NCBI GenBank assembly: GCA_017470055.1
Contig: JAFUFD010000074.1
Location: 1 to 64,000 of the forward strand
DNA length: 64,000 nucleotides
Source of the DNA: Prevotella sp.
GTDB taxonomy: Bacteria > Bacteroidota > Bacteroidia > Bacteroidales > Bacteroidaceae
Direction: 5' to 3'
Part shown: one piece after another, positions 1 to 64,000 of the stretch
Position numbering within the stretch: the first letter of the stretch is position 1
Layout: every line of letters begins with the position of its first letter
The notes under the pieces: generated by a model
Databases searched by the model: none
Told to the model about the DNA's origin: nothing
The model's input: only the letters and a program-made list of their open reading frames with translations
Program-made: the position numbers and the translations under genes

Positions 1-1
1 C

Positions 2-412
2 GCAGAGTTCGCCCGTCTGAGCCAGTCGAGAGTCTATGAGAACCTCTCCTTCCGTGCCAACGTCATCGCATGGTTGAAGGGCTGCCTGCTGTATGTCGCC
101 AACGACTACAAGTGGACTCGTGAGATTGAGGAGTTCGTGCGCTGGTCATTGCAGTATGATATGTGGTGCAAGATGCAGTTCTTCGGCGAGGCGATAGAGA
201 ATGCGGATGCCGTAGAGGATAAGCCCAAGCGTGGTCCCCGTAACCTCTTAGAATTGCTTCCTGATGAGTTTACCCTGCAAGATGCCATCAATGTGAGACG
301 GCAACAGGGGATGGACGCCAAAGGAACCCAGAACATGATGCGTGTCTGGAAGTGTCGTGGGTATGTGTTACAAATTACAGATTACAATTATCAAAAAGTA
401 AAAAACAACTAA
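2..412 (+). CDS. C-terminus of a DUF3987/VirE-like primase-helicase protein (partial)
   Basis: The reading frame is open from the first bases of the window, so only the last roughly 136 residues are present and the true start lies outside. The tail carries no catalytic motif. It resembles the C-terminal end of the large DUF3987 or virulence-associated-E proteins found in Bacteroidales integrative elements, where they sit just upstream of DUF5675 and P5-like genes, as here. The stop is 12 bases before the next gene, so all three probably form one transcript. The family assignment rests mainly on the neighbours and on general resemblance; the function (replication or primase role of the element) is inferred. 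Confidence 0.5.
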   Translation, partial: AEFARLSQSRVYENLSFRANVIAWLKGCLLYVANDYKWTREIEEFVRWSLQYDMWCKMQFFGEAIENADAVEDKPKRGPRNLLELLPDEFTLQDAINVRRQQGMDAKGTQNMMRVWKCRGYVLQITDYNYQKVKNN

Positions 413-424
413 AGAGTTACTATC

Positions 425-886
425 ATGTTGGAATTCATATTAGAGAGAAAAAAGACAAGTGAGGAGTTCACCTTAGGTACCTTGAGTATCATACGTCGTG
501 TTGACGACGAGTATTTGGCTGGTGAGGAAAAGGAGTTCATCTGCGACACCTTGGAGCCACCGATGAAGAAAATGGGCAGAAACCCACATGTTCACCACCG
601 CCATAAAGGTGCGTTGACCGCAGGGCGTTACCCTGTCGTCATCACCCCATCAGAGAAATTCGGTCGCTGCCTACCCTTAGTGGTAGGCGTACCGAAGATG
701 ATGAGCAAGGATGTGCGTATGCTGATAGGCAACACGGTAGAGGATATCGAAGTAGGGCTCATCCCTGGTGCCTATCGTGGTTTCGGCAAGATGGTCGACT
801 CTCGGAACATGATCTACTTCCTGAAGAGACTCATCGTGGAGGCGAAGGCGAGAGGAGAGGGAGTTTGGTTAAAGGTAAAAAGGTAA
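425..886 (+). CDS. DUF5675 family protein
   Basis: A 153-residue protein of unknown function. The segment CDTLEPP near residue 39, the GRYPV segment near residue 65 and the KFGRCLPL and IGNTVEDIE segments in the second half match the pattern of DUF5675, a family encoded in Bacteroidales mobile elements and phage-like modules next to lysozyme-type genes. There is no signal peptide and no membrane segment. It lies between the primase-like tail and the P5-like gene on the same strand with short gaps, so it is likely part of the same element operon. Confidence 0.7.
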   Translation: MLEFILERKKTSEEFTLGTLSIIRRVDDEYLAGEEKEFICDTLEPPMKKMGRNPHVHHRHKGALTAGRYPVVITPSEKFGRCLPLVVGVPKMMSKDVRMLIGNTVEDIEVGLIPGAYRGFGKMVDSRNMIYFLKRLIVEAKARGEGVWLKVKR

Positions 887-908
887 AAAAGTAAAAAGGT
901 AAAAAAAT
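868..908 (+). repeat. Short AAAGGTAAAA-type tandem repeat at a gene junction
   Basis: Four imperfect copies of GGTAAAAA/AGTAAAAA cover the last codons and stop of the DUF5675 gene and run up to the start codon of the next gene. The A-rich stretch probably serves as the translation-initiation region of the downstream gene, since Bacteroidales rely on A-rich leaders more than on Shine-Dalgarno pairing. Confidence 0.7.
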
Positions 909-1338
909 GAAACAAGCAAGAGGATTGCGGAACAATAATCCGCTGAATATCATCAAGAGTAAGAATCAAGTATGGTTGGGACAGACCAACCTCGGAGGCG
1001 AGACCCGTTTCTGTCAGTTCGTATCGGCACAGTATGGATTCCGTGCAGCCCTAAAACTGTTGCGGACGTACTACACGAAGTACGGTTGCACTACCATCCG
1101 ACAGATCATCTGTCGATGGGCACCAGAGACGGAGAATCAGGTGGAGGCGTATATCAAGACGGTGTGCAAACTCACCCATCTAAGTGCTGACGCCCCGTTA
1201 CCCCCCATGAAGGCAGAGACGAGAATCGTCTGGTGTGACCTCGTCCTTGCCATGGCAAGTGTGGAGTGCGGACTGTCAGCCGACGACAGGGACACCCTTA
1301 GGGACTCCGTCGGAAAGGCTTGGAATATGCTGTTCTAA
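907..1338 (+). CDS. P5-like protein of a mobile element (putative lysozyme-like fold)
   Basis: A 143-residue protein beginning MKQARGLRNNNPLNI. This RGLRNNNPLNI opening is characteristic of proteins annotated as 'structural protein P5' in Bacteroidales genomes, which are thought to have a muramidase-like fold, here with the later GFRAALKLL and WAPETENQ segments. Its substrate would be peptidoglycan, but no catalytic residue can be assigned with certainty. It is the last gene of the element-like trio; a strong terminator follows directly. Confidence 0.6.
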   Translation: MKQARGLRNNNPLNIIKSKNQVWLGQTNLGGETRFCQFVSAQYGFRAALKLLRTYYTKYGCTTIRQIICRWAPETENQVEAYIKTVCKLTHLSADAPLPPMKAETRIVWCDLVLAMASVECGLSADDRDTLRDSVGKAWNMLF

Positions 1339-1343
1339 ATCAA

Positions 1344-1398
1344 TTGAGAGAATGAAACAAAAAACCGCTGGATTCTCATCCAGCGGCGATTCTCTCAA
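1344..1398. terminator. Bidirectional terminator
   Basis: An outer stem (TTGAGAGAAT at 1344-1353 with ATTCTCTCAA at 1389-1398) encloses an inner stem (CCGCTGGA at 1365-1372 with TCCAGCGG at 1379-1386). On the minus strand the inner stem is followed by a T run, giving a good intrinsic terminator for the lipoprotein gene; on the plus strand it closes the element operon. Confidence 0.8.
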
Positions 1399-1420
1399 TT
1401 TTTGTTCGAGTTCTTTCTGA

Positions 1421-1585
1421 TTACTCAGCAGCAACGCTGTCAGCAACAGCAACAGTGTCAGCAACCTCTGCGCTATCAACAACCTCTACAGAGTCGTTGT
1501 CAACCTCAGCAGTCTGAGCCTTGTTACCACAAGAAGCGAAAGAAACAGCAACGATGGCTGCGAACATAAATACTAATTTCTTCAT
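1421..1585 (-). CDS. Small acidic lipoprotein
   Basis: Start chosen at 1585 (MKKLVFMFAA...), ten codons inside the longest frame, because it gives a clean type II signal peptide with the lipobox FASC at residues 15-18. The mature part is only about 37 residues and is very rich in Val, Asp, Ala and Ser in a repeating EV-DS-VADT pattern. Function is unknown; such short acidic lipoproteins are common in Bacteroidales. It has its own promoter-like box (CAAAGGTA read on the plus strand at 1638-1645) and ends at the bidirectional terminator. Confidence 0.75.
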   Translation of the reverse strand: MKKLVFMFAAIVAVSFASCGNKAQTAEVDNDSVEVVDSAEVADTVAVADSVAAE

Positions 1586-1637
1586 TTTTCTAAGCTTTTT
1601 AAATCTGTAAAACAATCATTTGTCTATTAAAACGATG

Positions 1638-1645
1638 CAAAGGTA
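1638..1645 (-). promoter_or_regulatory. -7 box of the small lipoprotein gene
   Basis: TACCTTTG on the minus strand matches the Bacteroidetes TAnnTTTG box and lies 53 bases before the chosen start. No clear -33 TTTG is seen. Confidence 0.5.
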
Positions 1646-1814
1646 GGCATTTTTTTGATACGTTGTACTTTTTTTTGTGATTTTTTTTGCCCTCTTTTTG
1701 TAACTTTTTTGCAAGCGACTATAAATCAAGTAATTACGAAATGTTAAAATTCACGTCATTTTTACACTTAATGCAATTAATCTTAAAAATGTGATGTTTT
1801 ACGATAAAAATGAG

Positions 1815-1822
1815 TACCTTTG
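1815..1822 (+). promoter_or_regulatory. -7 box of mtaB
   Basis: TACCTTTG, a match to TAnnTTTG. It lies inside the longest open frame of mtaB, which shows that the upstream in-frame ATG cannot be the real start and supports the ATG at 1855. Confidence 0.6.
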
Positions 1823-1854
1823 CATCTCATGATAAACGACACCTTATTATATAT

Positions 1855-3195
1855 ATGATAGATACGTCGGCTTTTCAAGGTAAACGGGCTGCCTATTATA
1901 CGCTGGGCTGTAAACTGAACTTCTCTGAGACATCGACCTTTGCGAAGATGCTTCAGGAGATGGGGGTACAGACTGCGGCAAAGGGGGAGCAGGCGGATAT
2001 CTGTCTGATAAACACCTGTTCCGTGACGGAGGTCGCTGACCATAAATGTCGTCAGGCAATCCATCGGATGGTGCGTGAGCATCCTGGCGCCTTCGTGGTG
2101 GTCACGGGCTGTTATGCGCAGTTGAAACCAGAGCAGGTGAGCAAGATAGAGGGTGTCGACCTCGTGTTGGGCGCCAACGAGAAGGCGGATCTCATCCAGT
2201 TCCTGTCGGAGGGCTTCGTCAGGCGTGATGCTGTCGCATCGTACAAGACGGAGAAGACGAAGGACATCAAGACCTTCGCACCCAGTTGCTCCCGTGGCAA
2301 CCGCACCCGTTATTTCCTGAAGGTGCAGGACGGCTGTGACTATTTCTGCACCTACTGTACGATACCCTATGCCCGTGGCTTCAGCCGTAACCCCTCGATT
2401 GCGTCGCTGGTGGCGCAGGCAGAGGAGGCTGCTCGTGAGGGAGGCAAGGAGATTGTGCTGACGGGTGTCAATATCGGGGACTTCGGCAAGACGACGGGGG
2501 AGCGTTTCCTCGACCTTGTCAAGGCACTGGACGGGGTGGAGGGTATCCGTCGTTACCGTATCAGCAGTCTGGAGCCCGACCTGATGAGTGACGAACTCAT
2601 CGACTTCTGCGCTCATAGCCGTGCTTTCATGCCCCATTTCCATATTCCCTTGCAGAGCGGCAGTGACACGGTGCTGAAACTGATGCACCGCCATTACGAC
2701 CGCCAGTTGTTTGCCGACAAGATTCACCGTGTCAAGGAGGTGATGCCCGACGCTTTTATCGGTGTCGACGTGATGGTGGGCTGTCGGGGCGAGACCCCCG
2801 AGTGCTTCGAGGAGACCTATACGTTCCTGCGGGACCTTGACATCACCCAGTTGCATGTGTTCCCATACTCGGAGCGTCCAGGCACCTCCGCACTCTCGAT
2901 ACCCTATGTGGTGAGTGAGCAGGACAAGCGGGAGCGTAGCAAACGGCTTCTCGACCTCTCGGACGAGAAGACGCATGCCTTCTACCAGCGGTATATCGGC
3001 AGCGAGGCGGAGGTGCTCTTTGAGAAAGCGCCACGTGGCAAGGCGATGCATGGGTTCACGAAGAACTATATCCGTGTGGAACTCCCTGCCGCACAGGCTC
3101 GTGAGGATTATGACAACCAACTCATCAACGTCCGCTTGGACGACTTTAATCATGATAAGACAGCACTATGCATAAGGTCGCAATCGTCATATTAA
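1855..3195 (+). CDS. mtaB: tRNA t6A37 methylthiotransferase MtaB
   Basis: A 446-residue radical-SAM enzyme that adds a methylthio group to t6A at position 37 of tRNAs. The N-terminal UPF0004 domain has its three cluster cysteines (YTLGCK near 17, NTCSV near 54, VTGCYA near 85). The radical-SAM triad is in DGCDYFCTYC near residue 159. A C-terminal TRAM-like segment follows. The NTCSVTEVAD form and length favour MtaB over MiaB or RimO. The start at 1855 was chosen because the promoter box at 1815-1822 lies within the longer frame. The last 28 bases overlap the glycosyltransferase gene, so the two are co-transcribed. Confidence 0.9.
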   Translation: MIDTSAFQGKRAAYYTLGCKLNFSETSTFAKMLQEMGVQTAAKGEQADICLINTCSVTEVADHKCRQAIHRMVREHPGAFVVVTGCYAQLKPEQVSKIEGVDLVLGANEKADLIQFLSEGFVRRDAVASYKTEKTKDIKTFAPSCSRGNRTRYFLKVQDGCDYFCTYCTIPYARGFSRNPSIASLVAQAEEAAREGGKEIVLTGVNIGDFGKTTGERFLDLVKALDGVEGIRRYRISSLEPDLMSDELIDFCAHSRAFMPHFHIPLQSGSDTVLKLMHRHYDRQLFADKIHRVKEVMPDAFIGVDVMVGCRGETPECFEETYTFLRDLDITQLHVFPYSERPGTSALSIPYVVSEQDKRERSKRLLDLSDEKTHAFYQRYIGSEAEVLFEKAPRGKAMHGFTKNYIRVELPAAQAREDYDNQLINVRLDDFNHDKTALCIRSQSSY

Positions 3196-4199
3196 ACTGG
3201 AACGGAGAGAAGATGCTGCGCCAGTATCTTCCCAGCGTACTGCAATACTCAAGGGACGAGGCTGTCGTCTATGTGGCTGACAACGCCTCTACGGACGGTT
3301 CCCTCCAGATGCTGGCAAGGGAGTTTCCCGAGTGCAAGGTCATCACGCTCGACCAGAACTGGGGCTTCGCCGAGGGCTATAACAAGGCATTACGGCAGAT
3401 AGAGGCGGAGTATTACCTGTTGCTGAACAGTGATATCGAGGTGACACACCACTGGCTCACCCCGCTCATCGAGATGATGGACGTGCACCCAGAGGTGGCG
3501 GCATGCCAGCCTAAACTGCTGTCTGTCTACGACAAGGATAAGTTTGAGTATGCGGGGGCGAGCGGGGGCTTCCTCGACCGTTTGGGCTACCCCTTCTGCC
3601 GTGGGCGCATCTTCGATACGGTCGAGGATGACAACGGACAGTACGACTATGCCACGGAGATCCTGTGGGCGACGGGGGCGGCTCTGATGATCCGCTCCAA
3701 GGACTATTGGGATGTCGGTGGTCTTGACGGACGCTTCTTTGCCCATAATGAGGAGATAGACCTCTGTTGGCGACTGCGCATCCGTGGTCGTAAGATATAC
3801 TGTCTGCCAGAGAGTTATGTCTATCACGTGGGAGGCGGTACGCTGCCCAAGGGTAATCCCATGAAGACTTTCCTTAACTTCCGCAATAACCTCACGATGC
3901 TCTATAAGTGTCTGCCAGACTCGGAACTCCACGGGGTGATGCGCTGGCGTTGGTTCCTGGACTATCTCGCCGCCTGGCAGACATTGGTGCTCAACCATAA
4001 CTGGGGTGACTTCAAGGCGATCTACCGTGCCCGTCGTGCCTTCTCCCAGTGGAAGCATGACTTCGACGCCGACCGTGCCGCCATCCAGCAGTCACGTGCT
4101 GTTGCGGATATCCCTGAGCGGCGCCAGTTCTCCATCCTCTGGCAGTATTACGTCAAGGGGCGGAAATATTTCTCAGCGTTAAATGTATTGGAAAAATGA
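3168..4199 (+). CDS. Family 2 glycosyltransferase
   Basis: A 343-residue GT-A-fold glycosyltransferase. The N-terminus has the usual VILNWNG strand, then DNASTDGS and NWGFAEGYN, and the metal-binding LLLNSDIE motif near residue 87. The NEEIDLCWRLRIRGRK segment near residue 197 is the acceptor-side signature of rhamnosyl- and other GT2 enzymes. No membrane helices were noticed. It starts inside the end of mtaB and overlaps the lysozyme gene by ATGA, so the three genes form one operon. Sugar donor and acceptor cannot be told from sequence; an envelope polysaccharide role is inferred. Confidence 0.88.
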   Translation: MHKVAIVILNWNGEKMLRQYLPSVLQYSRDEAVVYVADNASTDGSLQMLAREFPECKVITLDQNWGFAEGYNKALRQIEAEYYLLLNSDIEVTHHWLTPLIEMMDVHPEVAACQPKLLSVYDKDKFEYAGASGGFLDRLGYPFCRGRIFDTVEDDNGQYDYATEILWATGAALMIRSKDYWDVGGLDGRFFAHNEEIDLCWRLRIRGRKIYCLPESYVYHVGGGTLPKGNPMKTFLNFRNNLTMLYKCLPDSELHGVMRWRWFLDYLAAWQTLVLNHNWGDFKAIYRARRAFSQWKHDFDADRAAIQQSRAVADIPERRQFSILWQYYVKGRKYFSALNVLEK

Positions 4200-4900
4200 A
4201 GAATAGAACAATTATATATACCATTATATTCTTATTGGGAATCGTCATGCCGTCGCATGCGCAGGAATACGATGTCCAGTGTGAGGACACTTGCTCCCAT
4301 GTGCATGGCATCGACATGAGCCATTATCAGGGGAATGTGTTCTGGGAGACGGTGGGGGATAACACCAAGATGTCCTATGTCTATCTGAAGGCGACAGAGG
4401 GTGGTGACCGTATTGACGAGATGTTTGAGCGCAACATCAACCTTGCCCATCGCTACGGACTGAAGGTGGGCAGTTACCATTTCTACCGTCCCAAAGTAGA
4501 GCAGGTGATGCAGTTGGAGAATTTCAAGACGCAGTGCCTTCCCGGCGAGCAGGACCTCATACCGATGATTGATGTGGAGTCGATGGGAGGCTTGTCGACG
4601 GAGGCGTTCTGTGACTCGCTGCTGAAGTTCCTGAGTCTGGTGGAGGAGGCGTATCGCCAGAAGCCATTGGTATATACCTACCGTAATTTCTATAATAAGT
4701 ATCTACAGGGTAAGTTGGACGACTATAAACTGATGATCGCCATGTATACTGACGAGGAGCCGGTGCTCGCCGACGAGCGTGATATCATCGCTTGGCAGTA
4801 TACGGGAAAGGGCAAGTTGACAGGTGTCAGCGGCTATGTGGACAAGAGTCGTCTGATGGGGCGGCATCAGTTACGGGAACTCCGTTTCCGCCATCACTGA
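4196..4900 (+). CDS. GH25 lysozyme (muramidase), secreted
   Basis: A 234-residue protein with a signal peptide (hydrophobic residues 5-20 then SHA-Q) and a glycoside hydrolase family 25 domain. Seen motifs are HGIDMSHYQG with the first catalytic-site Asp, YLKATEGG, GSYHFYRP and IPMIDVES with the second acidic pair, and IAWQYTGKG near the C-terminus. These fit an N,O-diacetylmuramidase acting on peptidoglycan in the periplasm. It overlaps the glycosyltransferase by four bases (ATGA), so it is translationally coupled to it. It converges on the minus-strand gene ending at 4901 with no gap. Confidence 0.9.
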   Translation: MKNRTIIYTIIFLLGIVMPSHAQEYDVQCEDTCSHVHGIDMSHYQGNVFWETVGDNTKMSYVYLKATEGGDRIDEMFERNINLAHRYGLKVGSYHFYRPKVEQVMQLENFKTQCLPGEQDLIPMIDVESMGGLSTEAFCDSLLKFLSLVEEAYRQKPLVYTYRNFYNKYLQGKLDDYKLMIAMYTDEEPVLADERDIIAWQYTGKGKLTGVSGYVDKSRLMGRHQLRELRFRHH

Positions 4901-5701
4901 TCACTCCTCGATATGCGAGAGAGAGTGGGCGAAGTTGGCGAGGAAATTCGTGACAGCCTCGCTGGGGTAGTAGCCCATGTATTTGGCAGAGTGGCGTACG
5001 TGCCACATCATGGCACCAGAGTTGGTGGTGCTCACGAACACGTTCTTGCCTTGTGTGAAATACCATTCGGCAGCCTGCTCGCTGGAGGTCTTAAGGATAT
5101 CCTCTGCGACACGGATGGTCGCTTTGTTGATGGTCGCCTCCGTAAACGGAATCTCCTCTGGCTTGAAGTCGAAGAACTGTACCAGCAGTGCCGCCTCCAG
5201 TTTGACGATTTTTCCCATGTGCAGTCTCTTGATCCATTCCGACAACTGCTGGTAGTCAATCTGGTCTTTCGTCGTTCGGAGATAGATGCCTAACTCCAGC
5301 AGATGGCGCATGTTGATACCCTGGGTGAGGATAAAGCGGGCAAGACGGATGATATTGAGCAAGAGTTCCAGGGTAGGAGAGTCGTGCTCCTGCTCGATGA
5401 GTTGTTGCAGTTTGTGGTTCAGCAGCGGGTTGGTCAGGTGCTGCTCCTCCTCCTTGACAATCTCCTTGTCTGCCTCAGCGACCGATTGCTTCCAGATTTG
5501 TAGTTGTGCGGGGCGTATCCTCATGAAAAAGTCATCGGAGCACATCATGATGCCGTCGTAAGCCCACGGCGTCACATCGTGCATCTGGGAGAGTTGGTAG
5601 AGCCTGTTCCATTTCCATGGTGACATGGGCTCTATCCTCTCACGTTGTCCGAAGGCTCCGCTTTTGAGCAGTCTGAGGAAGTTACGCTGTATGATATCCA
5701 T
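4901..5701 (-). CDS. Degenerate nucleotidyltransferase-like (NTP_transf_5) protein
   Basis: A 266-residue soluble protein with no signal peptide. The N-terminal part (WNRLYQLSQMHDVTPWAYDG) and the C-terminal helical part (GINMRHLLELGIYL ... IDYQQLSEWIKRL) resemble the flanks of the 'uncharacterised nucleotidyltransferase' family PF14907. The central nucleotidyl-transfer motif with its paired Asp residues is not visible; that place holds a Glu-rich helical stretch. It therefore looks like a catalytically dead relative. Its start overlaps the antiporter stop by one base (TAATG), so it is the last gene of the uronate operon. The family link is a judgement from motif order. Confidence 0.5.
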   Translation of the reverse strand: MDIIQRNFLRLLKSGAFGQRERIEPMSPWKWNRLYQLSQMHDVTPWAYDGIMMCSDDFFMRIRPAQLQIWKQSVAEADKEIVKEEEQHLTNPLLNHKLQQLIEQEHDSPTLELLLNIIRLARFILTQGINMRHLLELGIYLRTTKDQIDYQQLSEWIKRLHMGKIVKLEAALLVQFFDFKPEEIPFTEATINKATIRVAEDILKTSSEQAAEWYFTQGKNVFVSTTNSGAMMWHVRHSAKYMGYYPSEAVTNFLANFAHSLSHIEE

Positions 5702-6975
5702 TAGGAGTATTTTTTAGGATAGCGGACGAGGATGGCGATTATAGCCATGATGCCTAAGAGGAAAGGATAATAGAGATAGGGGATGATGCTGATGGGGTTG
5801 ATGGCGGCAAGTCCTCCAGCCATCAGTAGTTGTGCGCCATACGGGAGGATTCCCTGCATCATGCAGGAGAAAGTATCGAGGATGGAGGCGCATTTCCGAT
5901 TGTCGACACCGTAGCGGTCGCCTATTTTCTTGGCGATGCCACCGACGGTCAATATGGCGACCGTATTATTCGCGGTACAGATATTGACTAATGAGACCAA
6001 CGCCGCTATTGACAGTTCTGCTCCCCGCTTGCTATTGATCCTGCGGGTCATGCGCTGGATGATGAAATCAAGTCCTCCATTGTATTTGATGAGTTCCAGA
6101 AGTCCTCCAGCCATAATGGTGATGATGATCAGTTCACCCATCCCCAAGATTCCCTCGCCCATTGCCGTCATCCAGTCGTAGAAATCGAAGGTGCCGTAGC
6201 AGAGTCCTATGATGCCGGAAAGCAGGAGTCCGAGCGTGAGGACTGCCATGACGTTCATGCCGAAGATGGCGGTGATGAGTACGACGAGATAGGGAATCAC
6301 TTTCAAAAACTCCACCTCACCAGTCTGCTGCGCCAACTGCGTGCCGCTACCCATCAAGAGATAGATGACGAGCATGATGGAGGCGACAGGTATCACGAGG
6401 AAAGAGTTGACACGGAATTTATCGCTGAGACGACACTCTTGGGTCGAGGTCGCCACGATTGTGGTATCAGAGATGAATGAGAGATTGTCGCCAAAGAAAG
6501 AGCCCCCCACCACCACGGCGATGATCATGGGCAGCGTCATGCCCGTGTGTTGGGAGATGCCTGCGGCGATAGGGACGAGGGCGACGACGGTACCCACACT
6601 GGTGCCGATGGAGAGGGAGATAAAGCAGGCAGCCAAGAACAGTCCTGCCAGCAGCATATTGGCAGGTAACAGCATCAGGGTGAGATTGACAGTCGCGTCA
6701 ATAGCCCCCATGACCTTTGCGGTGTGCGCAAAGGCTCCTGCTAATATGAATATCCAGATCATCAGCATCATCTGTGAGGTGCCCGCTCCTTGGCTGAAGA
6801 TGTCAATTCTCTTTTTCAGTGGAATGCCCCCGGAGATGATGATAGCGTAGATGCTGGACACCATGAAGGCGACGGTGATAGGTACTTTGTAAAAGTCACG
6901 AGCAATGATGCTCGTGACTAAGTATAGTACTATAAACACCAGAAGCGGTGATAATGCTTTCAGACCTTTCCTCAT
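5701..6975 (-). CDS. NhaC-family Na+/H+ antiporter
   Basis: A 424-residue polytopic inner-membrane protein with about eleven hydrophobic helices. The repeated patterns GTSVGTVVALVPIA and GGSFFGDNLSFISDTTI in the middle are the NhaC/DUF-type antiporter signature, including the polar Asp pair in the centre of the membrane. It probably exchanges sodium for protons or carries an organic anion coupled to sodium. It starts only seven bases after the end of uxaA, so an anion or ion-balancing role during uronate growth is likely, but the substrate is an inference from context. Confidence 0.82.
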   Translation of the reverse strand: MRKGLKALSPLLVFIVLYLVTSIIARDFYKVPITVAFMVSSIYAIIISGGIPLKKRIDIFSQGAGTSQMMLMIWIFILAGAFAHTAKVMGAIDATVNLTLMLLPANMLLAGLFLAACFISLSIGTSVGTVVALVPIAAGISQHTGMTLPMIIAVVVGGSFFGDNLSFISDTTIVATSTQECRLSDKFRVNSFLVIPVASIMLVIYLLMGSGTQLAQQTGEVEFLKVIPYLVVLITAIFGMNVMAVLTLGLLLSGIIGLCYGTFDFYDWMTAMGEGILGMGELIIITIMAGGLLELIKYNGGLDFIIQRMTRRINSKRGAELSIAALVSLVNICTANNTVAILTVGGIAKKIGDRYGVDNRKCASILDTFSCMMQGILPYGAQLLMAGGLAAINPISIIPYLYYPFLLGIMAIIAILVRYPKKYS

Positions 6976-6982
6976 TATTCTT

Positions 6983-8479
6983 CTACAGGGTTACACCGTT
7001 CTTGAAGATGGAGATCTCACGATAGGCGTTCTCCTCATTACGTGCCAGTTCACCAGAGGCGACGGCAAGCACCTTATTAATAAACTCAGGAACGATTTCC
7101 TGCATGGTGCGTCCCTCTATCAACTGTCCTGCGGAGAAGTCTACCCAGTGGGGCTTGTTCTTGGCAAGGGTGGGGTTCGTGGCTATCTTCATCGTAGGTA
7201 CGAAGGTACCGAATGGGGTACCACGTCCTGTGGTGAAGAGTACGATATGGCAACCGCATGAGGCGAGTGCCGTAGAGGCTACGAGGTCGTTGCCGGGAGC
7301 GGAGAGCAGGTTAAGCCCCGGATTCTGCAGACGGTCGCCATACTCCAAGACACCACTGACAGGAGCCTTACCACATTTCTGCGTGCAGCCCAGTGCCTTG
7401 TCCTCCAAGGTAGAGATACCTCCCGCCTTGTTGCCTGGTGAGGGGTTCTCGCCTACAGGCTCGCCATGGGAGAGGAAGTAGTTCTTGAAGTTATTGATCA
7501 TCGAAACCGTCTGGTCGAACAACTGCGGGGTCTCGCAACGGTTCATCAGGATGGTCTCTGCGCCAAACATCTCAGGGACCTCTGTCAGTACGCTGGTGCC
7601 ACCTTGTGCCACGAGCCAGTCGCTGAACTCGCCGACCAGCGGATTGGCGGTGATACCAGAGAATCCGTCGGAACCTCCACACTTCAGACCTACACGCAAC
7701 TTGGAGACGGGGACATCCTCACGCTTGTCCTGTTTTGCCTGGGCATAAAGGTCACGCAGGATCTCCATACCAGCCTCTACCTCGTCTCCCTCTACCCGTT
7801 GGGTGACGAGGAGTTTGATACGTGACTTGTCATAGTCGCCCAGCATCGCCATGAAGTCCTCGGGCTGGTTGTTCTCGCAGCCAAGGCTGAGTACCAGCAC
7901 GCCACCAGCATTGGGGTGCAGGCAGATGTCACGCAGCACCTTACGGGTGTTCTCGTGGTCCTCGGAGAGTTGTGAGCAACCATAGTTGTGATGCCATGTC
8001 CAGATGGCGTCAATACCCTCCTGCTTGGTCTCCTCACTCAACTGGTGAGCAAGTCGCTCGGCGATACCGTTGACGCATCCGACGGTAGGTACGATCCATA
8101 TCTCATTACGGACTCCCACGTCACCGTTCTTGCGGACATATCCTTTAAAGGTACGTTTCTCGTCTTTGATGCTAAGTTTCTCATCGACAGGATTGTATGT
8201 GTATTCGAGCGTACCGCTTAAGTTGGTCTTCAGGTTGTTCTCGTTTACCCAGTCACCTGCCTTCATGTCTTGGCGGGCATGACCGATAGGATAACCGTAT
8301 TTGATAATGTCCTCACCCTCTTTCACGTCTTTGATCAATACCTTATGACCGGCAGGCGTGTCTTGGCTCACAGTGATTTGCTTGCCGTCAACGTCGATGA
8401 TGTCTCCCTTTTTCTTGGGTTGCAGACATACTACGACAGAATCGGCAGGATTAATCTTTAAGTAGGTTCTTAATTCCAT
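6983..8479 (-). CDS. uxaA: Altronate dehydratase
   Basis: A 498-residue enzyme that dehydrates D-altronate to 2-keto-3-deoxygluconate in galacturonate breakdown. The N-terminal SAF-like domain (roughly residues 1-95) is followed by the large catalytic domain with GYVRKNGDVGVRNE near residue 115, TWHHNYGCSQL, LGCENNQPED, LKCGGSDGFSG and the late GRGTPFGTFVPTMKI. These are hallmarks of the UxaA/GarD family, and a full-length UxaA is expected to be about 500 residues. It lies 21 bases after the LacI-type regulator and just before the antiporter. Its product feeds KdgK and Eda, encoded divergently. Confidence 0.93.
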   Translation of the reverse strand: MELRTYLKINPADSVVVCLQPKKKGDIIDVDGKQITVSQDTPAGHKVLIKDVKEGEDIIKYGYPIGHARQDMKAGDWVNENNLKTNLSGTLEYTYNPVDEKLSIKDEKRTFKGYVRKNGDVGVRNEIWIVPTVGCVNGIAERLAHQLSEETKQEGIDAIWTWHHNYGCSQLSEDHENTRKVLRDICLHPNAGGVLVLSLGCENNQPEDFMAMLGDYDKSRIKLLVTQRVEGDEVEAGMEILRDLYAQAKQDKREDVPVSKLRVGLKCGGSDGFSGITANPLVGEFSDWLVAQGGTSVLTEVPEMFGAETILMNRCETPQLFDQTVSMINNFKNYFLSHGEPVGENPSPGNKAGGISTLEDKALGCTQKCGKAPVSGVLEYGDRLQNPGLNLLSAPGNDLVASTALASCGCHIVLFTTGRGTPFGTFVPTMKIATNPTLAKNKPHWVDFSAGQLIEGRTMQEIVPEFINKVLAVASGELARNEENAYREISIFKNGVTL

Positions 8480-8500
8480 AATGTATTTGTATTTAGTAGT

Positions 8501-9577
8501 TTATCCGATATTCTTACGACGATAGAAGTCGATGTTCTCCTTTGTCAGCAACTCGATAGGCATGTAATTGATGGGCTCCACCTCTTTCTTCAATACGATG
8601 GCATTGAAGAGGGTCTCGATGCAGGAATAGCCCTGCATATATCCGTGCTGCGCTATCAGGAAAGAGATACTTCCCTGTCTCACGCATTCGGCGTTCTTGG
8701 GAACCATGTCATAGCCCATAATCTGGATGTTGCGGCGATTGGAGCGCAACAGGTACTCTCCAACGATATGCGCCTTGGAGTTGAAGGTGATGCAATGATG
8801 CGTATGGGGATGATGCCTGAAGAAGTCGTCCAGGATGGCGTCGTAGTTCTCACGCTTCTCATCCAGCGAGAGGTTGACCTCATGGATGAGGACCTCGGGG
8901 AAGTGGTCGTGCATGTAGTGGCGGAATCCCGTCTCACGGTTCTCCTGCTGCTTAGAGGCGACGACCCCGTTGCGCATCTGCTTCATCAACATGATTTCTG
9001 TCTCATGGGGAGCCATCATCATCAGCATGCGGGCAGCGAAATAGCCGCTGGAGAAAGAGTCCTGTCCGTAGAATGACAGGGGCTTGAGGTCTGGCATGTA
9101 GGAGTCGAGCAGGATAAAAGGTATTCCCTCGTCATGCAACTGGTCAGTGAACTTACGTGTGACATCCAACTTGGAAGGTACGACAATAACCCCGTCAGGT
9201 TTCAGTTTAAGGCACTCGTTGGTGACTTTTGTGAAAGTCTCCGTCGAGAAGCGGTTATAGTACATCATCTTCTGGCTGACACGGAAGTCGCTGCGGCGGT
9301 CGCAAGCGTCAATGACTCCTTCCTCCACCTCTTCCCAATACGCCTCAGACTCATGTTTGGGGATAATGCAATAGTAGGTGTACGACTTGTTGTAGGCAAG
9401 TGCCGAGGCATACATATTTGGCTTGTAGTCCATCTCTTTTAATGCCTTCTCTACTTTCTCAAGAGCGCTTTTAGAGACGTTCGGACGTTTGTGTAACACA
9501 CGGTCCACGGTGCCGACACTTACCCCTGCCCGTTCTGCGATGTCCTTGATCCTTATTTTGCCAGTATCCATGTTCAT
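8501..9577 (-). CDS. LacI-family transcriptional regulator
   Basis: A 358-residue regulator. The N-terminal helix-turn-helix is seen in IRIKDIAERAGVSVGTVDRV, followed by the hinge helix region near residues 50-60 and a periplasmic-binding-protein-like effector domain (PDGVIVVPSK, GIPFILLDSYMP, GYFAARMLM). The effector is probably a uronate or its keto-deoxy intermediate, inferred from its place between uxaA and kdgK. A palindrome AAACGTTT at 9609-9616 between its own -7 and -33 boxes is a possible operator, suggesting autoregulation and shared control of both arms. Confidence 0.88.
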   Translation of the reverse strand: MNMDTGKIRIKDIAERAGVSVGTVDRVLHKRPNVSKSALEKVEKALKEMDYKPNMYASALAYNKSYTYYCIIPKHESEAYWEEVEEGVIDACDRRSDFRVSQKMMYYNRFSTETFTKVTNECLKLKPDGVIVVPSKLDVTRKFTDQLHDEGIPFILLDSYMPDLKPLSFYGQDSFSSGYFAARMLMMMAPHETEIMLMKQMRNGVVASKQQENRETGFRHYMHDHFPEVLIHEVNLSLDEKRENYDAILDDFFRHHPHTHHCITFNSKAHIVGEYLLRSNRRNIQIMGYDMVPKNAECVRQGSISFLIAQHGYMQGYSCIETLFNAIVLKKEVEPINYMPIELLTKENIDFYRRKNIG

Positions 9578-9591
9578 TTATATTTTGAATG

Positions 9592-9626
9592 CAAAGATAA
9601 AGAAAAAAAAACGTTTACGGAACAAA
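9592..9626 (-). promoter_or_regulatory. Promoter of the lacI-uxaA operon with candidate operator
   Basis: On the minus strand the -7 box TATCTTTG (9599-9592) and a TTTG -33 box (9626-9623) are 23 bases apart. The palindrome AAACGTTT (9609-9616), of the LacI-operator type, sits between them. Confidence 0.55.
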
Positions 9627-9649
9627 TTCGGAATATTTTTGGTGATTAT

Positions 9650-9681
9650 TTTGGTATTTGGACTTTTTTGTGCTAACTTTG
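9650..9681 (+). promoter_or_regulatory. Promoter of kdgK
   Basis: TTTG at 9650-9653 and TAACTTTG at 9674-9681 with a 20-base spacer match the Bacteroidetes consensus. The start codon is 42 bases further on. Confidence 0.65.
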
Positions 9682-9722
9682 CAACTGAAAGTTAACATCA
9701 TTATTTATAAATACTAAAACAA

Positions 9723-10745
9723 ATGGCTAAAATTGTAACCTTGGGCGAGATTATGCTCCGCCTTTCTCCAAACGGTAACGACCGTTTCATTCAGAGTGAA
9801 TCATTCCGTATCATCCCTGGTGGTGGTGAGGCAAATGTGGCTGTGTCTGTCGCCAATTACGGACACGAGGCTTATTTTGTGTCAAAACTCCCTAAGCATG
9901 AGATTGGTCAGATTGCTGTAAACGCTCTGCGTCGCTATGGTGTGAATACAGAGTTCATTGCCCGTGGTGGTGAGCGCGTAGGTCTTTACTATGCAGAGAC
10001 AGGTGCTTCTATGCGTCCGTCTAAGGTTATCTATGACCGTGCTCATTCCTCTATCGCTGAGGCTGATGCCGCTGATTTTGACTTTGACAAGATCATGGAG
10101 GGTGCCCAGTGGTTCCACTGGTCTGGTATTACTCCTGCCATTAGTGATAAGGCAGCCGAGTTGACCAAACTTGCCTGTGAGGCTGCAAAGCGTCACGGTG
10201 TGACCGTATCCGTAGACCTGAACTTCCGTAAGAAGTTGTGGACCTCAGAGAAGGCTATCTCTATCATGCGTCCTCTGATGAAGTACGTCGATGTATGTAT
10301 CGGCAATGAGGAGGATGCGGAACTCTGTCTTGGCTTCAAGCCCGATGCTGACGTGGAGGGTGGTGTGACCGACGCTTCTGGTTACGAGAAGATCTTCAAG
10401 CAGATGAAGGAGGAGTTTGGCTTCAAGTATGTGGTATCTACCCTGCGTGAGTCCTTCAGTGCTACCTTCAATGGCTGGAAGGCTCTGATCTATGACGGCA
10501 AGGAGTTCTATCAGTCAAAGCGCTATGAGATCAATCCTATCATCGACCGTGTTGGTGGTGGCGACTCTTTCTCTGGTGGTCTGATCCATGGTCTGCTGAC
10601 GAAGCCGACTCAGGGAGAGGCTCTGGAGTTCGCTGTTGCCGCTTCAGCCCTGAAGCACACCATCAATGGTGACTTCAACTTGGTAGGTGTTGACGAGGTG
10701 GAGAGCCTTGCTGGCGGAAATGCCAACGGACGCGTACAGCGTTAA
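9723..10745 (+). CDS. kdgK: 2-keto-3-deoxygluconate kinase
   Basis: A 340-residue PfkB-family sugar kinase that phosphorylates KDG to KDPG. Motifs seen are TLGEIMLRLSP at the N-terminus, PGGGEANVAVSVANYGH near residue 31 (PfkB signature 1 region), VSVDLNFRKKLW near residue 160 and the catalytic DRVGGGDSFSGGLIHGL near residue 277 with the base Asp. Length and motif forms match KdgK. It stands first in the plus-strand arm, divergent from lacI-uxaA, followed by eda after a junction made of three 8-bp repeats. Confidence 0.93.
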   Translation: MAKIVTLGEIMLRLSPNGNDRFIQSESFRIIPGGGEANVAVSVANYGHEAYFVSKLPKHEIGQIAVNALRRYGVNTEFIARGGERVGLYYAETGASMRPSKVIYDRAHSSIAEADAADFDFDKIMEGAQWFHWSGITPAISDKAAELTKLACEAAKRHGVTVSVDLNFRKKLWTSEKAISIMRPLMKYVDVCIGNEEDAELCLGFKPDADVEGGVTDASGYEKIFKQMKEEFGFKYVVSTLRESFSATFNGWKALIYDGKEFYQSKRYEINPIIDRVGGGDSFSGGLIHGLLTKPTQGEALEFAVAASALKHTINGDFNLVGVDEVESLAGGNANGRVQR

Positions 10746-10766
10746 TATCGTTATATCGTAATATCG
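10743..10766 (+). repeat. Three tandem 8-bp TWATATCG units
   Basis: TAATATCG, TTATATCG and TAATATCG follow each other without gaps; the first unit contains the kdgK stop codon. The same unit occurs at 19008-19039 and 26769-26798, and a related form at 41803-41828. Confidence 0.85.
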
Positions 10767-10781
10767 CAAAAATAATAAACA

Positions 10782-11450
10782 ATGGCAAAGTTTGATAAGA
10801 TAGCCGTACTGAAGAAGATCGGCGAGACGGGTATGGTTCCCGTATTCTATCACAAAGATTTAGAGACTTGTAAGAATGTCGTAAAGGCTTGTTATGAGGG
10901 TGGTGTTCGTGCCTTTGAGTTTACCAATCGTGGCGATTTCGCACAGGAGATTTTCGGTGAGTTGGTGAAATGGGCAGACAAAGAGTGTCCAGAACTTGCC
11001 CTGGGTATTGGCTCTATCGTCGATGCTCCCACAGCAGCCATGTACATCCAGTTGGGTGCCTGCTTCGTGGTAGGTCCGCTGTTGAACCCTGACATCGCTC
11101 CCGTCTGCAACCGTCGCCTTGTTCCTTACTGCCCAGGCTGTATGACAGTGAGTGAGATTGGTAAGGCTCAGGAGTTGGGATGCGACCTGACGAAGGTATT
11201 CCCAGGTGATGTCGTTGGTCCTAACATGGTGAAGGGCCTGAAGGCTCCGATGCCTTGGTCAAAGATCATGGTAACGGGTGGCGTGGCTCCAGAGGAGGAG
11301 AACCTCAAGGGCTGGTTCAAGGCTGGTGTCTACTGTGTGGGTATGGGTTCTAAACTCTTCCCCTCAGATAAGGTGAAGGCTGGCGACTGGCAGTATGTAA
11401 CCGACAAGTGCAAGGAGGCACTCGGTTATGTGGCTAAGGCTCGCGCTTAA
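10782..11450 (+). CDS. eda: KDPG aldolase
   Basis: A 222-residue class I aldolase splitting 2-keto-3-deoxy-6-phosphogluconate into pyruvate and glyceraldehyde 3-phosphate. Motifs are the [11 protein letters not shown]-terminus, AFEFTNRGD with the catalytic Glu, [22 protein letters not shown] and [17 protein letters not shown] before the [13 protein letters not shown] phosphate-binding loop. It follows kdgK in the same operon. Its 3' end overlaps the start of the large histidine kinase by 23 bases, tying the kinase to the uronate operon. Confidence 0.93.
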
Positions 11451-14400
11451 TCTTGCGGTAGTCTTTCTAATCTCAGCATGTTCACCGTCAGATAAGGCAG
11501 CGGTGGACATGCTGAATTCTCTTTCCTATGCCTATCATTATCGTAACATAGATTCTACAGCCCATTATGCCCAGCAGGCTTATGGCTTGTCGGAGAACTA
11601 CGCCGACGGAAGAGCAGAGGCGCTCAACCATCTTGCCTTCGTCAGTATGGTACGGATGGACTATGACCGTGCCGAGCAACAACTGAGGAATGCCATATCG
11701 TTGACCGACAACCAGATAGAGTTGTTTGTGGCTGAAGTACAGCAGATGCGTCTCTGTCAGCGACGTTCCCGCAACCGTGAGTTCTATGAGCATCGGGAGC
11801 GTGCCATCGAGTGCAGGAGACGAATCAATGAGGAGCGTGACGTCTTATCGGAGCGTATGCTGCTTCGTCTCATCTATGCGGAGAGTGAGTATGCTATCGT
11901 CAACTCCACCTATTATTATTACGTAGGTCTGGAGCGGCAGTCGATAGAGGCGTTAAGGGAAGTAAATCTTGATGAGATACGACGTGATACGGCACAGTAT
12001 CTGAACTATCTGTATAATGTTGGGGCAGGTGGCATCATCACGGAGGGCACTGACGATGAGGTCTATCAGGAAGAGGTGGAGTATCTGAGTCGTTGCCTGA
12101 ATACTTCCCAACGATTTTCCTATCCCTATTTCGAGGCGAATGCCAAAGAGGCGCTTGCTGATCATTTAGGTGACGTGGACCTTGCGGAGGAGGCGTTAGA
12201 GGGTTTTAAGGACTATGGTGACGTCTATCAGATAGCAGGTGCCTATCGTACACTTGCCTCCTGCTACCATGCCATGGGGGAGGACCATCATGCCTTGGAG
12301 TATCTGCAAGACGCTTTGTCTGACAAGCGTATCAACCAGGCGCCTGACTTGGTGGCGAGTATCCGGGAGCAGATGAGTGTTGCTTATTCTGCGATGAACG
12401 ACAAGCAGAACAGTGACCTGAACCGTAACATCTATATCGACCTGCAAGAGCAGACCCGTCAAGATCGGGAGTTGGAGGCACGTGCCGCCATGTATGAGCA
12501 GTCGACGACCCAACTGAACTGGATGATGATAGCGGTGATGGTTGCCATTCTTTTGCTATTGTTCCTCCTATGGCTTTTCAATCGGATGCATGAGCGGGAG
12601 AAACAGAGCAGTATACTGGACGACCTGTTAGAGCAGAAAGATGAGGAAATCAGTGAGGCACGTCTGCGGGTGGAGAAAAACGAGCGCCGTCATCTGGAGC
12701 AGCGCGCGAAAGTGTCGATGGTAGTAGGCGTCACTCCACTGATAGACCGTATCATTCATGAGGTCAGGCACCTGGATGCCATAGGAACGGCAGAAAGTCA
12801 GGAACGTCTGGACTATATCCGTGAACTGACAGACCAGATTAACCGGCAGAATGATATCCTGACACACTGGATACAATTGCGACAAGGCGAGTTGAGCCTT
12901 CATATCGAGAGTTTCCCCGTGCAACCCTTGTTTGAGATTATTGCCCGTCGCAAGACAGAGTTCAACATGAAGGACATCATGCTGGAGGTACGCCCCACGG
13001 AGGCTGTCGTGAAGGCGGATCGGGTACTGACCCTCTTCATGCTGAATACCCTTGCCGACAATGCGAGGAAGTTTACGGAGCAAGGCGGAGAGGTGCGTAT
13101 TGCCGCCAAGGAGTCGGCAGACTATGTGGAACTCTCCGTAGAGGACACCGGCAAGGGGATGGGGCAGGAGGAACTCTCCCAGGTGTTCAGCCATCAGGTG
13201 AAGGGTGGTCATGGCTTTGGACTGATGAACTGTAAGGGTATTATCGAGAAATACCGCAAGATCAGTCAGATATTCCAAGTGTGCCAACTCTCCGCAGAGA
13301 GTGAGGAGGGGAAGGGTAGCCGCTTCTTCTTCCGTTTACCGAAGGGGATGGCACGGTTGATTGCCGTTGGCTATTGGCTATTGGCGTTTGGCACCCTCTC
13401 AGCCAATAGCCAGTCGCTAACCGCTAAGACTCCTTTAGACCGTGCGCATATCTTTGCCGACTCTGCCTATTTCTCCAATATTAACGGCACCTATGCCCGT
13501 ACCTTGGAGTTTGCCGACTCCTGTCGCTATTACCTCAATACGCATTACTTGTCGCAGCATCCAAAGGGGAGCCTGTTGATGCACCGTATAGGCAATGCTG
13601 CTTTGATGGCGCCAGAGATACAGTGGTTGCACGACAGTGTTGCCACCAACTATCAGATTATTCTCGACATCCGCAACGAGAGCGCCGTGGCGGCACTCGC
13701 CCTCCATGAGTGGGAACTCTACCATTATAATAATAAGGTGTATACCCAACTCTTCAAGGAACTCTCTGCCGACAACACCCTTGCCGACTATTGCAGGATG
13801 ATGCAGCAGTCGCAGACCAACAAGCGTATTGCCGTCATTCTGCTGATACTGATACTGTTGCTAATTATTCCTGCCTATTATATGCTCTATTACCGTCACA
13901 GGCTCTACAATCGTTTCCGCAAAGAGAGCATACAGCAATCTAATCTGGAGATGGCTGAGGATGAGTTGCGTAGGGTAGAGTTGGAGGACAGCAACCTGCA
14001 TGTCTCGAATGCAGTGCTGGACAACTGTCTCTCAACCCTGAAGCACGAGACCATGTATTATCCCAGTCGCATCCGACAACTGGCGGATAAAGGCGATACC
14101 CGATCGATGCTGGAAGTCGCCTCTTACTATCGTGAACTTTATGGGTTGCTGAGTGAACAGGCTATCCGACAGGTGGACCGTGTGAAACTGCATATCAAGA
14201 GGGTGGAGTGCTACGGGCATGCTGTCTTAGGCGACGAGGAGATGTTGCGCTATCTCTTTGAACTGCTCAAAGGTGAGATATCAGCGGAAGTGAAGGACCA
14301 ACAGTATCTGCTGTATACCGTCCGACGTGATGACTTGAGGATGGATGAGGAGCAGGCTGCCAATCTCTTCACCCCACAGTCGGATACGATTCCCTATCTG

Positions 14401-14526
14401 CTCTGTCGGCAGATCGTACGTGACCATGGCGAGGCGACCAACCGTCGAGGCTGTGGCATCTGGGCGGAAGTGGCAGACAATATCACATGGATTAAAATAA
14501 CACTACCAAGATATGGAAAACTTTAA
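11428..14526 (+). CDS. Two-module membrane histidine kinase (DUF5112/DUF5113 type)
   Basis: A 1032-residue sensor. Residues 1-20 form a lipoprotein-type signal (LISAC). Residues about 25-355 are helical TPR-like repeats, presumably periplasmic. A membrane helix spans about 363-385, then a kinase module with N box [11 protein letters not shown] (about 540), G1 DTGKGM (about 573) and G2 GGHGFGL (about 593). At residue 641 a second signal-like segment ([21 protein letters not shown]) begins, followed by another extracytoplasmic stretch, a helix near 797-817, and a second cytoplasmic module with a HisKA-like [12 protein letters not shown] (about 870) but a degenerate ATPase. I recall this layout as DUF5112-HATPase-DUF5113. 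It starts within eda and its stop overlaps the response regulator gene by 14 bases. Confidence 0.75.
13368..13412. repeat. Inverted repeat inside the kinase gene
   Basis: TGGCTATTGGCT (13368-13379) and AGCCAATAGCCA (13401-13412) are perfect 12-base complements with a 21-base loop. It lies exactly at the junction between the two kinase modules, within the second signal-like segment, and has the look of intergenic sequence captured in a coding frame. Confidence 0.8.
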
Positions 14527-15229
14527 GTTGATTATCGTAGAGGACGTGCCCCTTGAGTTGAAAGGCACAGAGGGTATCGTTCGTCATGAGATTCCTGAGG
14601 CGGAGGTGATAGGCACAGCCTCTAACGAGATTGAATACTGGAAACAGATCAAGCAGCAACAGCCAGACCTGGTGCTGCTCGATCTCGGACTGGGAGGCTC
14701 TACCACCATCGGTGTGGAGATATGCCGTCATACCAAAGAGCAGTATCCGAAGGTGAAAGTGCTTATCTTCACGGGTGAGATACTGAATGAGAAACTGTGG
14801 GTCGACGTGCTGGATGCTGGTGCCGACGGTATCATCCTCAAGAGCGGGGAACTGCTGACTCGTGCTGATGTCCGTGCCGTGATGGAAGGCAAGCAGTTGG
14901 TGTTCAACGAGCCTATCCTGCAGAAGATCGTGGAGCGTTTCAAGTATGCGGTGTCTTCCCAGTTGGCTCGTCAGGAGGCCTTGATCAATTATGAGATAGA
15001 TGAGTATGACGAGCGTTTCCTCCGTCATCTCGCCTTGGGCTATACCAAGGAGCAGATCACCAATCTGCGTGGCATGCCCTTTGGTGTGAAGAGCCTGGAG
15101 AAGCGACAGAATGAGTTGGTGCGTAAGTTGTTTCCTGGCGGGGAGAGCGTCAATGCCACCCGTCTGGTGGTACGTGCCCTTGAACTGCGTATCCTCGATA
15201 TAGATAACTTGGAGCCTGATACTGATTAA
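14513..15229 (+). CDS. Response regulator (NarL-like)
   Basis: A 238-residue two-component regulator. The receiver domain has the acidic pair in IIVEDVP (residues 8-9 region), the phospho-accepting Asp in PDLVLLDLGLGG near residue 57, the Thr in LIFTGE and the Lys in IILKSGE. A linker follows, then a C-terminal helical domain (ERFLRHLALGYTKEQITNLRGM) that resembles a LuxR/NarL helix-turn-helix, though the match is weak. It is translated from within the end of the kinase gene and is the obvious partner of that kinase. Targets are unknown. Confidence 0.82.
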   Translation: MENFKLIIVEDVPLELKGTEGIVRHEIPEAEVIGTASNEIEYWKQIKQQQPDLVLLDLGLGGSTTIGVEICRHTKEQYPKVKVLIFTGEILNEKLWVDVLDAGADGIILKSGELLTRADVRAVMEGKQLVFNEPILQKIVERFKYAVSSQLARQEALINYEIDEYDERFLRHLALGYTKEQITNLRGMPFGVKSLEKRQNELVRKLFPGGESVNATRLVVRALELRILDIDNLEPDTD

Positions 15230-15240
15230 ACCTGTTGCTG

Positions 15241-15828
15241 ATGAAACGAGTCTGGTCCTATATCGCACTGGTACTTGCCCTTGCTGAGGTCGTACTGATA
15301 TTCTTGTCATGGCTGTTGAGCGCCGCCCTGCCGAACAGTGGGGTGCGCTCGATGTTGTCAGGTGAGGGACTCCGTTGGTTTATGGGACGTTTCGGAGATA
15401 TACTGGCAACCCCCTTGTTGTCATGGCTTCTGCTAATGGTTATCGCAGTGGGATGCCTGGTGCGGTCAGGGGTTTTCTCACGCAGTAAGCCATCGTCATA
15501 CCGTGAGCGTCGTGCCCTGTTGATGGGCGGTGCCGTGCTCTGTCTCTGTATGGCGGTGCTCCTGCTGCTGACGATGATGCCTCATGCCGCCCTGCTCAGT
15601 GCGACAGGTAGCCTGTTCCCTTCCCCGTTCTCGTATAGTCTGATACCTTTCGCCTCCTATACTATCTGTGCTTTCAGTATTGTCTATGGTGTGGTGGCTG
15701 GTACCTACCAGTCGTTGACAGCCGTCTATGACTCATTATTATATGGTATCCGTCAAGCGGCTCCGCTCTTTTTCTTCTATATCTTGTTAACTCAATTTTA
15801 TGAGTCATTGATCTTTGTCTTCGGCTAA
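15241..15828 (+). CDS. AbgT-like short membrane protein
   Basis: A 195-residue inner-membrane protein with about five hydrophobic helices. The ATG at 15241 was preferred over the TTG six bases earlier. The segment SMLSGEGLRWFMGRFGDILATPLL near residue 40 resembles the N-terminal part of AbgT-type p-aminobenzoyl-glutamate transporters, but the protein is less than half their length, so it is either a truncated relative or a separate family. It follows the response regulator by a few bases, so it belongs to the kinase operon. Function is not known. Confidence 0.5.
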   Translation: MKRVWSYIALVLALAEVVLIFLSWLLSAALPNSGVRSMLSGEGLRWFMGRFGDILATPLLSWLLLMVIAVGCLVRSGVFSRSKPSSYRERRALLMGGAVLCLCMAVLLLLTMMPHAALLSATGSLFPSPFSYSLIPFASYTICAFSIVYGVVAGTYQSLTAVYDSLLYGIRQAAPLFFFYILLTQFYESLIFVFG

Positions 15829-15845
15829 AACACTTATTTTTAGGT

Positions 15846-15877
15846 ATTGCACTTCCTCATATTTCTTTCTACCTTTG
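15846..15877 (+). promoter_or_regulatory. Promoter of the flavodoxin gene
   Basis: TACCTTTG at 15870-15877 is a full -7 match; ATTG at 15846-15849, 20 bases upstream, is an acceptable -33 box. The start codon is 39 bases downstream. Confidence 0.6.
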
Positions 15878-15915
15878 CAGACGGAATTACAAACCATTAA
15901 AAGACAGATAGAAAA

Positions 15916-16410
15916 ATGAGTAAGACAATTGTAGTATTTGGTTCATCCACTGGCACCTGCGAGGCTATCGCAGAGAAGATTGCCGCTAAGTTAGGTGTAG
16001 AGTCCCTGAATGTTCAGGACCTCACGTCAGATATCGTTGCCGCCAACGACAACCTCATTCTCGGTACCTCGACATGGGGAGCGGGAGAGTTGCAGGACGA
16101 CTGGTACGATGGCGTGAAGGTGTTGCAGGGTGCCGATTTGAAAGGAAAGACCATTGCCCTCTTCGGTTGTGGTGATGCGGAATCGTATGGTGACACCTTC
16201 GTTGGCGGTATCGGCGAGTTATATAATGCCATCAAGGACAGTGGTGCCAAGTTCATCGGCTCCGTGTCTACAGAGGATTATACCTTTAGTGATTCTGATG
16301 CTGTCGTCGACGGCAAGTTCATTGGACTACCTCTGGACGATGTGAATGAGGACGACAAGACCGATGGTCGTATCGACGCATGGGTTGCCGCCATTTCTCC
16401 TAATCTTTAA
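15916..16410 (+). CDS. fldA: Flavodoxin
   Basis: A 164-residue long-chain flavodoxin, an FMN electron carrier of the cytoplasm. The phosphate-binding loop is [15 protein letters not shown] (residues 8-22). [13 protein letters not shown] and [13 protein letters not shown] form the isoalloxazine-binding loops, including the conserved Trp and Tyr. It is followed after 13 bases by a DUF2023 gene, an arrangement common in Bacteroidales and suggesting a functional link. Confidence 0.93.
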
Positions 16411-16423
16411 TCAGCCATTGACC

Positions 16424-16789
16424 ATGACTCAGACGGAACAAATGCCCATCGACCTCAAGGTCCTGATGAACCACATCTATGAGTATAAGAAAGGGGTGCG
16501 TCAGATGATACTCTTCACCATGAACAAGCGATACGAGCAGTTTGCCACGCAACGATTGGAGCGACAGAACATCCCGTATGTGCTGCAGCCGGCTGGCAAG
16601 AACACGCTCAATCTCTATTTCGGAAAGAAGGAGTGTCTGGAGGCTATCCGTCTGATTGTGACTCGACCTCTCAACGAGTTGACACCAGAGGAGGACTTTA
16701 TTCTTGGAGCGATGTTAGGATATGACATCTGTGCCCAGTGTGAGCGTTTTTGCGAGCGCAAGTGTCGTACCTGCCAGTCAGTTCAGTAG
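16424..16789 (+). CDS. DUF2023 family protein with C-terminal cysteine cluster
   Basis: A 121-residue protein. The start at 16424 ([14 protein letters not shown]) is chosen because it lies just after the flavodoxin stop; the longer frame overlaps flavodoxin by 65 bases. The body ([18 protein letters not shown] ... [18 protein letters not shown]) matches my memory of DUF2023. The C-terminus holds [15 protein letters not shown], five cysteines in 15 residues, a possible metal or iron-sulfur site. Given its neighbour, a role in flavodoxin-dependent redox or its maturation is inferred; nothing more is known. Confidence 0.72.
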
Positions 16790-16842
16790 AGTTCCACTTT
16801 CAATAAGGTTTAGATCATAAAGTATTTGTTTAGTTTAGTGTG

Positions 16843-16876
16843 AGAGAGGACATGCCGTGAGGTATGTCCTCTCTTA
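16843..16876. terminator. Convergent bidirectional terminator
   Basis: AGAGAGGACATGCC (about 16843-16856) pairs with GGTATGTCCTCTCT (16861-16874) around a GTGA loop, with one wobble pair. It separates the plus-strand DUF2023 gene from the minus-strand lipoprotein gene ending at 16878. Confidence 0.75.
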
Positions 16877-16877
16877 T

Positions 16878-17249
16878 TCAGTTCTCCTTGAAGGCAACGA
16901 CTCTGGTTAGTGCCATATCCAAGTAATAGGTGTCGCTGTACTCCTGGTCGTCAAGTTCATAGCGCACTCGTGTGACGATGAGTTTCTTGAAAGGCTCATC
17001 AGGGGCATATCTGATAGTGCCTTGATAGCGAGTGCCCTGTTTTGCCAACAGGCGCAGACTGACAATGGCGGAGTCTGTCATGGCATGGGTGGAGTCGATG
17101 TCCGTAAAATGAAGGGACGACGGCTCCAGTCCTTCCCGCATGTTCTGCTCCATAAACTGCTCCACCAGTTCCTCTGCCTCCGCCTGCGGTCCACACGAGG
17201 TGAACAGCAGGAGAGACATACCTATTATAATATATAATGCGCTCCTCAT
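16878..17249 (-). CDS. Putative lipoprotein downstream of pepD
   Basis: A 123-residue protein with a type II signal peptide (ALYIIIGMSLLLFTSC, lipidated Cys near residue 19). The mature part of about 100 residues has a predicted alpha-beta make-up and a YSDTYYLDMALTRVVAFKEN tail; I do not recognise the family with confidence, although it resembles small NTF2-like or DUF lipoproteins of Bacteroidales. It begins within the pepD stop (ATGA overlap, 17246-17249), so it is translationally coupled to the dipeptidase. Confidence 0.7.
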   Translation of the reverse strand: MRSALYIIIGMSLLLFTSCGPQAEAEELVEQFMEQNMREGLEPSSLHFTDIDSTHAMTDSAIVSLRLLAKQGTRYQGTIRYAPDEPFKKLIVTRVRYELDDQEYSDTYYLDMALTRVVAFKEN

Positions 17250-18706
17250 TTCTGTGGGATATTTTTGAGGACATCAAGCAAGTGATCCCATACCATCTGA
17301 ACAGTGGGAATCAGCAGGCGCTCGTCAGGAGTATGTACGTCACGGAGTGTCGGTCCGAAACTGACCATATCGAGGTTGGGGTAACGCTCCGAGAACAGTC
17401 CGCACTCCAGTCCCGCATGGATGCCACGTACGATAGGCTCCTTGCCGAACAGTTTGACATAGGAGTCCTTAACGATTCTCTGCAGGTCGCTATTGGAACG
17501 CATCTTCCAGGCAGGGTAGCCATCGCTGTGCTTCACCTCTGCGCCAGCCAGTTGGAAACAGGCACCAATGGTGTCGCACATATTGTCGAGGTTGCTCATG
17601 ACGTTAGAGCGTTGTGAGGAGACGATCGTGATCACGTTCTCCTTTGTCTCGATGCTGGCGATATTGCTGGAGGTCTCCACCATGCCGTTAAGGGCAGGGT
17701 CCTGACAGATGGCGTAAATGCCATTGTCGACAGCCTGAAGGGCAAAGACGAAGTTCCTCGCCACAGTAGCCTCGATGACAGGCTCAGCCTCCGTGCTCTC
17801 CATCGTCCATACCATATTGGTGTCAGTCACATGGAACTCCTCCTCCACGTCACTGGCGAAGATATTCCAGTCTGCCTTGATATTCTCCTTGACAGCATTG
17901 GGGACGGCAATGACAAACTGACCGTCACGAGGGATGGCGTTGTGCATCTTGCCAGAGTTGAACTGTGCGAGACGGATGCCCTCGTACTTCTTCATCTCGG
18001 CAAAAAGGAAACGACCAAGCAGTTTGATGGCATTGGCGCGCTTCTTGTTGATGTCATCACCAGAGTGTCCTCCAGTGAGTCCCTTGAGTTGGGCACGGAG
18101 GAAGAAAGAGCCGGCGGGAGCCTCCTCACGCTGGAAGGAGAATACGGCTGTGGTGTTACGACCTCCCGCGCACGACACGAAGATCTCACCCTCGTCCTCG
18201 GAATCGAGGTTGATGAGATAGTCGCCAGTCATGAAGCCAGCCTTCATGCCCTCAGCGCCCGTCAGTCCGGTCTCCTCGTCACGGGTGAAGACACACTCGA
18301 TAGGACCGTGCTCCACGTTGTCACTGTCTAACAAGGCAAGTTCCATGGCACAGCCGATACCGTCGTCAGCACCAAGGGTAGTGCCCTTGGCACGCATCCA
18401 CTCCCCGTCGATATAGGTCTGGATGGCGTCATGGTCGAAGTCAAAGTCCACGTCGACAAGTTTGTCGCACACCATATCCATGTGACTTTGCAGGATGACC
18501 GTCTTGCGGTTCTCATAACCAGGGGTGGCTCCCTTGCGGATGATGACATTGCCCGTCTCGTCGACTTTCGTCTCCAGTCCATGGCTCTCCCCCCAGTTTC
18601 TCAGATACTCAATCATCTTCTCCTCACGCTTCGAAGGGCGTGGAATTTCGTTAATCTTCGCGAATTGTTCGAAGACAGCGATAGGTTTTAACTCTCTTTT
18701 ATTCAT
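17246..18706 (-). CDS. pepD: Aminoacyl-histidine dipeptidase (peptidase D)
   Basis: A 486-residue M20-family metallopeptidase cleaving Xaa-His and related dipeptides in the cytoplasm. Metal-site motifs are VILQSHMDMVCD (His near residue 72), TTLGADDGIGCAM with the bridging Asp, and TRDEETGLTGAEGM with the general base Glu and the second metal ligand. The lid domain region includes GLTGGHSGDDINK. Near the C-terminus VRGIHAGLECGLFSE carries the last ligand. Full length for PepD. It is followed by a coupled lipoprotein gene. Confidence 0.93.
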   Translation of the reverse strand: MNKRELKPIAVFEQFAKINEIPRPSKREEKMIEYLRNWGESHGLETKVDETGNVIIRKGATPGYENRKTVILQSHMDMVCDKLVDVDFDFDHDAIQTYIDGEWMRAKGTTLGADDGIGCAMELALLDSDNVEHGPIECVFTRDEETGLTGAEGMKAGFMTGDYLINLDSEDEGEIFVSCAGGRNTTAVFSFQREEAPAGSFFLRAQLKGLTGGHSGDDINKKRANAIKLLGRFLFAEMKKYEGIRLAQFNSGKMHNAIPRDGQFVIAVPNAVKENIKADWNIFASDVEEEFHVTDTNMVWTMESTEAEPVIEATVARNFVFALQAVDNGIYAICQDPALNGMVETSSNIASIETKENVITIVSSQRSNVMSNLDNMCDTIGACFQLAGAEVKHSDGYPAWKMRSNSDLQRIVKDSYVKLFGKEPIVRGIHAGLECGLFSERYPNLDMVSFGPTLRDVHTPDERLLIPTVQMVWDHLLDVLKNIPQK

Positions 18707-18746
18707 TATTAATGTTTATTTTATCGGTTTTCTAAATTTAATTGTT

Positions 18747-18754
18747 TACCTTTG
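18747..18754 (+). promoter_or_regulatory. -7 box upstream of a small membrane protein gene
   Basis: TACCTTTG, followed by GCAGACG, 33 bases before the start codon at 18787. Confidence 0.5.
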
Positions 18755-18786
18755 CAGACGATTTGTAAGTGCAAAATTAATCATTT

Positions 18787-18996
18787 ATGGTGAGAATCCT
18801 GCTAATAAGCACGTTAATAATTGCTATTGGGATGGCTTTTTTCTTGATAAAAGTCCTTTCCAGCAAGAACGGAACCTTCTCGTCGCAGCATATCCACGAC
18901 AGTGAGGCGATGAGGAAACGGGGCATCCACTGCGTGATGGACCAAGACCGTGAGATGCGGCGCAAGAGCAGGTTTGCCGTGAGAGAAAAGTCATGA
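18787..18996 (+). CDS. Small single-pass membrane protein
   Basis: A 69-residue protein with one N-terminal hydrophobic helix (about residues 4-24) and a basic soluble tail containing SSQHIHDSEAMRKRGIHCV and a run of charged residues. I recall similar short proteins from other Bacteroidales with the same AMR-RGI-CV-DRE pattern, so it is likely real. A Bacteroidetes promoter box lies 33 bases upstream. Function is unknown. It is followed by the Skp-like gene after four 8-bp repeats. Confidence 0.7.
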   Translation: MVRILLISTLIIAIGMAFFLIKVLSSKNGTFSSQHIHDSEAMRKRGIHCVMDQDREMRRKSRFAVREKS

Positions 18997-19007
18997 CTCG
19001 CCCTCTC

Positions 19008-19039
19008 GAATATCGAAATATCGTTATATCGCAATATCG
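19008..19039 (+). repeat. Four tandem 8-bp NNATATCG units
   Basis: GAATATCG, AAATATCG, TTATATCG and CAATATCG run head to tail, 20 bases before the start of the Skp-like gene. Same unit as at 10743-10766. Confidence 0.85.
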
Positions 19040-19058
19040 AATCAATAAAATAAAAACA

Positions 19059-19676
19059 ATGAAAAAGAACATTATTGGCACTATGGCTGTTGCCGCCATC
19101 GTAGCACTCGCATCTTGTAATAACGCAAGTCCTAAGATGGACGAGCAGCCGGCTTCCGCCGACTCTACGGGCGCAGGTCTGAGAATCGCTTATGTGGAGG
19201 TTGACTCCCTGATGACCCAGTATGAGTATTGCAAGGACTTCACGCTGGTACTCCAGAAGAAGAGCAACAATGCCCGCAACACCCTAACCCAGAAGGGACA
19301 GCAGTTGCAGAATGCGATGAACAATTTCCAGCAGAAGTTGAACAACAACGGATTCACCAGTCGTGAGCAGGCTGAGAGCCAGCAGGCAGCCATCCAGCGT
19401 CAGCAGAACGACTTGCAGCAGTTGCAGGCTCGCTTGGAGAATGAACTTGCCAACGAGACAAACACCTATAATGAGGGTCTGCGTGATAGTCTGCAGCATT
19501 TCCTTGCTGTATATAATAAGGATAAGAAATACGATATGATCCTGACTAAGCAGGGTGACAATATTCTGTATGCGGCAAAGCGCTTCGACATTACTGCTGA
19601 TATCATCAACGGACTGAACAAGCGTTATAAGTCGACCTTCAACAAACCCGCTGAGAAGAAAGAAGAAAAGAAATAA
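19059..19676 (+). CDS. OmpH/Skp-family periplasmic chaperone, lipoprotein form
   Basis: A 205-residue protein. The start at 19059 gives a type II signal peptide (MKKNIIGTMAVAAIVALASC) while the longer frame would begin in the repeat region. The middle, residues about 60-160, is a long Gln/Asn/Arg-rich coiled coil (QLQNAMNNFQQKLN, QQNDLQQLQARLENELANE) as in the Skp tentacles, preceded by the IAYVEVDSLM strand and followed by KYDMILTKQGDNILYA, both typical of OmpH. It probably holds outer-membrane proteins in the periplasm. A helicase gene follows after two bases. Confidence 0.85.
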   Translation: MKKNIIGTMAVAAIVALASCNNASPKMDEQPASADSTGAGLRIAYVEVDSLMTQYEYCKDFTLVLQKKSNNARNTLTQKGQQLQNAMNNFQQKLNNNGFTSREQAESQQAAIQRQQNDLQQLQARLENELANETNTYNEGLRDSLQHFLAVYNKDKKYDMILTKQGDNILYAAKRFDITADIINGLNKRYKSTFNKPAEKKEEKK

Positions 19677-19678
19677 GA

Positions 19679-21001
19679 GTGGATATCCAGAAAATCCTGA
19701 AGAAACTACGCATCGAACAACTCAATGAGATGCAGCAACACGCCGCCGAAGCCATCCTACGCTCCGACGGTGATGTTGTTTTACTCTCCCCGACAGGCTC
19801 AGGAAAGACACTTGCCTATCTGCTGCCTTTGGTACAGCAGTTGGATGCCTCGTCGGGTGCGGTACAGGCACTGGTTGTAGTGCCTGGGCGTGAACTTGCC
19901 TTGCAGTCTGATACGGTGCTTCGGGATATGGGCTCAGGTATCCGTTCCGCCAGTTGCTATGGCGGGCGTGCTGCTATGGACGAGCATCGCAAACTAAAAG
20001 AGGTCAAGCCTCAGATTGTCTTTGGGACACCGGGACGACTGAACGACCATCTGGACAAGGATAATATCTCACGCTACGGCATCCGTTGGCTCATCATCGA
20101 CGAGTTTGACAAATGTCTGCAGATGGGGTTCCATCACGAGATGGCAAAACTCATCAAGAGCCTGCCGGGCTTGCAGCGTCGCATCCTGCTTTCTGCCACT
20201 AATGCGGAGGAGATTCCGCAGTTCGTCAATATGGCGAAGAAAGGCACGGTGGTTGACTTCTTGCCGGATGACGAGCAGACCTCTGAGCGGGTGACGCTCT
20301 ACGAGGTGAAGAGTCCTCAGAAGGATAAGTTGGAGACACTACGTACCCTGTTGTTGGGCTTTGGTGATACCAGCAGTATCGTCTTCCTGAACTATCGTGA
20401 CTCAGTGGAGCGTGTGAACCGTTATCTCACAGAGCAAGGCTTTACGACCAGTTTCTTCCATGGAGGTCTTGAGCAGAAGCAGCGAGAGGACCAGTTGTAT
20501 AAATTCTCCAACGGTTCCACGAATGTGATGGTGAGTACCGATCTCGCCTCCCGTGGTCTCGACATCCCCGATATCGCCAATATCGTGCATTATCACATGC
20601 CAGAGAGCGAGGAGGGCTATATCCATCGGGTAGGGCGTACTGCCCGTTGGGACAAACAGGGTAGGGCGTTCTTCATCACAGGTCCTGAGGAGCATATCCC
20701 AGACTATGTGGAGGGAGAGGTGGAGCCTTATGTGCCAACACCTGATATCCAATGTCCAATACCCCCAAAGATGGCGACCCTCTATATCGGAAAGGGTAAG
20801 AAAGACAAGGTGAGCAAGGGTGACATCGTGGGCTTCCTGTGTAAGAAAGGGGGGCTGCTGTCTGACGAGATAGGGCGTATCGATGTCAATGACCGTTATG
20901 CCTATGTCGCTGTGAAGCGGGAGAAGTTGCAGCAAGTGGTGTGTCAGACGCAGGGTGAGAAGATCAAGGGCATCAAGACAATTGTAGAGCCTGTGAGATA
21001 G
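19679..21001 (+). CDS. DEAD/DEAH-box RNA helicase
   Basis: A 440-residue ATP-dependent helicase. The start is a GTG at 19679, two bases after the Skp stop; it is needed to keep the Q-motif region (RIEQLNEMQQHA). Motif I is LSPTGSGKT near residue 40, motif II is the variant DEFD in LIIDEFDKCLQMGF, motif III is LLSATN, and motif VI is HRVGRTAR. The C-terminus (SKGDIVGFLCKKGGLLSDEIGRIDV ... YAYVAV) is a DbpA-like RNA-binding domain, so it may act on rRNA in ribosome assembly. Confidence 0.88.
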   Translation: MDIQKILKKLRIEQLNEMQQHAAEAILRSDGDVVLLSPTGSGKTLAYLLPLVQQLDASSGAVQALVVVPGRELALQSDTVLRDMGSGIRSASCYGGRAAMDEHRKLKEVKPQIVFGTPGRLNDHLDKDNISRYGIRWLIIDEFDKCLQMGFHHEMAKLIKSLPGLQRRILLSATNAEEIPQFVNMAKKGTVVDFLPDDEQTSERVTLYEVKSPQKDKLETLRTLLLGFGDTSSIVFLNYRDSVERVNRYLTEQGFTTSFFHGGLEQKQREDQLYKFSNGSTNVMVSTDLASRGLDIPDIANIVHYHMPESEEGYIHRVGRTARWDKQGRAFFITGPEEHIPDYVEGEVEPYVPTPDIQCPIPPKMATLYIGKGKKDKVSKGDIVGFLCKKGGLLSDEIGRIDVNDRYAYVAVKREKLQQVVCQTQGEKIKGIKTIVEPVR

Positions 21002-21068
21002 AGAATTGTAACGCAGACTTTGCAAAACGTAAGAAAATCAAGTAAAATGCTTAATTCTTGCTCAAATA

Positions 21069-21100
21069 TTTGCCTAATTGAAATAAAAAGTGTAATTTCG
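21069..21100 (+). promoter_or_regulatory. Promoter of serC
   Basis: TTTG at 21069-21072 and TAATTTCG at 21093-21100 (one mismatch to TAnnTTTG) with a 20-base spacer, 60 bases before the start codon. Confidence 0.6.
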
Positions 21101-21159
21101 CATCGTTTTTACGAAACAGATAATAAAAAGTATAACAAATAATTAAATTCACAATCAAA

Positions 21160-22227
21160 ATGAAGAAGTACAACTTTAACGCAGGTCCCTCGATGCTTCC
21201 CCGTGAAGTGATTGAGAAGACTGCACAGCAGTGTTTAGACTTCAATGGCTCTGGTCTCTCTCTGATGGAGATCAGCCATCGTGCCAAGGATTTCCAGCCC
21301 GTTGTTGATGAGGCAGTGGCTCTGGTTAAGGAGTTGCTCCAGATTCCTGAGGGCTATTCTGTCATCTTCCTCGGTGGCGGTGCTTCTCTGGAGTTCTGCA
21401 TGATTCCTTACAACTTCCTGATTAAGAAGGCCGCTTACCTGAACACCGGTGTTTGGGCAAAGAAGGCGATGAAGGAGGCAAAACTGTTTGGTGAGGTTGT
21501 AGAGGTGGCTTCTTCCGCTGATGCCAACTATACCTTCATTCCAAAGGGGTGGAGCGTTCCCGCTGACGCAGACTATCTGCATATCACGACCAATAACACC
21601 ATCTATGGTACTGAGATCCGCAAGGACCTCGATGTCAATGTTCCCCTGATTGCCGATATGTCATCAGATATCTTCAGCCGTCCTATCGACGTGAAGAAAT
21701 ACGATGCCATCTATGCCGGTGCTCAGAAGAACCTCGCTATGGCAGGTGTCACCATCGTCATCGTGAAGGATGAGAAACTGGGTAAGGCTCCTCGTGAGAT
21801 TCCTACCATGCTGAACTATTGCACTCATGTAGAGAAGGGCTCTATGTTCAACACACCTCCTGTTGTTCCTATCTATTGCGCTTTGGAGACACTCCGCTGG
21901 ATCAAGAAGAGCGGCGGTGTTGAGGCGATGGACAAACTCGCCCAGCAGCGTGCTGAGATCGTCTATGGCGAGATCGACCGCAACAAGATGTTCAAGGGTA
22001 CTGCCGTTGAGGAGGACCGCTCACTGATGAACATCTGCTTCGTGATGGCTGACGAGTACAAGGAGTTGGAGAAAGACTTCCTCGACTTCGCTACCTCTAA
22101 GGGTATGGTCGGCGTGAAGGGTCACCGCTCTGTAGGTGGCTTCCGTGCTTCTTGCTACAATGCGCAGACCATCGAGGGTGTCAACGCACTCGTTGCTTGC
22201 ATGAAGGAATTTGAGGCTAACCACTAA
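21160..22227 (+). CDS. serC: Phosphoserine aminotransferase
   Basis: A 355-residue PLP enzyme converting 3-phosphohydroxypyruvate to phosphoserine, also usable in pyridoxine synthesis. [13 protein letters not shown] opens the protein; [14 protein letters not shown] forms the cofactor phosphate pocket, and the PLP lysine is in [12 protein letters not shown] near residue 189. RASCYNA near the C-terminus binds substrate phosphate. serA follows by 8 bases. Confidence 0.95.
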
Positions 22228-22235
22228 TTTAGTTC

Positions 22236-23159
22236 ATGATTATGAAAGTATTAGTTGCAACAGAGAAACCATTCGCAGCAGCCGCTGTGGAGGGTATTCG
22301 CAAGGAAGTAGAGGCAGCAGGCAATGAGTTGGTGCTGCTGGAGAAATATACGGAGAAGGCACAGTTGCTGGATGCCGTGAAGGATGCCGATGCGCTGATT
22401 ATCCGTTCGGATAAGGTGGACGCTGAGGTGCTGGATGCCGCTAAGCAGTTGAAGATCGTGGTTCGTGCTGGTGCTGGTTATGATAATATCGACCTTGCCG
22501 CCGCTACCGCTCATAACGTGGTCGCAGAGAACACTCCTGGTCAGAACGCCAATGCCGTTGCCGAGTTGGTATTCGGTCTGTTGGTGATGGCTGTCCGTGG
22601 TTTCTATAACGGTAAGAGCGGCTCAGAGTTGCTGGGTAAGAAACTGGGTATTCTCGCTTTCGGTAATGTAGGTCGTAACGTGGCTCGCATCGCCAAGGGC
22701 TTTGGCATGGATGTCTACGCTTATGATGCTTTCTGCCCCGCAGAGGTTATCGAGCAGGCGGGTGTACATGCTGTCGCTAATCAGGATGCGCTCTTCGAGA
22801 CCTGTGACGTGGTGTCTCTCCATATTCCCGCTACTCCTGAGACCAAGCAGAGCATCAACTATGCGTTGGTTGGTAAACTGAAGAAGGGTGGTGTCCTCGT
22901 GAACACTGCTCGTAAGGAGGTTATCAACGAGCCTGAGTTGATCAAACTGATGCAGGAGCGTGAGGACCTGAAGTTCGTGACGGATATCATGCCCGATGCC
23001 AACGACGAGTTCCTGAAGTTCGAGGGACGTTATTTCTCTACTCCCAAGAAGATGGGTGCCCAGACTGCTGAGGCTAATATCAATGCTGGTATTGCCGCTG
23101 CCAAGCAGATTAACGCCTTCTTCAAGGATGGTGACACTAAGTTCCAGGTGAACAAGTAA
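22236..23159 (+). CDS. serA: D-3-phosphoglycerate dehydrogenase, short form
   Basis: A 307-residue NAD-dependent dehydrogenase for the first step of serine synthesis. The Rossmann motif is KLGILAFGNVGRNVARIAKGFGMDV near residue 140, ending in an acidic residue for NAD. The catalytic Arg (VRAGAGYDNID), Glu and the region NTARKEVINEPEL are seen. It lacks the C-terminal ACT domain, so it would not be inhibited by serine through that domain. An alternative ATG two codons later is possible. serC lies just upstream; a strong terminator follows. Confidence 0.93.
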   Translation: MIMKVLVATEKPFAAAAVEGIRKEVEAAGNELVLLEKYTEKAQLLDAVKDADALIIRSDKVDAEVLDAAKQLKIVVRAGAGYDNIDLAAATAHNVVAENTPGQNANAVAELVFGLLVMAVRGFYNGKSGSELLGKKLGILAFGNVGRNVARIAKGFGMDVYAYDAFCPAEVIEQAGVHAVANQDALFETCDVVSLHIPATPETKQSINYALVGKLKKGGVLVNTARKEVINEPELIKLMQEREDLKFVTDIMPDANDEFLKFEGRYFSTPKKMGAQTAEANINAGIAAAKQINAFFKDGDTKFQVNK

Positions 23160-23189
23160 TTCAATTCAGATTACTAATTAGACATATAA

Positions 23190-23226
23190 GGATGGTATCT
23201 AACCTCAATAGATGCCATCCTTTTTT
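23190..23226 (+). terminator. Intrinsic terminator after serA
   Basis: GGATGGTATCTA (23190-23201) pairs with TAGATGCCATCC (23209-23220), followed by six T residues. Confidence 0.85.
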
Positions 23227-23264
23227 AGTGTATCTATGTGTTTTCCGTGAGGAGGCTGCTCACC

Positions 23265-24965
23265 TTATCTCACCACATATTTCTTCCCGTTCTGGATGAA
23301 GATACCGTGCTGTGGATTTGAGACTTGTTGACCTTGGAGGTTGTAGATGCGAGGGTCTTGGTTGTCGTAAATGAGAACCTTCCCTATGTCAGTAGTACCA
23401 CTTTTTAGTTCAATTTTAGTGATGACGATTCCTGTTCCATGAACGATGAGTCCTTTCTTCGTGAGTGTGTTGAAAATCGACTCGTCGAAAGTGACAGTAA
23501 TAGTCTGTGATGCTCCGACCTCTCCATTGGGACCGTAGTCGCCACTATATGTCTTTCCGTCAATCGTGAAAGATGCTTTTTGCCCCCAGTCACCGTAATG
23601 GAACTGGATGTCAGAGTAACCACTGTTTTGTTTGGAGAAGGTAATGAGGAGTTTGATAGATTTATCGAAAGCAGCAAAGAGATTACTTGCAATAGAGATG
23701 CCGTCCCCCCAGTTGATGACCTTCTCTCCCTCAAAGCAGACAATATTTGTGATGTCTTTGATTTCTGGATATTGGTAGGAGTCGGCATTGCCATAGAAAG
23801 ATTTCACGATCGTTTTAGCAATATCAGGTTGTGTGAATACTGGATTGGAGCGGAAAAGACCGTCAGAAAGTCCCATCCAATAGAAAGTAGCGATGTTCTT
23901 GGCTTTGGTCTTCTCTACGAAATACTGTACGAACTCCAAGTACTTCTCTGGATCCTTTGCATAGTCGGTCTCGCTTTGGTCGACATTACTGGTTCCCCAT
24001 TCTCCCATAATCACAGGTCCCTTGGTCAGGAGGTAAGAGTTAAGTTGATTGATAAGGTCATCCGTCTCGCTCTTACCACTGGCTAAAGTGGGGTAGGCAT
24101 GAACCTCAAAGGCGATATGACCACTACCAGCAGTCGCATCTGTAGGTAGTTTCATCTCTTTTAGAGGATCTTGTAAATGACTGTTCCAATGTCCGCCTCC
24201 ATTGCTTGCGCAATAGGTATTGACGACGAGGTTGCGCTTGGCGTTATTGCCCCCCGTGGCACGTACGACATCAACGAAACTCTGGGCGTAACTGTTAATA
24301 GCATTGTAAACATCGGTAGCCTCTGTCGCATGATGTCCTCCTGATCTCGCAAATGTGGCAAAACACCATGAGTTATAATCATCCAGCATCTCGTTATAAC
24401 TTTCGAAAAGCAGTTTCTCACCATAGTTCTTAAACTCCTCGGCAATCTGTTTCCAGAGATACTCATATTTTGCCTTCGCCTTGTTGTAGGAGTTCGTGCT
24501 GGCATGCAGCCAATGACGACCGACTTGTTTTCCGTCAGAGACATCAGAGCCTGTGTCATGATGTACGTTAAGGATACAGTAGAGACCTTGGTTGATGACA
24601 TAGTCTACTACCTCGTGTACACGAGCCATCCATGCCACATCCACCTTGCCATTGGCATCCATGTGATTATACCAGGTAACAGGTACCCGGATGGCGCCAA
24701 ACCCCGCCTCCTTCATTATCTTCATCAACTCTGGCTTGGTATAGGGCTGTCCCCAGCAGGTCTCGGAGTCCAATCCTTGCTGTCCCCAGAAATTACTTTT
24801 CGTCTCATCCCAATAGTCTTTATTCTGCGAGTTTGCATCCAGTGTATTGCCTAAGTTCCAGCCTACCCCCATGTTCTTTACAGCCTCTGTAGCGGTCTCG
24901 AAAGATTGTGCATGGAGTATGCATGCTGATGTGATAAGCATACAAATAGTTAGTAGTCTTTTCAT
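23265..24965 (-). CDS. GH5 endoglucanase, secreted, with beta-sandwich module and C-terminal sorting-like tail
   Basis: A 566-residue secreted glycanase. A signal peptide (residues 1-19, ending ILHAQ) precedes a family 5 catalytic domain to about residue 390: MGVGWNLGNTLDA, ETCWGQPYTK, the acid/base Glu in FESYNEML and the nucleophile Glu in VIMGEWGTSN. This pattern is close to subfamily GH5_4 (cellulase, lichenase or xyloglucanase). Residues about 400-530 form a beta-rich module that is probably carbohydrate-binding. The end (RIYNLQGQQVSNPQHGIFIQNGKKYVV in part) is the tail common on Prevotella secreted enzymes. It is on the opposite strand between serA and the HIT gene. Confidence 0.9.
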   Translation of the reverse strand: MKRLLTICMLITSACILHAQSFETATEAVKNMGVGWNLGNTLDANSQNKDYWDETKSNFWGQQGLDSETCWGQPYTKPELMKIMKEAGFGAIRVPVTWYNHMDANGKVDVAWMARVHEVVDYVINQGLYCILNVHHDTGSDVSDGKQVGRHWLHASTNSYNKAKAKYEYLWKQIAEEFKNYGEKLLFESYNEMLDDYNSWCFATFARSGGHHATEATDVYNAINSYAQSFVDVVRATGGNNAKRNLVVNTYCASNGGGHWNSHLQDPLKEMKLPTDATAGSGHIAFEVHAYPTLASGKSETDDLINQLNSYLLTKGPVIMGEWGTSNVDQSETDYAKDPEKYLEFVQYFVEKTKAKNIATFYWMGLSDGLFRSNPVFTQPDIAKTIVKSFYGNADSYQYPEIKDITNIVCFEGEKVINWGDGISIASNLFAAFDKSIKLLITFSKQNSGYSDIQFHYGDWGQKASFTIDGKTYSGDYGPNGEVGASQTITVTFDESIFNTLTKKGLIVHGTGIVITKIELKSGTTDIGKVLIYDNQDPRIYNLQGQQVSNPQHGIFIQNGKKYVVR

Positions 24966-24997
24966 GTTCTTTTGTCAATAGTTTAATATTCTGTCTG

Positions 24998-25005
24998 CAA
25001 ATATA
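24998..25005 (-). promoter_or_regulatory. -7 box of the GH5 gene
   Basis: TATATTTG on the minus strand, 33 bases before the start codon; back to back with the HIT promoter box at 25028-25035. Confidence 0.5.
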
Positions 25006-25027
25006 CGGAAAATTCGGAAATTATCTG

Positions 25028-25035
25028 TAACTTTG
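25028..25035 (+). promoter_or_regulatory. -7 box of the HIT-family gene
   Basis: TAACTTTG, followed by GCATC, 33 bases before the start codon at 25068. Confidence 0.5.
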
Positions 25036-25067
25036 CATCAGAATTAACTCTAAAACATCTTTTTATT

Positions 25068-25493
25068 ATGCAAAGTGATCCTAAGCAGTGCCTTTACTGC
25101 ACCAATAATCAGACACAGAAAGACTTGATGATTGAGTTTGCGCAGTTGTCAGTTTCTCGTGCTTTCCTTTTCAAGGAGCAAACCTATCGTGGTCGTTGTC
25201 TCGTCGCCTATAAAGACCATGTGAATGACCTCAACGAACTCTCCGACGAGGACCGTAACGCTTTTATGGCTGATGTGGCTCGTGTGACCCGTGCCATGCA
25301 GAAGGCATTCAACCCCGAGAAGATTAACTATGGTGCTTATAGCGATAAACTCTCGCACCTGCATTTCCATCTTGCTCCGAAGTATGTGGATGGTCCTGAC
25401 TATGGTGGTACCTTCCAGATGAATCCGGGTAAGGTGTATCTGTCGGATGCTGAGTACCAGGAACTGATTGACCAAATCAAAGCCAATCTTTAA
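25068..25493 (+). CDS. HIT-family nucleotide hydrolase
   Basis: A 141-residue histidine-triad protein. The active site HLHFHLAP (near residue 105) gives the HxHxH pattern of this family, whose members hydrolyse or transfer nucleotidyl groups. The N-terminal CLYCTNNQTQ may bind a metal, as in other HIT branches. There is no export signal. It shares a strand with DUF1015, and the junction between them is a 14-bp tandem repeat. Confidence 0.88.
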   Translation: MQSDPKQCLYCTNNQTQKDLMIEFAQLSVSRAFLFKEQTYRGRCLVAYKDHVNDLNELSDEDRNAFMADVARVTRAMQKAFNPEKINYGAYSDKLSHLHFHLAPKYVDGPDYGGTFQMNPGKVYLSDAEYQELIDQIKANL

Positions 25494-25520
25494 TGTTTAA
25501 TCTTTAATGTTTAATCTTCG
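25485..25520 (+). repeat. 14-bp tandem repeat at the HIT/DUF1015 junction
   Basis: AATCTTTAATGTTT occurs at 25485-25498 and 25499-25512, followed by a partial AATCTTCG copy. The first copy contains the HIT stop codon. Confidence 0.85.
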
Positions 25521-25523
25521 ACA

Positions 25524-26771
25524 ATGGCAATCGTAAAACCATTTAAGGGAATACGTCCACCCAAGGAGTTGGTAGAACAGGTGGAGAGCCGCCCCTACGA
25601 CGTGCTCGACTCAGAGGAGGCACGTGCCGAGGCAGGCGATAACGAGAAGAGTCTGTATCATATCATTAAGCCCGAGATAGATTTCCCCGTCGGCACTTCC
25701 GAGTATGACCCTCGTGTCTACGAGAAGGCTGCCGAGAACTTCCAGAAGTTTCAGGATAAGGGGTGGCTCATTCAGGACTCGCGCGAACATTATTATATAT
25801 ATGCCCAGACCATGAACGGCAAGACGCAATATGGACTGGTAGTCGGTGCCCATACGGATGACTATATGAAGGGCAATATCAAGAAGCACGAACTGACACG
25901 TCGTGACAAGGAGGAAGACCGCATGAAGCATGTCCGTGTGAACAATGCGAATATCGAGCCTGTCTTCTTCGCTTATCCTGATAACGCTGTCCTCGACCAG
26001 TTGATCATGCGCTATGCCGCTACTGAGCCAGAGTATGACTTCATCGCTCCTATTGACGGTTTCCGCCATCAGTTCTGGATTATCAGTGACGAGCAGGACA
26101 TGCAGACCATCACAGAGGAGTTTGCCAAGATGCCCAGTCTCTATATTGCCGATGGTCACCATCGCTCTGCCGCCGCCGCTTTGGTAGGTGCCGAGAAACA
26201 GAAGCAGAACCCCAACCATACAGGCACAGAGGAATATAACTACTTCATGGCAGTATGCTTCCAAGCAAGCCAGTTGACTATTCTCGACTATAACCGTGTG
26301 GTGAAAGACCTGAACGGTCTGTCGTCCGAGGAGTTCCTTGCCGCCTTGCAGGTGAACTTCATCGTAGAGGATAAGGGTACGGAGATTTATAAACCCGCAA
26401 AACTCCATGAGTTCTCCCTCTATCTTGACCAGCACTGGTATAGTCTGACCGCCAAAGAGGGTACGTATGACAATACCGATCCGATTGGTGTCTTGGACGT
26501 GGATATCAGCAGTCGTCTGATTCTCGATGAGATACTGAATATTGGTGACCTCCGCTCTTCGAAGCGTATTGACTTCGTGGGTGGACTGCGTGGCTTGGGT
26601 GAGTTGAAGCGTCGTGTGGACAGCGGTGAGATGCGTGCCGCCCTTGCCCTCTATCCTGTGACGATGCAGCAGATCATGGATATTGCCGACAGTGGTAAGA
26701 TCATGCCGCCAAAGGCTACCTGGTTTGAGCCGAAACTGCGTTCCGGACTGGTGATTCATAAACTGTCGTAA
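25524..26771 (+). CDS. DUF1015 family protein
   Basis: A 415-residue protein of the DUF1015 family, known mostly by its association with serine and phosphoglycerate metabolism genes. Seen motifs are VKPFKGIRP at the N-terminus, RPYDVL, the middle YIADGHHRSAAA and the C-terminal PVTMQQIMDIADSGKIMPPKATWFEPKLRSGLVIHKL. The last is a hallmark of the family. The biochemical role is not settled. In many Bacteroidales it directly follows serC-serA; here a cellulase and a HIT gene lie between. Confidence 0.88.
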   Translation: MAIVKPFKGIRPPKELVEQVESRPYDVLDSEEARAEAGDNEKSLYHIIKPEIDFPVGTSEYDPRVYEKAAENFQKFQDKGWLIQDSREHYYIYAQTMNGKTQYGLVVGAHTDDYMKGNIKKHELTRRDKEEDRMKHVRVNNANIEPVFFAYPDNAVLDQLIMRYAATEPEYDFIAPIDGFRHQFWIISDEQDMQTITEEFAKMPSLYIADGHHRSAAAALVGAEKQKQNPNHTGTEEYNYFMAVCFQASQLTILDYNRVVKDLNGLSSEEFLAALQVNFIVEDKGTEIYKPAKLHEFSLYLDQHWYSLTAKEGTYDNTDPIGVLDVDISSRLILDEILNIGDLRSSKRIDFVGGLRGLGELKRRVDSGEMRAALALYPVTMQQIMDIADSGKIMPPKATWFEPKLRSGLVIHKLS

Positions 26772-26798
26772 TATCGTTTATCGTTATATCGAGAATCG
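26769..26798 (+). repeat. Tandem ATATCG-type units at the DUF1015/YigZ junction
   Basis: TAATATCG, TTTATCG, TTATATCG and AGAATCG follow each other; the first contains the DUF1015 stop codon. The start of the next gene is a few bases later. Confidence 0.8.
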
Positions 26799-26803
26799 AG
26801 ATA

Positions 26804-27382
26804 ATGACAGACGAGTTCAAGACCATCAAGGAAGTGGCAGAGGGCTACTATACCGAGAAGCGTAGTAAGTTTCTCGCATTTGCCCACCATGTAGAGACGG
26901 TCGATGAAGTCAAGGAAATATTGGCGGGTTATCGTAAGAAATATTACGATGCCCGCCATGTCTGTTACGCTTATATGCTGGGGGCGGGTAGGGAAGAGTT
27001 CCGTGCCAATGATGATGGAGAGCCTTCGTCGACGGCAGGCAAGCCGATTCTCGGACAGATCAACTCCAATGAGTTGACGGATATCCTCATTGTCGTGGTG
27101 CGCTATTATGGAGGTGTGAACCTTGGTACGAGCGGATTGATAGTCGCCTATCGGGAGGCTGCCGCTGATGCCATTGCCCATGCCACCATAGAGGCACGAC
27201 AGGTGGAGGAGGTCATCACCTATACCTTTTCCTATCCGCAGATGAATGCCGTGATGCGGATCGTCAAGGAGATGAGTCCCCGTATTCTCTCCCAGACTTT
27301 CGATAATACTTGTGAGATCAAGTTGTCTATCCGTCAGAGTGAGGCAGAGGAGTTGCGCAACCGTCTTGGCAAGTTATTATGA
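26804..27382 (+). CDS. YigZ/IMPACT family protein
   Basis: A 192-residue protein of the YigZ (UPF0029/IMPACT) family. Key strings are EKRSKFLAFAHHV, DARHVCYAYMLG, NDDGEPSSTAGKPILGQI and VVRYYGGVNLGTSGLIVAYREAA, which are the classic conserved core. A C-terminal DUF1949-like ferredoxin fold follows (VITYTFSYPQMN ...). Members have been linked to nucleic-acid binding and translation control, but the exact activity is not established. Confidence 0.92.
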   Translation: MTDEFKTIKEVAEGYYTEKRSKFLAFAHHVETVDEVKEILAGYRKKYYDARHVCYAYMLGAGREEFRANDDGEPSSTAGKPILGQINSNELTDILIVVVRYYGGVNLGTSGLIVAYREAAADAIAHATIEARQVEEVITYTFSYPQMNAVMRIVKEMSPRILSQTFDNTCEIKLSIRQSEAEELRNRLGKLL

Positions 27383-27397
27383 TTTGTCCAAGATAAA

Positions 27398-27429
27398 TTT
27401 GGCAGTTATCGGAAAAAGTATTACCTTTG
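27398..27429 (+). promoter_or_regulatory. Promoter of tRNA-Ser
   Basis: TTTG at 27398-27401 and TACCTTTG at 27422-27429 with a 20-base spacer, both consensus, 13 bases before the tRNA. Confidence 0.7.
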
Positions 27430-27442
27430 CACTCACTTAATA

Positions 27443-27530
27443 GGAAGGTTGGCAGAGTGATCGATCGCGCTGGACTCGAAATCCGGTATACCCCTTTCGG
27501 GTATCGGGGGTTTGAATCCCTCACCTTCCG
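27443..27530 (+). tRNA. tRNA-Ser (anticodon CGA)
   Basis: Acceptor GGAAGGT (27443-27449) pairs with ACCTTCC (27523-27529) and the discriminator is G, as expected for serine. The anticodon arm is CTGGA-CTCGAAA-TCCGG, giving CGA, which reads UCG. The long variable arm TATACCC-CTTT-CGGGTAT is the type II hallmark. The T arm ends GGGGG TTTGAAT CCCTC. The CCA end is not fully encoded. Confidence 0.95.
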
Positions 27531-27636
27531 CAAAAAGAGCAGCTGTAAGGTTGCTCTTTTGCGTGAGGGATGAAAACCCCAGGGTTTGTAATCGACGCAG
27601 TCGCTTGCCAGAGCAAGAATCCCTCACCTTCCGCAA
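27514..27636 (+). repeat. Direct repeat of the tRNA-Ser 3' end
   Basis: The 20 bases GAATCCCTCACCTTCCGCAA at 27514-27533 (T arm and acceptor end of the tRNA) recur exactly at 27617-27636. The 83 bases between hold a short hairpin (AAGAGCA...TGCTCTT) and GTGAGGGAT at 27563-27571, complementary to the repeat. This is the pattern of an attachment-site duplication at a tRNA gene. Confidence 0.85.
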
Positions 27637-27642
27637 GAAAGA

Positions 27643-27667
27643 AAAGGCATCCGATGAGGATGCCTTT
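27643..27667. terminator. Bidirectional terminator between tRNA region and the CotH gene
   Basis: AAAGGCATCC (27643-27652) and GGATGCCTTT (27658-27667) with a GATGA loop; the minus strand continues in TTTTCTTTCTT, ending the CotH transcript. Confidence 0.8.
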
Positions 27668-27688
27668 CTCTTTGTTTGTCGTTGCTCT

Positions 27689-30067
27689 TTATTTAATCAC
27701 CTTTTGGGTCGTGCCATCACTCTTGCGGACGATGTTGATGCCATGTTGAGGTTGGCTGAGGCTTTTGCCGTCGATGCTATAGTATTGAGCATCTTGGACT
27801 TTGCCTTGCTTGATGGTATTGATGGCGGTAGTGCCGATGACAGCCTTGATGGCAAGACTCTTGCAGGTTGGCATGGTGAAGGTATATAGCGCACCGTTCA
27901 CGTGGCTGGTTGTGGGGGTGCCGTTGGTTGCTGTGGTAGTTATATCCCAGCCAGTCACTTGCTTGCCATCCGCTGGTGTCGCCTCAAGGGTAATGCTGCG
28001 ATTGGCGAAGAACTTGCCATCGAAGATGCCTTCGCTCAGTTCTACGTCATTGATGCTGATTTGTATATTCCCTAAGTCTGTCATACCCTTATTGATAGTC
28101 AGAGGGGTGGGAGTGCCCAGATGGTAATAGTCGGCAAGTTGTTGGTAGAAATAGTTGGTACGCTGACTGATCCAGTTGCGGGCTGTGGTAAGTTCGTCAT
28201 TGTATGTGCCAGTTACATCCCACACCCACCATTGCTTGTACATCTCCTTGTGTTTCATCAACTCCGTTTTGACGAGTTCATACATAGAATCCCATACGGC
28301 ACGTGTCCCTTTCTCGTTGAGGAAGTCGCCCATATAGACGGCACAGCGGTCGATGAACATATTGTAGAAGTCCTGATCCTCCATCAAACGACGGAACAGA
28401 CGAGTATGCTCGTACTGGTTTGCCCAGTTCCTGTTTGCGTCATAATTGGGGTTGTACAGCCAATTGATGGTCTTATAAGAAGCGGATGAGCCATAGAGCC
28501 CCAGTCCGAAATCGGTGTCTTTGGCTATCCAGCGCCATCTGCCTCCCTCTGTCTTAGGACGCCACATGACGATATTGTTACCAGGGAAGTCTTGGTTGTT
28601 GTAATAGAGGTTCATAATCATGAGGTTGGCGAACTCTCCGCAGTCCATCCACTGCTCGTATTCGGCAAGTGTATGTCCATGCTCCGCATAGAAAGCCTTG
28701 AAAGCGTTGTAGTTGTCCCTGTCGCCCTCCTTCAGTTCGTCCCAGTTCTCAAACATGTCAAGGTCTTCCAGTCCGTCGTAGTACGTATAGATATTATCCT
28801 CATTAGAGCGGTCACGAATGTTCTCGATACCTTTATACACGCCATTGATATAGACGATGACGGGTCGCCATGACTGCCAGTCGAGGTCTACATGCTGAGC
28901 CATGTTGCGCTGGATGATGGCATCACGCATATAGAGATAGTCGAAGTCATTACCCGCATTGCGGAGAGAGATGGACTTGAAGTCGGTGATGCCAGGACGC
29001 TGGTCGGGGAAGAACTCATACTCCAGTCGCTTGGTGCCGAAGCGCTTGTTGGCATATATGGCAAGGGACTTGAGCGGGTTGCTGCGGGTGGCGCCTCCCA
29101 TGATGCGTGTCTCGCAGAGTTGGTTGAGTTTACTTTCCTCGTTGCCGTTCTCAAAATACTCGAAGTTGATGGGGCGTCGCCAATTGAACTCATAGTTCTT
29201 TTTGCCACTTTGATAGGTACCGTCCACGTAGATACCGATCTTACTGTCGTTCAGATATTTGTTATCCGTCACGATAGACACGACAGGCAAAGTCAGGCTC
29301 CGTTGAGTGAAGAAGATATATGAATGGACGGTGGAGCGTGGTGACAGATAGCCGTCGCAGAATATTTTGGCACGGATGACATGGTTGCTGCTGATGGTGA
29401 TAGGCGAGGTATATAAAGCACTCGTTTTGGTGGGTTCAGCACCTGTAGTGGTATAGCGTATCTCGGCTCCTTCAGGAGTCCCCTCAGGAAGCGAGAGTGT
29501 CAGCGTGTGTGTGTCGGATGATGTAAAGACACCACCTTTCTCACTGAATACAGGTTCCCCTAAGATATCCTTTACCGTTTGTCCGCAGTTTGTTTTCTCA
29601 GGTGTCGGCTCAGTCTGATAGCCCCAGGAGTCGCTGCCGTCTGTCTTTCGTCCGTAGGCGATGTTCGGTGCAGGCTGTTTCTTCATCCCTGTTACTTGAT
29701 CGACAATCTCACCGCCTTTGAATAGGTAGACCTCACCGTCTTTGCCAGACTCCAAGCGGAAATCGGTGTGCATGCCAGTCTCTGCCTTGTCGCAATAAAT
29801 GACGACAAACTGTTTAGGGGCTATTGTCTGACTTGGCAGTTTCCATGCTTTTTTCTCTTTGTTGTTCTTACCTATCTTGTAGTCACTGAGGTTGACGGCA
29901 GTAGAACCATTATTATAGAGTTCAACCCAAGAGTCAGGAAAGTCGTTCAGGTCATCCATGATGCAATCGATGTTTGATTGCATCAACTCATTAATCACTA
30001 ATTGTGCGTGGGCTGGTGCCGTCATTGCCAACAGGCATCCTGCAAAAATGGTTGATATAAGTCTCAT
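27689..30067 (-). CDS. Secreted CotH-kinase-domain protein with lamin-tail domain
   Basis: A 792-residue secreted protein. After a signal peptide (residues 1-21, PAHAQ) comes a lamin-tail domain (LVINELMQSN ... WVELYNNGSTAVNLSDYKIG, about 22-130), then a chitobiase-like beta domain (GAEIRYTTTGAEPT) near 190-250, and a CotH domain from about 280 to 620 with SISLRNAGNDFDYLYMRDA, NNQDFPGNNIVMWR and RWRWIAKDTDFGLG. CotH proteins are atypical protein kinases in spore formers; the role in Bacteroidales is unknown and could be surface or polysaccharide related. The C-terminus YYSIDGKSLSQPQHGINIV is a sorting-like tail. Confidence 0.85.
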   Translation of the reverse strand: MRLISTIFAGCLLAMTAPAHAQLVINELMQSNIDCIMDDLNDFPDSWVELYNNGSTAVNLSDYKIGKNNKEKKAWKLPSQTIAPKQFVVIYCDKAETGMHTDFRLESGKDGEVYLFKGGEIVDQVTGMKKQPAPNIAYGRKTDGSDSWGYQTEPTPEKTNCGQTVKDILGEPVFSEKGGVFTSSDTHTLTLSLPEGTPEGAEIRYTTTGAEPTKTSALYTSPITISSNHVIRAKIFCDGYLSPRSTVHSYIFFTQRSLTLPVVSIVTDNKYLNDSKIGIYVDGTYQSGKKNYEFNWRRPINFEYFENGNEESKLNQLCETRIMGGATRSNPLKSLAIYANKRFGTKRLEYEFFPDQRPGITDFKSISLRNAGNDFDYLYMRDAIIQRNMAQHVDLDWQSWRPVIVYINGVYKGIENIRDRSNEDNIYTYYDGLEDLDMFENWDELKEGDRDNYNAFKAFYAEHGHTLAEYEQWMDCGEFANLMIMNLYYNNQDFPGNNIVMWRPKTEGGRWRWIAKDTDFGLGLYGSSASYKTINWLYNPNYDANRNWANQYEHTRLFRRLMEDQDFYNMFIDRCAVYMGDFLNEKGTRAVWDSMYELVKTELMKHKEMYKQWWVWDVTGTYNDELTTARNWISQRTNYFYQQLADYYHLGTPTPLTINKGMTDLGNIQISINDVELSEGIFDGKFFANRSITLEATPADGKQVTGWDITTTATNGTPTTSHVNGALYTFTMPTCKSLAIKAVIGTTAINTIKQGKVQDAQYYSIDGKSLSQPQHGINIVRKSDGTTQKVIK

Positions 30068-30092
30068 ATTTTGGGTTTTTATTTATTGGATG

Positions 30093-30123
30093 CAAAGTTA
30101 CGAAAAGTTTAGTAAATATCAAA
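30093..30123 (-). promoter_or_regulatory. Promoter of the CotH gene
   Basis: Minus-strand TAACTTTG (30100-30093) with TTTG (30123-30120) 19 bases upstream. Confidence 0.6.
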
Positions 30124-30138
30124 ATAATAAGTTGTTCT

Positions 30139-30169
30139 TTTGTCTTTAGGAAAATAATGCTTACTTTTG
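30139..30169 (+). promoter_or_regulatory. Promoter of the RluD-family gene
   Basis: TTTG at 30139-30142 and TACTTTTG at 30162-30169, 19 bases apart; start codon 24 bases downstream. Confidence 0.6.
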
Positions 30170-30192
30170 CAGACGATTAAAGAAACGTTATA

Positions 30193-31086
30193 ATGAGGTA
30201 TAATCCATATAACCAACAAGGGGAGTACGATCATTTTATGGTCGAGAAAGAACAGCCTTTGTTAGAGTTCCTGCTGGAGAACGTCAAGCAAAGCCGTAAT
30301 AAGGTCAAACTGACATTACAGGGAAGAGGTATCCGTGTGAACGGTAAGACGGTGAGCCAGTTTGATTTTCTCCTAAAGCCTGGTATGAAAGTCGCCGTGA
30401 GTAAGACAAAGCGTAACCAGACACAGTTCAAGAGTCGCTGGTTGAAAATCGTATATGAGGACCGTTGGCTGATTGTTGTGGAGAAGCAAGTGGGAATCCT
30501 GTCGATGGCGGCAGGTCACTCCTCACTGAATGTGAAAGCGGTGTTGGACGACTATTTCAAGAAGTCGCACCAGAAGTGTACGGCGCATGTGGTGCATCGT
30601 CTGGACCGTGACACGTCAGGACTGATGGTCTATGCAAAGGATATTGACACAGAGCAGACATTGGAGCATTATTGGCATGACATCGTCTATGACCGCCGTT
30701 ATGTGGCGGTACTTAGTGGTGAGATGGAAAAAGACGAGGGGACTATCGCCAACTGGCTGAAGGACAATAAGGCGTATGTAACTTATTCTTCCCCTGTTGA
30801 CAATGGCGGCAAGTATGCCGTCACCCATTTCCATGTGCTGGATCGTACGACAGACCATTCGCTGGTGGAGTTTAAGTTAGAGACAGGGCGTAAGAACCAG
30901 ATTCGTGTGCATGCCGCTGATATGGGGCATCCCGTTTGTGGCGATGTGAAATACGGTGACGGCAATGATCCCCTGCACCGTCTTTGTTTGCATGCTTTTC
31001 TGCTGTGTATGGAGCATCCTGTGACCCATGAGCGGATGGAGTTTGAGACTCCTGTCCCAGTGGCGTTCCGACAATTGTTTAAGTAG
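30193..31086 (+). CDS. RluD-family 23S rRNA/tRNA pseudouridine synthase
   Basis: A 297-residue enzyme that isomerises uridine in RNA. The N-terminal S4-like RNA-binding part (residues about 20-80, GRGIRVNGKTVSQFDFLLKPGMKV) is followed by the catalytic domain: VVEKQVGILSM, VVHRLDRDTSGLMVYAK with the catalytic Asp near residue 140, GRKNQIRVHAADMGHPVCGD and LHRLCLHAFLL. This set defines the RluA/RluD branch; the exact target base cannot be told from sequence. It is the first gene after a clean promoter, divergent from the CotH gene. Confidence 0.9.
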   Translation: MRYNPYNQQGEYDHFMVEKEQPLLEFLLENVKQSRNKVKLTLQGRGIRVNGKTVSQFDFLLKPGMKVAVSKTKRNQTQFKSRWLKIVYEDRWLIVVEKQVGILSMAAGHSSLNVKAVLDDYFKKSHQKCTAHVVHRLDRDTSGLMVYAKDIDTEQTLEHYWHDIVYDRRYVAVLSGEMEKDEGTIANWLKDNKAYVTYSSPVDNGGKYAVTHFHVLDRTTDHSLVEFKLETGRKNQIRVHAADMGHPVCGDVKYGDGNDPLHRLCLHAFLLCMEHPVTHERMEFETPVPVAFRQLFK

Positions 31087-31111
31087 TAATGGCGTTAAGA
31101 AATTAAGTAGG

Positions 31112-31288
31112 ATGGAGAATTTGACCTATTATATCGTATTATTATTGATGGTGATCATCGGCTTCATCGTTGTGAAGAAGGTGGTGGGCTGTCTGATGAA
31201 GAGCATCATCACAATCATATTAATTATCGTGATGATAGCCCTGTGGTATTTCTTCCTCAGAGAAGGAGCAACCCCGCCGACACTGTAA
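31112..31288 (+). CDS. Small hydrophobic two-helix protein
   Basis: A 58-residue protein from the ATG at 31112 (MENLTYYIV...), chosen over an in-frame ATG that lies inside the pseudouridine synthase gene. It is almost entirely membrane: helices at about 5-28 and 30-50, then a short tail LREGATPPTL. Similar tiny proteins follow RluD-type genes in other Bacteroidales, as I recall. Its 3' end overlaps the menA stop by 32 bases on the opposite strand. Confidence 0.6.
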   Translation: MENLTYYIVLLLMVIIGFIVVKKVVGCLMKSIITIILIIVMIALWYFFLREGATPPTL

Positions 31289-32168
31289 GTCCGTAGATGA
31301 GGATGTTGCGTGCTGTCTCGCCCAAGCACTCGTTGAGTTGCTTGCCTTGGTGGATGCGCCTCATCTTCAACCACGTGAAGGCATGCAGCACCAAGTAGAT
31401 GAGAGGTAAGATGAAGGCAAGCACATGTTGGCTTGTCCAGAAAACTATCCCCATCAGGCAGGCGATGATGCCGATACTGAGGTAGAGGTGCTCGGTGGCT
31501 CTCTCTCCGATATGTACCACGAGGGTGTTCTTGCCATCCCGCTTGTCGTTGTCACGGTCACGATAATTGTTGACAATCAAGAGTGCGTCAATCACCAGTC
31601 CACAGGCAATGGATGCGATAAGCACCTCATAGGTGATGGTATGGAGTTGTATATAATAGGTGATGCAAACAGGTACGATACCGAAGAACAATAGCACGAG
31701 AACGTCGCCCATGCCCAGATAGGAGAGGTGAGTGGTGTAGAGAAAGCAGAACACGACACAGAGTACCCCGATGAGAATCATCTCCAATCCTCCGAAATAC
31801 ACCAAGGGTAGTCCGATGACACATGCCGCACAGGTGGTGGCGGCAATGGCACGCTTCATCGCATCAGTGGTGACCCATCCCTGAGTGCAGGCACGCAATG
31901 GTCCTAAGCGGGTCTCCGTGTCGTCGTTGCCACGGGCGTAGTCGAAGAAGTCGTTGATGAAGTTGGCGTCTATCTGCATGACAAGGGCGAAGAGCATGCA
32001 CAGCAGTGCTGCCGTCCAACTGAAGGCGTCGTCGCCATAAAGGAAGGCGTCTGTATAGGCAAGTGAGAGTCCTATCAATACAGGAACGGCGGCACCAGAC
32101 AAAGTCTTGGGACGTGCCGCAAGCACCCATGCCTTGAGAGAGTTTTGTTTGATGGTTGTATCGCTCAT
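31257..32168 (-). CDS. menA: 1,4-dihydroxy-2-naphthoate polyprenyltransferase
   Basis: A 303-residue integral membrane enzyme that attaches the isoprenoid chain in menaquinone synthesis. The start at 32168 (MSDTTIKQNSLKAWVLAARP) was chosen since the longer frame runs through the promoter and the divergent gene. The first allylic-diphosphate motif is NFINDFFDYARGNDD near residue 60, the second is NNYRDRDNDKRDGKNTL near residue 185, each followed by hydrophobic helices. RPKTLSGAAVPVLIG is the usual N-terminus of the family. menG (a later step) is encoded at 43.8 kb. Confidence 0.92.
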   Translation of the reverse strand: MSDTTIKQNSLKAWVLAARPKTLSGAAVPVLIGLSLAYTDAFLYGDDAFSWTAALLCMLFALVMQIDANFINDFFDYARGNDDTETRLGPLRACTQGWVTTDAMKRAIAATTCAACVIGLPLVYFGGLEMILIGVLCVVFCFLYTTHLSYLGMGDVLVLLFFGIVPVCITYYIQLHTITYEVLIASIACGLVIDALLIVNNYRDRDNDKRDGKNTLVVHIGERATEHLYLSIGIIACLMGIVFWTSQHVLAFILPLIYLVLHAFTWLKMRRIHQGKQLNECLGETARNILIYGLTVSAGLLLL

Positions 32169-32189
32169 TTGTTTTTTTGCTTGATTCTT

Positions 32190-32225
32190 CTTGCAAAAGT
32201 AAGGAATATTGCGTATATTTGCAAA
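32190..32225. promoter_or_regulatory. Fully overlapping divergent promoters of menA and the HD gene
   Basis: Plus strand: CTTG (32190-32193) and TATATTTG (32214-32221), 20 bases apart. Minus strand: TTTG (32225-32222) and TACTTTTG (32201-32194), 20 bases apart. The -33 box of each promoter abuts the -7 box of the other, so the two form one symmetric 36-bp element. Confidence 0.65.
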
Positions 32226-32243
32226 AATTTTAACCACTTTCTG

Positions 32244-32885
32244 ATGATTAACAATACGGCAAGTCTTGATTTGGTGGAGTTTGTGGAGACACAGATACTG
32301 CCTCGTTACGCTGATTTTGATAAGGCTCATAACCTGAGTCATGTCACTCGGGTAATACGTCGTTCTATCGATTTGGCGAGACAGACGGGGGCGGATATGA
32401 ATATGGTGTATGTGATAGCCGCCTATCATGACTTGGGGTTGAGTGGTCCCCGTGCCATCCACCATCTGACCAGTGGGAAGATACTGATACAGGACGCACG
32501 ACTGAAGCGGTGGTTCACGCCAGAGCAGTTAAAGGTCATGAAAGAGGCGGTGGAGGATCATCGTGCCTCTGCCTCGCATGCTCCCCGTAGTATCTATGGC
32601 AAGATAGTGGCAGAGGCAGACCGTGACCTCGCACCAGAGACCGTGATTCGCCGCACCATCCAGTTTGGACTCGCCAACTATCCGGAGTTGAATAAGGAGG
32701 GGCATTGGAGGCGATTCTGTCAGCATATGTCGGAGAAATATGCGGTCAACGGCTATATCCGCCTGTGGATACAAGGGTCGGAGAACGAGCGCAATCTGAA
32801 TGAGTTACGATCACTCATCGCTAACCCTACAGAGATGCGGAAAGTCTTTGAGAGAATATTCTTAGAGGAATACAGGACGATATAG
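32244..32885 (+). CDS. HD-domain phosphohydrolase
   Basis: A 213-residue protein. The start at 32244 (MINNTASLDLVEF) lies 22 bases after the -7 box; the longer frame would run back through the promoter. The HD-type metal site is seen as HNLSHVTRV with the first His, YHDLGL with the His-Asp pair (near residue 66), and later HHLTSGKIL and DHRASASHAP. These are features of HD-superfamily hydrolases acting on nucleotides. The substrate is unknown. It converges on the porin gene with a 23-base gap. Confidence 0.82.
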   Translation: MINNTASLDLVEFVETQILPRYADFDKAHNLSHVTRVIRRSIDLARQTGADMNMVYVIAAYHDLGLSGPRAIHHLTSGKILIQDARLKRWFTPEQLKVMKEAVEDHRASASHAPRSIYGKIVAEADRDLAPETVIRRTIQFGLANYPELNKEGHWRRFCQHMSEKYAVNGYIRLWIQGSENERNLNELRSLIANPTEMRKVFERIFLEEYRTI

Positions 32886-32908
32886 GGCATTCTAAGAATT
32901 CTAACACT

Positions 32909-35266
32909 TTAGTTGTAGAAATTCCAAGAGACTCCAAAACGGAAGACGCTACCATTGGTAGGATAATGGGGAGTCAGGAACATCATCTTGTTGCCTGACG
33001 CATTGTTGACATGACTCATCATCACGAAGAAACGGGCACGCTTCAAATGGAAATTCGCATAGACATCCACGAAAGGATAACCTCCTAACTCCACACGGCT
33101 GTCGCTATTCTGCTGAATGGCAAACTGTCCGATAAGTGGGAGATAGTCAGGGGCATTGTATTTCGTGAAGAAGGTAACGTCACCACCGAGTTCAACACTC
33201 AGCACTTTGGCGATCTTGAATTTCAGATATAGGTTGCTGAAGATATTCAAGGCAGGAAGTGGCAGCACCTCCTTATTGCTGGAGTTCTGGTAGGTAATGA
33301 CATTTTCCCAGTTGAGGATACCTAATTGGAAATCCTGTCGCAGTTGGGCGGTCATGACATTGATGTTTCCACTCTCCTGATAGACATCTCCTGTCAAGTT
33401 TGAGCGACCGTAGGTGTCTGTCATGGTGTAACTCATACCGAAATAGGTGTAGTTCTGTATCTCCTCAATGGCAACACGCAACTGGGTGCGGGTCTTAGGA
33501 TAGGTGAGGAGTCCCTCTATACGGGTACGGGTCTCTTTGTCGTAATCGGAATGAGCCCACCAAAGATGTTTGGAATGATAGTTTGTCTGGAAAAAGGTGG
33601 GATTGAAACGGTAAAAGGATGCCTTTGCCGCTAATTGCAGGGTGTCTCCAAAGAGCGGGAAATTGAGATCGGTGGAGAAATCGACACGCAGTGAGCCCGC
33701 ATCAGGTCCAACTATCCATGCCTCGGCAAGCAGATTGTAATGAAGGGTCTTGCCTTGTATCTTTGACATTTGCCCTCCTACACTCAAATGTCCTTCCGAC
33801 CACGAATTCAGGAAATAGGTGTCAGCACCTTCTTCCAAGTCGGGCATTTGGAATTTGCGGTGCTCATAACTGATAAATCCCTTTAGTCCTGCCTTGGCGT
33901 ATTTGTTGAATCCCTCCAGCAGGGCTAAGGCGAAGGTGTTTTTGATTGACAAGTATTTATACTGGTCATAGATAGAATCATTGCCGTATTTCCCCTCCTC
34001 ATTATAATTATAGAAGGTGTCCATGTAGTAGTCATTAGGGGAAGAATATGCCTGATGAATACGGCTGTGGTTGTCGATGTCGAGGGTATGGATGAAACTG
34101 GTGACAGGGACATATTCTAATTTCATCGTTGCGTCAACGGAGTCTTGACGTGCTTGTGCCGCCATCAGGCTATCCATCTTTTCAGGAGAGTCCACCTTAA
34201 TGCGGGTGGAGTCAACTATCTCCGTGGGCTTCTCACCGCTTTGGGGAAGGTCACCCGCAATACGGGCATTGTCTGGTCTACCCGTAGGAGTGTTGTCGGC
34301 AACCTTACCACCCTTACGTCCTAAATTCATATTCTCCTCTTTGCCTTTATTCTCTCGTGCCAACTTTTCTTTGGCGGAGGCAGCGGCAAACTGTCGTGCC
34401 TTGATTTCCTCGTCAGTCATTTTCACTTTCCTGTAGAAACCAAGGTTATAGCGATGAGTGAGGAAGAAATGGGTGGAGTTATTACGGTTCCAGTTCTTAG
34501 AGAGAATGGTGGGAATCTCTTCCTCGCTAAACTCGTCGTCAAAACTCTCAGGGTGGGTGATATAGTTGTCGTTGGTAATACCTCCATTCTCTGCTGCCTT
34601 CCGATGATAGGTCGAGAACAGGGCATGCATCTGATAACGATTACCAATATAGGAGGCGAAGAGCGATGCCCCGAAATGCGAGTTACTCTGGTTTTGGTAA
34701 TAGCCACGTGCATAATGGTAGTCTAAATCGAACCCTAATCCTAACCGTTTGTTAGCATTGATGGCAAATTTGGCGTCAATATGGTCTTCGCCATTCTGCT
34801 TATTACCACATTCGTCATAACTGATGTTAGTATATGGTGATAGGGTGTTGACAAACAGAAAATCATCTGGTTGCTTGGTCGTATAGTCATAAGGTTGTGT
34901 GAAAAAGAACTCATTCGCCAGAGGACGATTGATGAAGATACGGCTTAGGCGTGGGGTATAGTTGCTGCCCGTGGTGTTATACTCTCCATAGACTCCCGTG
35001 TTGAAGATGGTGTTCTGGAAAAGATGTGGCATGGTGTCTACCTCTGCAGGACAGATGTCTCCAAAATGACGGTCGACAGTCCATACATGAACACCCTGAG
35101 GGATCTCCTTGTTTTGTACAGAGTCACGGCGGTTGGGGTTGAAATTTCCGTTGCTCTCATCCCTTTGGGTGATGAAGCCGTCCTCGTCTATTTGGTTATA
35201 CACTTGAGCCTGTATAGTCGTAACCATACAGGCAAAAAGCAATAGGGTAGTTATTCCTTTCTTCAA
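32909..35266 (-). CDS. Putative outer-membrane porin (Porin_10-like)
   Basis: A 785-residue outer-membrane protein. A signal peptide of about 20 residues ends in IQAQ. The barrel part shows alternating aromatic strands with frequent Y/F (LGFDLDYHYARGYYQNQSN, TYFGMSYTMTD) and ends in FRFGVSWNFYN with a terminal aromatic-rich strand. An inner low-complexity region of about residues 275-365 is rich in K, E, D and N and looks like a periplasmic or surface loop. The start is TTG at 35266, overlapping the stop of the 57-residue gene (TTGA). This fits the Bacteroidetes putative-porin family. Confidence 0.82.
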   Translation of the reverse strand: MKKGITTLLLFACMVTTIQAQVYNQIDEDGFITQRDESNGNFNPNRRDSVQNKEIPQGVHVWTVDRHFGDICPAEVDTMPHLFQNTIFNTGVYGEYNTTGSNYTPRLSRIFINRPLANEFFFTQPYDYTTKQPDDFLFVNTLSPYTNISYDECGNKQNGEDHIDAKFAINANKRLGLGFDLDYHYARGYYQNQSNSHFGASLFASYIGNRYQMHALFSTYHRKAAENGGITNDNYITHPESFDDEFSEEEIPTILSKNWNRNNSTHFFLTHRYNLGFYRKVKMTDEEIKARQFAAASAKEKLARENKGKEENMNLGRKGGKVADNTPTGRPDNARIAGDLPQSGEKPTEIVDSTRIKVDSPEKMDSLMAAQARQDSVDATMKLEYVPVTSFIHTLDIDNHSRIHQAYSSPNDYYMDTFYNYNEEGKYGNDSIYDQYKYLSIKNTFALALLEGFNKYAKAGLKGFISYEHRKFQMPDLEEGADTYFLNSWSEGHLSVGGQMSKIQGKTLHYNLLAEAWIVGPDAGSLRVDFSTDLNFPLFGDTLQLAAKASFYRFNPTFFQTNYHSKHLWWAHSDYDKETRTRIEGLLTYPKTRTQLRVAIEEIQNYTYFGMSYTMTDTYGRSNLTGDVYQESGNINVMTAQLRQDFQLGILNWENVITYQNSSNKEVLPLPALNIFSNLYLKFKIAKVLSVELGGDVTFFTKYNAPDYLPLIGQFAIQQNSDSRVELGGYPFVDVYANFHLKRARFFVMMSHVNNASGNKMMFLTPHYPTNGSVFRFGVSWNFYN

Positions 35267-35436
35267 GACTTATCCTCAAGTTTAAGCAGACGCATGACGA
35301 CCTCAAAAAACTTGAAAGCCATAGCGCCAATAATAATATAGGTACCTAACTCTTTGTTTCCCCAATAGTAAGTTGCCATTCCTACAGCAGCACCAATGAC
35401 GAAAATGGTGTTGAGGATATTACGAAGGAGTCTCAT
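35263..35436 (-). CDS. 57-residue two-helix membrane protein
   Basis: A gene too short for usual cut-offs. The frame runs from ATG at 35436 to TGA at 35263 and encodes MRLLRNILNTIFVIGAAVG..., two hydrophobic helices (about 5-24 and 30-46) and a charged tail LLKLEDKS. Its ATG overlaps the stop of the DUF4468 gene (ATGA) and its TGA overlaps the TTG start of the porin (TTGA). The double overlap and clear membrane pattern are strong evidence that it is real and translated with its neighbours. Function unknown. Confidence 0.8.
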   Translation of the reverse strand: MRLLRNILNTIFVIGAAVGMATYYWGNKELGTYIIIGAMAFKFFEVVMRLLKLEDKS

Positions 35437-36059
35437 TTCAGCAATCCCTCAATTTTGTTAAACAGGTAGTCTTTGCGGTCAATCGTCTTACGGCGGAACT
35501 TGCCTGTTAAAGGCAATAACTTGGTGTTCTTCTTGTTGACAGCGACCTTGTCGGTAATCCAATCCTCCGCCTTATATCGTTGCGCACTACGCTGCTCCTC
35601 ATAGAGATATTTGATATGCGACATCTCCACGAGGACTTTCCCATCCTGACAGATAGCCTTCAGCACATAGTAGAAACGGGTACGGTCAAGGGAAATAGCA
35701 TTACTCTGGAACACCAGCCACTCCTCATAACGAGCCCCCAACTCATAGTCTGTCGTATCTGCCTTCACTATCTCGCTGTTGAGTTGGTTAGACTCCTTGG
35801 TCATATCTTGCAGAAACTTGCCGATGATATTGTATAACTCAAAAGCCGTCTTGCCAGGGGATTCGAAGGTTTTGGAGAATACCACTTTGCCATCTACTAC
35901 AGGTACTGCGCCTTGTAGGTATTTCTGATTAGGATTGGGTTTGGCGACTGCCACCTTCTGGGCTTCTTCCTGTTTCTTCTCGGGTTGCTCCCAAGTGTTC
36001 TGGGCAAAGCCTGCCATAGGTATGCTTGCTATAAGCACTGTCCATACAAAATGTCTCAT
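35433..36059 (-). CDS. DUF4468 domain-containing secreted protein
   Basis: A 208-residue protein. The start at 36059 gives a signal peptide (MRHFVWTVLIASIPMAGFAQ), whereas the longer frame passes through the promoter box at 36088. The mature protein begins with a charged linker (WEQPEKKQEEAQK) and continues as an alpha-beta domain (VVFSKTFESPGKTAFELYNIIGKFL ... RTRFYYVLKAICQDGKVLVEMSHIKYLYE) that matches DUF4468 of Bacteroidales. Such proteins are exported; role unknown. It heads a three-gene operon with the small membrane protein and the porin. Confidence 0.78.
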   Translation of the reverse strand: MRHFVWTVLIASIPMAGFAQNTWEQPEKKQEEAQKVAVAKPNPNQKYLQGAVPVVDGKVVFSKTFESPGKTAFELYNIIGKFLQDMTKESNQLNSEIVKADTTDYELGARYEEWLVFQSNAISLDRTRFYYVLKAICQDGKVLVEMSHIKYLYEEQRSAQRYKAEDWITDKVAVNKKNTKLLPLTGKFRRKTIDRKDYLFNKIEGLLK

Positions 36060-36087
36060 TATCGTAGCGTTTTGTTGTTTTTGACTG

Positions 36088-36095
36088 CAAAAATA
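36088..36095 (-). promoter_or_regulatory. -7 box of the DUF4468 - porin operon
   Basis: Minus-strand TATTTTTG, 29 bases before the start; a TTTG at 36123-36120 is a possible -33 box with a long spacer. Confidence 0.45.
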
Positions 36096-36133
36096 CGAAT
36101 AATCAGCATAACAGCCTAACAAATTATGATAAT

Positions 36134-38164
36134 TTATTTTAATTCCAGTTCTTTCTGTAGTCTGACGATCTCATCACGATACTGTGCGGCCTGTAGGAAG
36201 TCGAGTTTCTTTGCCGCCTCCTTCATGAGTCTTGTCGTCTCCGCAATACTCTTCTCCAGTTGTGGACGGGTCATGCGCTGCACAATAGGATCGGCGGCGA
36301 AGGCACCTTGCTCCATCGGACTGATGTAGACGGTCTGAGCCTGTCTCTCCGTATTCTCTCCTTCAGTCGTCTGTCGCAGGTCGCTTTGTTTGATTGCCTT
36401 CTCAATCTGTTTGGGTGTAATGCCGTGCTCCTCGTTATAGCGCATCTGTTTCATCCTACGACGAGCCGTCTCGTCGATAGTCAGTTGCATCGATGCTGTG
36501 ATGGTGTCAGCATACATGATAACTTTGCCATTCACATTACGTGCGGCACGTCCTGCCGTCTGGGTCAGTGAGCGGTGGGAACGAAGGAAACCTTCCTTGT
36601 CAGCATCAAGGATAGCGACCAACGACACCTCTGGCAGGTCAAGTCCCTCGCGCAACAGGTTAACACCGACCAGTACGTCGAACGTGCCATTGCGCAGATT
36701 CTCCAGTATCTTTACCCTTTCGAGAGTCGTCACTTCACTATGGATGTAGGCTGTCTGAATACCATTATTTAATAGGTATTCACTCAGTTCCTCTGCCATG
36801 CGTTTGGTGAGTGTCGTCACTAATACACGTTCCTTGCGATGGACACGGGTGAGTATCTCATCCATGAGGTCGTCAATCTGATTCTCAGTCGGACGGACCT
36901 CAATCTCGGGATCGAGCAGTCCAGTGGGGCGTATCAGTTGTTCTACCACGATACCCTCTGCCTCGTTGAGTTCGTAGTCAGCAGGTGTGGCACTGACGTA
37001 GATAATCTGATTCGTCATCTGCTGAAACTCGTCGAAAGTCAACGGGCGGTTGTCGAAGGCGGCAGGCAGGCGAAATCCGAACTCCACCAGATTGGTCTTG
37101 CGGGCTCGGTCACCTCCATACATTGCCCCAATCTGAGGAACACTAACATGACTCTCGTCAATCATCATCAGATAGTCCTCTGGGAAAAAGTCGAGCAGGC
37201 AATAAGGGCGTTCTCCTGCCTGTCTGCCGTCAAAATAGCGGGAATAGTTCTCTATTCCAGAGCAGTGTCCTAATTCCTTGATCATCTCCATGTCATACTC
37301 CACACGCTCCTTGATGCGCTGTGCCTTGATGCCGTCGCCCATCTCCTCGAAAAACGCTACCTGTTTCACCAAGTCATCTTGTATCTGACGGATAGCGATG
37401 TTCGTTTGCTCCTGTGAGGTCATGAAGAGGTTAGCAGGGTAGAGTTTATACTCCTCAAAACTGTTGAGGCGGTCCATCGTCATACTGTCCAGTTCCTCTA
37501 TGGCATCTATCTCATCATCCCAGAAGGTGATGCGTAAGATAACCTCGTTATATGCCATGGCGATGTCGACGGTATCACCCTTTACACGGAAACAGCCACG
37601 TTTCAGTTCTATATCATTCCTAACATAAAGGGCAGCGACTAATTTTCTTAACAAAGCGTTACGGTCAAGGATCTGTCCTTTGTGCAACTCGATGACATTC
37701 TCATGCAGGGCGACAGGGCTTCCCATACCATAGATGCAACTAACGGATGACACAACGATAACGTCTTTTCTTCCTGAGAGCAGGGCACTTACCGCACGAA
37801 GTCTTAAACGGTCTATCTCTTCGTTAATGGCAAGGTCTTTCTCGATATAGGTATCAGTCGTGGGTAAGTATGCCTCTGGCTGATAGTAGTCATAATAACT
37901 GACATAATATTCGACGGCATTCTCAGGGAAGAACCCTCGCATCTCCTCATAGAGTTGGGCGGCAAGTGTTTTGTTATGGGAGAGGATAAGGGTAGGGCGG
38001 TTGATATTTGCGATGACATTCGCCATCGTGAAAGTCTTGCCTGATCCCGTCACCCCCAGCAGCACTTGTGCCTTGTCACCTCTCTCCACTCCATCCGTCA
38101 GTTGGCGGATAGCCTCTGGTTGGTCACCTGTCGGCTTGTATTTTGATGTCAGTTGAAAGTTCAT
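36134..38164 (-). CDS. uvrB: Excinuclease ABC subunit B
   Basis: A 676-residue nucleotide-excision-repair helicase-like subunit. Start fixed at 38164 (MNFQLTSKYKPTGDQPEAI) because the longer frame reads through the promoter. Walker A is LLGVTGSGKT near residue 40, the DNA-prising beta-hairpin is in YYVSYYDYYQPEAYLP, the Walker B-like motif is LMMIDESHVSVPQ, helicase motif VI is QTAGRAARN, and the UVR domain ends the protein (DFLQAAQYRDEIVRLQKELE). The promoter box is only seven bases upstream of the ATG, implying an almost leaderless mRNA. Confidence 0.96.
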   Translation of the reverse strand: MNFQLTSKYKPTGDQPEAIRQLTDGVERGDKAQVLLGVTGSGKTFTMANVIANINRPTLILSHNKTLAAQLYEEMRGFFPENAVEYYVSYYDYYQPEAYLPTTDTYIEKDLAINEEIDRLRLRAVSALLSGRKDVIVVSSVSCIYGMGSPVALHENVIELHKGQILDRNALLRKLVAALYVRNDIELKRGCFRVKGDTVDIAMAYNEVILRITFWDDEIDAIEELDSMTMDRLNSFEEYKLYPANLFMTSQEQTNIAIRQIQDDLVKQVAFFEEMGDGIKAQRIKERVEYDMEMIKELGHCSGIENYSRYFDGRQAGERPYCLLDFFPEDYLMMIDESHVSVPQIGAMYGGDRARKTNLVEFGFRLPAAFDNRPLTFDEFQQMTNQIIYVSATPADYELNEAEGIVVEQLIRPTGLLDPEIEVRPTENQIDDLMDEILTRVHRKERVLVTTLTKRMAEELSEYLLNNGIQTAYIHSEVTTLERVKILENLRNGTFDVLVGVNLLREGLDLPEVSLVAILDADKEGFLRSHRSLTQTAGRAARNVNGKVIMYADTITASMQLTIDETARRRMKQMRYNEEHGITPKQIEKAIKQSDLRQTTEGENTERQAQTVYISPMEQGAFAADPIVQRMTRPQLEKSIAETTRLMKEAAKKLDFLQAAQYRDEIVRLQKELELK

Positions 38165-38170
38165 AAGGTA

Positions 38171-38205
38171 CAAAGGTACAAAAAAATTGATGAAGTGCGA
38201 ACAAA
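38171..38205 (-). promoter_or_regulatory. Promoter of uvrB, giving a near-leaderless transcript
   Basis: Minus-strand -7 box TACCTTTG (38178-38171) and TTTG (38205-38202). Transcription would begin within about two bases of the uvrB ATG at 38164. Confidence 0.55.
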
Positions 38206-38270
38206 TTACAAGTTTTCTTCGTAACAAACGTTATAATCCAGAGATAATTGCTAAAATTCGTTCCTTTTCC

Positions 38271-38301
38271 TTTGGAATTAACGGAAAAATGACTACTTTT
38301 G
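38271..38301 (+). promoter_or_regulatory. Promoter of the bamD operon
   Basis: TTTG at 38271-38274 and TACTTTTG at 38294-38301, 19 bases apart, 21 bases before the start codon. Confidence 0.65.
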
Positions 38302-38321
38302 CACGTCAAATTTGATAAAGG

Positions 38322-39149
38322 ATGAAAAAAGGCAATCTGTTGATACTCTGTATGGCTGTTCTCTTGAGCAGTTGTGCCTCGGAGTTTAATAAAGTCTATA
38401 AGACTGCGGATAACGACTATAAGTACGAGTTTGCCAAGCAATGTTTTGCGATGGGGAAATATCAGCAAGCAAGTACGTTACTCCAAGATTTGGTCTTGAT
38501 TCAGAAAGGACGTGACAATGCCCAGGAGTGTCTCTACTTGTTGGGTATGGCTCAATATGGAAATCGTGACTATGAGTCGGCGAGTTCTACCTTTAAGAAA
38601 TATTACTCCAGTTATCCGAAAGGTACTTTTGCCGAACAGGCAAGTTTCTATGTCGGACAGTCGCTTTATCAGAGTGCTCCTGAGCCTCGACTTGACCAGA
38701 CTCCTACCGTGGGTGCCATCAATGCCTATCAGCAGTTCCTCGACCTCTTTCCCGATTCCGAGTTACGACCGATAGCCCAGCAACGTCTGTTTGACTTGCA
38801 GGACAATCTGGTACAGAAGGAATACCTCTCTGCAGAACTTTATTATAACCTCGGTGGCTATTTTGGTAATATCAATGCCAATACCGAGAGTAATTATGAG
38901 GCATGTATCATCACCGCTCAGAATGCGTTGAAAAGTTATCCGTTCTCCAAGATTCGTGAGCAGTTTTCTGTGCTGATTATGAAGAGCAAGTTTGAACTTG
39001 CCGAGAACAGTTCTGAGGAGAAGAAACTGGATCGCTATCGTGATGCGGAAGATGAATGCTATGGTTTCCTCAATGAATATCCCGAGTCAAAGGAATGTGC
39101 CACAGCGGAGAAGTATATCGCTAAATGTAAGAAAATAACAAAGGATTAA
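38322..39149 (+). CDS. bamD: Outer-membrane assembly lipoprotein BamD
   Basis: A 275-residue lipoprotein (signal with LLSSC near residue 17) of the beta-barrel assembly machinery. The mature part is a row of TPR-like repeats: EFAKQCFAMGKYQQASTLLQDL, QECLYLLGMAQYGNRDYESASSTFKKYYSSYP, NAYQQFLDLFPDSELRPIAQQRL and a last one ending ECATAEKYIAKCKK. Length and repeats match BamD of Bacteroidales. It heads an operon with the RNA polymerase omega homologue and a DUF4293 gene, a conserved trio in this group. Confidence 0.92.
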   Translation: MKKGNLLILCMAVLLSSCASEFNKVYKTADNDYKYEFAKQCFAMGKYQQASTLLQDLVLIQKGRDNAQECLYLLGMAQYGNRDYESASSTFKKYYSSYPKGTFAEQASFYVGQSLYQSAPEPRLDQTPTVGAINAYQQFLDLFPDSELRPIAQQRLFDLQDNLVQKEYLSAELYYNLGGYFGNINANTESNYEACIITAQNALKSYPFSKIREQFSVLIMKSKFELAENSSEEKKLDRYRDAEDECYGFLNEYPESKECATAEKYIAKCKKITKD

Positions 39150-39152
39150 AAT

Positions 39153-39500
39153 ATGGATTATAAGAAATCAAAAGCACCAGTGAACACAGTGACCCGTAAT
39201 ATCATGGATCTCTGTGAGGAAACAGGAAACATCTACGAGAGTGTAGCAATTATCTCTAAGCGTGCCAACCAGATCAGTGTGCAGATCAAAGAGGACCTGA
39301 GCAAGAAGTTGGCGGAGTTCGCTTCCTATAACGACTCTTTGGAGGAAGTCTTCGAGAATCGTGAGCAGATAGAGATATCCCGTTATTACGAGAAACTTCC
39401 CAAACCCTCCCTGCTTGCCACTCAGGAGTTTGTAGAGGACAAGGTATATTGGCGTGACCCTGCCCGTGAGCAGGCTTTGGCACAAGAGGAGCATCTTTAA
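39153..39500 (+). CDS. rpoZ: RNA polymerase omega subunit, Bacteroidetes type
   Basis: A 115-residue protein matching the Bacteroidetes RpoZ/omega-like family: SKAPVNTVTRNIMDLCEETGNIYESVAIISKRANQISVQIKEDL is the conserved core, with a less conserved C-terminal tail. It helps assemble RNA polymerase. It lies three bases after bamD and two bases before DUF4293, so all three are co-transcribed. Confidence 0.88.
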   Translation: MDYKKSKAPVNTVTRNIMDLCEETGNIYESVAIISKRANQISVQIKEDLSKKLAEFASYNDSLEEVFENREQIEISRYYEKLPKPSLLATQEFVEDKVYWRDPAREQALAQEEHL

Positions 39501-39502
39501 TC

Positions 39503-39955
39503 ATGATACAGCGTAAGCAAACGGTATTCCTCTTCCTTGCCGCGGTTTTGGGCTTACTCGCTTTGTGTATGCAACTGGCTACAGTAAGTTATGAGGGACT
39601 GACAACCTACCGTATCTTTAGTCTTTGGGCAATAGGGCAGAGCGGAGCGCGTTCTTTCGTTCCCTGTCCCTTGTTTATCCTGATGCTGTTGTCAACCACG
39701 TTGAGTGTCTGCACCATATTTATATATAAGCGTCGCCCCTTGCAGGCGAAGTTGTGTATGGTCAATATCTTCGTGATCCTGTTATGGTATATCTCGATGA
39801 TAGTGGTTAGCAAGCAGTTATCTCCCGATGCGATGAACTTCCAGATGGAGATAGCATCCTCCTTCCCAGCCGTTATGGCGATTCTTCTCTTTATGGCTCG
39901 CAAGGGCATCCTTGCTGACGAGAAGTTAGTTCGTGCCGCCGACAGAATAAGGTAA
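39503..39955 (+). CDS. DUF4293 integral membrane protein
   Basis: A 150-residue inner-membrane protein with four hydrophobic helices (about 8-27, 50-70, 82-102, 120-137). The MIQRKQTVFLFLAAVLGL start is the hallmark of DUF4293. Function unknown; its gene commonly follows rpoZ in Bacteroidales. A strong terminator closes the operon. Confidence 0.85.
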   Translation: MIQRKQTVFLFLAAVLGLLALCMQLATVSYEGLTTYRIFSLWAIGQSGARSFVPCPLFILMLLSTTLSVCTIFIYKRRPLQAKLCMVNIFVILLWYISMIVVSKQLSPDAMNFQMEIASSFPAVMAILLFMARKGILADEKLVRAADRIR

Positions 39956-39971
39956 AAGTATATTTATTATA

Positions 39972-40009
39972 AAAAGGGGCATTGACGTGTTATTGTCAAT
40001 GCCCCTTTT
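39972..40009. terminator. Bidirectional terminator between DUF4293 and purM
   Basis: AAAAGGGGCATTGAC (39972-39986) pairs perfectly with GTCAATGCCCCTTTT (39995-40009) around an eight-base loop, with A and T runs on both flanks. Confidence 0.9.
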
Positions 40010-40022
40010 CTGTTTATACTCA

Positions 40023-41189
40023 TTAGTATTCGAATGTTCCGAATTCACTATGAATGGTTAGGCTCTTCTTGCCTTCCTCGATATGTCCGATGACTTGGGC
40101 GTCGATGTTGAAGGACTTCGAGAGACTGATGACCTTGTCGGCAACCTCAGGACGAACATATATCTCCATACGATGTCCCATGTTGAAAACCTGATACATC
40201 TCACGCCAGTCGGTGCCTGAGCACTCGTGGATGGCATGGAAGAGGGGAGGAACAGGGAACATATTGTCCTTAACGACCTTGCAGTTGTCGTTGACAAAGT
40301 GAAGCACCTTTGTCTGGGCACCACCAGTACAGTGTACCATGCCATGAATCTCCAGACGTAACTCATCCAACAGTTTCTTGATGACAGGAGCATAGGTACG
40401 GGTGGGAGAGAGCACGAGTTGCCCTGCATCCACGGGGGAGCCCTCTACAGTGTCCGTCAGTTTGTACTTACCACTATATACCAACTCGTCAGGTACGGCA
40501 TGGTCGTAACTCTCTGGATATTTCTCTGCGAGATACTTAGCGAAGACATCATGGCGTGCGGAGGTCAGTCCATTGCTGCCCATGCCACCGTTATAGCGCT
40601 TCTCGTAAGTTGCCTGTCCCGTGGAAGAGAGACCTACGATGACATCACCGGGGCGGATGTTCGCATTGTCAATCACATCACTGCGCTTCATACGGCAGGT
40701 GACGGTAGAGTCGACGATGATAGTGCGGACGAGGTCGCCCACGTCTGCCGTCTCACCACCAGTAGGATAGATGCCAATACCCATCTCTCGCAGTTCGGCA
40801 AGCAGTTCGTCGGTGCCGTTGATGATGGCAGAGATGACCTCCCCTGGAACGAGCATCTTGTTACGTCCGATGGTCGAACTGACAAGGATATTGTCCACAG
40901 CGCCCACACAGAGCAGGTCGTCGGTATTCATCACGATGGCATCCTGTGCGATACCTTTCCATACGGAGAGGTCGCCCGTTTCCTTCCAGTACATATAGGC
41001 GAGGCTTGATTTCGTGCCTGCTCCGTCGGCATGCATGATGTTGCAATACTCTGGGTCGCCTCCAAGGATATCTGGGATAATCTTACAGAAAGCCTGTGGG
41101 AAGATCCCCTTGTCGATGTTCTTGATGGCGTTATGTACGTCTTCTTTGGCGGCACTGACACCGCGCAGCATATATCTGTTATCAGTCAT
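40023..41189 (-). CDS. purM: Phosphoribosylformylglycinamidine cyclo-ligase (AIR synthase)
   Basis: A 388-residue PurM-fold enzyme forming aminoimidazole ribonucleotide in purine synthesis. The ATG at 41189 was chosen over a TTG three codons earlier. Motifs are HADGAGTKSSLAYMYW, NTDDLLCVGA (metal/ATP site), TGGETADVGD near residue 142 and GLSSTGQATYEKRYNGGMGSNGLTSARHDVF. The long form (about 390 rather than 345 residues) is normal for Bacteroidetes. It lies just downstream of lemA on the same strand with a nine-base gap. Confidence 0.9.
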   Translation of the reverse strand: MTDNRYMLRGVSAAKEDVHNAIKNIDKGIFPQAFCKIIPDILGGDPEYCNIMHADGAGTKSSLAYMYWKETGDLSVWKGIAQDAIVMNTDDLLCVGAVDNILVSSTIGRNKMLVPGEVISAIINGTDELLAELREMGIGIYPTGGETADVGDLVRTIIVDSTVTCRMKRSDVIDNANIRPGDVIVGLSSTGQATYEKRYNGGMGSNGLTSARHDVFAKYLAEKYPESYDHAVPDELVYSGKYKLTDTVEGSPVDAGQLVLSPTRTYAPVIKKLLDELRLEIHGMVHCTGGAQTKVLHFVNDNCKVVKDNMFPVPPLFHAIHECSGTDWREMYQVFNMGHRMEIYVRPEVADKVISLSKSFNIDAQVIGHIEEGKKSLTIHSEFGTFEY

Positions 41190-41198
41190 AATTATCAA

Positions 41199-41786
41199 TT
41201 AAAACTTAACCTGTGGTGCTTTCTCTGCTCCAGCCTCTGCCTCAAACTTGTCCATCTTGGCGAAGCCAAAGATATTGGCGAAAATATTTTTAGGGAAAGA
41301 GCGGATTTCCACATTATACTGCTGAACAGCCTGATTGTATTTGTTGCGAGCCTCGTTGATACGGTTCTCTGTTCCCTCCAACTGTACTTGCAGGTCACGG
41401 AAATTCTCGTTAGCCTTCAAGTCGGGATAGTTCTCCTGAATGGCGATCAGGCGACCGAGAGCACTGCCCAGTTCTCCCTGAGCCTGTTGGAACTCCTTCA
41501 GTTTCTCAGGAGTCAGGTTCTCTGCGTCAAGCGTGATAGAGGTAGCCTTGGTACGTGCGGCAACGACATCCTCTAATGTCTGCTTCTCATGGGCGGCATA
41601 GCCCTTGACGGTCTCTACCAGATTGGGAATCAGGTCGGCACGACGCTGATAGGTTGACTGTACATTGGCAAGAGCAGTGGTAGCCTGTTCCTGTACACCT
41701 ACCATAGAGTTGTAAGCACTGGCAGCCCATGCGCCAAGGATGACGACGACTGCGATAATTGCGATAAGTGATTTGCTGATTTTCAT
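41199..41786 (-). CDS. LemA family protein
   Basis: A 195-residue protein with an N-terminal membrane anchor (residues 6-25) and a four-helix-bundle domain. YNSMVGVQEQATTALANVQSTYQRRADLIPNLVETVKGYAAHE is the classic LemA core and RNKYNQAVQQYNVEIRSFP the C-terminal one. The anchor points to the periplasm. Function is unknown. The upstream gene is a TPM-domain protein, the standard partner of LemA. Confidence 0.92.
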   Translation of the reverse strand: MKISKSLIAIIAVVVILGAWAASAYNSMVGVQEQATTALANVQSTYQRRADLIPNLVETVKGYAAHEKQTLEDVVAARTKATSITLDAENLTPEKLKEFQQAQGELGSALGRLIAIQENYPDLKANENFRDLQVQLEGTENRINEARNKYNQAVQQYNVEIRSFPKNIFANIFGFAKMDKFEAEAGAEKAPQVKF

Positions 41787-41802
41787 AATTTTTTATTTTT
41801 TC

Positions 41803-41828
41803 GTTATTTCGATATCTCGTTATTCGAA
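41803..41828 (-). repeat. CGAWATAW-type tandem units upstream of lemA
   Basis: Read on the minus strand: CGAATAA, CGAGATAT, CGAAATAA, CGAAAAAA. This is a looser version of the 8-bp ATATCG repeats at 10743, 19008 and 26769, again between a stop codon and a start codon. Confidence 0.6.
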
Positions 41829-41833
41829 TGATG

Positions 41834-43039
41834 CTACCATCGTGAGGTGGCTCCTCCGCCTCCGAAACTGCCGCCACCGAAACTACCTCCGCCGAAGCCT
41901 CCGTCACCCCACGAACTGCCTCTCCCTCCACCGCCAGAGTAGAATGTCCCTCCGTTGGAAGATTCCTCATAGAATGGGTTGGACTTGATGGTTGCCATAT
42001 TAAGGGTACTTAGCCACTGGTATTTGTTGTTGAGTTTGAGGAAGAAGACACACCAGGCGATGAAGAACAGCATATACATGCCGACGGTGGTGATGATCTC
42101 CTCGTCAATCTCGTCACTTTGACTCGATAGGGATGACATCTCCGGCATCTCCTTCTTCTGCATGGTGGCATAAATAGCCTTGGTCAGGTAGAGCATACCG
42201 CTGTCGGGCATCTCGGCTCGCATGGCAGGAACCACATATTCTTGTTGCAATCGGTGACACTCCACATCCGTCAAGTCGCCTTCCAAGCCTCTGCCTGGTG
42301 ACATGTTGATACTATGGTCGAGGTACCCAACCACGATCATCAGACCACGGTCATTCCTGCCGACACCATATTTATTACCCACATCCTGTGCAAAGCGGAA
42401 GGGATCGTCGTTCTCGATGTGGTTGACTACAATGACGACCGATTGGATATCCATCTCAGTCTCCAGTTGCTTGAGGGTTATGTTCATCTGGTCGACCGTA
42501 TTCTGGTCAAGCACATGGTCTGGGTTTGACACATATTGAGTGGCATCCTGTAGATAGGGGATGGGAATCGTCTCAGCATTCCAGTAGCGGGTACCCGTCT
42601 CACTCATAACAGTGGTCGCAGGTGTCTCTTCCTCAAAGGGTAACGATGCCGTACAGCATGTCACAGCACTCGTCACGCCAATGACAAAGACCCAGCCCCA
42701 TGCCTTCCGTGCCTTGCTCCATGCAGGATTCATTTTCTCCCACACATTGATAATCTGGCGACGCTTGCTGTTGTATTCACGAGCCAAAGCCTGATAGCGT
42801 TTGGAATACTGCCGTCTGTTGTAAGATGAGGTGAGGTTCCACCCTGACTGGTTGTTCTCCATGTCATAGGCGTCCTCCAATGCACGAATCGCATCATTGT
42901 ACCGGCTGGTCAGTTGGTTGATGTCTGACGACTTCTTCATCAAAGCCGTGCCAGGTGTGTAGTCCCATTTTCGTGTTACTCCATACCCACCTGCCACCAG
43001 AATGGCTATAAATCCGAGGAAATAGATGAATGTCGTCAT
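41834..43039 (-). CDS. TPM-domain membrane protein (partner of LemA)
   Basis: A 401-residue protein with one N-terminal helix (4-22), another at about 115-135, a TPM domain in the middle (DQNTVDQMNITLKQLETEMDIQSVVIVVNHI ... FAQDVGNKYGVGRNDRGLMIVVGYLDHSINMSPGRGLEG), a helix at about 322-340 and a Gly/Ser-rich C-terminus (GGGGRGSSWGDGGFGGGSF). This matches the YgcG-type TPM proteins that travel with LemA in many bacteria. Role is thought to be membrane or stress related but is not defined. Confidence 0.85.
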   Translation of the reverse strand: MTTFIYFLGFIAILVAGGYGVTRKWDYTPGTALMKKSSDINQLTSRYNDAIRALEDAYDMENNQSGWNLTSSYNRRQYSKRYQALAREYNSKRRQIINVWEKMNPAWSKARKAWGWVFVIGVTSAVTCCTASLPFEEETPATTVMSETGTRYWNAETIPIPYLQDATQYVSNPDHVLDQNTVDQMNITLKQLETEMDIQSVVIVVNHIENDDPFRFAQDVGNKYGVGRNDRGLMIVVGYLDHSINMSPGRGLEGDLTDVECHRLQQEYVVPAMRAEMPDSGMLYLTKAIYATMQKKEMPEMSSLSSQSDEIDEEIITTVGMYMLFFIAWCVFFLKLNNKYQWLSTLNMATIKSNPFYEESSNGGTFYSGGGGRGSSWGDGGFGGGSFGGGSFGGGGATSRW

Positions 43040-43048
43040 GCCGAAGTC

Positions 43049-43795
43049 CTATTTCTCGTGCCAGAACTCCCAACTGGCAAAAGCCTGTAATAGCAGCATC
43101 TCCAGTCCGTTTTTCACGTTGGCGCCGTATTCGGCACCACGTTTCATGAACAGCGTCTCATCGGGATTATAGATAAGGTCGTAGAGAATGGTGTGTGAGT
43201 CCATCGCCTCGTAAGGCAGTTCTGGGCAATATTCTGTTTTGGGATACATACCTACGGGGGTGCAGTTGACTATCACATTGTACTCTTTCACAATCTCAGG
43301 GGTGATGTTCTTATACTGGATGGTATCAGGACGCTCATACCGGCTGACGAAAACGGTCTCTAACCCCAGGTTGTGTAATCCGTAGTCTATTGCCTTGGAG
43401 GCTCCGCCAGTTCCCAGAATCAATGCCTTTTGATGCCATTTCTTGTCAAGCATGGGCTCAATGCTCTTGGTAAAGCCAATGACATCGGAGTTATATCCTT
43501 TCAACTCTGTCTTGTTGCCCCGATGCGTGACGCGGATGACATTCACCGCGCCGATAGCACGTGCCTCTGGTGAGATATTATCCAGGAAAGGAATCACTTT
43601 CTCCTTGTATGGGATAGTCACGTTGAGTCCTTTCAACTCGGGATTAGAGCCAAGCACTTCTGGGAGTGCGTCAATGTTGGGAATCTCATAGTTCTCATAC
43701 ACGGCGTCAATGCCCTCATCCTGAAACTTCTGATTGAAGTAACTGATGGAGAATGAGTGTCCCAAAGGGTAACCGATTAGTCCGTACTTGTCCAT
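43049..43795 (-). CDS. aroE: Shikimate dehydrogenase
   Basis: A 248-residue NADPH-dependent enzyme reducing 3-dehydroshikimate. Start at 43795 (MDKYGLIGYPLGHSFS) because SFSISYFN follows the standard N-terminal strand. Substrate residues are seen in LKGLNVTIPYKEKV with the catalytic Lys, GAVNVI and YNSDVIGF; the nucleotide-binding segment is ALILGTGGASKAIDYGL. It is shorter than most AroE (about 270), as is usual in Bacteroidetes. It is downstream of menG with a 13-base gap. Confidence 0.92.
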   Translation of the reverse strand: MDKYGLIGYPLGHSFSISYFNQKFQDEGIDAVYENYEIPNIDALPEVLGSNPELKGLNVTIPYKEKVIPFLDNISPEARAIGAVNVIRVTHRGNKTELKGYNSDVIGFTKSIEPMLDKKWHQKALILGTGGASKAIDYGLHNLGLETVFVSRYERPDTIQYKNITPEIVKEYNVIVNCTPVGMYPKTEYCPELPYEAMDSHTILYDLIYNPDETLFMKRGAEYGANVKNGLEMLLLQAFASWEFWHEK

Positions 43796-43808
43796 AATTT
43801 CTTTTCCT

Positions 43809-44540
43809 TTATTTTGTTGCGAAATACATTGTGCAGATACCAAAGGTCAATCGCTGGAACTTTGCCTCGCTGAATCCTGCGCCTTTGAGGATCTCCGTCA
43901 TCTGCTCTCCTTGTGGGAAAGCCTCAATGGTCTTGGTGAGATATGAATAGGCGGCAGTGTCCTTGGATACCAGTCTGCCATAAATTGGCAGTACCGTATG
44001 GGAATAGATGTGAAAGAGTTGCCTCATGGGAAACTTGACGGGTGTCGTCAGTTCGACAATACTCAGATGTCCCCCGGTTTTCAGCACCCTGCACATCTCT
44101 TTCAGTCCTTGGTCGAGGTCAGAGAAGTTACGAATGCCAAAGGCGGCTGTCACAGCGTCATAGGTCTCGTCAGCGTATGAGAGGTGCAGACAGTCTTCCT
44201 TCTCAAAGGAGATAATGTCCTGCAATCCCTTATCGGCAACTTTCTTCCGTCCAATATCCATCATGCCCTCACTGATATCGGCGCCCACTAACTGGGTAGG
44301 GCTCAATATCTCTGCGGCGAGAATGGCGAAGTCGCCTGTTCCTGTCGCCATGTCGAGGATGCGCTGTGGCTGGTAGGGAGCCAGTTGGCGGATCGCCTTC
44401 TTGCGCCATCCACGGTCGATGTCCCATGAGAGACGATGGTTGAGCGTGTCATAGGTGGGAGCGATGTTGTCGAACATCTGCTCCACCTGTGTCGTCTTCT
44501 CTCCCTCGTGATAGGGCTTTATCGTCTCTTGCTGGTACAT
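43809..44540 (-). CDS. menG: Demethylmenaquinone methyltransferase
   Basis: A 243-residue SAM-dependent methyltransferase for the final step of menaquinone synthesis (UbiE family). The SAM motif is [17 protein letters not shown] near residue 60, with [24 protein letters not shown] and [25 protein letters not shown] after it, all classic. menA lies 12 kb away in this window. The gene follows purC by 24 bases on the same strand. Confidence 0.92.
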
Positions 44541-44564
44541 ATTCCTGGGTAGTCCTAAGTTGTC

Positions 44565-45518
44565 TTAGGATTTCCTTGACTTTAGGTAATCACTTACGTT
44601 CTTCTCGATGCGGGCGGCGATATCGTCGTTGTCACTTGCCTTCTCGAACTTCTCACCGATGATATGCTCATAGAGTTCAATATAGCGATCGCTGACGCTC
44701 TCCGCATATTCGTCTGTGATCTCGGGCATCACTTGTCCTGGCTCGTTCATGAAGTCATGCTCAATGAGCCATTGGCGTACAAACTCCTTGGAGAGTTGTT
44801 TCTGAGGCTCACCCTTGGCGAGTTTCTCCTCATAGCCGTCAGCATAGAAATAGCGGCTGGAGTCTGGGGTATGGATCTCGTCAATGAGGTACACCCTACC
44901 GTCACGCTTGCCAAACTCATACTTGGTGTCTACGAGGATGAGTCCTTGTTTCTTGGCAATCTCCTGACCACGGGCAAAGAGTTTGCGGGTGTAGTCTTCC
45001 ATCACGGCATAGTCCTCAGCACTGACGATGCCCTGTGCAATGATCTCCTCTTTGGAGATATTCAGGTCATGACCCTCGTCAGCCTTTGTCGTGGGAGTGA
45101 TGATAGGCTCTGGGAAACGCTCGTTCTCCTTCATGCCCTCAGGCAGTCTCACACCGCACAACTCACGGCATCCGTTCTTGTACTCACGCCAGGCAGAGCC
45201 TGTCAGGATGCTGCGGATAATCATCTCCACACGGAAGCCCTCACATTTCAGACCGACGGTCACCATGGGGTCGGGAGTGGCGAGTTTCCAGTTCGGACAG
45301 ATGTCGCTGGTGGCATCCAGGAACTTAGCGGCAATCTGGTTGAGTACCTGTCCCTTGAAAGGAATGCCCTTTGGCAAGATGACATCGAATGCCGAGATAC
45401 GGTCTGTCGCCACCATCACCATCAGGTCGTCGTTGATGTTATACACGTCACGGACTTTTCCGTGGTAAACGCTCTTTTGTCCTTCGAAATTGAAGTCAGT
45501 CTTTGTTAATGCTTTCAT
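44565..45518 (-). CDS. purC: SAICAR synthetase
   Basis: A 317-residue enzyme of purine synthesis joining CAIR and aspartate. Start at 45518 ([26 protein letters not shown]). Characteristic strings are [30 protein letters not shown], the [16 protein letters not shown] region and [11 protein letters not shown] near residue 195, followed by [12 protein letters not shown]. The long form with the C-terminal extension is usual in Bacteroidetes. Its first 23 bases overlap the end of phoH, so the two are co-transcribed. Confidence 0.94.
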
Positions 45519-46473
45519 TGTTATCTTTGTTTTGTTTCTCTTTGTCGAATCGTTCGTAGGCATTGACGATGCGGGTTACCAGTTTGTGGCGTACGATGTC
45601 CTTACGATCCAGTTCCACCACACCGATACCCTCGATGTCCTTTAATATACGCAATGCCTCCACCAGTCCGCTCTTCTGCTCACGGGGCAAGTCTATCTGT
45701 GTCATGTCTCCCGTGATAATCATCTTCGTGTTCCATCCCATGCGGGTTAGGAACATACGGATCTGCTGGGGAGTGGTGTTCTGCGCCTCGTCGAGGATGA
45801 CGACGGCGTCACTCAGTGTCCTGCCTCGCATAAAAGCAAGTGGGGCAATCTGGATAACATGTTTCTCCATCATGTCCTGCAATTTCACTTGGGGCAGCAT
45901 GTCCTCCAATGCGTCATACAACGGCTGCAGATACGGATCAATCTTGTCTTTCATGTCACCAGGCAGGAATCCCAGTTTCTCTCCAGCCTCTACGGCAGGG
46001 CGGGAGAGGATGATTTTCTTCGCTGTCTTGTCCTTCAGAGCCTTCACGGCAAGGGCGATAGAGAGGTAGGTCTTTCCTGTTCCTGCAGGTCCGACGGCGA
46101 ACACCATGTCGTTCTGCTCGTAGGCATCAATCAGTTTCTGTTGATTTTCCGATCTCGCCTTGATGGAACGTCCAGACATGGAGTAGCATACTACTCCCTC
46201 TGGCACCTCGTCTTTCGTGCGGTGTCCCTTGATGATGTCCAGGATGTCCTCCTCCTTCAGCGAGTTGAAACGTAGCACATGCTGGCGCATCTTCTCGGCA
46301 CTCTCCTCGAAGGCTGCCATCTGCTCCTCGTCGCCCAGGATGCGGATGACATTATCACGAGCCACAATCCTCAGTTTGGGATACAAGGCACGCATCATCT
46401 GCAAATGAGCATTCCCCGTTCCATAGAAAACGACGGGGTCTATATCCTCTAATACAATATGCTTCTCTATCAA
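45496..46473 (-). CDS. phoH: PhoH-family ATPase
   Basis: A 325-residue P-loop ATPase linked to phosphate stress and RNA metabolism. The proposed start is a TTG at 46473 ([18 protein letters not shown]): the in-frame ATG at 46686 would add 71 residues made mostly of a repeated LTKISS-type peptide, encoded by 21-bp tandem repeats, and would lie upstream of the promoter at 46500-46531. Walker A is [17 protein letters not shown], Walker B is [11 protein letters not shown], and [19 protein letters not shown] follows. Overlaps purC by 23 bases. Confidence 0.88.
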
Positions 46474-46499
46474 AATAACGTTATTTCTTAATGAGATTG

Positions 46500-46531
46500 C
46501 AAAATTACGAATAAATGAGGGAATTACCAAA
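46500..46531 (-). promoter_or_regulatory. Promoter of phoH
   Basis: Minus-strand TAATTTTG (46507-46500) and TTTG (46531-46528), 20 bases apart. It decides the phoH start, since the longer frame begins upstream of it. Confidence 0.6.
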
Positions 46532-46559
46532 AGAATTTTGAGTTTTCTCAAATGAGGCT

Positions 46560-46685
46560 TTTTCGTGAGAAGGCTATTAATTTTCGTGAGAAGGCTACTA
46601 ATTTTCGTGAGTGGGCTACTAATTTTCGTGAGTGGGCTACAAATAAGAATTCCCAGCATGGGAATTTTCGTGAGGAGCCTCCTCA
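46560..46685. repeat. 21-bp tandem repeat upstream of phoH
   Basis: Four contiguous copies of TTTTCGTGAGNNGGCTANNAA (46560-46580, 46581-46601, 46602-46622, 46623-46643), then a 21-base stretch with the palindrome GAATTCCCAGCATGGGAATT, and a fifth partial copy starting 46665. The region 46474-46788 otherwise holds no gene, only the two promoters. Confidence 0.9.
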
Positions 46686-46773
46686 CAACAGCAAGGGAAT
46701 AGTTTTTTATTCTATATAGCCGATGCTGAGTGTTATTAATCCTAAATCATTCGCTTTTTACAAAGAAAATGTG

Positions 46774-46781
46774 TACCTTCG
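46774..46781 (+). promoter_or_regulatory. Possible -7 box of the DUF5715 gene
   Basis: TACCTTCG, one mismatch to TAnnTTTG, only eight bases before the ATG at 46789; it would give a near-leaderless message. Confidence 0.4.
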
Positions 46782-46788
46782 CAGCCAA

Positions 46789-47514
46789 ATGAAGATAACA
46801 AAGAATAGATATCTGTTGGGGTTCGCTGTCACACTGGTGCTTCTGGCGATTGTCAAGGCAATATTCCCCAGTGTGGCAGAGCCTGTCAATCGTCAACTGG
46901 CGACCACCAATGAGGTGCGAGAGCAGGCTGCCCTTGTTCAGCAGCCACAGATTACTGACGGCAAGAAGCACCGTATCTGGGGTGTTCGTAATTATAAGGA
47001 GTCATTCCCTGACAGTCAGGCGGTGCAGATCGTAGCGGCGGAGAAATGGGGGGTGCGCCCCGTGAAGAACCGTGAGGACGCGGAGATGCGCAAGAAGGAA
47101 CTGGTGTATGTGGGGGCAAGTCCCTATTATCATGTGGACCCGCTGTATAGTTCCATCCCGTATCTGGTGCCTCGTGCCGCCGTCCTTTTGGAGGATATCG
47201 GAAAGGCTTTCTATGACAGCCTGTACGTGAAGGGCGTTCCCCTGAACCAGTTGATCGTCACCAGTGTGTTGCGCTCTGAGTCGGATGTGGAAAAACTGCG
47301 CCGAAGAAATGGTAATGCGACGGAGCGCAGTTGCCATCTCTTCGGTACGACTTTTGATATTTGCTATAATCGGTATCACCCTGTCACCCAGCCAGTTCGT
47401 GACGACACTTTAAAGTGGATACTCTGTGAAGTCTTGCGTGACAAAAGAGCCGAAGGGCGCTGTTATATCAAGTATGAGGTGAAGCAAGGGTGCTTCCACA
47501 TGACCGTCCGTTAA
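46789..47514 (+). CDS. DUF5715 family protein (M15-peptidase-like)
   Basis: A 241-residue protein with an N-terminal membrane anchor or signal (residues 7-25). The start at 46789 fits the nearby promoter box; the longer frame adds 22 residues. The C-terminal half has SVLRSESDVEKLRRRNGNATERSCHLFGTTFDI, which resembles the D-Ala-D-Ala carboxypeptidase (M15) pattern with the SxxR and H...FD elements of DUF5715. It probably acts on or binds peptidoglycan in the periplasm, by inference. It converges with thrC and overlaps its stop by four bases. Confidence 0.7.
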   Translation: MKITKNRYLLGFAVTLVLLAIVKAIFPSVAEPVNRQLATTNEVREQAALVQQPQITDGKKHRIWGVRNYKESFPDSQAVQIVAAEKWGVRPVKNREDAEMRKKELVYVGASPYYHVDPLYSSIPYLVPRAAVLLEDIGKAFYDSLYVKGVPLNQLIVTSVLRSESDVEKLRRRNGNATERSCHLFGTTFDICYNRYHPVTQPVRDDTLKWILCEVLRDKRAEGRCYIKYEVKQGCFHMTVR

Positions 47515-48836
47515 CGGCTCATCAGGAAGCGCTTGAAGTCTGCAAACTCCTTGGTCATCTCCACGCTTTGCTTCTGTCCTCTCATGAAGGCGGCAAGGCG
47601 TTCGGGTATCTCCACATCACCACCGATGATGCTGTCTACCGTCTCCTTGAACTTAGCGGGATGTGCCGTCTCACAGAACACGCCGACCTCTCCGTCCTTG
47701 AGTCCCTCTTGCAGGGCACGATAGCCGCAGGCACCATGCGGGTCAAGGATATATCCTGTCTCGGCATAGCACTGGCGCATCGTCTCACGAATCTGCTCAT
47801 CGTTGTAGGTCGCACCACTGATCAGTGCCGTGATGCGCTCATGGCTCTTATCGTAGAGGTCATAGATACGGGCAAAGTTAGAGGGATCACCCACGTCCAT
47901 CGCATTGGCGAGTGTCTGTACGGAAGCCTTGGGCTCGTACTTACCCGTCTGCAGGTATTTATAGAAGATGTCGTTGGCGTTATTGGCGGCGATGAAACGC
48001 TTGATAGGCAGTCCCATCTCATGTCCGAACAAGGCGGAGCAGATATTACCGAAGTTACCACTGGGTACGCACATCACCAGATGGTCTGCCTTGCCCAAAG
48101 CCTTCATCCGCGCATAGGCATTGAAATAGTAGAAAGCCTGTGGCAGGAAACGGGCGACATTGATACTGTTGGCAGAGGTCAGTTTCATGTGCTGGTTCAG
48201 TTCCTCGTCCATGAAAGCCGACTTCACGAGAGCCTGGCAGTCGTCGAAGACACCATCCACCTCAATGGCGGTGATATTCTTGCCGAGCGTCGTAAACTGG
48301 CTCTCCTGTATCTTACTCACCTTTCCTTTGGGATAGAGCACGTAGACGTGGATGCCCTCCACGCCGAGGAAACCGTTGGCAACGGCACTGCCTGTGTCGC
48401 CACTGGTGGCCACGAGGACGTTGACCTGCTGGTGTGTTGCTGTGGTACAGCAACCAGCAGAACTGCGACGGATAAAATACTGTAATAGCCTTGCCATGAA
48501 ACGAGCCCCTACATCTTTGAAGGCGAGGGTAGGACCATGGAAGAGTTCCAGGGTGTAGATATTCTCCTTGACCTTTACCACAGGGCAGTCGAACGACAGG
48601 GTATCATACACGATGCTCTTCAGTGCCTCAGCCTCCACGTCCTCACCGAAGAAAGCGTCGGCGACGGTATAGGCGATCTCTTGGAAACTCTTGGTCTCAA
48701 TGGTGTCGAAGAACTCTTTGGACAGTGGCTTGATGCGTTCAGGCATATAAAGCCCACGGTCCTCGGCGAGTCCTTTCACTACTGCTTTCTGCAGGTCGGC
48801 TATGGGAGCCTTTCCGTTTGTACTGTAGTATTTCAT
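47511..48836 (-). CDS. thrC: Threonine synthase
   Basis: A 441-residue PLP enzyme turning O-phosphohomoserine into threonine. The N-terminus MKYYSTNGKAP and the PLP lysine in FHGPTLAFKDVGARFM near residue 110 are diagnostic, followed by NVLVATSGDTGSAVANGF (phosphate-binding of PLP) and SANSINVARFLPQ. The DPHGACGYRAL region near residue 375 completes the domain. Third gene of the thrA-apgM-thrC operon, overlapping apgM by ATGA. Confidence 0.95.
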   Translation of the reverse strand: MKYYSTNGKAPIADLQKAVVKGLAEDRGLYMPERIKPLSKEFFDTIETKSFQEIAYTVADAFFGEDVEAEALKSIVYDTLSFDCPVVKVKENIYTLELFHGPTLAFKDVGARFMARLLQYFIRRSSAGCCTTATHQQVNVLVATSGDTGSAVANGFLGVEGIHVYVLYPKGKVSKIQESQFTTLGKNITAIEVDGVFDDCQALVKSAFMDEELNQHMKLTSANSINVARFLPQAFYYFNAYARMKALGKADHLVMCVPSGNFGNICSALFGHEMGLPIKRFIAANNANDIFYKYLQTGKYEPKASVQTLANAMDVGDPSNFARIYDLYDKSHERITALISGATYNDEQIRETMRQCYAETGYILDPHGACGYRALQEGLKDGEVGVFCETAHPAKFKETVDSIIGGDVEIPERLAAFMRGQKQSVEMTKEFADFKRFLMSR

Positions 48837-50044
48837 ATCTTCATCAGTTCGTTCATAAATTCATTCAGTCGGAGCAATCCGTATCCGCCACTCACACAAC
48901 TCTCCTCGTCATAGTGCTGCACCTCGTCAGGTGTGATGCCCTTGTGCCAGACGATAAACGGCACAGGCTCGTTGACGTGGATGCGGAGTTCGACGGGAGT
49001 GGGATGGTCGGGAAGGACAGTGACACAAACCTCCTCGTCCATTTGCTCAATAGCCTCAAGGATGGGTTTGATGAGCCGTTTGTCCAGATAGTCAATCGCT
49101 TTCAGTTTCAAGTCTAAGTCACCGTCATGACCAGCCTCGTCTGTCGCCTCCACATGTACGAAGACGAAATCGTCTTTCAGTAGTGCCTCGATAGCGGCTT
49201 TTGCCTTGCCCTCATAGTTGGTGTTGGCAAGACCTGTGGCACCCTCCACCTCAATGATGCGTAGTCCAGCATAATGCCCGATACCACGAATCAGGTCAAC
49301 GGCAGAGATAACGGCACCGCTCTTAATCTGCGGGTACTGCGCCATCAGTGTCTGCATAGACGGGCGATAGCCTCCGCTCCATGGCCAGATGCTGTTTGCC
49401 TGTCGCTCCCCCTTTGCCGCTTTGGCGATATTATAGGGATGCTTGGCAAGTAACTCTTGTGATTTTAGGATCAAGTCATTGATGAGGTCGGCAGTCTCCT
49501 GCGCCTCAGGGATCTCCGCTTTCACCAGCAACGGTCGCCATTCATCGTTGGGATGGTCATGGGGCGGATTGCAGATAATATGCTTGTTGCCACCCTTGAT
49601 GACAAGCAAGTGCCGATACTGGATGCCCGTGATGAACTTCACACGGTCATTGCCTAAGTGCTCATTCAGGTATTTGATGAGCACATCGGCATCAGCGGTC
49701 TCCAGATTACCGCCATTGTGGGTGATGATCTTCCCGTCCTCCAGCGTGATGATATTACAGCGGATGGCAAAATCGTCATCAGCCATCTCATAGCCGATAC
49801 TGGCGGCCTCCAACGGACCACGCCCCTCATACACCTTGTTCAGGTCATAGCCGAGGATTGCCGTGTTGGCAACTTCTGACCCCGGGGGGAATCCCTCTGG
49901 TACTGTGACCAGTCGTCCTGTACGTCCCTCCCTTGCCAGTCTTTCCATATATTCGGGACGGGCGTATTGCAGTAGCGTCTTACCACCTAAGCGTTCCACT
50001 TTGTGGTCAGCCATGCCGTCGCCAAGAATGATGATATGCTTCAT
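48833..50044 (-). CDS. apgM: Cofactor-independent phosphoglycerate mutase, archaeal type, or homoserine kinase replacement
   Basis: A 403-residue alkaline-phosphatase-superfamily protein. The metal-site motifs IILGDGMAD at the N-terminus, NTAILGYD (with the nucleophile region), VHVEATDEAGHDGDLDLK and PDHPTPVELRIH are those of ApgM/ThrH-like phosphoglycerate mutases. In Bacteroidales it sits between thrA and thrC, where no classical homoserine kinase is found, so it is widely suspected to phosphorylate homoserine. Both names should be kept in mind; the operon position is seen, the kinase role is inference. Confidence 0.85.
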   Translation of the reverse strand: MKHIIILGDGMADHKVERLGGKTLLQYARPEYMERLAREGRTGRLVTVPEGFPPGSEVANTAILGYDLNKVYEGRGPLEAASIGYEMADDDFAIRCNIITLEDGKIITHNGGNLETADADVLIKYLNEHLGNDRVKFITGIQYRHLLVIKGGNKHIICNPPHDHPNDEWRPLLVKAEIPEAQETADLINDLILKSQELLAKHPYNIAKAAKGERQANSIWPWSGGYRPSMQTLMAQYPQIKSGAVISAVDLIRGIGHYAGLRIIEVEGATGLANTNYEGKAKAAIEALLKDDFVFVHVEATDEAGHDGDLDLKLKAIDYLDKRLIKPILEAIEQMDEEVCVTVLPDHPTPVELRIHVNEPVPFIVWHKGITPDEVQHYDEESCVSGGYGLLRLNEFMNELMKI

Positions 50045-50047
50045 AGT

Positions 50048-52480
50048 CTAAATATTAGCGATGGACATGATGTTAGCGAAGACACCAGCGGCAGTGACAC
50101 CAGCACCGGCGCCATAGCCTTGTATCTGCATGGGGTACTCTTTGTATCTCTCCGTGGTGAGCAGCACGATATTATTAGAGCCTTCGAGGTTATAGAACGG
50201 ATGGTTGCGGTCGACTTCCTGAAGGGCGACATTCGTCCTGCCCATTTCCATGGTTGCCACGAAACGCCAGCGCTTCCCTTCTGCCTCCAGTTTCTGGCGG
50301 CGTTGCTCGAAGTCTGCGTCCAGTGCGGGCAATTTCTTCCAGAAATCCTCCACGCTACCCTCGAAATAACTGTCGGGAACGAAGAGGTGTTTCTCTACGT
50401 CGACCTGCTCTACTTGGTAACCAGCCTCACGGGTCAGGATGATCAGTTTGCGTATCACATCAGTACCGCTGAGGTCGATACGTGGGTCGGGCTCACTATA
50501 TCCCTGTTCCTTGGCACGTCGTACGGTCTCTGAGAAAGGAACGTCTGCGGCTATCTCATTGAAGATGAAGTTCAGTGTACCGCTCAGTACCGCCTCAATC
50601 TTCAGAATTTTATCACCTGAGTTACGCAGGTCGTTGATGGTGCCTATAATAGGCAATCCCGCACCTACGTTGGTCTCGAAGCGAAACCAGACACCACGGT
50701 TACGTGCGGTCTTCTTCAGTCGTCTATAACTGTCATAGTCGCTGGATGCGGCAATCTTATTCGCTGCAATCACAGAGATATTGTGTTCCAGGAATGTCTG
50801 GTAGAGTGAGGCTATCTCCTTGCTTGCCGTACAGTCGACGAACACGCTGTTGAAGATATTCATGCCGATAACCTCGTCACGTAGGTTCTTGCCCTGTGCT
50901 TCTGGCGCTTTCAGCAGTTCACGGTAATGGGCTAAGTCTATGCCGTCACGGTTGAAGATACCTGCTTTTGAGGAGGCAATACCTACCACATTCAGTTTCA
51001 GTCCCTTGCGTTGCATCAGTTCCTCGTATTGTGAGTGGATCTGCTCTATCAGCATACCGCCTACCGTTCCTACGCCACAGATAAAGAGGTTGAGCACTTT
51101 GTATTCTGAGAGGAAGAAGGAGTCGTGCAGTACGTTCAGTGACTTACGCAGGAACTTTGAGTCGACAACAAAAGAGATATTGGTCTCGGAGGCTCCCTGG
51201 GCACAAGCGATGACGGAGATGCCAGAGCGTCCTAAAGTGCCGAAGAGTTTTCCTGCGATACCGGGTGTATGCTTCATGTTCTCACCTACAATGGCGATGG
51301 TGGCAAGCCCGTTCTCTGCGTGCATGGGGAACATGGCACCTGTCTCTATCTCCTTGGAGAACTCCTCGTTCAATACACGAACCGCCTCGTCGGAGTCCTC
51401 GTCACGGACACCGATAGAAGTGGAGTTCTCGGAAGATGCTTGACTGACCATGAAGACAGAGATGCCGTTCTCCGCCAATGCCGTGAAGATGCGGCGGTTG
51501 ACACCAATGACACCGACCATCGACAGACCTGTTATGGTGATAAGTGTTGTACCGCTGATACTGGAGATACCCTTGATGGGCTTGCGGTCGTCATCTATCT
51601 TGTCTTTGATAATGGTACCAGGGTCTTCGGGATTGAAAGTATTCTTGACCTTGATGGGGATATTCTTCACACAAACGGGATAAATCGTTGGTGGATAGAT
51701 GACCTTCGCACCAAAGTTACAGAGTTCCATCGCCTCTATATACGAGAGTTCATTGATGGTGTATGCTGTCTTGATGACACGCGGGTCAGCAGTCATGAAA
51801 CCGTCGACATCCGTCCATATCTCCAAGACCTCAGCATCCAGTGCCGCAGCGATGATGGCGGCGGTATAGTCGGAGCCACCACGCCCGAGGTTGGTTGTCT
51901 CCTTGGTGTCACGGTCACGACTGATGAAGCCTGGGACGACAGCCACCTGCGGCATCTCCTTGAAAGCCTCACGTACCAGTTGATTGGTCAGTGTTGCGTC
52001 AAGGATGTGCTTGCCGTTCTTCTTCTCGGTACGGATGAAGTCACGGCTGTTCATTCGCTTGCCTCCCTTGATCAGTGTGGCGACGATATTCGAACTCAGA
52101 CGCTCACCATATGAGACAATAGCATCTGAGGTCTTTTCGCTCAGGTCATGGATGAGGAATACTCCATAGTAGATACTCTTCAATTGTTCGAAAAGTTGAT
52201 CTACCTTATTGAATAAGTCTACGCGCTTCTGATTGTCGAGGATGATGGTGTCAATCATCTGATGATGGCGTGTCACCATGGCGTCAAACTCCTCACGCCA
52301 CCGGTCATCCCCTTTAAGGGCGAGTTGAGAGGTCGCTATCAACTTGTCGGTGATGCCGCCTAATGCGCTGACTACTACTACGACAGGTTGCGTCCGAGCC
52401 TCTGTCTCCACAATTTTCTTTAAGTTCAAAATGCTTTTCACGGAACCTACGGACGTTCCGCCGAATTTTAATACTTTCAT
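50048..52480 (-). CDS. thrA: Bifunctional aspartate kinase / homoserine dehydrogenase
   Basis: An 810-residue fusion. Start at 52480 (MKVLKFGGTSVGSVKSI), the normal aspartokinase opening. The kinase domain shows SYGERLSSNIVA, LGRGGSDYTAAIIAAALDAE and WTDVDGFMTADPR; two ACT domains (VGVIGVNRRIFTALAENGIS and AIVGENMKHTPGIAGKLF) occupy about residues 310-460; the dehydrogenase starts near 465 with NLFICGVGTVGGML and has FVDCTASKEIA, AANKIAASSD and VLSGTLNFIFNE. It controls the entry to threonine and methionine and may be feedback regulated. A short open frame lies in its leader. Confidence 0.95.
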   Translation of the reverse strand: MKVLKFGGTSVGSVKSILNLKKIVETEARTQPVVVVVSALGGITDKLIATSQLALKGDDRWREEFDAMVTRHHQMIDTIILDNQKRVDLFNKVDQLFEQLKSIYYGVFLIHDLSEKTSDAIVSYGERLSSNIVATLIKGGKRMNSRDFIRTEKKNGKHILDATLTNQLVREAFKEMPQVAVVPGFISRDRDTKETTNLGRGGSDYTAAIIAAALDAEVLEIWTDVDGFMTADPRVIKTAYTINELSYIEAMELCNFGAKVIYPPTIYPVCVKNIPIKVKNTFNPEDPGTIIKDKIDDDRKPIKGISSISGTTLITITGLSMVGVIGVNRRIFTALAENGISVFMVSQASSENSTSIGVRDEDSDEAVRVLNEEFSKEIETGAMFPMHAENGLATIAIVGENMKHTPGIAGKLFGTLGRSGISVIACAQGASETNISFVVDSKFLRKSLNVLHDSFFLSEYKVLNLFICGVGTVGGMLIEQIHSQYEELMQRKGLKLNVVGIASSKAGIFNRDGIDLAHYRELLKAPEAQGKNLRDEVIGMNIFNSVFVDCTASKEIASLYQTFLEHNISVIAANKIAASSDYDSYRRLKKTARNRGVWFRFETNVGAGLPIIGTINDLRNSGDKILKIEAVLSGTLNFIFNEIAADVPFSETVRRAKEQGYSEPDPRIDLSGTDVIRKLIILTREAGYQVEQVDVEKHLFVPDSYFEGSVEDFWKKLPALDADFEQRRQKLEAEGKRWRFVATMEMGRTNVALQEVDRNHPFYNLEGSNNIVLLTTERYKEYPMQIQGYGAGAGVTAAGVFANIMSIANI

Positions 52481-52493
52481 ATCTCTATGCAAT

Positions 52494-52538
52494 TTATCTT
52501 ACCTGATGGTACCCTTCAACAAGCAGGGCTTCATCCAT
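52494..52538 (-). CDS. Possible 14-residue leader peptide upstream of thrA
   Basis: From ATG at 52538 to TAA at 52494 a 14-codon frame encodes MDEALLVEGYHQVR. It begins almost at the predicted transcription start and ends 13 bases before the thrA ATG. It is not rich in Thr or Ile, so it is not a classical attenuator. The same leader can fold a hairpin (ccatc 52535-52539 with gatgg 52505-52509, inner CCCT/AGGG). Confidence 0.35.
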   Translation of the reverse strand: MDEALLVEGYHQVR

Positions 52539-52546
52539 CGGCGATG

Positions 52547-52577
52547 CAAAGATACGAATAAGTGAGCGAATCGCAAA
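52547..52577 (-). promoter_or_regulatory. Promoter of the thrA operon
   Basis: Minus-strand TATCTTTG (52554-52547) and TTTG (52577-52574), 19 bases apart. Confidence 0.6.
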
Positions 52578-52582
52578 AGAAA

Positions 52583-52604
52583 AGCGAGGAAAATTTTCCT
52601 CGCT
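52583..52604. terminator. Perfect palindrome terminator after the acyl-CoA ligase genes
   Basis: AGCGAGGAAAA (52583-52593) is directly followed by its complement TTTTCCTCGCT (52594-52604); the minus strand continues TTTCTTTT, ending the ligase transcript before the thrA promoter. Confidence 0.8.
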
Positions 52605-52612
52605 CATAGTAA

Positions 52613-54274
52613 TTAGGTATATAGGAATCGTTTGATGCTTCGTTTCGGGGTTTTGGCAAATTCCTCAGTGCGTATCTCGATCTCTGTTATCTTCTCGTAG
52701 GCAGGCAACTGCTCGTTGAGTTGCTGACGGTTCTGCTCCATAATATTCTTGATGTCGTTCTCATTGAAATTCATGTTCTTTGCCTCGTCATAATCAGGAT
52801 AGACAAGTCCCACGAGTTTCGTGTCACGCTGTACAACCACGCTTTCCACCACCATGGTCATGGAGTTCAGTTTATCCTCAATCTCCTCTGGATAGATATT
52901 CTGTCCGTTAGGACCGAGGAGCATGTTCTTCGAACGTCCGTTGATATAGACATTACCGTCGTAGTCCATCGTGCCAAGGTCACCAGTATGATACCAGCCT
53001 TCGTCATCGAGTGTCTCCTTGGTCGCTTCCTCGTTCTTATAGTAGCCCAGCATCACGTTCAGTCCACGGGCAAGGATCTCACCTGGCACATGGGCTGGGT
53101 CTTGGGAGTTGATTTTCACCTCCATGTGGTAGGCAGCCTGTCCGCATGATCCTTGTGCAAAGGTATGCCAGTCACGATAGCAGATAATCGGAGCGCATTC
53201 TGTGGCACCATAGCCCACGGTATAAGGGAACTCTATCTTCTTCAGGAAAGTCTCAACCTCCTGGTTGAAGGCGGCACCTCCGATAATCACCTCGTAGAGT
53301 TCTCCACCAAATGCCTTGACGACCTCGGCACAAATCATTTGACGTACCTTCTTCGAGATGACAGGCATCGACAGCAACAGGCGCATGCGGTTATTCTGTA
53401 TCTTGGGGAATACTTTCTTACGGATAATCTTCTCGATGACCAATGGAACGGCGATGATGATCTTCGGCTTGATCTCCGCAAAAGCCTGTGCGATAATGGC
53501 AGGCGAGGGAATGCGGTTGAGGTAGTAGACATGACAGCCATGCAGGAACTCAAAGATAAACTCGAACGCCATACCGTACATGTGTGCCATCGGCAGGATG
53601 CTGATGACACGGTCGCCAGTATTGATGATCTTACCTAACACATGCTCTGCGAAGTCGTAGTTTGACCACAGGGCGCGATAGGGTACCATCACGCCTTTCG
53701 AAAAGCCAGTCGTGCCACTGGTGTAGTTGATCATGGCAAGTTCCTCACCGTCTTTCTCGATATAGTATTTGACATGCTCCTTACGGAAGAACTTGGGATA
53801 TTTCTTTCCATAGAGTTCATTCAAGTGCTCACGGGCGTAGGTCAACTTATCCGTACGGGAGACCATCAGCGAATAGTCGGGATTGTTGATGATTCCCTCC
53901 AGATGAGGCATCTGCGTAGGGTCTATCTGCGTTACTACATGGTCACCCACAAAGAGCAGTTTTGCATCAGAGTGATTGACGATGTTATGGATCTGGTCAG
54001 CCATGAACTCGTGCAGGATAGGGACGGCAACGGCTCCGTAGGTCAATGTGGCAAGGAAGGCAACCGCCCACTGGCTGGAGTTACGTCCGCAGAGGGCTAT
54101 CTTATCACCTTTCACTACACCGCAATTCTCAAACAGGATGTGTAACTTCTCTATCTTGCGAGCCACATCATGAAACTGTAAGGTGGCTCCCTTGTAGTCT
54201 GTCAGCGCATCCATGTCCCAGTGGTCGATGATGCTCTGCTGTATGGCTTGGTTAAAACTTGGAACGTTTTCCAT
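52613..54274 (-). CDS. Long-chain acyl-CoA ligase, copy 1
   Basis: A 553-residue adenylate-forming enzyme that activates fatty acids with ATP and CoA. Motifs are the P-loop INYTSGTTGFSKGVM near residue 193, VGYGATECAPII (adenine-binding), the YHTGDLGTMDYDGNVYINGRSKNML hinge and the catalytic Lys near the C-terminus (KTPKRSIKRFLY). It is strikingly similar along its whole length to the next gene upstream on the same strand, a tandem paralogue. Substrate range is unknown; a membrane-lipid or scavenging role is likely. Confidence 0.88.
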   Translation of the reverse strand: MENVPSFNQAIQQSIIDHWDMDALTDYKGATLQFHDVARKIEKLHILFENCGVVKGDKIALCGRNSSQWAVAFLATLTYGAVAVPILHEFMADQIHNIVNHSDAKLLFVGDHVVTQIDPTQMPHLEGIINNPDYSLMVSRTDKLTYAREHLNELYGKKYPKFFRKEHVKYYIEKDGEELAMINYTSGTTGFSKGVMVPYRALWSNYDFAEHVLGKIINTGDRVISILPMAHMYGMAFEFIFEFLHGCHVYYLNRIPSPAIIAQAFAEIKPKIIIAVPLVIEKIIRKKVFPKIQNNRMRLLLSMPVISKKVRQMICAEVVKAFGGELYEVIIGGAAFNQEVETFLKKIEFPYTVGYGATECAPIICYRDWHTFAQGSCGQAAYHMEVKINSQDPAHVPGEILARGLNVMLGYYKNEEATKETLDDEGWYHTGDLGTMDYDGNVYINGRSKNMLLGPNGQNIYPEEIEDKLNSMTMVVESVVVQRDTKLVGLVYPDYDEAKNMNFNENDIKNIMEQNRQQLNEQLPAYEKITEIEIRTEEFAKTPKRSIKRFLYT

Positions 54275-54283
54275 ATACTTCGA

Positions 54284-55942
54284 TTATTTATATAAGTAGC
54301 GTTTTATACTTTTTTTAGGGGTCTTCTCAAACTCCTCCTTATGTATCTCTATGGTATGGATACGGCTATAGGGGGGAATCATCTCATTAAGTTGCTGACG
54401 GTTCTGCTCCATCACACCCTGCAGGTCCTCGTCAGAGAATCCCATCTCTTTCACCTCATCCATATCTGGATGTACCAAGGCGACAAGATGCTCGTCACGT
54501 TGTACGACAATGCATTCGCTGACCATTGCCAAGGAGCCAAGTTTGTCCTCAATCTCCTCTGGATAGACATTCTGCCCATTGGCACCTAGTAGCATGTTCT
54601 TCGAGCGTCCACGGATGAAAACATGTCCGTCAGTAGACATCGTACCAAGGTCGCCAGTATGATACCAACCGTCCTCGTCCAGTACCTGACGTGTGGCTTC
54701 CTCGTTCTTATAATAGCCAAGCATCACGTTAGTGCCACGGGTGACAATCTCCCCAGGTATGTTCTGCGGGTCGTTCGACAGAATCCTCACTTCCATATGC
54801 TCCACTGCTGTTCCACATGAACTAGGCTCAAAGTCGTGGTAGTCGCTATAGGTAATCAGCGGAGCACACTCCGTAGTGCCATAGCCAACCGTGACGGGGA
54901 AATCGATGTCTATGAGGAACTTCTCTATCTCCTGATTCAAGGGGGCGCCTCCCACAATGACCTCATACGCCTCACCACCAAAGGCGGCATATACCTCCTT
55001 GCAGATGCGCTCCTTTACCTTCTTTGAGACGACGGGCATCTGCAACAATAGTTTGATGGCGTTACTCTGTATCTGGGGGAATACCCGTTTGCGGATAATC
55101 TTCTCGATAATCAAGGGCACTGCTACTATCAGATGGGGCTTAACTTCCTTGAAAGCCTCCGCAATGATAGCAGGAGAGGGCAGACGAGTCAGGAAGAAAA
55201 GATGATAGCCTGCGCAGAAGGGGAAGAGGAATTCGATAGCCTGTCCGTACATGTGTGCCATCGGCAGGATACTCAGCATCCTGCTGAACTTAGGCATATG
55301 GGGTGCCACCTTCTTCATGCAGAAGTCGACATTTCCCCACAGGGCACGGTATGGCAGCATCACTCCCTTGGAGAATCCCGTAGTGCCACTCGTATAGTTG
55401 AGCATACATAGTTCCTCGGGATCATCGATATACCAGTTAATATGGTCGGCACGGAATGCCATGGGGAATTTCTCTCCAAACAACTGATTCAGATGCTCGC
55501 GGGCATCCATCAGTTTCTCGTTTCGACAGGTATGCAGTGAGAAGTCGGGTAAGTTGAAGATACCTTCCAGATGGGGCATCTCCTTCTCATCAATCATGTT
55601 TACCACGTAATCACCTACGAACAGGAGTCTGGCACCCGAGTGATTGACGATGTTATGGATCTGTTCGCCATTAAACTCATGGAGTATCGGAACAATGATG
55701 GCTCCATAGGTCAGCGTGGCAAGATAGGCGACTGCCCAATGGGCAGAGTTACGCCCGCAGACGGCTATGCGGTCACCTTTCTCGATGCCGGCAGCCTCCA
55801 TCATGATATGCAGTTTCTCTATCTTGCGGGCTACGTCATGATACTGTAACGTGGTGCCTTTATAGTCAGTCAGAGCGTCGAGCAGCCAGTTTTCCTTAAT
55901 CGTCTTAACGATGTAGGAGTTAAAACTTGGTATGTCGTTCAT
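54284..55942 (-). CDS. Long-chain acyl-CoA ligase, copy 2
   Basis: A 552-residue paralogue of the preceding ligase, with LNYTSGTTGFSKGVML, VGYGTTECAPLI, YHTGDLGTMSTDGHVFIRGRSKNMLLG and the KTPKKSIKRYLYK tail. The start at 55942 (MNDIPSFNSYIVK) was chosen because the longer frame reads through the promoter and inverted repeats. It is the first gene of the pair; copy 1 follows after nine bases. A candidate operator with two inverted repeats covers the promoter and the start codon. Confidence 0.88.
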   Translation of the reverse strand: MNDIPSFNSYIVKTIKENWLLDALTDYKGTTLQYHDVARKIEKLHIMMEAAGIEKGDRIAVCGRNSAHWAVAYLATLTYGAIIVPILHEFNGEQIHNIVNHSGARLLFVGDYVVNMIDEKEMPHLEGIFNLPDFSLHTCRNEKLMDAREHLNQLFGEKFPMAFRADHINWYIDDPEELCMLNYTSGTTGFSKGVMLPYRALWGNVDFCMKKVAPHMPKFSRMLSILPMAHMYGQAIEFLFPFCAGYHLFFLTRLPSPAIIAEAFKEVKPHLIVAVPLIIEKIIRKRVFPQIQSNAIKLLLQMPVVSKKVKERICKEVYAAFGGEAYEVIVGGAPLNQEIEKFLIDIDFPVTVGYGTTECAPLITYSDYHDFEPSSCGTAVEHMEVRILSNDPQNIPGEIVTRGTNVMLGYYKNEEATRQVLDEDGWYHTGDLGTMSTDGHVFIRGRSKNMLLGANGQNVYPEEIEDKLGSLAMVSECIVVQRDEHLVALVHPDMDEVKEMGFSDEDLQGVMEQNRQQLNEMIPPYSRIHTIEIHKEEFEKTPKKSIKRYLYK

Positions 55943-56009
55943 TGCACAAATTTCAAAATTTTGTGCAAAGGTAATATCTTTTCTGCACATTTGCAAAAAA
56001 AATGTGCAG
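55942..56009 (-). promoter_or_regulatory. Promoter and two inverted repeats upstream of the acyl-CoA ligase pair
   Basis: Minus-strand -7 box TACCTTTG (55973-55966) and TTTG (55997-55994). One inverted repeat, TTGCACAAA (55942-55950) with TTTGTGCAA (55960-55968), spans start codon and -7 box. A second, CTGCACAT (55983-55990) with ATGTGCAG (56002-56009), encloses the -33 box. The centres are about 41 bp apart. Confidence 0.6.
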
Positions 56010-56066
56010 TATTTTATGTGAATAGATAAAAAAGAAAGAAAAAGAGGAAAAAGGGACAATTCTTGT

Positions 56067-57689
56067 CTATAGTCTGATCACCTCATCACAGAGTTCACTG
56101 ACTGTTGAGCGATGGGTGATAAAGATCATGGTTTTCTCCTGATAGGCAGCGAAGATACGGCGGTATAACTCTTGCTCTGTTTGCTCGTCGAGGCTGCTGC
56201 TGATTTCGTCAAGCAACAGGATGTTGCCAGGACAAAGCAGTCCTCTGGCTATGGCGATGCGCTGTGCCTGTCCCTCACTGAGTCCACTACCTCGTTCTCC
56301 CAGTTCGGTGTCCAGTCCCTGCGGTAATTCCTTGATGAAGTCAGCACAGGCGGTATGCAGTACGGCAAGCAGTTCCTCGTCAGCGGCATCGGGCTTGGCG
56401 AGTTGGAGGTTATAGCGGATGGTACCACTCATCAGACTGTTTCCTTGGGGAACGAAAACGAAATGGCTCCTGGTCTCTGAACTGACAACTTCCTCGCGAA
56501 CCTTATTATATATATAGATGCTACCGTTTATAGGCTGGATGAATCCCAGCAGCAGGCGGAATAGGGTTGTCTTGCCAATGCCCGTCTCTCCCATGATGGA
56601 GGTTTTGCTGCCTACGGGGAAATGATGGGTGAAGTCGTTGACCACCAGTCTGTCACCTTTCGCATAACGGAAAGTGACATGCTCCATGCGGATACCCTCA
56701 GCCATTGTCGAGATGGACTTGTTATGACTGGCAAGTTCCTGGTCGGCATGCTCCAGTTCGCTGAGGCGGTCGATGCTCGCTGTGGCATGGATGATGCCAG
56801 GTACCATGTTCAGCAGTTGTAGTATCGGGTGCTGTATCATACCCACCAGTTGCAGGAAAGAGGTCATCACACCAAAGGTGATGGTGCCGTTGCGTAAGCC
56901 GAAGCCTCCCCAGATAAAGGCAAGCAGATAACCCAGTCCAAAGGCGCATCCCATCACGAGACGGGTGATGACGGTGAAGCGTGTGCGTCGCATCACATTA
57001 CCACGTAAACGCTGCTGCATGCTGTCCAACCGCTCTGTCACCCATTGCTCACTACCTAGGGAGCGCAGCACGGCATTATGCTCCATGGTCTCCTGCACCT
57101 GCATCTGAATCCTGCTCTCATCTTGTCGGATGTCGAGCGTCATCTGTCGTAGTTTTCTGGCGATGAGTTTCCCGAAGATAATGGCGAGAGGCGTGAGCAG
57201 TAGCAATGCCCATGCAAGGCGGGTGTCAAACCATCGCATCAGCAGGAAGGCGCCACAGAGTTGTATCATGGTGACAGCCATCTGGGGTAGGGTGTCTGTC
57301 GTCACCGTACTAACCTGCTCGATATCCTTGGCGAGGCGTGAGGTGACATCTCCTGAGTGGATGGTCTTGTCGCTGAAGAGTTGCCGACGGAACAGGCTGC
57401 TGAAGATGCGGAGCCGCAGGGCGTTGGTCTGGTAGACTCCTGCCGTCGTGGTCATGAAGTAATATACCTGTCGGAGGATGACACCACCGACGACAGTCAT
57501 GACGAGGAATCCCACCATCCATGCCACTTCCTCATCAGAGCCTGTGCGGATGGTCTCGTCGATGAACAGACGACTGAGCCACACCATCAGCAACCCCAGT
57601 CCCACCTGTCCGATGCCGATGATGATGCGTACCGCTGAGTTCCAACGGATGCCACGCATGTTATGCCATAGCCATGCGACGTATCTCAT
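56067..57689 (-). CDS. ABC transporter with fused membrane and ATPase domains (peptide/lipid exporter type)
   Basis: A 540-residue ABC half-transporter of the exporter class. Five to six membrane helices fill residues 15-300. The ATPase has Walker A in SIMGETGIGKTTLFRLLLG near residue 375, a Q loop, the signature LSEGQAQRIAIARG and Walker B LLLDEISSSLDE, with the switch His in FITHR. It starts one base after the pqqD-like stop and ends the four-gene operon, so it most likely exports the product matured by the upstream proteins. No N-terminal C39 peptidase is present. Confidence 0.88.
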   Translation of the reverse strand: MRYVAWLWHNMRGIRWNSAVRIIIGIGQVGLGLLMVWLSRLFIDETIRTGSDEEVAWMVGFLVMTVVGGVILRQVYYFMTTTAGVYQTNALRLRIFSSLFRRQLFSDKTIHSGDVTSRLAKDIEQVSTVTTDTLPQMAVTMIQLCGAFLLMRWFDTRLAWALLLLTPLAIIFGKLIARKLRQMTLDIRQDESRIQMQVQETMEHNAVLRSLGSEQWVTERLDSMQQRLRGNVMRRTRFTVITRLVMGCAFGLGYLLAFIWGGFGLRNGTITFGVMTSFLQLVGMIQHPILQLLNMVPGIIHATASIDRLSELEHADQELASHNKSISTMAEGIRMEHVTFRYAKGDRLVVNDFTHHFPVGSKTSIMGETGIGKTTLFRLLLGFIQPINGSIYIYNKVREEVVSSETRSHFVFVPQGNSLMSGTIRYNLQLAKPDAADEELLAVLHTACADFIKELPQGLDTELGERGSGLSEGQAQRIAIARGLLCPGNILLLDEISSSLDEQTEQELYRRIFAAYQEKTMIFITHRSTVSELCDEVIRL

Positions 57690-57690
57690 C

Positions 57691-57963
57691 TTATTCTGTT
57701 ACTACACCTTCTTTCTGCCATTGTCCGACGATAGCAGAAACGTCTTTCTGGGCAACCTCGTTAGTCACGTCATATTCCTCGCACAGTTTCTCTGTGAGAG
57801 CATCGATGGTGAAGTCACCCATCGCCAGTGCCTGTTTCCACAGCCACGCCGCAGTCTCATTCAGGGCGAGCAGTCTGCCGAAGTTGACGGCTTCCAGTCC
57901 CTCACCTACAATCACGTTCTCGCCACACACCTCGCGTAGCACAAATCCTTTCTTAATATTCAT
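57691..57963 (-). CDS. PqqD-family peptide chaperone (RRE domain)
   Basis: A 90-residue winged-helix protein. The start at 57963 (MNIKKGFVLREVCGENVIVGEG) is chosen because its ATG overlaps the stop of the upstream peptidase gene (ATGA). LLALNETAAWLWKQALAM and TIDALTEKLCEEYDV are the hallmarks of PqqD/RRE domains, which bind leader peptides of ribosomally made modified peptides. No matching precursor gene is seen next to it. Confidence 0.85.
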   Translation of the reverse strand: MNIKKGFVLREVCGENVIVGEGLEAVNFGRLLALNETAAWLWKQALAMGDFTIDALTEKLCEEYDVTNEVAQKDVSAIVGQWQKEGVVTE

Positions 57964-58388
57964 AGTCTCCTGTATATTGCTAATATATATCTTCTGATAG
58001 GGCGCAACCACCACCACGCCTTGACGGCTCGTAGTCGCCACTTGCTATATAAGTCATGCTGCTTGCCATCGGCACTGACCACATGGGTAGCCCATGCCTT
58101 GATGTCGCTGACGGCACACTGCTCTGTCCCGATGATATTTCCATCACCCATCAGCACGACATGGTCGCCCTCGATGCGGATGATGCGGTGCACCACATAG
58201 CGACAGCCGTCGACCCACGCCAATACCACGTCACCAACCTTCGGACTGCCAGGCTTCTGAAGGACGACACTCTCCTTGCCGCCAATGATGAAAGGCAGCA
58301 TGCTGTTTCCCTTGACGGGCAGTGTCACACAGACTCCCTCGTTCACCAGTCGGGTGGCTTCCTCTAATATATGATGGTCACTGATCAT
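57960..58388 (-). CDS. S24/S26-family peptidase, Ser-His type
   Basis: A 142-residue protein. The start at 58388 (MISDHHILEEATRLV) overlaps the upstream stop by ATGA; a longer frame from 58517 lies inside the kinase-like gene and was not used. PVKGNSMLPFI carries the catalytic Ser, and RYVVHRIIRIEGD has His where bacterial signal peptidase I has Lys, as in SipW/SEC11-type enzymes. There is no clear membrane anchor except a basic C-terminus with aromatic residues. It may cut the leader of an exported peptide. Confidence 0.8.
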   Translation of the reverse strand: MISDHHILEEATRLVNEGVCVTLPVKGNSMLPFIIGGKESVVLQKPGSPKVGDVVLAWVDGCRYVVHRIIRIEGDHVVLMGDGNIIGTEQCAVSDIKAWATHVVSADGKQHDLYSKWRLRAVKAWWWLRPIRRYILAIYRRL

Positions 58389-59248
58389 CTCTCGACACTC
58401 TCCTGACATACCTTTGCCGCCTCCTCGTCGGGCAGACATTCCAGATGCCATATTCTGACGCTCTGGGCAAGCGCGTTCTCCGTCTGATGTAGTCCGTCGG
58501 CTATCCTGGAGTCCCATCGCTTGCCACTGATACTGGGCACTAACGCAGCGTATGCCTCAATACCTTTCAGGCGACGAATCTTGTTGTAGGGCGCCTGGCT
58601 AAGCAGGACGATACCCCCTAACGGATAACTCACATTGCGATAGCAGGGGGTCTTGCCACTCCACGGACTACCATAGACGGTGACATGCTCCTTATCGAAG
58701 ACACGCACCACGGGATTGTCGTCGTTCACCAAGGCGGTCCCATTGATATACTTCAGCCACAGGCGGGCATGGGTACTCTTTCCTGTGCCGCTCTTGCCAA
58801 GGAACATATATGCCTTGTCCTCGTGGCTGACCACGGCGGCATGAAATAGGGCGGTGCCGTGGGCTGCTGTCGCCAAGGCATAGAGCACCATCAGTGTATT
58901 GTCGATGGCAAGTTTGCGATACTGTCCCTTCACGATGAGCGTTCCCCCACGATAGTCATTCGAGCACACAAGAAAACCAGCCGTCTGGTGAAGCCAACTG
59001 AACTCGAACACTGACCTGCCGTCAGCCGTCTTACCACAGATAATCTCCTGTCCCTCATCGTCTTGACGCAGTTCCTCTGTATAGTCGACCCCCTCGCCGT
59101 CCTCGATAGTGATGGCAAAGGCTGTCTCGCCAGCAGGGGCATCGCCGCATAAGAACGGCTCGTAGTTTTTCATCAACTCAAAGTCGTCCGCTTCGGCTGT
59201 CACTCCAAACAAGTGCTCAGCCACCTTATAGTATTTTGTCTTTAACAT
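58385..59248 (-). CDS. HPr-kinase-like P-loop protein
   Basis: A 287-residue protein. The start at 59248 (MLKTKYYKVAEHLFG) lies six bases from a -7 box. The second half has a Walker A FLGKSGTGKSTHARLWL near residue 160, NDDNPVV and YGSPWSGKTPCYRN, which match the C-terminal catalytic region of HPr serine kinase homologues. The N-terminal half (about 1-130) is unlike HPrK and beta-rich. Such HPrK-like proteins occur with PqqD and peptidase genes in peptide-modification clusters. It may phosphorylate a precursor peptide or a cofactor, an inference. Confidence 0.8.
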   Translation of the reverse strand: MLKTKYYKVAEHLFGVTAEADDFELMKNYEPFLCGDAPAGETAFAITIEDGEGVDYTEELRQDDEGQEIICGKTADGRSVFEFSWLHQTAGFLVCSNDYRGGTLIVKGQYRKLAIDNTLMVLYALATAAHGTALFHAAVVSHEDKAYMFLGKSGTGKSTHARLWLKYINGTALVNDDNPVVRVFDKEHVTVYGSPWSGKTPCYRNVSYPLGGIVLLSQAPYNKIRRLKGIEAYAALVPSISGKRWDSRIADGLHQTENALAQSVRIWHLECLPDEEAAKVCQESVER

Positions 59249-59253
59249 CAGTG

Positions 59254-59261
59254 CAAAGGTA
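59254..59261 (-). promoter_or_regulatory. -7 box of the kinase-peptidase-PqqD-ABC operon
   Basis: Minus-strand TACCTTTG, six bases before the start codon, implying a near-leaderless message. No convincing -33 box. Confidence 0.5.
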
Positions 59262-59321
59262 CGATTAAGTGAGCAAAAAACCAAGAGAATCTTGAGTTTT
59301 TTCGAATAGATACGTTAGCCA

Positions 59322-60437
59322 TCAATCATAGGTTATACGGTTAGACAGCGCTTGATACAACTCCTTCGGCAACGCATGACGGTTTAGGAACAGGTAGGTC
59401 GTGTTTAGTTGGATATAGTCGCGTGACATATACCAGATACCCTTGTACTGTCCGTTCTCACCCCACGAATTCTTCACCATATAGTATGGTTTGCCATGCT
59501 CATCGACAGCCTTGCCGTAAATCAGCATCACGTGGTCATACGTGAACCGCCAGTTGTCCCACTGTTCCTGACGCAGTTCTTGTGAGGGTATCACGCTGTC
59601 TGGTAACATCGCCAGTCCAGCCCGTGTGAAATCGCCAGTCACATCACCGCCCCATGCCACTGTATAGCCTTCGTCCAGTGCTTTGTCCAATGTCTCCATC
59701 AATTGCTCGATGGGGATGTTGTAACTCGGTTTCAATCGCCATTTATAAGGTGCCTCGATGATGAACCACTTACCAAAGGGATGATGCAGGTAACTCGTCA
59801 GACTCACATAGTCGTCAAGGTCCAGCCCAAGACTCTCAGCGAACGACTTGGGCGTATACGTCTTTCCCTCATAGACAAAAGTCTCCGGACAGCGTCCTAC
59901 AAAACGCTCGATTACCGCCTGTACCGAGTCTTGCCAGTGGGATAGGGGTTCTTTGGCGTCCTTTCTCACGATGTTTTTCACCGTTTGCTCCAATAGCGGA
60001 AAGAACACATTGAAGTTCGCCAGCGAGTCGCCAGTCAGTGATCCTGGTGCCGGCATTGCCTGTTCAGGACAGATGCCATGCTGACGGATGACCTCCAGCA
60101 CATCATCGCACGAACCGCCTTCCGAGATCTGACTATATCCGTGCATCCGCACATAGTGTCTGGCACAGTCCATATAATCCTTATTCACCACAAACATCTC
60201 GCAGAGGTCGTATGTCCGTCCCGTCTTCCGCAGGATCTCGCTCTCGAAGTACCCCAACGTCGCATAGTCCCAGCATGTGCCACTACGATGTTGGTTCTTC
60301 ACACTTGTGATCGGCAGTTCTTTCACCGTCGTGAACATCTTACCCACCGACTTGTTGCTTGCCTGACGTTGCAGGTTCTCTTGTGCCGATGCCGTGATTG
60401 TCAGCATCATGGCAAATATAATGATTACTTTTCTCAT
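59322..60437 (-). CDS. Secreted papain-family (C1) peptidase, bleomycin-hydrolase-like
   Basis: A 371-residue cysteine peptidase. Start at 60437 gives a signal peptide (MRKVIIIFAMMLTITASAQ). The active Cys is in NQHRSGTCWDYATLGYFESE near residue 52, the His in TYDHVMLIYG near residue 310 and the Asn in VKNSWGENG near residue 330. This is the order of the PepC/bleomycin-hydrolase branch. It may act in the periplasm as an aminopeptidase. It lies 73 bases upstream of the HPr-kinase-like gene on the same strand and could belong with that system. Confidence 0.88.
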   Translation of the reverse strand: MRKVIIIFAMMLTITASAQENLQRQASNKSVGKMFTTVKELPITSVKNQHRSGTCWDYATLGYFESEILRKTGRTYDLCEMFVVNKDYMDCARHYVRMHGYSQISEGGSCDDVLEVIRQHGICPEQAMPAPGSLTGDSLANFNVFFPLLEQTVKNIVRKDAKEPLSHWQDSVQAVIERFVGRCPETFVYEGKTYTPKSFAESLGLDLDDYVSLTSYLHHPFGKWFIIEAPYKWRLKPSYNIPIEQLMETLDKALDEGYTVAWGGDVTGDFTRAGLAMLPDSVIPSQELRQEQWDNWRFTYDHVMLIYGKAVDEHGKPYYMVKNSWGENGQYKGIWYMSRDYIQLNTTYLFLNRHALPKELYQALSNRITYD

Positions 60438-60473
60438 GTCAGTATAGCGACATTTATTATAAATTCTTTTCGG

Positions 60474-60481
60474 CAAAGTTA
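60474..60481 (-). promoter_or_regulatory. -7 box of the C1 peptidase gene
   Basis: Minus-strand TAACTTTG, 37 bases before the start codon. Confidence 0.5.
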
Positions 60482-60509
60482 CGAAAAAGTGAGCGAAATA
60501 CCGAATTTA

Positions 60510-60541
60510 TTTGAATATTTGATAGAAAAGTTGTATCTTTG
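60510..60541 (+). promoter_or_regulatory. Promoter of the SDR epimerase gene
   Basis: TTTG at 60510-60513 and TATCTTTG at 60534-60541, 20 bases apart. Confidence 0.6.
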
Positions 60542-60568
60542 TCGTCAGATACAAGAAAGAAGAGGGAT

Positions 60569-61594
60569 ATGAAGATATTATTCATCGGTGGAACGGGCAC
60601 CATCAGCAGTGCCATTACGCGCCAACTGGTAGCAGGCGGACATGAGTTGTGGTTGTTGAATCGTGGTAATCGCAAGGCGGAAGTACCTGAAAACGTGAAG
60701 CAGGTCATTGCTGATATCAATGACGAGACAACGGTGCTGAGACTCTTGGGCGATGAGCAGTTCGATGCTGTTTGCGACTTCATCGGCTTCGTTCCTGAAC
60801 AGGTGGAGCGCGACTATCGTCTCTTCGCCGGGCGCACCCGTCAGTATGTCTATATCAGTTCGGCCTCGGCCTATCACAAGCCGTCGCGCAGTTATATCAT
60901 CACTGAAGGTACGTCGCTGGCTAATCCCTATTGGGAGTACTCGCGTCAGAAGATAGCCTGCGAGAAAGCGCTGATGAAACACTATCGGGAGGATGGATTT
61001 CCTGTCACTATCGTCCGTCCGAGCCATACCTATTGTGAGCGTGGCGTTCCTGTGGGACTGCATGGTCCGAATGGCAGTTGGCAAGTCTTGAAACGTATGA
61101 TCGACGGCAAGCCCATTTTGGTGCATGGCGATGGCAGTTCACTGTGGACCATGACGTGGAATGAGGACTTTGCCCGTGGGTTCGTCGGTCTTCTGGGCAA
61201 TCCGCACGCCGTCGGTGAGGCGTTCCAGATTATGAGTGACGAGTCGCTGACGTGGAATCAGATCTACCAGATCATTGCCGATGTGCTGGGTGTGGAGTAC
61301 AAGCCATATTATGTGGCTTCCAGTTTCCTCGCAGCCGTCAGTCCGAAGGAGTGGGATGTGGAAGGCAACCTGTTAGGCGACAAGGCCGTGAGCGTTGTCT
61401 TCGACTGCACAAAACTGAAGCGTGTCGTCCCAGGCTTCCAGGCTACCACTCGTTTCGACGAGGGCGTTCGCCGCAGTATCACTTATATGCTCAGCCATCC
61501 CGAACTACAGATTGAAGATCCTGTCTTCGATCACTGGTGCGACCAAGTCATCCACTGCTTGCGTTCTGCCTCAGATAACTTCTCGATGGCATAG
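60569..61594 (+). CDS. SDR-family NAD-dependent epimerase/reductase
   Basis: A 341-residue extended short-chain dehydrogenase. Start at 60569 (MKILFIGGTGTISSAITRQL), the normal glycine-rich nucleotide-binding opening. VYISSASAYHKP supplies the catalytic Ser region and YWEYSRQKIACEKAL the YxxxK pair (here YSRQK). The substrate pocket includes VRPSHTY and the C-terminal helices typical of epimerases. The substrate is unknown. Its 3' end overlaps the AlkD-like gene on the opposite strand by 64 bases. Confidence 0.85.
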   Translation: MKILFIGGTGTISSAITRQLVAGGHELWLLNRGNRKAEVPENVKQVIADINDETTVLRLLGDEQFDAVCDFIGFVPEQVERDYRLFAGRTRQYVYISSASAYHKPSRSYIITEGTSLANPYWEYSRQKIACEKALMKHYREDGFPVTIVRPSHTYCERGVPVGLHGPNGSWQVLKRMIDGKPILVHGDGSSLWTMTWNEDFARGFVGLLGNPHAVGEAFQIMSDESLTWNQIYQIIADVLGVEYKPYYVASSFLAAVSPKEWDVEGNLLGDKAVSVVFDCTKLKRVVPGFQATTRFDEGVRRSITYMLSHPELQIEDPVFDHWCDQVIHCLRSASDNFSMA

Positions 61595-62298
61595 CGCAGC
61601 ATGGTGCGAGGCATCTCATGGGCGTGTTGGCGCAGGAAGTCACGAAGCAGGTCGATATGTCCTTTACCCATCTCGCGCAACATCCAACCTACGGCCTTGT
61701 GCATAAGGTCGTGGGGATGATGCAGGTGGATCTCGGAATAGCGCAGACACCATGACGGGTTACCATGATGCGAGGGATACCATGTGCAGACGATACTCAT
61801 GCGCTGCTTCCACAGACAAGAACTGGTAGCCAGTTCGTCGAGTACATTCCGCTTGTAGTCATTGTCGCCCAGTGCCGATGGTAGCATCAGCCAATGTCCC
61901 AGAATCTTATAGACTGACAGGTCCACCAAGTCCCAGTTGTTAGCCTGTTCAGCATATTGCAGGTAGAGTGTCACAATCTCGTCACGCTTCTTGATGGTCT
62001 GCTCATCATGCTCCAGCCGTTTCGTTGCCAGTCTCTCAAACTGGTCAACGAGGATCAGGAATCCGCAAAGTCGAACCTCATGCCAGCGTGACATTAGCAA
62101 CTCTGGGATTTCGCTCAATGGGATGTCTTTGCCAGCAGACTTGACGACTTCTCGAGTCTGCGGCACTTTAATGCCTAAGAACTCGTCGCCCTCGCCATAA
62201 TCGCCTTCTCCAGTCTTGAAGAACCGCATCAAGCCCTGTCGCTGCTCCTCATCTTGCAGCGACTCCATGTATTTGATAATCTCCGATGCCGTTGTCAT
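61531..62298 (-). CDS. DNA alkylation repair protein, AlkD-like
   Basis: A 255-residue HEAT-repeat protein. The start at 62298 (MTTASEIIKYMESLQ) is preferred since the longer frame reads through the promoter. Motifs are FLGIKVPQTREVVK, WHEVRLCGFLILVDQFE, ANNWDLVDLSVYKILGHWL and HDLMHKAVGWMLREMGK, which are the AlkD family core. Members excise alkylated bases. It overlaps the SDR gene tail to tail by 64 bases, an unusually long convergent overlap. Confidence 0.9.
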   Translation of the reverse strand: MTTASEIIKYMESLQDEEQRQGLMRFFKTGEGDYGEGDEFLGIKVPQTREVVKSAGKDIPLSEIPELLMSRWHEVRLCGFLILVDQFERLATKRLEHDEQTIKKRDEIVTLYLQYAEQANNWDLVDLSVYKILGHWLMLPSALGDNDYKRNVLDELATSSCLWKQRMSIVCTWYPSHHGNPSWCLRYSEIHLHHPHDLMHKAVGWMLREMGKGHIDLLRDFLRQHAHEMPRTMLRYAIEKLSEAERKQWMTWSHQ

Positions 62299-62319
62299 CT
62301 TTAATATTATATTTGTCTG

Positions 62320-62327
62320 CAAAGATA
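62320..62327 (-). promoter_or_regulatory. -7 box of the AlkD-like gene
   Basis: Minus-strand TATCTTTG, 22 bases before the start codon. Confidence 0.5.
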
Positions 62328-62402
62328 GTGAGTTTTTCAATAAATGGTTCAAGAATAACAAATTTTCTTTCCCGTCTTCTATCGATTATTGGCGAAATTT
62401 CG

Positions 62403-62410
62403 TATCTTTG
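62403..62410 (+). promoter_or_regulatory. -7 box of the DUF4298 gene
   Basis: TATCTTTG, 32 bases before the start codon. Confidence 0.5.
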
Positions 62411-62441
62411 CCTACATTAAAATCGAAAAAGAAAAAGTAAT

Positions 62442-62735
62442 ATGGAGCAGATAGAGCGAGTCAAACAGATGGAGTGTTGCCTCGACCGTGCGTCACAGGC
62501 AGTGATACGTCTCTCGGCAGCCCTCGACGAGTATGCCGAGGCGCAGGATGCACTCCGCCAGTTGAGCGACTATTACGGCAGCGATGCATGGAAGCAGGAC
62601 TTCGCCACCGATTCTGCGGGTCTCCTGCCTCAAGACCTGAAGCGTGGTGTCCTCTCCGAGGATGCCGTCTGGAACCTGCTGGAGGATGTGCGAGACCTGA
62701 GAGAACGGATGCGGGAGATGGTGGCGGATATATAA
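62442..62735 (+). CDS. DUF4298 family protein
   Basis: A 97-residue, mostly helical protein. The YYGSDAWKQDF and LLPQDLKRGVLSEDAVWNLLEDV strings define DUF4298, a short family found in Bacteroidetes and Firmicutes whose function is unknown. It has its own promoter box and no detectable partner; the following 230 bases are tandem repeats. Confidence 0.85.
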   Translation: MEQIERVKQMECCLDRASQAVIRLSAALDEYAEAQDALRQLSDYYGSDAWKQDFATDSAGLLPQDLKRGVLSEDAVWNLLEDVRDLRERMREMVADI

Positions 62736-62769
62736 ATAGGGTGAAGATTTTGCATGAAAAGAGGTTTTC

Positions 62770-62857
62770 GGCTGCAGGCGAAAACATTTGTGCCTATAGC
62801 CGAAACATCGTGCGCCTATAGCCGAAAACATTTACGCCCGTAGGCGAAAGATCGTTA
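62770..62857. repeat. 22-bp tandem repeat, four copies
   Basis: Copies at 62770-62791, 62792-62813, 62814-62835 and 62836-62857 share the pattern GSCTATAGSC-GAAAACATTTNN. The first ten bases of each copy are a near-palindrome (GCCTATAGCC and variants). No coding frame explains them. Confidence 0.9.
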
Positions 62858-62860
62858 GTA

Positions 62861-62921
62861 GGCACCTAAATCCTTGTTAGTATGTACCTAAATCCTTGGA
62901 AAGTGCCGACTAAATCCCTTG
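62861..62921. repeat. Short repeats of ACCTAAATCCTTG type
   Basis: CCTAAATCCTTG at 62865-62876 and 62888-62899 and CTAAATCCCTTG at 62910-62921, spaced 23 and about 22 bases. This array directly follows the 22-bp array but has a different core. Confidence 0.8.
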
Positions 62922-62956
62922 CATACCGTAAAATGTGAATCAATGTGAGGAAAATA

Positions 62957-62988
62957 TTTGGCGGTTTCAAAACTTAATCGTATCTTTG
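62957..62988 (+). promoter_or_regulatory. Promoter of the structured RNA / outer-membrane protein transcript
   Basis: TTTG at 62957-62960 and TATCTTTG at 62981-62988, 20 bases apart, both consensus. Confidence 0.7.
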
Positions 62989-62994
62989 CAGAAG

Positions 62995-63275
62995 CATAAA
63001 TATGCGACAAACGAACAGAAATTCATTTTAACCAAACAAAAAGCATGATACCTATGACATAGACATAGTAACAGTACAAGTACATAAACGAAGAGCGTTG
63101 GCTTTTGTAGCTTCATTCTGGAATCTGGACAATTCCACCAACACTGAGGATACATCAGTTCAGAACGCCCGTGCAGTAATGCGTGGGTAAGACTGATTTC
63201 AGTGTTGGGCAAGTCCAGAGCCTCAGAATGAGATCAAAAGAGTCTGTCCCACGTTTTTTGTGTCCCCTTTTTTTA
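62995..63275 (+). ncRNA. Candidate rod-shaped structured RNA (possible 6S-like RNA or long leader)
   Basis: No convincing gene lies in 62990-63335. Instead a chain of nested complementary segments is seen: CTTTTG 63102-63107 with CAAAAG 63235-63240; CATTCTG 63114-63120 with CAGAATG 63224-63230; CTGGAC 63125-63130 with GTCCAG 63213-63218; CCAACACTGA 63138-63147 with TCAGTGTTGG 63199-63208; ATCAGT 63154-63159 with ACTGAT 63192-63197; CCCGTGC 63168-63174 with GCGTGGG 63181-63187. This gives a long rod with small internal loops. A T run follows at 63269-63273. The RNA could be independent or the leader of the next gene; 6S is one guess. Confidence 0.6.
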
Positions 63276-63283
63276 GCCAATAA

Positions 63284-63302
63284 GCGTCACGGGGCATGAC
63301 GC
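63284..63302 (+). promoter_or_regulatory. Small hairpin before the outer-membrane protein gene
   Basis: GCGTCA (63284-63289) pairs with TGACGC (63297-63302) around a seven-base loop CGGGGCA, 34 bases before the ATG at 63336. Confidence 0.45.
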
Positions 63303-63335
63303 AAAGAGATTTCCATTTATTTAAACTATATTATT

Positions 63336-64000
63336 ATGAACAAGAAAAAATTATTATCGCTTGCAATGGCATTGGCCATGAATTATCAGGTAAATGCACA
63401 GCCAGCGCAGAAAGACAGCGTGGCTGCGAGGTACAACGAACTTGAGCAAAGAGTGACGGCACTCGAAGAGGATGTGAGACTACAGAAGGTGTGGTCGCGT
63501 AAGAAATACCTAAACATTGCCTACGTCAGCCAGTCTCTGAAAGACAAGCAGGACGGTGGGAAACTAAAGAGTGACTTCGGCGTATCGCTCGTGAGAGGCA
63601 AGACTTACTACCTTCATGCCAAGCCCCTCTGGGGAATGGTGAAGATAGGCATTGACTGGACACAGGTTGACCTGAACTACGTGAAGTACAAGGACATAGT
63701 GATTGACACCCCTAACGGCGAAAGTTCCCTGACGACGCACCAGTTTGAATACTCCATGCACATTGGTCCCTCCATCACTGTGAACCCCGTGGATTACTTG
63801 CTTGTGAACGTCTATGGACGCTATGCGCCAAGTTTTTCCGGGATATACAGTGTGAATGGAGACAGCCACGAATTCGGTCCAAGTTTCGTGTCATACCTCA
63901 TTTTTGGTGGGACCGTGTCCTACAAGACCATCTCGCTCGGCGTTGAAACACGTTTCGGGAACGGAAAGTTTAAGATGTGGACTGCTGATGAGGATAATAT
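63336..64000 (+). CDS. Outer-membrane beta-barrel protein (partial)
   Basis: The frame opens at 63336 (MNKKKLLSLAMALAMNYQVNAQ, a signal peptide) and runs off the end of the window, so about 221 residues are seen. A short coiled-coil segment (ARYNELEQRVTALEEDVRLQK) follows the signal, then alternating strands (YLNIAYVSQSL, GMVKIGIDWTQVDLNYV, FEYSMHIGPSITVNPVDYLLVNVYGRYAP, GGTVSYKTISLGVETRFGNGKF) typical of outer-membrane barrels. The family cannot be named from this fragment. It lies downstream of the structured RNA. Confidence 0.7.
   Translation, partial: MNKKKLLSLAMALAMNYQVNAQPAQKDSVAARYNELEQRVTALEEDVRLQKVWSRKKYLNIAYVSQSLKDKQDGGKLKSDFGVSLVRGKTYYLHAKPLWGMVKIGIDWTQVDLNYVKYKDIVIDTPNGESSLTTHQFEYSMHIGPSITVNPVDYLLVNVYGRYAPSFSGIYSVNGDSHEFGPSFVSYLIFGGTVSYKTISLGVETRFGNGKFKMWTADEDN

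Follow-up and report, generated by a model that had tools for sequence, protein, structure and literature searches.

A minus-strand operon in a rumen Prevotella joins four genes, for an HPrK-like kinase, a peptidase of the S26/S24 fold, an RRE of PqqD type and an ABC exporter. It lies in the stretch of 64,000 nucleotides analysed here (the window) and raises an obvious question: on what do these proteins act, if no gene for a small peptide stands beside them? I consider it likely that these four genes serve as the maturation and export cassette of a RiPP pathway, similar to that of the linear polyphosphorylated peptides (LPP), that acts in trans. As predicted from sequence, its probable task is to phosphorylate, trim and export small peptides. 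The results computed below cover the genes with their residues and order, the precursor family, its co-occurrence with the cassette and the pairing of precursor genes with their neighbours.

The original prediction described four interlocked genes, and the gene ends bear this out, reproducing the 4-base overlaps at 58385-58388 (kinase/peptidase) and 57960-57963 (peptidase/PqqD) and the single base that separates the PqqD and ABC genes. The first gene encodes the putative LppK-like P-loop kinase (58385..59248, minus strand, from an ATG start; an alternative TTG start would move this end to 59284). Its product falls below all Pfam cut-offs (Hpr_kinase_C, 12.7 bits) and below those of the NCBIfam models that it resembles (ScmC, E 6.5e-6; HprK_rel_A, 1.5e-4; also HprK_rel_B). 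An alignment of 69 sequences, that of the window among them, shows the P-loop core SGxGK (S153, G154, G156, K157), H136 and D177 to be invariant, the last within an NDD stretch. The likeness to the HprK-like kinase of LPP is a weak one, carried by sub-cut-off matches, the invariant core and Asp177. The SynChlorMet and HPr-rel-A cassettes (NCBIfam ScmC, ScmD, HprK_rel_A, PqqD_rel_X) share the pair of HPrK-like and PqqD-like proteins, but all scores lie under the curated cut-offs and the window's cassette has no radical SAM gene.

The second gene (57960..58388, minus strand) encodes a candidate leader peptidase, LppS-like, which matches Peptidase_S24 (PF00717) at 30.4 bits (cut-off 23.3). Single-sequence searches against solved structures gave too weak a signal for both kinase and peptidase; a profile of the peptidase against the PDB found signal peptidase IB first (E 0.0018). 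Ser29, His67 and Asp82 are invariant in a 34-sequence alignment, which gives it the Ser-His-Asp residues of the SpI-like peptidase of LPP (in LppS, S29, H68 and D93; PMC13381572). The third product is the discrete, LppB-like RRE (57691..57963, minus strand), matching PF05402 at 55.3 bits (cut-off 23.4). Among 43 sequences Asn35 is invariant and Asp74 is found in at least 90%. In an alignment to LppB (9x8z), with a numbering offset of 18 derived by hand, these residues fall on N33 and D70, the pair by which LppB holds the YxxP motif (PMC13381572). Judged by profile scores, however, the protein does not fall in the LPP clade: the lasso RREs TfuB1 (E 1.9e-6, 31.1 bits) and PbaB1 (9x90; E 7.8e-5, 25.9 bits) score above LppB (E 0.037, 17.3 bits). 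The last gene (56067..57689, minus strand) encodes the LppD-like exporter, consisting of ABC_membrane and ABC_tran, with no peptidase domain found by Pfam or NCBIfam. It scores 229-238 bits against CydC, CydD and MsbA-type models, each time below the cut-off, and I class it as MsbA-like, as in LPP.

The original prediction read the four as binding, modifying, cutting and exporting a peptide, and called for a survey of their order in relatives. In the 80 best related loci, from Bacteroidota and Fibrobacter, the order HPrK-S26-PqqD-ABC is kept in 53, and in 22 at least one of the four genes is absent at that place. That reading is backed by this order, by a precursor family that co-occurs with the cassette and by the existence of a characterised LPP system with equal parts. 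The host's closest kin is another Prevotella (L032). Flanking genes change from locus to locus, and the only extra family that recurs beside the cassette is the NTP_transf_5 nucleotidyltransferase, which adjoins it in 20 of the 80 loci but is not in the window's operon; the host genome has three PF14907 genes, all away from that operon. Because the flanking proteins are not conserved beside the cassette, they are unlikely to be its clients, a role that had been suggested for one of them. The papain-like gene (59322-60437), once proposed as an added protease, adjoins the cassette in just two cases, the window and L032, a 96%-identical relative, and was dropped as part of the system. Also rejected as clients were the acyl-CoA-synthetase-like genes downstream (52613-55945), which no locus except the window, L032, L033 and L034 has next to the cassette. 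A non-peptide role of the cassette, for example in glycan export or housekeeping, is highly improbable: the exporter does resemble CydCD/MsbA-type proteins in sequence, at scores below the cut-offs, and capsule loci are a frequent site of LPP and paeninodin clusters (PMC13381572), but the surroundings of the 80 loci contain no recurrent glycan gene family.

If the cassette acts on peptides, where are they encoded? The window itself gave no credible candidate, as the original prediction had observed: a loose regular-expression scan of the 64 kb produced four matches, none of them convincing, and the precursor profile found no match on the window's contig. The suggestion that the precursor is encoded elsewhere proved fruitful. 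The host genome holds 19 members of a peptide family, all on other contigs, with the leader KKxYxxPxMxVVxLxxxxLLxxS followed by a variable core. All 19 carry the YxxP motif, one of them with a one-residue insert, and the spacing from Tyr to Ser is most often 20 residues. Four of the 19 score weakly (E 0.0018-1.0) and were retained for their location behind the tail genes described below; the assembly has a contamination of 6.84%. Sixteen peptides of a genome of another family (G055) average 58% pairwise identity in their leaders and 13% in their cores, and this combination of conserved leader and divergent core is the RiPP pattern.

The closest known counterpart is the lppA-K-B-S-D-N cluster of Paenibacillus alginolyticus, which makes LPP, described in 2026 and reported as restricted to Bacillota (PMC13381572). 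Common to both are the HPrK-like kinase, the SpI-like Ser-His-Asp peptidase, the discrete RRE, the MsbA-like exporter and a cassette without a cyclase. Two further likenesses extend to part of the loci: an NTP transferase, which here adjoins the cassette in those 20 relatives and not in the window, and a precursor with a YxxP leader and a conserved Ser, which here lies near the cassette in 22 of the 80 loci and not in the window. There are also differences. LPP clusters contain one to three precursors, with a leader YxxPxVLxHQxIxFETxxS that spans 18 residues from Tyr to Ser, while here the leader reads YxxPxMxVVxLxxxxLLxxS, the 19 host precursors are unlinked to the cassette and are paired with genes for secreted proteins, and the hosts are Bacteroidota and Fibrobacterota. 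The words "Bacteroid", "Prevotella" and "Fibrobacter" are absent from the main text of PMC13381572. Among the papers listed in searches for this system outside Bacillota, going by the listings and the openings of abstracts, it is the only one to describe the gene set.

Phosphorylated lasso peptides of the paeninodin type offer a second comparison, since they too have an RRE, an HPrK-like kinase, an NTP transferase and an ABC exporter. The present system could then be a lasso pathway with its cyclase and B2 protease elsewhere and with the kinase and NTP_transf_5 as tailoring enzymes. The presence of a YxxP leader and an RRE of lasso type by profile speak for this, and one of five scanned peptides scores weakly against the paeninodin model, with 13.6 bits for a cut-off of 27. 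I think the chance slim, and rejected this candidate, because a Transglut_core3 search of the host genome (E <= 0.001) found no B2 cysteine protease. In addition, the cassette lacks a cyclase, the Ser-His-Asp peptidase occupies the place of B2, the related loci bring no recurrent family except NTP_transf_5, and the YxxP leader with RRE Asn35/Asp74 differs from the WxxP and Gly given for lasso systems in PMC13381572.

A profile of the 19 host peptides, themselves remote from the host's cassette, found members of the family near the cassette in 22 of the 80 related loci (29 matches in 1.12 Mb, as against 6.3 expected at the host's genome-wide density; Poisson 4e-11), with no precursor within the fetched flanks of the other 58. 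The test is only partly independent, since the host peptides were found with a profile (A1) that started from the cassette loci. A control of 380 kb drawn from other stretches gave no match, against an expectation of only about 2. These control stretches (12 of G000, plus those of G055) were picked by hand after the places of precursors and tails were known, and together with the window they hold only 2 tail genes, as against about 4 expected; being thus low in both, they are a poorer yardstick than the genome-wide densities of the host.

Kinase and precursors also co-occur across genomes. In a sample of the family (201 genomes), precursors were found in 111 of 164 HPrK-positive genomes (53 having none at E <= 1e-3) and in 6 of 37 HPrK-negative ones (Fisher 1.4e-8), and in a sample of the order (295 genomes) in 6 of 44 and 1 of 251 (5e-5). 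Kinship inflates these statistics and those of gene pairing, and the HPrK query also picks up other HPrK families. Among the matches listed, at least 11 of 12 other family-sample genomes whose HPrK is at least 59% identical carry precursors; in at least 5 of them a precursor lies no more than 4 kb from the kinase, a proximity expected by chance at about 2e-6 under rough assumptions. Cassette and peptides might still be unrelated, each simply common in rumen Prevotella and Fibrobacter, with the peptides serving, for example, radical SAM maturases. Their frequency in the same lineages and the 6 HPrK-negative genomes with peptides favour this, as do three loci (L074, L084, L090) with a gene from one and the same cluster, radical SAM/SPASM in the two scanned, together with a KKFEKP peptide and an additional PqqD gene. 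The linkage in 22 loci and the high-identity genomes argue against it, as does the single PqqD gene of the host genome, and I regard it as unlikely.

In the LPP-like pathway, then, small precursors from elsewhere in the genome would bring an N-terminal YxxP leader, which the RRE may bind so as to present the peptide. The kinase would phosphorylate the conserved Ser just past the leader (the S of LLxxS), and the peptidase would remove the leader, plausibly after LL, in which case the serine would, as in LPP, become the third residue of the core. Export of the product presumably falls to the ABC protein, and the nucleotidyltransferase may attach a further group. Since cassette and precursors lie apart, cluster-based mining is likely to miss pathways of this type, and the RiPP family would extend to two phyla beyond Bacillota.

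What the peptides do may be read from their neighbours. Seventeen of the 19 host peptide genes come after a gene whose product, predicted to be secreted, ends in a short tail like those of type IX secretion (T9SS), and the other two precede lipoprotein genes. Given 43 tail genes in the host's 3.39 Mb, the chance rate of pairing is near 0.2%. The discovery of this peptide-plus-tail unit genome-wide replaced an earlier candidate, that big tail proteins are clients of a flanking cassette. Because each host precursor gene is paired in this way, the most likely place of action for the product is outside the inner membrane, together with its paired protein, in a putative surface role. It is possible, though I offer this tentatively, that the modified peptides are dedicated partners (ligand, cap or anchor) of the T9SS protein or lipoprotein encoded next to them, matured genome-wide in trans by one cassette, and that this holds for Bacteroidota and Fibrobacterota alike. 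The pairing would be a first handle on the purpose of phosphorylated linear RiPPs, and, thanks to the leader motif and the paired genes, the prediction can be put directly to the test in rumen Prevotella grown in culture. The full cassette is present in the cultured commensals Prevotella sp. tf2-5 (L034) and P. aff. ruminicola Tc2-24 (L054). Pairing with tails is not universal. In G055, 13 of 17 peptide genes (15 by eye) precede lipoprotein genes and none follows a tail gene, and in G494 none of five peptides is paired with a tail and three have neither kind of partner.

In the four tail proteins scanned, the region of the tail gave no match to any Pfam or NCBIfam model. By eye, the tails (alignment A2) resemble the short T9SS CTDs whose motifs are described for Prevotella intermedia in PMC11969387, sharing YDLxGRR, KGxYI, a TGI close to the start and a Lys as last residue; a peptide gene after the tail gene is not part of the motif description there. 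The host genome encodes the T9SS translocon SprA/Sov (PF14349, E 3.9e-223).

The four minus-strand genes, encoding an HPrK-like kinase (58385-59248), an S26/S24-like peptidase (57960-58388), a PqqD-type RRE (57691-57963) and an ABC exporter (56067-57689), form the overlapping operon originally predicted, as judged by their ends in the window. To follow their order in relatives, as had been proposed, at least 587 relatives of the kinase were confirmed in a scan of species genomes and the best 80 loci were used, mainly from Prevotella and other Bacteroidota, many of rumen origin, with 13 from Fibrobacter MAGs. The order HPrK-S26-PqqD-ABC on a single strand recurs in 53 of the 80 (60-bit threshold, at most 4.5 kb from the kinase). 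Three loci have a different order, two have the kinase on the opposite strand, and 22 lack at least one of the four genes at that place, some owing to a contig end; five Fibrobacter loci (L066, L072, L073, L077 and L078) have the kinase and the peptidase there but neither of the other two genes. In the kinase tree, which took in 8 rows from the 13 Fibrobacter loci, the Fibrobacter rows fall outside a 42-row Bacteroidota clade and require two changes. An NTP_transf_5 gene (PF14907 in the one scanned) adjoins the cassette in 20 of the 80 loci, and other flanking genes vary. The papain-like gene at 59322-60437, suggested earlier to be an added protease, is found beside the cassette only in the window and in one other locus (L032) of the 80.

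Three of the four proteins score above Pfam cut-offs (ABC exporter, PqqD, Peptidase_S24/S26 fold). The kinase matches HPrK-related NCBIfam models weakly, passing no cut-off, and keeps its P-loop core and the Asp of NDD across 69 aligned sequences. The peptidase keeps Ser29, His67 and Asp82 across 34, the residue set used by LppS in the linear polyphosphorylated peptide (LPP) pathway (lppA-K-B-S-D-N), as described in PMC13381572. Asn35 and Asp74 of the RRE align with N33 and D70 of LppB (9x8z), which by the same account hold the Pro and Tyr of YxxP.

The original prediction found no precursor in the operon, supposed that it might be encoded elsewhere and pointed to short conserved genes near the cassette in relatives. 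Clustering of short ORFs around the cassettes recovered such a family, peptides of about 37-57 residues with the pattern MKKxYxxPxMxVVELxxxxxLLxxS and a variable end. Run on the host genome, a profile of 29 of them gives 19 sites at E <= 10, of which 15 reach E <= 1e-3; the window's contig has none. When ORFs in the 64 kb were scanned with a loose regular expression, four matched, and none of these made a convincing precursor. A second profile, made from the 19 host peptides alone to lessen circularity, gives 29 matches across the 1.12 Mb of cassette loci, spread over 22 of the 80, against 6.3 expected from the host's own density. In 380 kb of other stretches taken from genomes G000 and G055 it gives none, the expectation there being only about 2. 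Seventeen further peptides were found by profile in G055, which belongs to another family and has a kinase 55% identical; among 16 of these, pairwise identity is 58% over the 18-residue leaders and 13% at core positions 4-18. One of five peptides scanned matched the NCBIfam paeninodin lasso model, below its cut-off. Many host cores (L113-L131) look acidic by eye, and towards their ends several share a stretch resembling (S/G)R(E/L)(L/M)xx(D/E), possibly a second conserved element.

Kinase and precursors tend to occur together. Precursors were found in 111 of 164 kinase-positive versus 6 of 37 kinase-negative genomes in a sample of the family (201 genomes; Fisher 1.4e-8), and in 6 of 44 versus 1 of 251 in a sample of the order (295 genomes; 5e-5), the host being counted in both; these p-values are too small owing to relatedness, and the kinase query also picks up other HPrK families. 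Among the matches listed, 11 of the 12 family-sample genomes with a kinase at least 59% identical, host aside, have precursors, and in at least five (G480, G466, G424, G395 and G438) one lies within 4 kb of the kinase.

Of the 19 peptides in the host genome, 17 begin -5 to +250 nt past a gene whose protein ends in a short tail (consensus YDLxGRRVxxPxKGxYIxNGKKVIIK). They sit on 15 tail genes, two of which carry two peptides each; the remaining two peptides lie 20 and 33 nt ahead of lipoprotein genes. The chance of a gene starting just behind a tail gene is about 0.2% (43 tail genes per 3.39 Mb), and none of 253 background genes in the window plus 240 kb does so. The tail profile has 43 host matches at E <= 1e-3, with a peptide beside 14 of the best 15, a ranking that is biased, as paired tails were among those used to build the profile. 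The other tails fetched have no peptide by profile, a weak one on contig C111 excepted. By motif, the tails resemble the short signals for type IX secretion described for P. intermedia, which PMC11969387 names as the sole species reported to have short CTDs, and SprA is present in the host; in four tail proteins scanned, the tail region drew no match from Pfam or NCBIfam. Short tails of this type were found in rumen Prevotella and Fibrobacter (L042, L073, L080, L113-L131). The window has two such ends on its minus strand (23268-23396 and 27728-27832), with no following precursor in the regular-expression scan.

The partner differs among the other genomes I chose for comparison. All five peptides in the Fibrobacter genome of L077 lie behind tails, several of these peptides being in the training set of the precursor profile started from cassette loci. 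None of the 17 in G055 does; there 13 by rule (15 by eye) directly precede a lipoprotein gene, a position taken by 10 of 136 genes in the background (Fisher below 1e-9), and a contig end truncates one more. S. baroniae B14 has one peptide behind a tail and one ahead of a lipoprotein gene, and in P. aff. ruminicola Tc2-24 two of five precede lipoprotein genes, one of them by rule and the other by eye, and three have neither partner. Ten lipoproteins beside precursor genes (L113 1687-2532, L165, L172, L186 and others) gave no match above Pfam cut-offs and weak ones to DUF4969, Lcl_C, Fib_succ_major and others.

By analogy, the cassette and peptides appear to work like the LPP pathway, in which, as PMC13381572 describes it, LppB binds YxxP, LppK puts phosphates on core Ser3, LppS cuts the leader upon its presentation by LppB, LppD is termed an export pump, and LppN is given as without effect. 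In 13 of the 19 host peptides and 11 of the 16 from G055, the Tyr is followed 20 residues on by a Ser, as compared to 18 in the LPP motif. LLxx, or something close to it, comes just before this Ser, which would become core Ser3 if the leader were cut after LL. The cassette peptidase would make that cut, the peptide would be phosphorylated by the cassette, and the product may act at the surface. I do not place the system in the published LPP family, because PMC13381572 states that this family is confined to Bacillota and because, by profile, the RRE is closer to lasso RREs than to LppB. It is a variant, with other phyla, dispersed precursors and secreted proteins as partners.

A related but distinct unit, with a Cys-containing KKFEKP peptide and a second PqqD gene, was seen at L074:46-3924, L084:660-4109 and L090:1339-3989; all three encode a protein of one cluster, which in the two scanned (L074 and L084) resembles a radical SAM/SPASM maturase, and the L074 unit also has a second HPrK-like gene. 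Cluster 7 genes lie immediately upstream of the cassette in L064 (6319-8001), L092 (6489-7988), L081, L085 and L093; those of L064 and L092, the two scanned, are M6-type metalloproteases with a weak match to a T9SS-dependent family. The host has three NTP_transf_5 genes (L191, L192 and L193, on contigs C62, C125 and C72). The kinase of Prevotella ruminicola KHT3 (L110:8001-8782) is broken across two reading frames.
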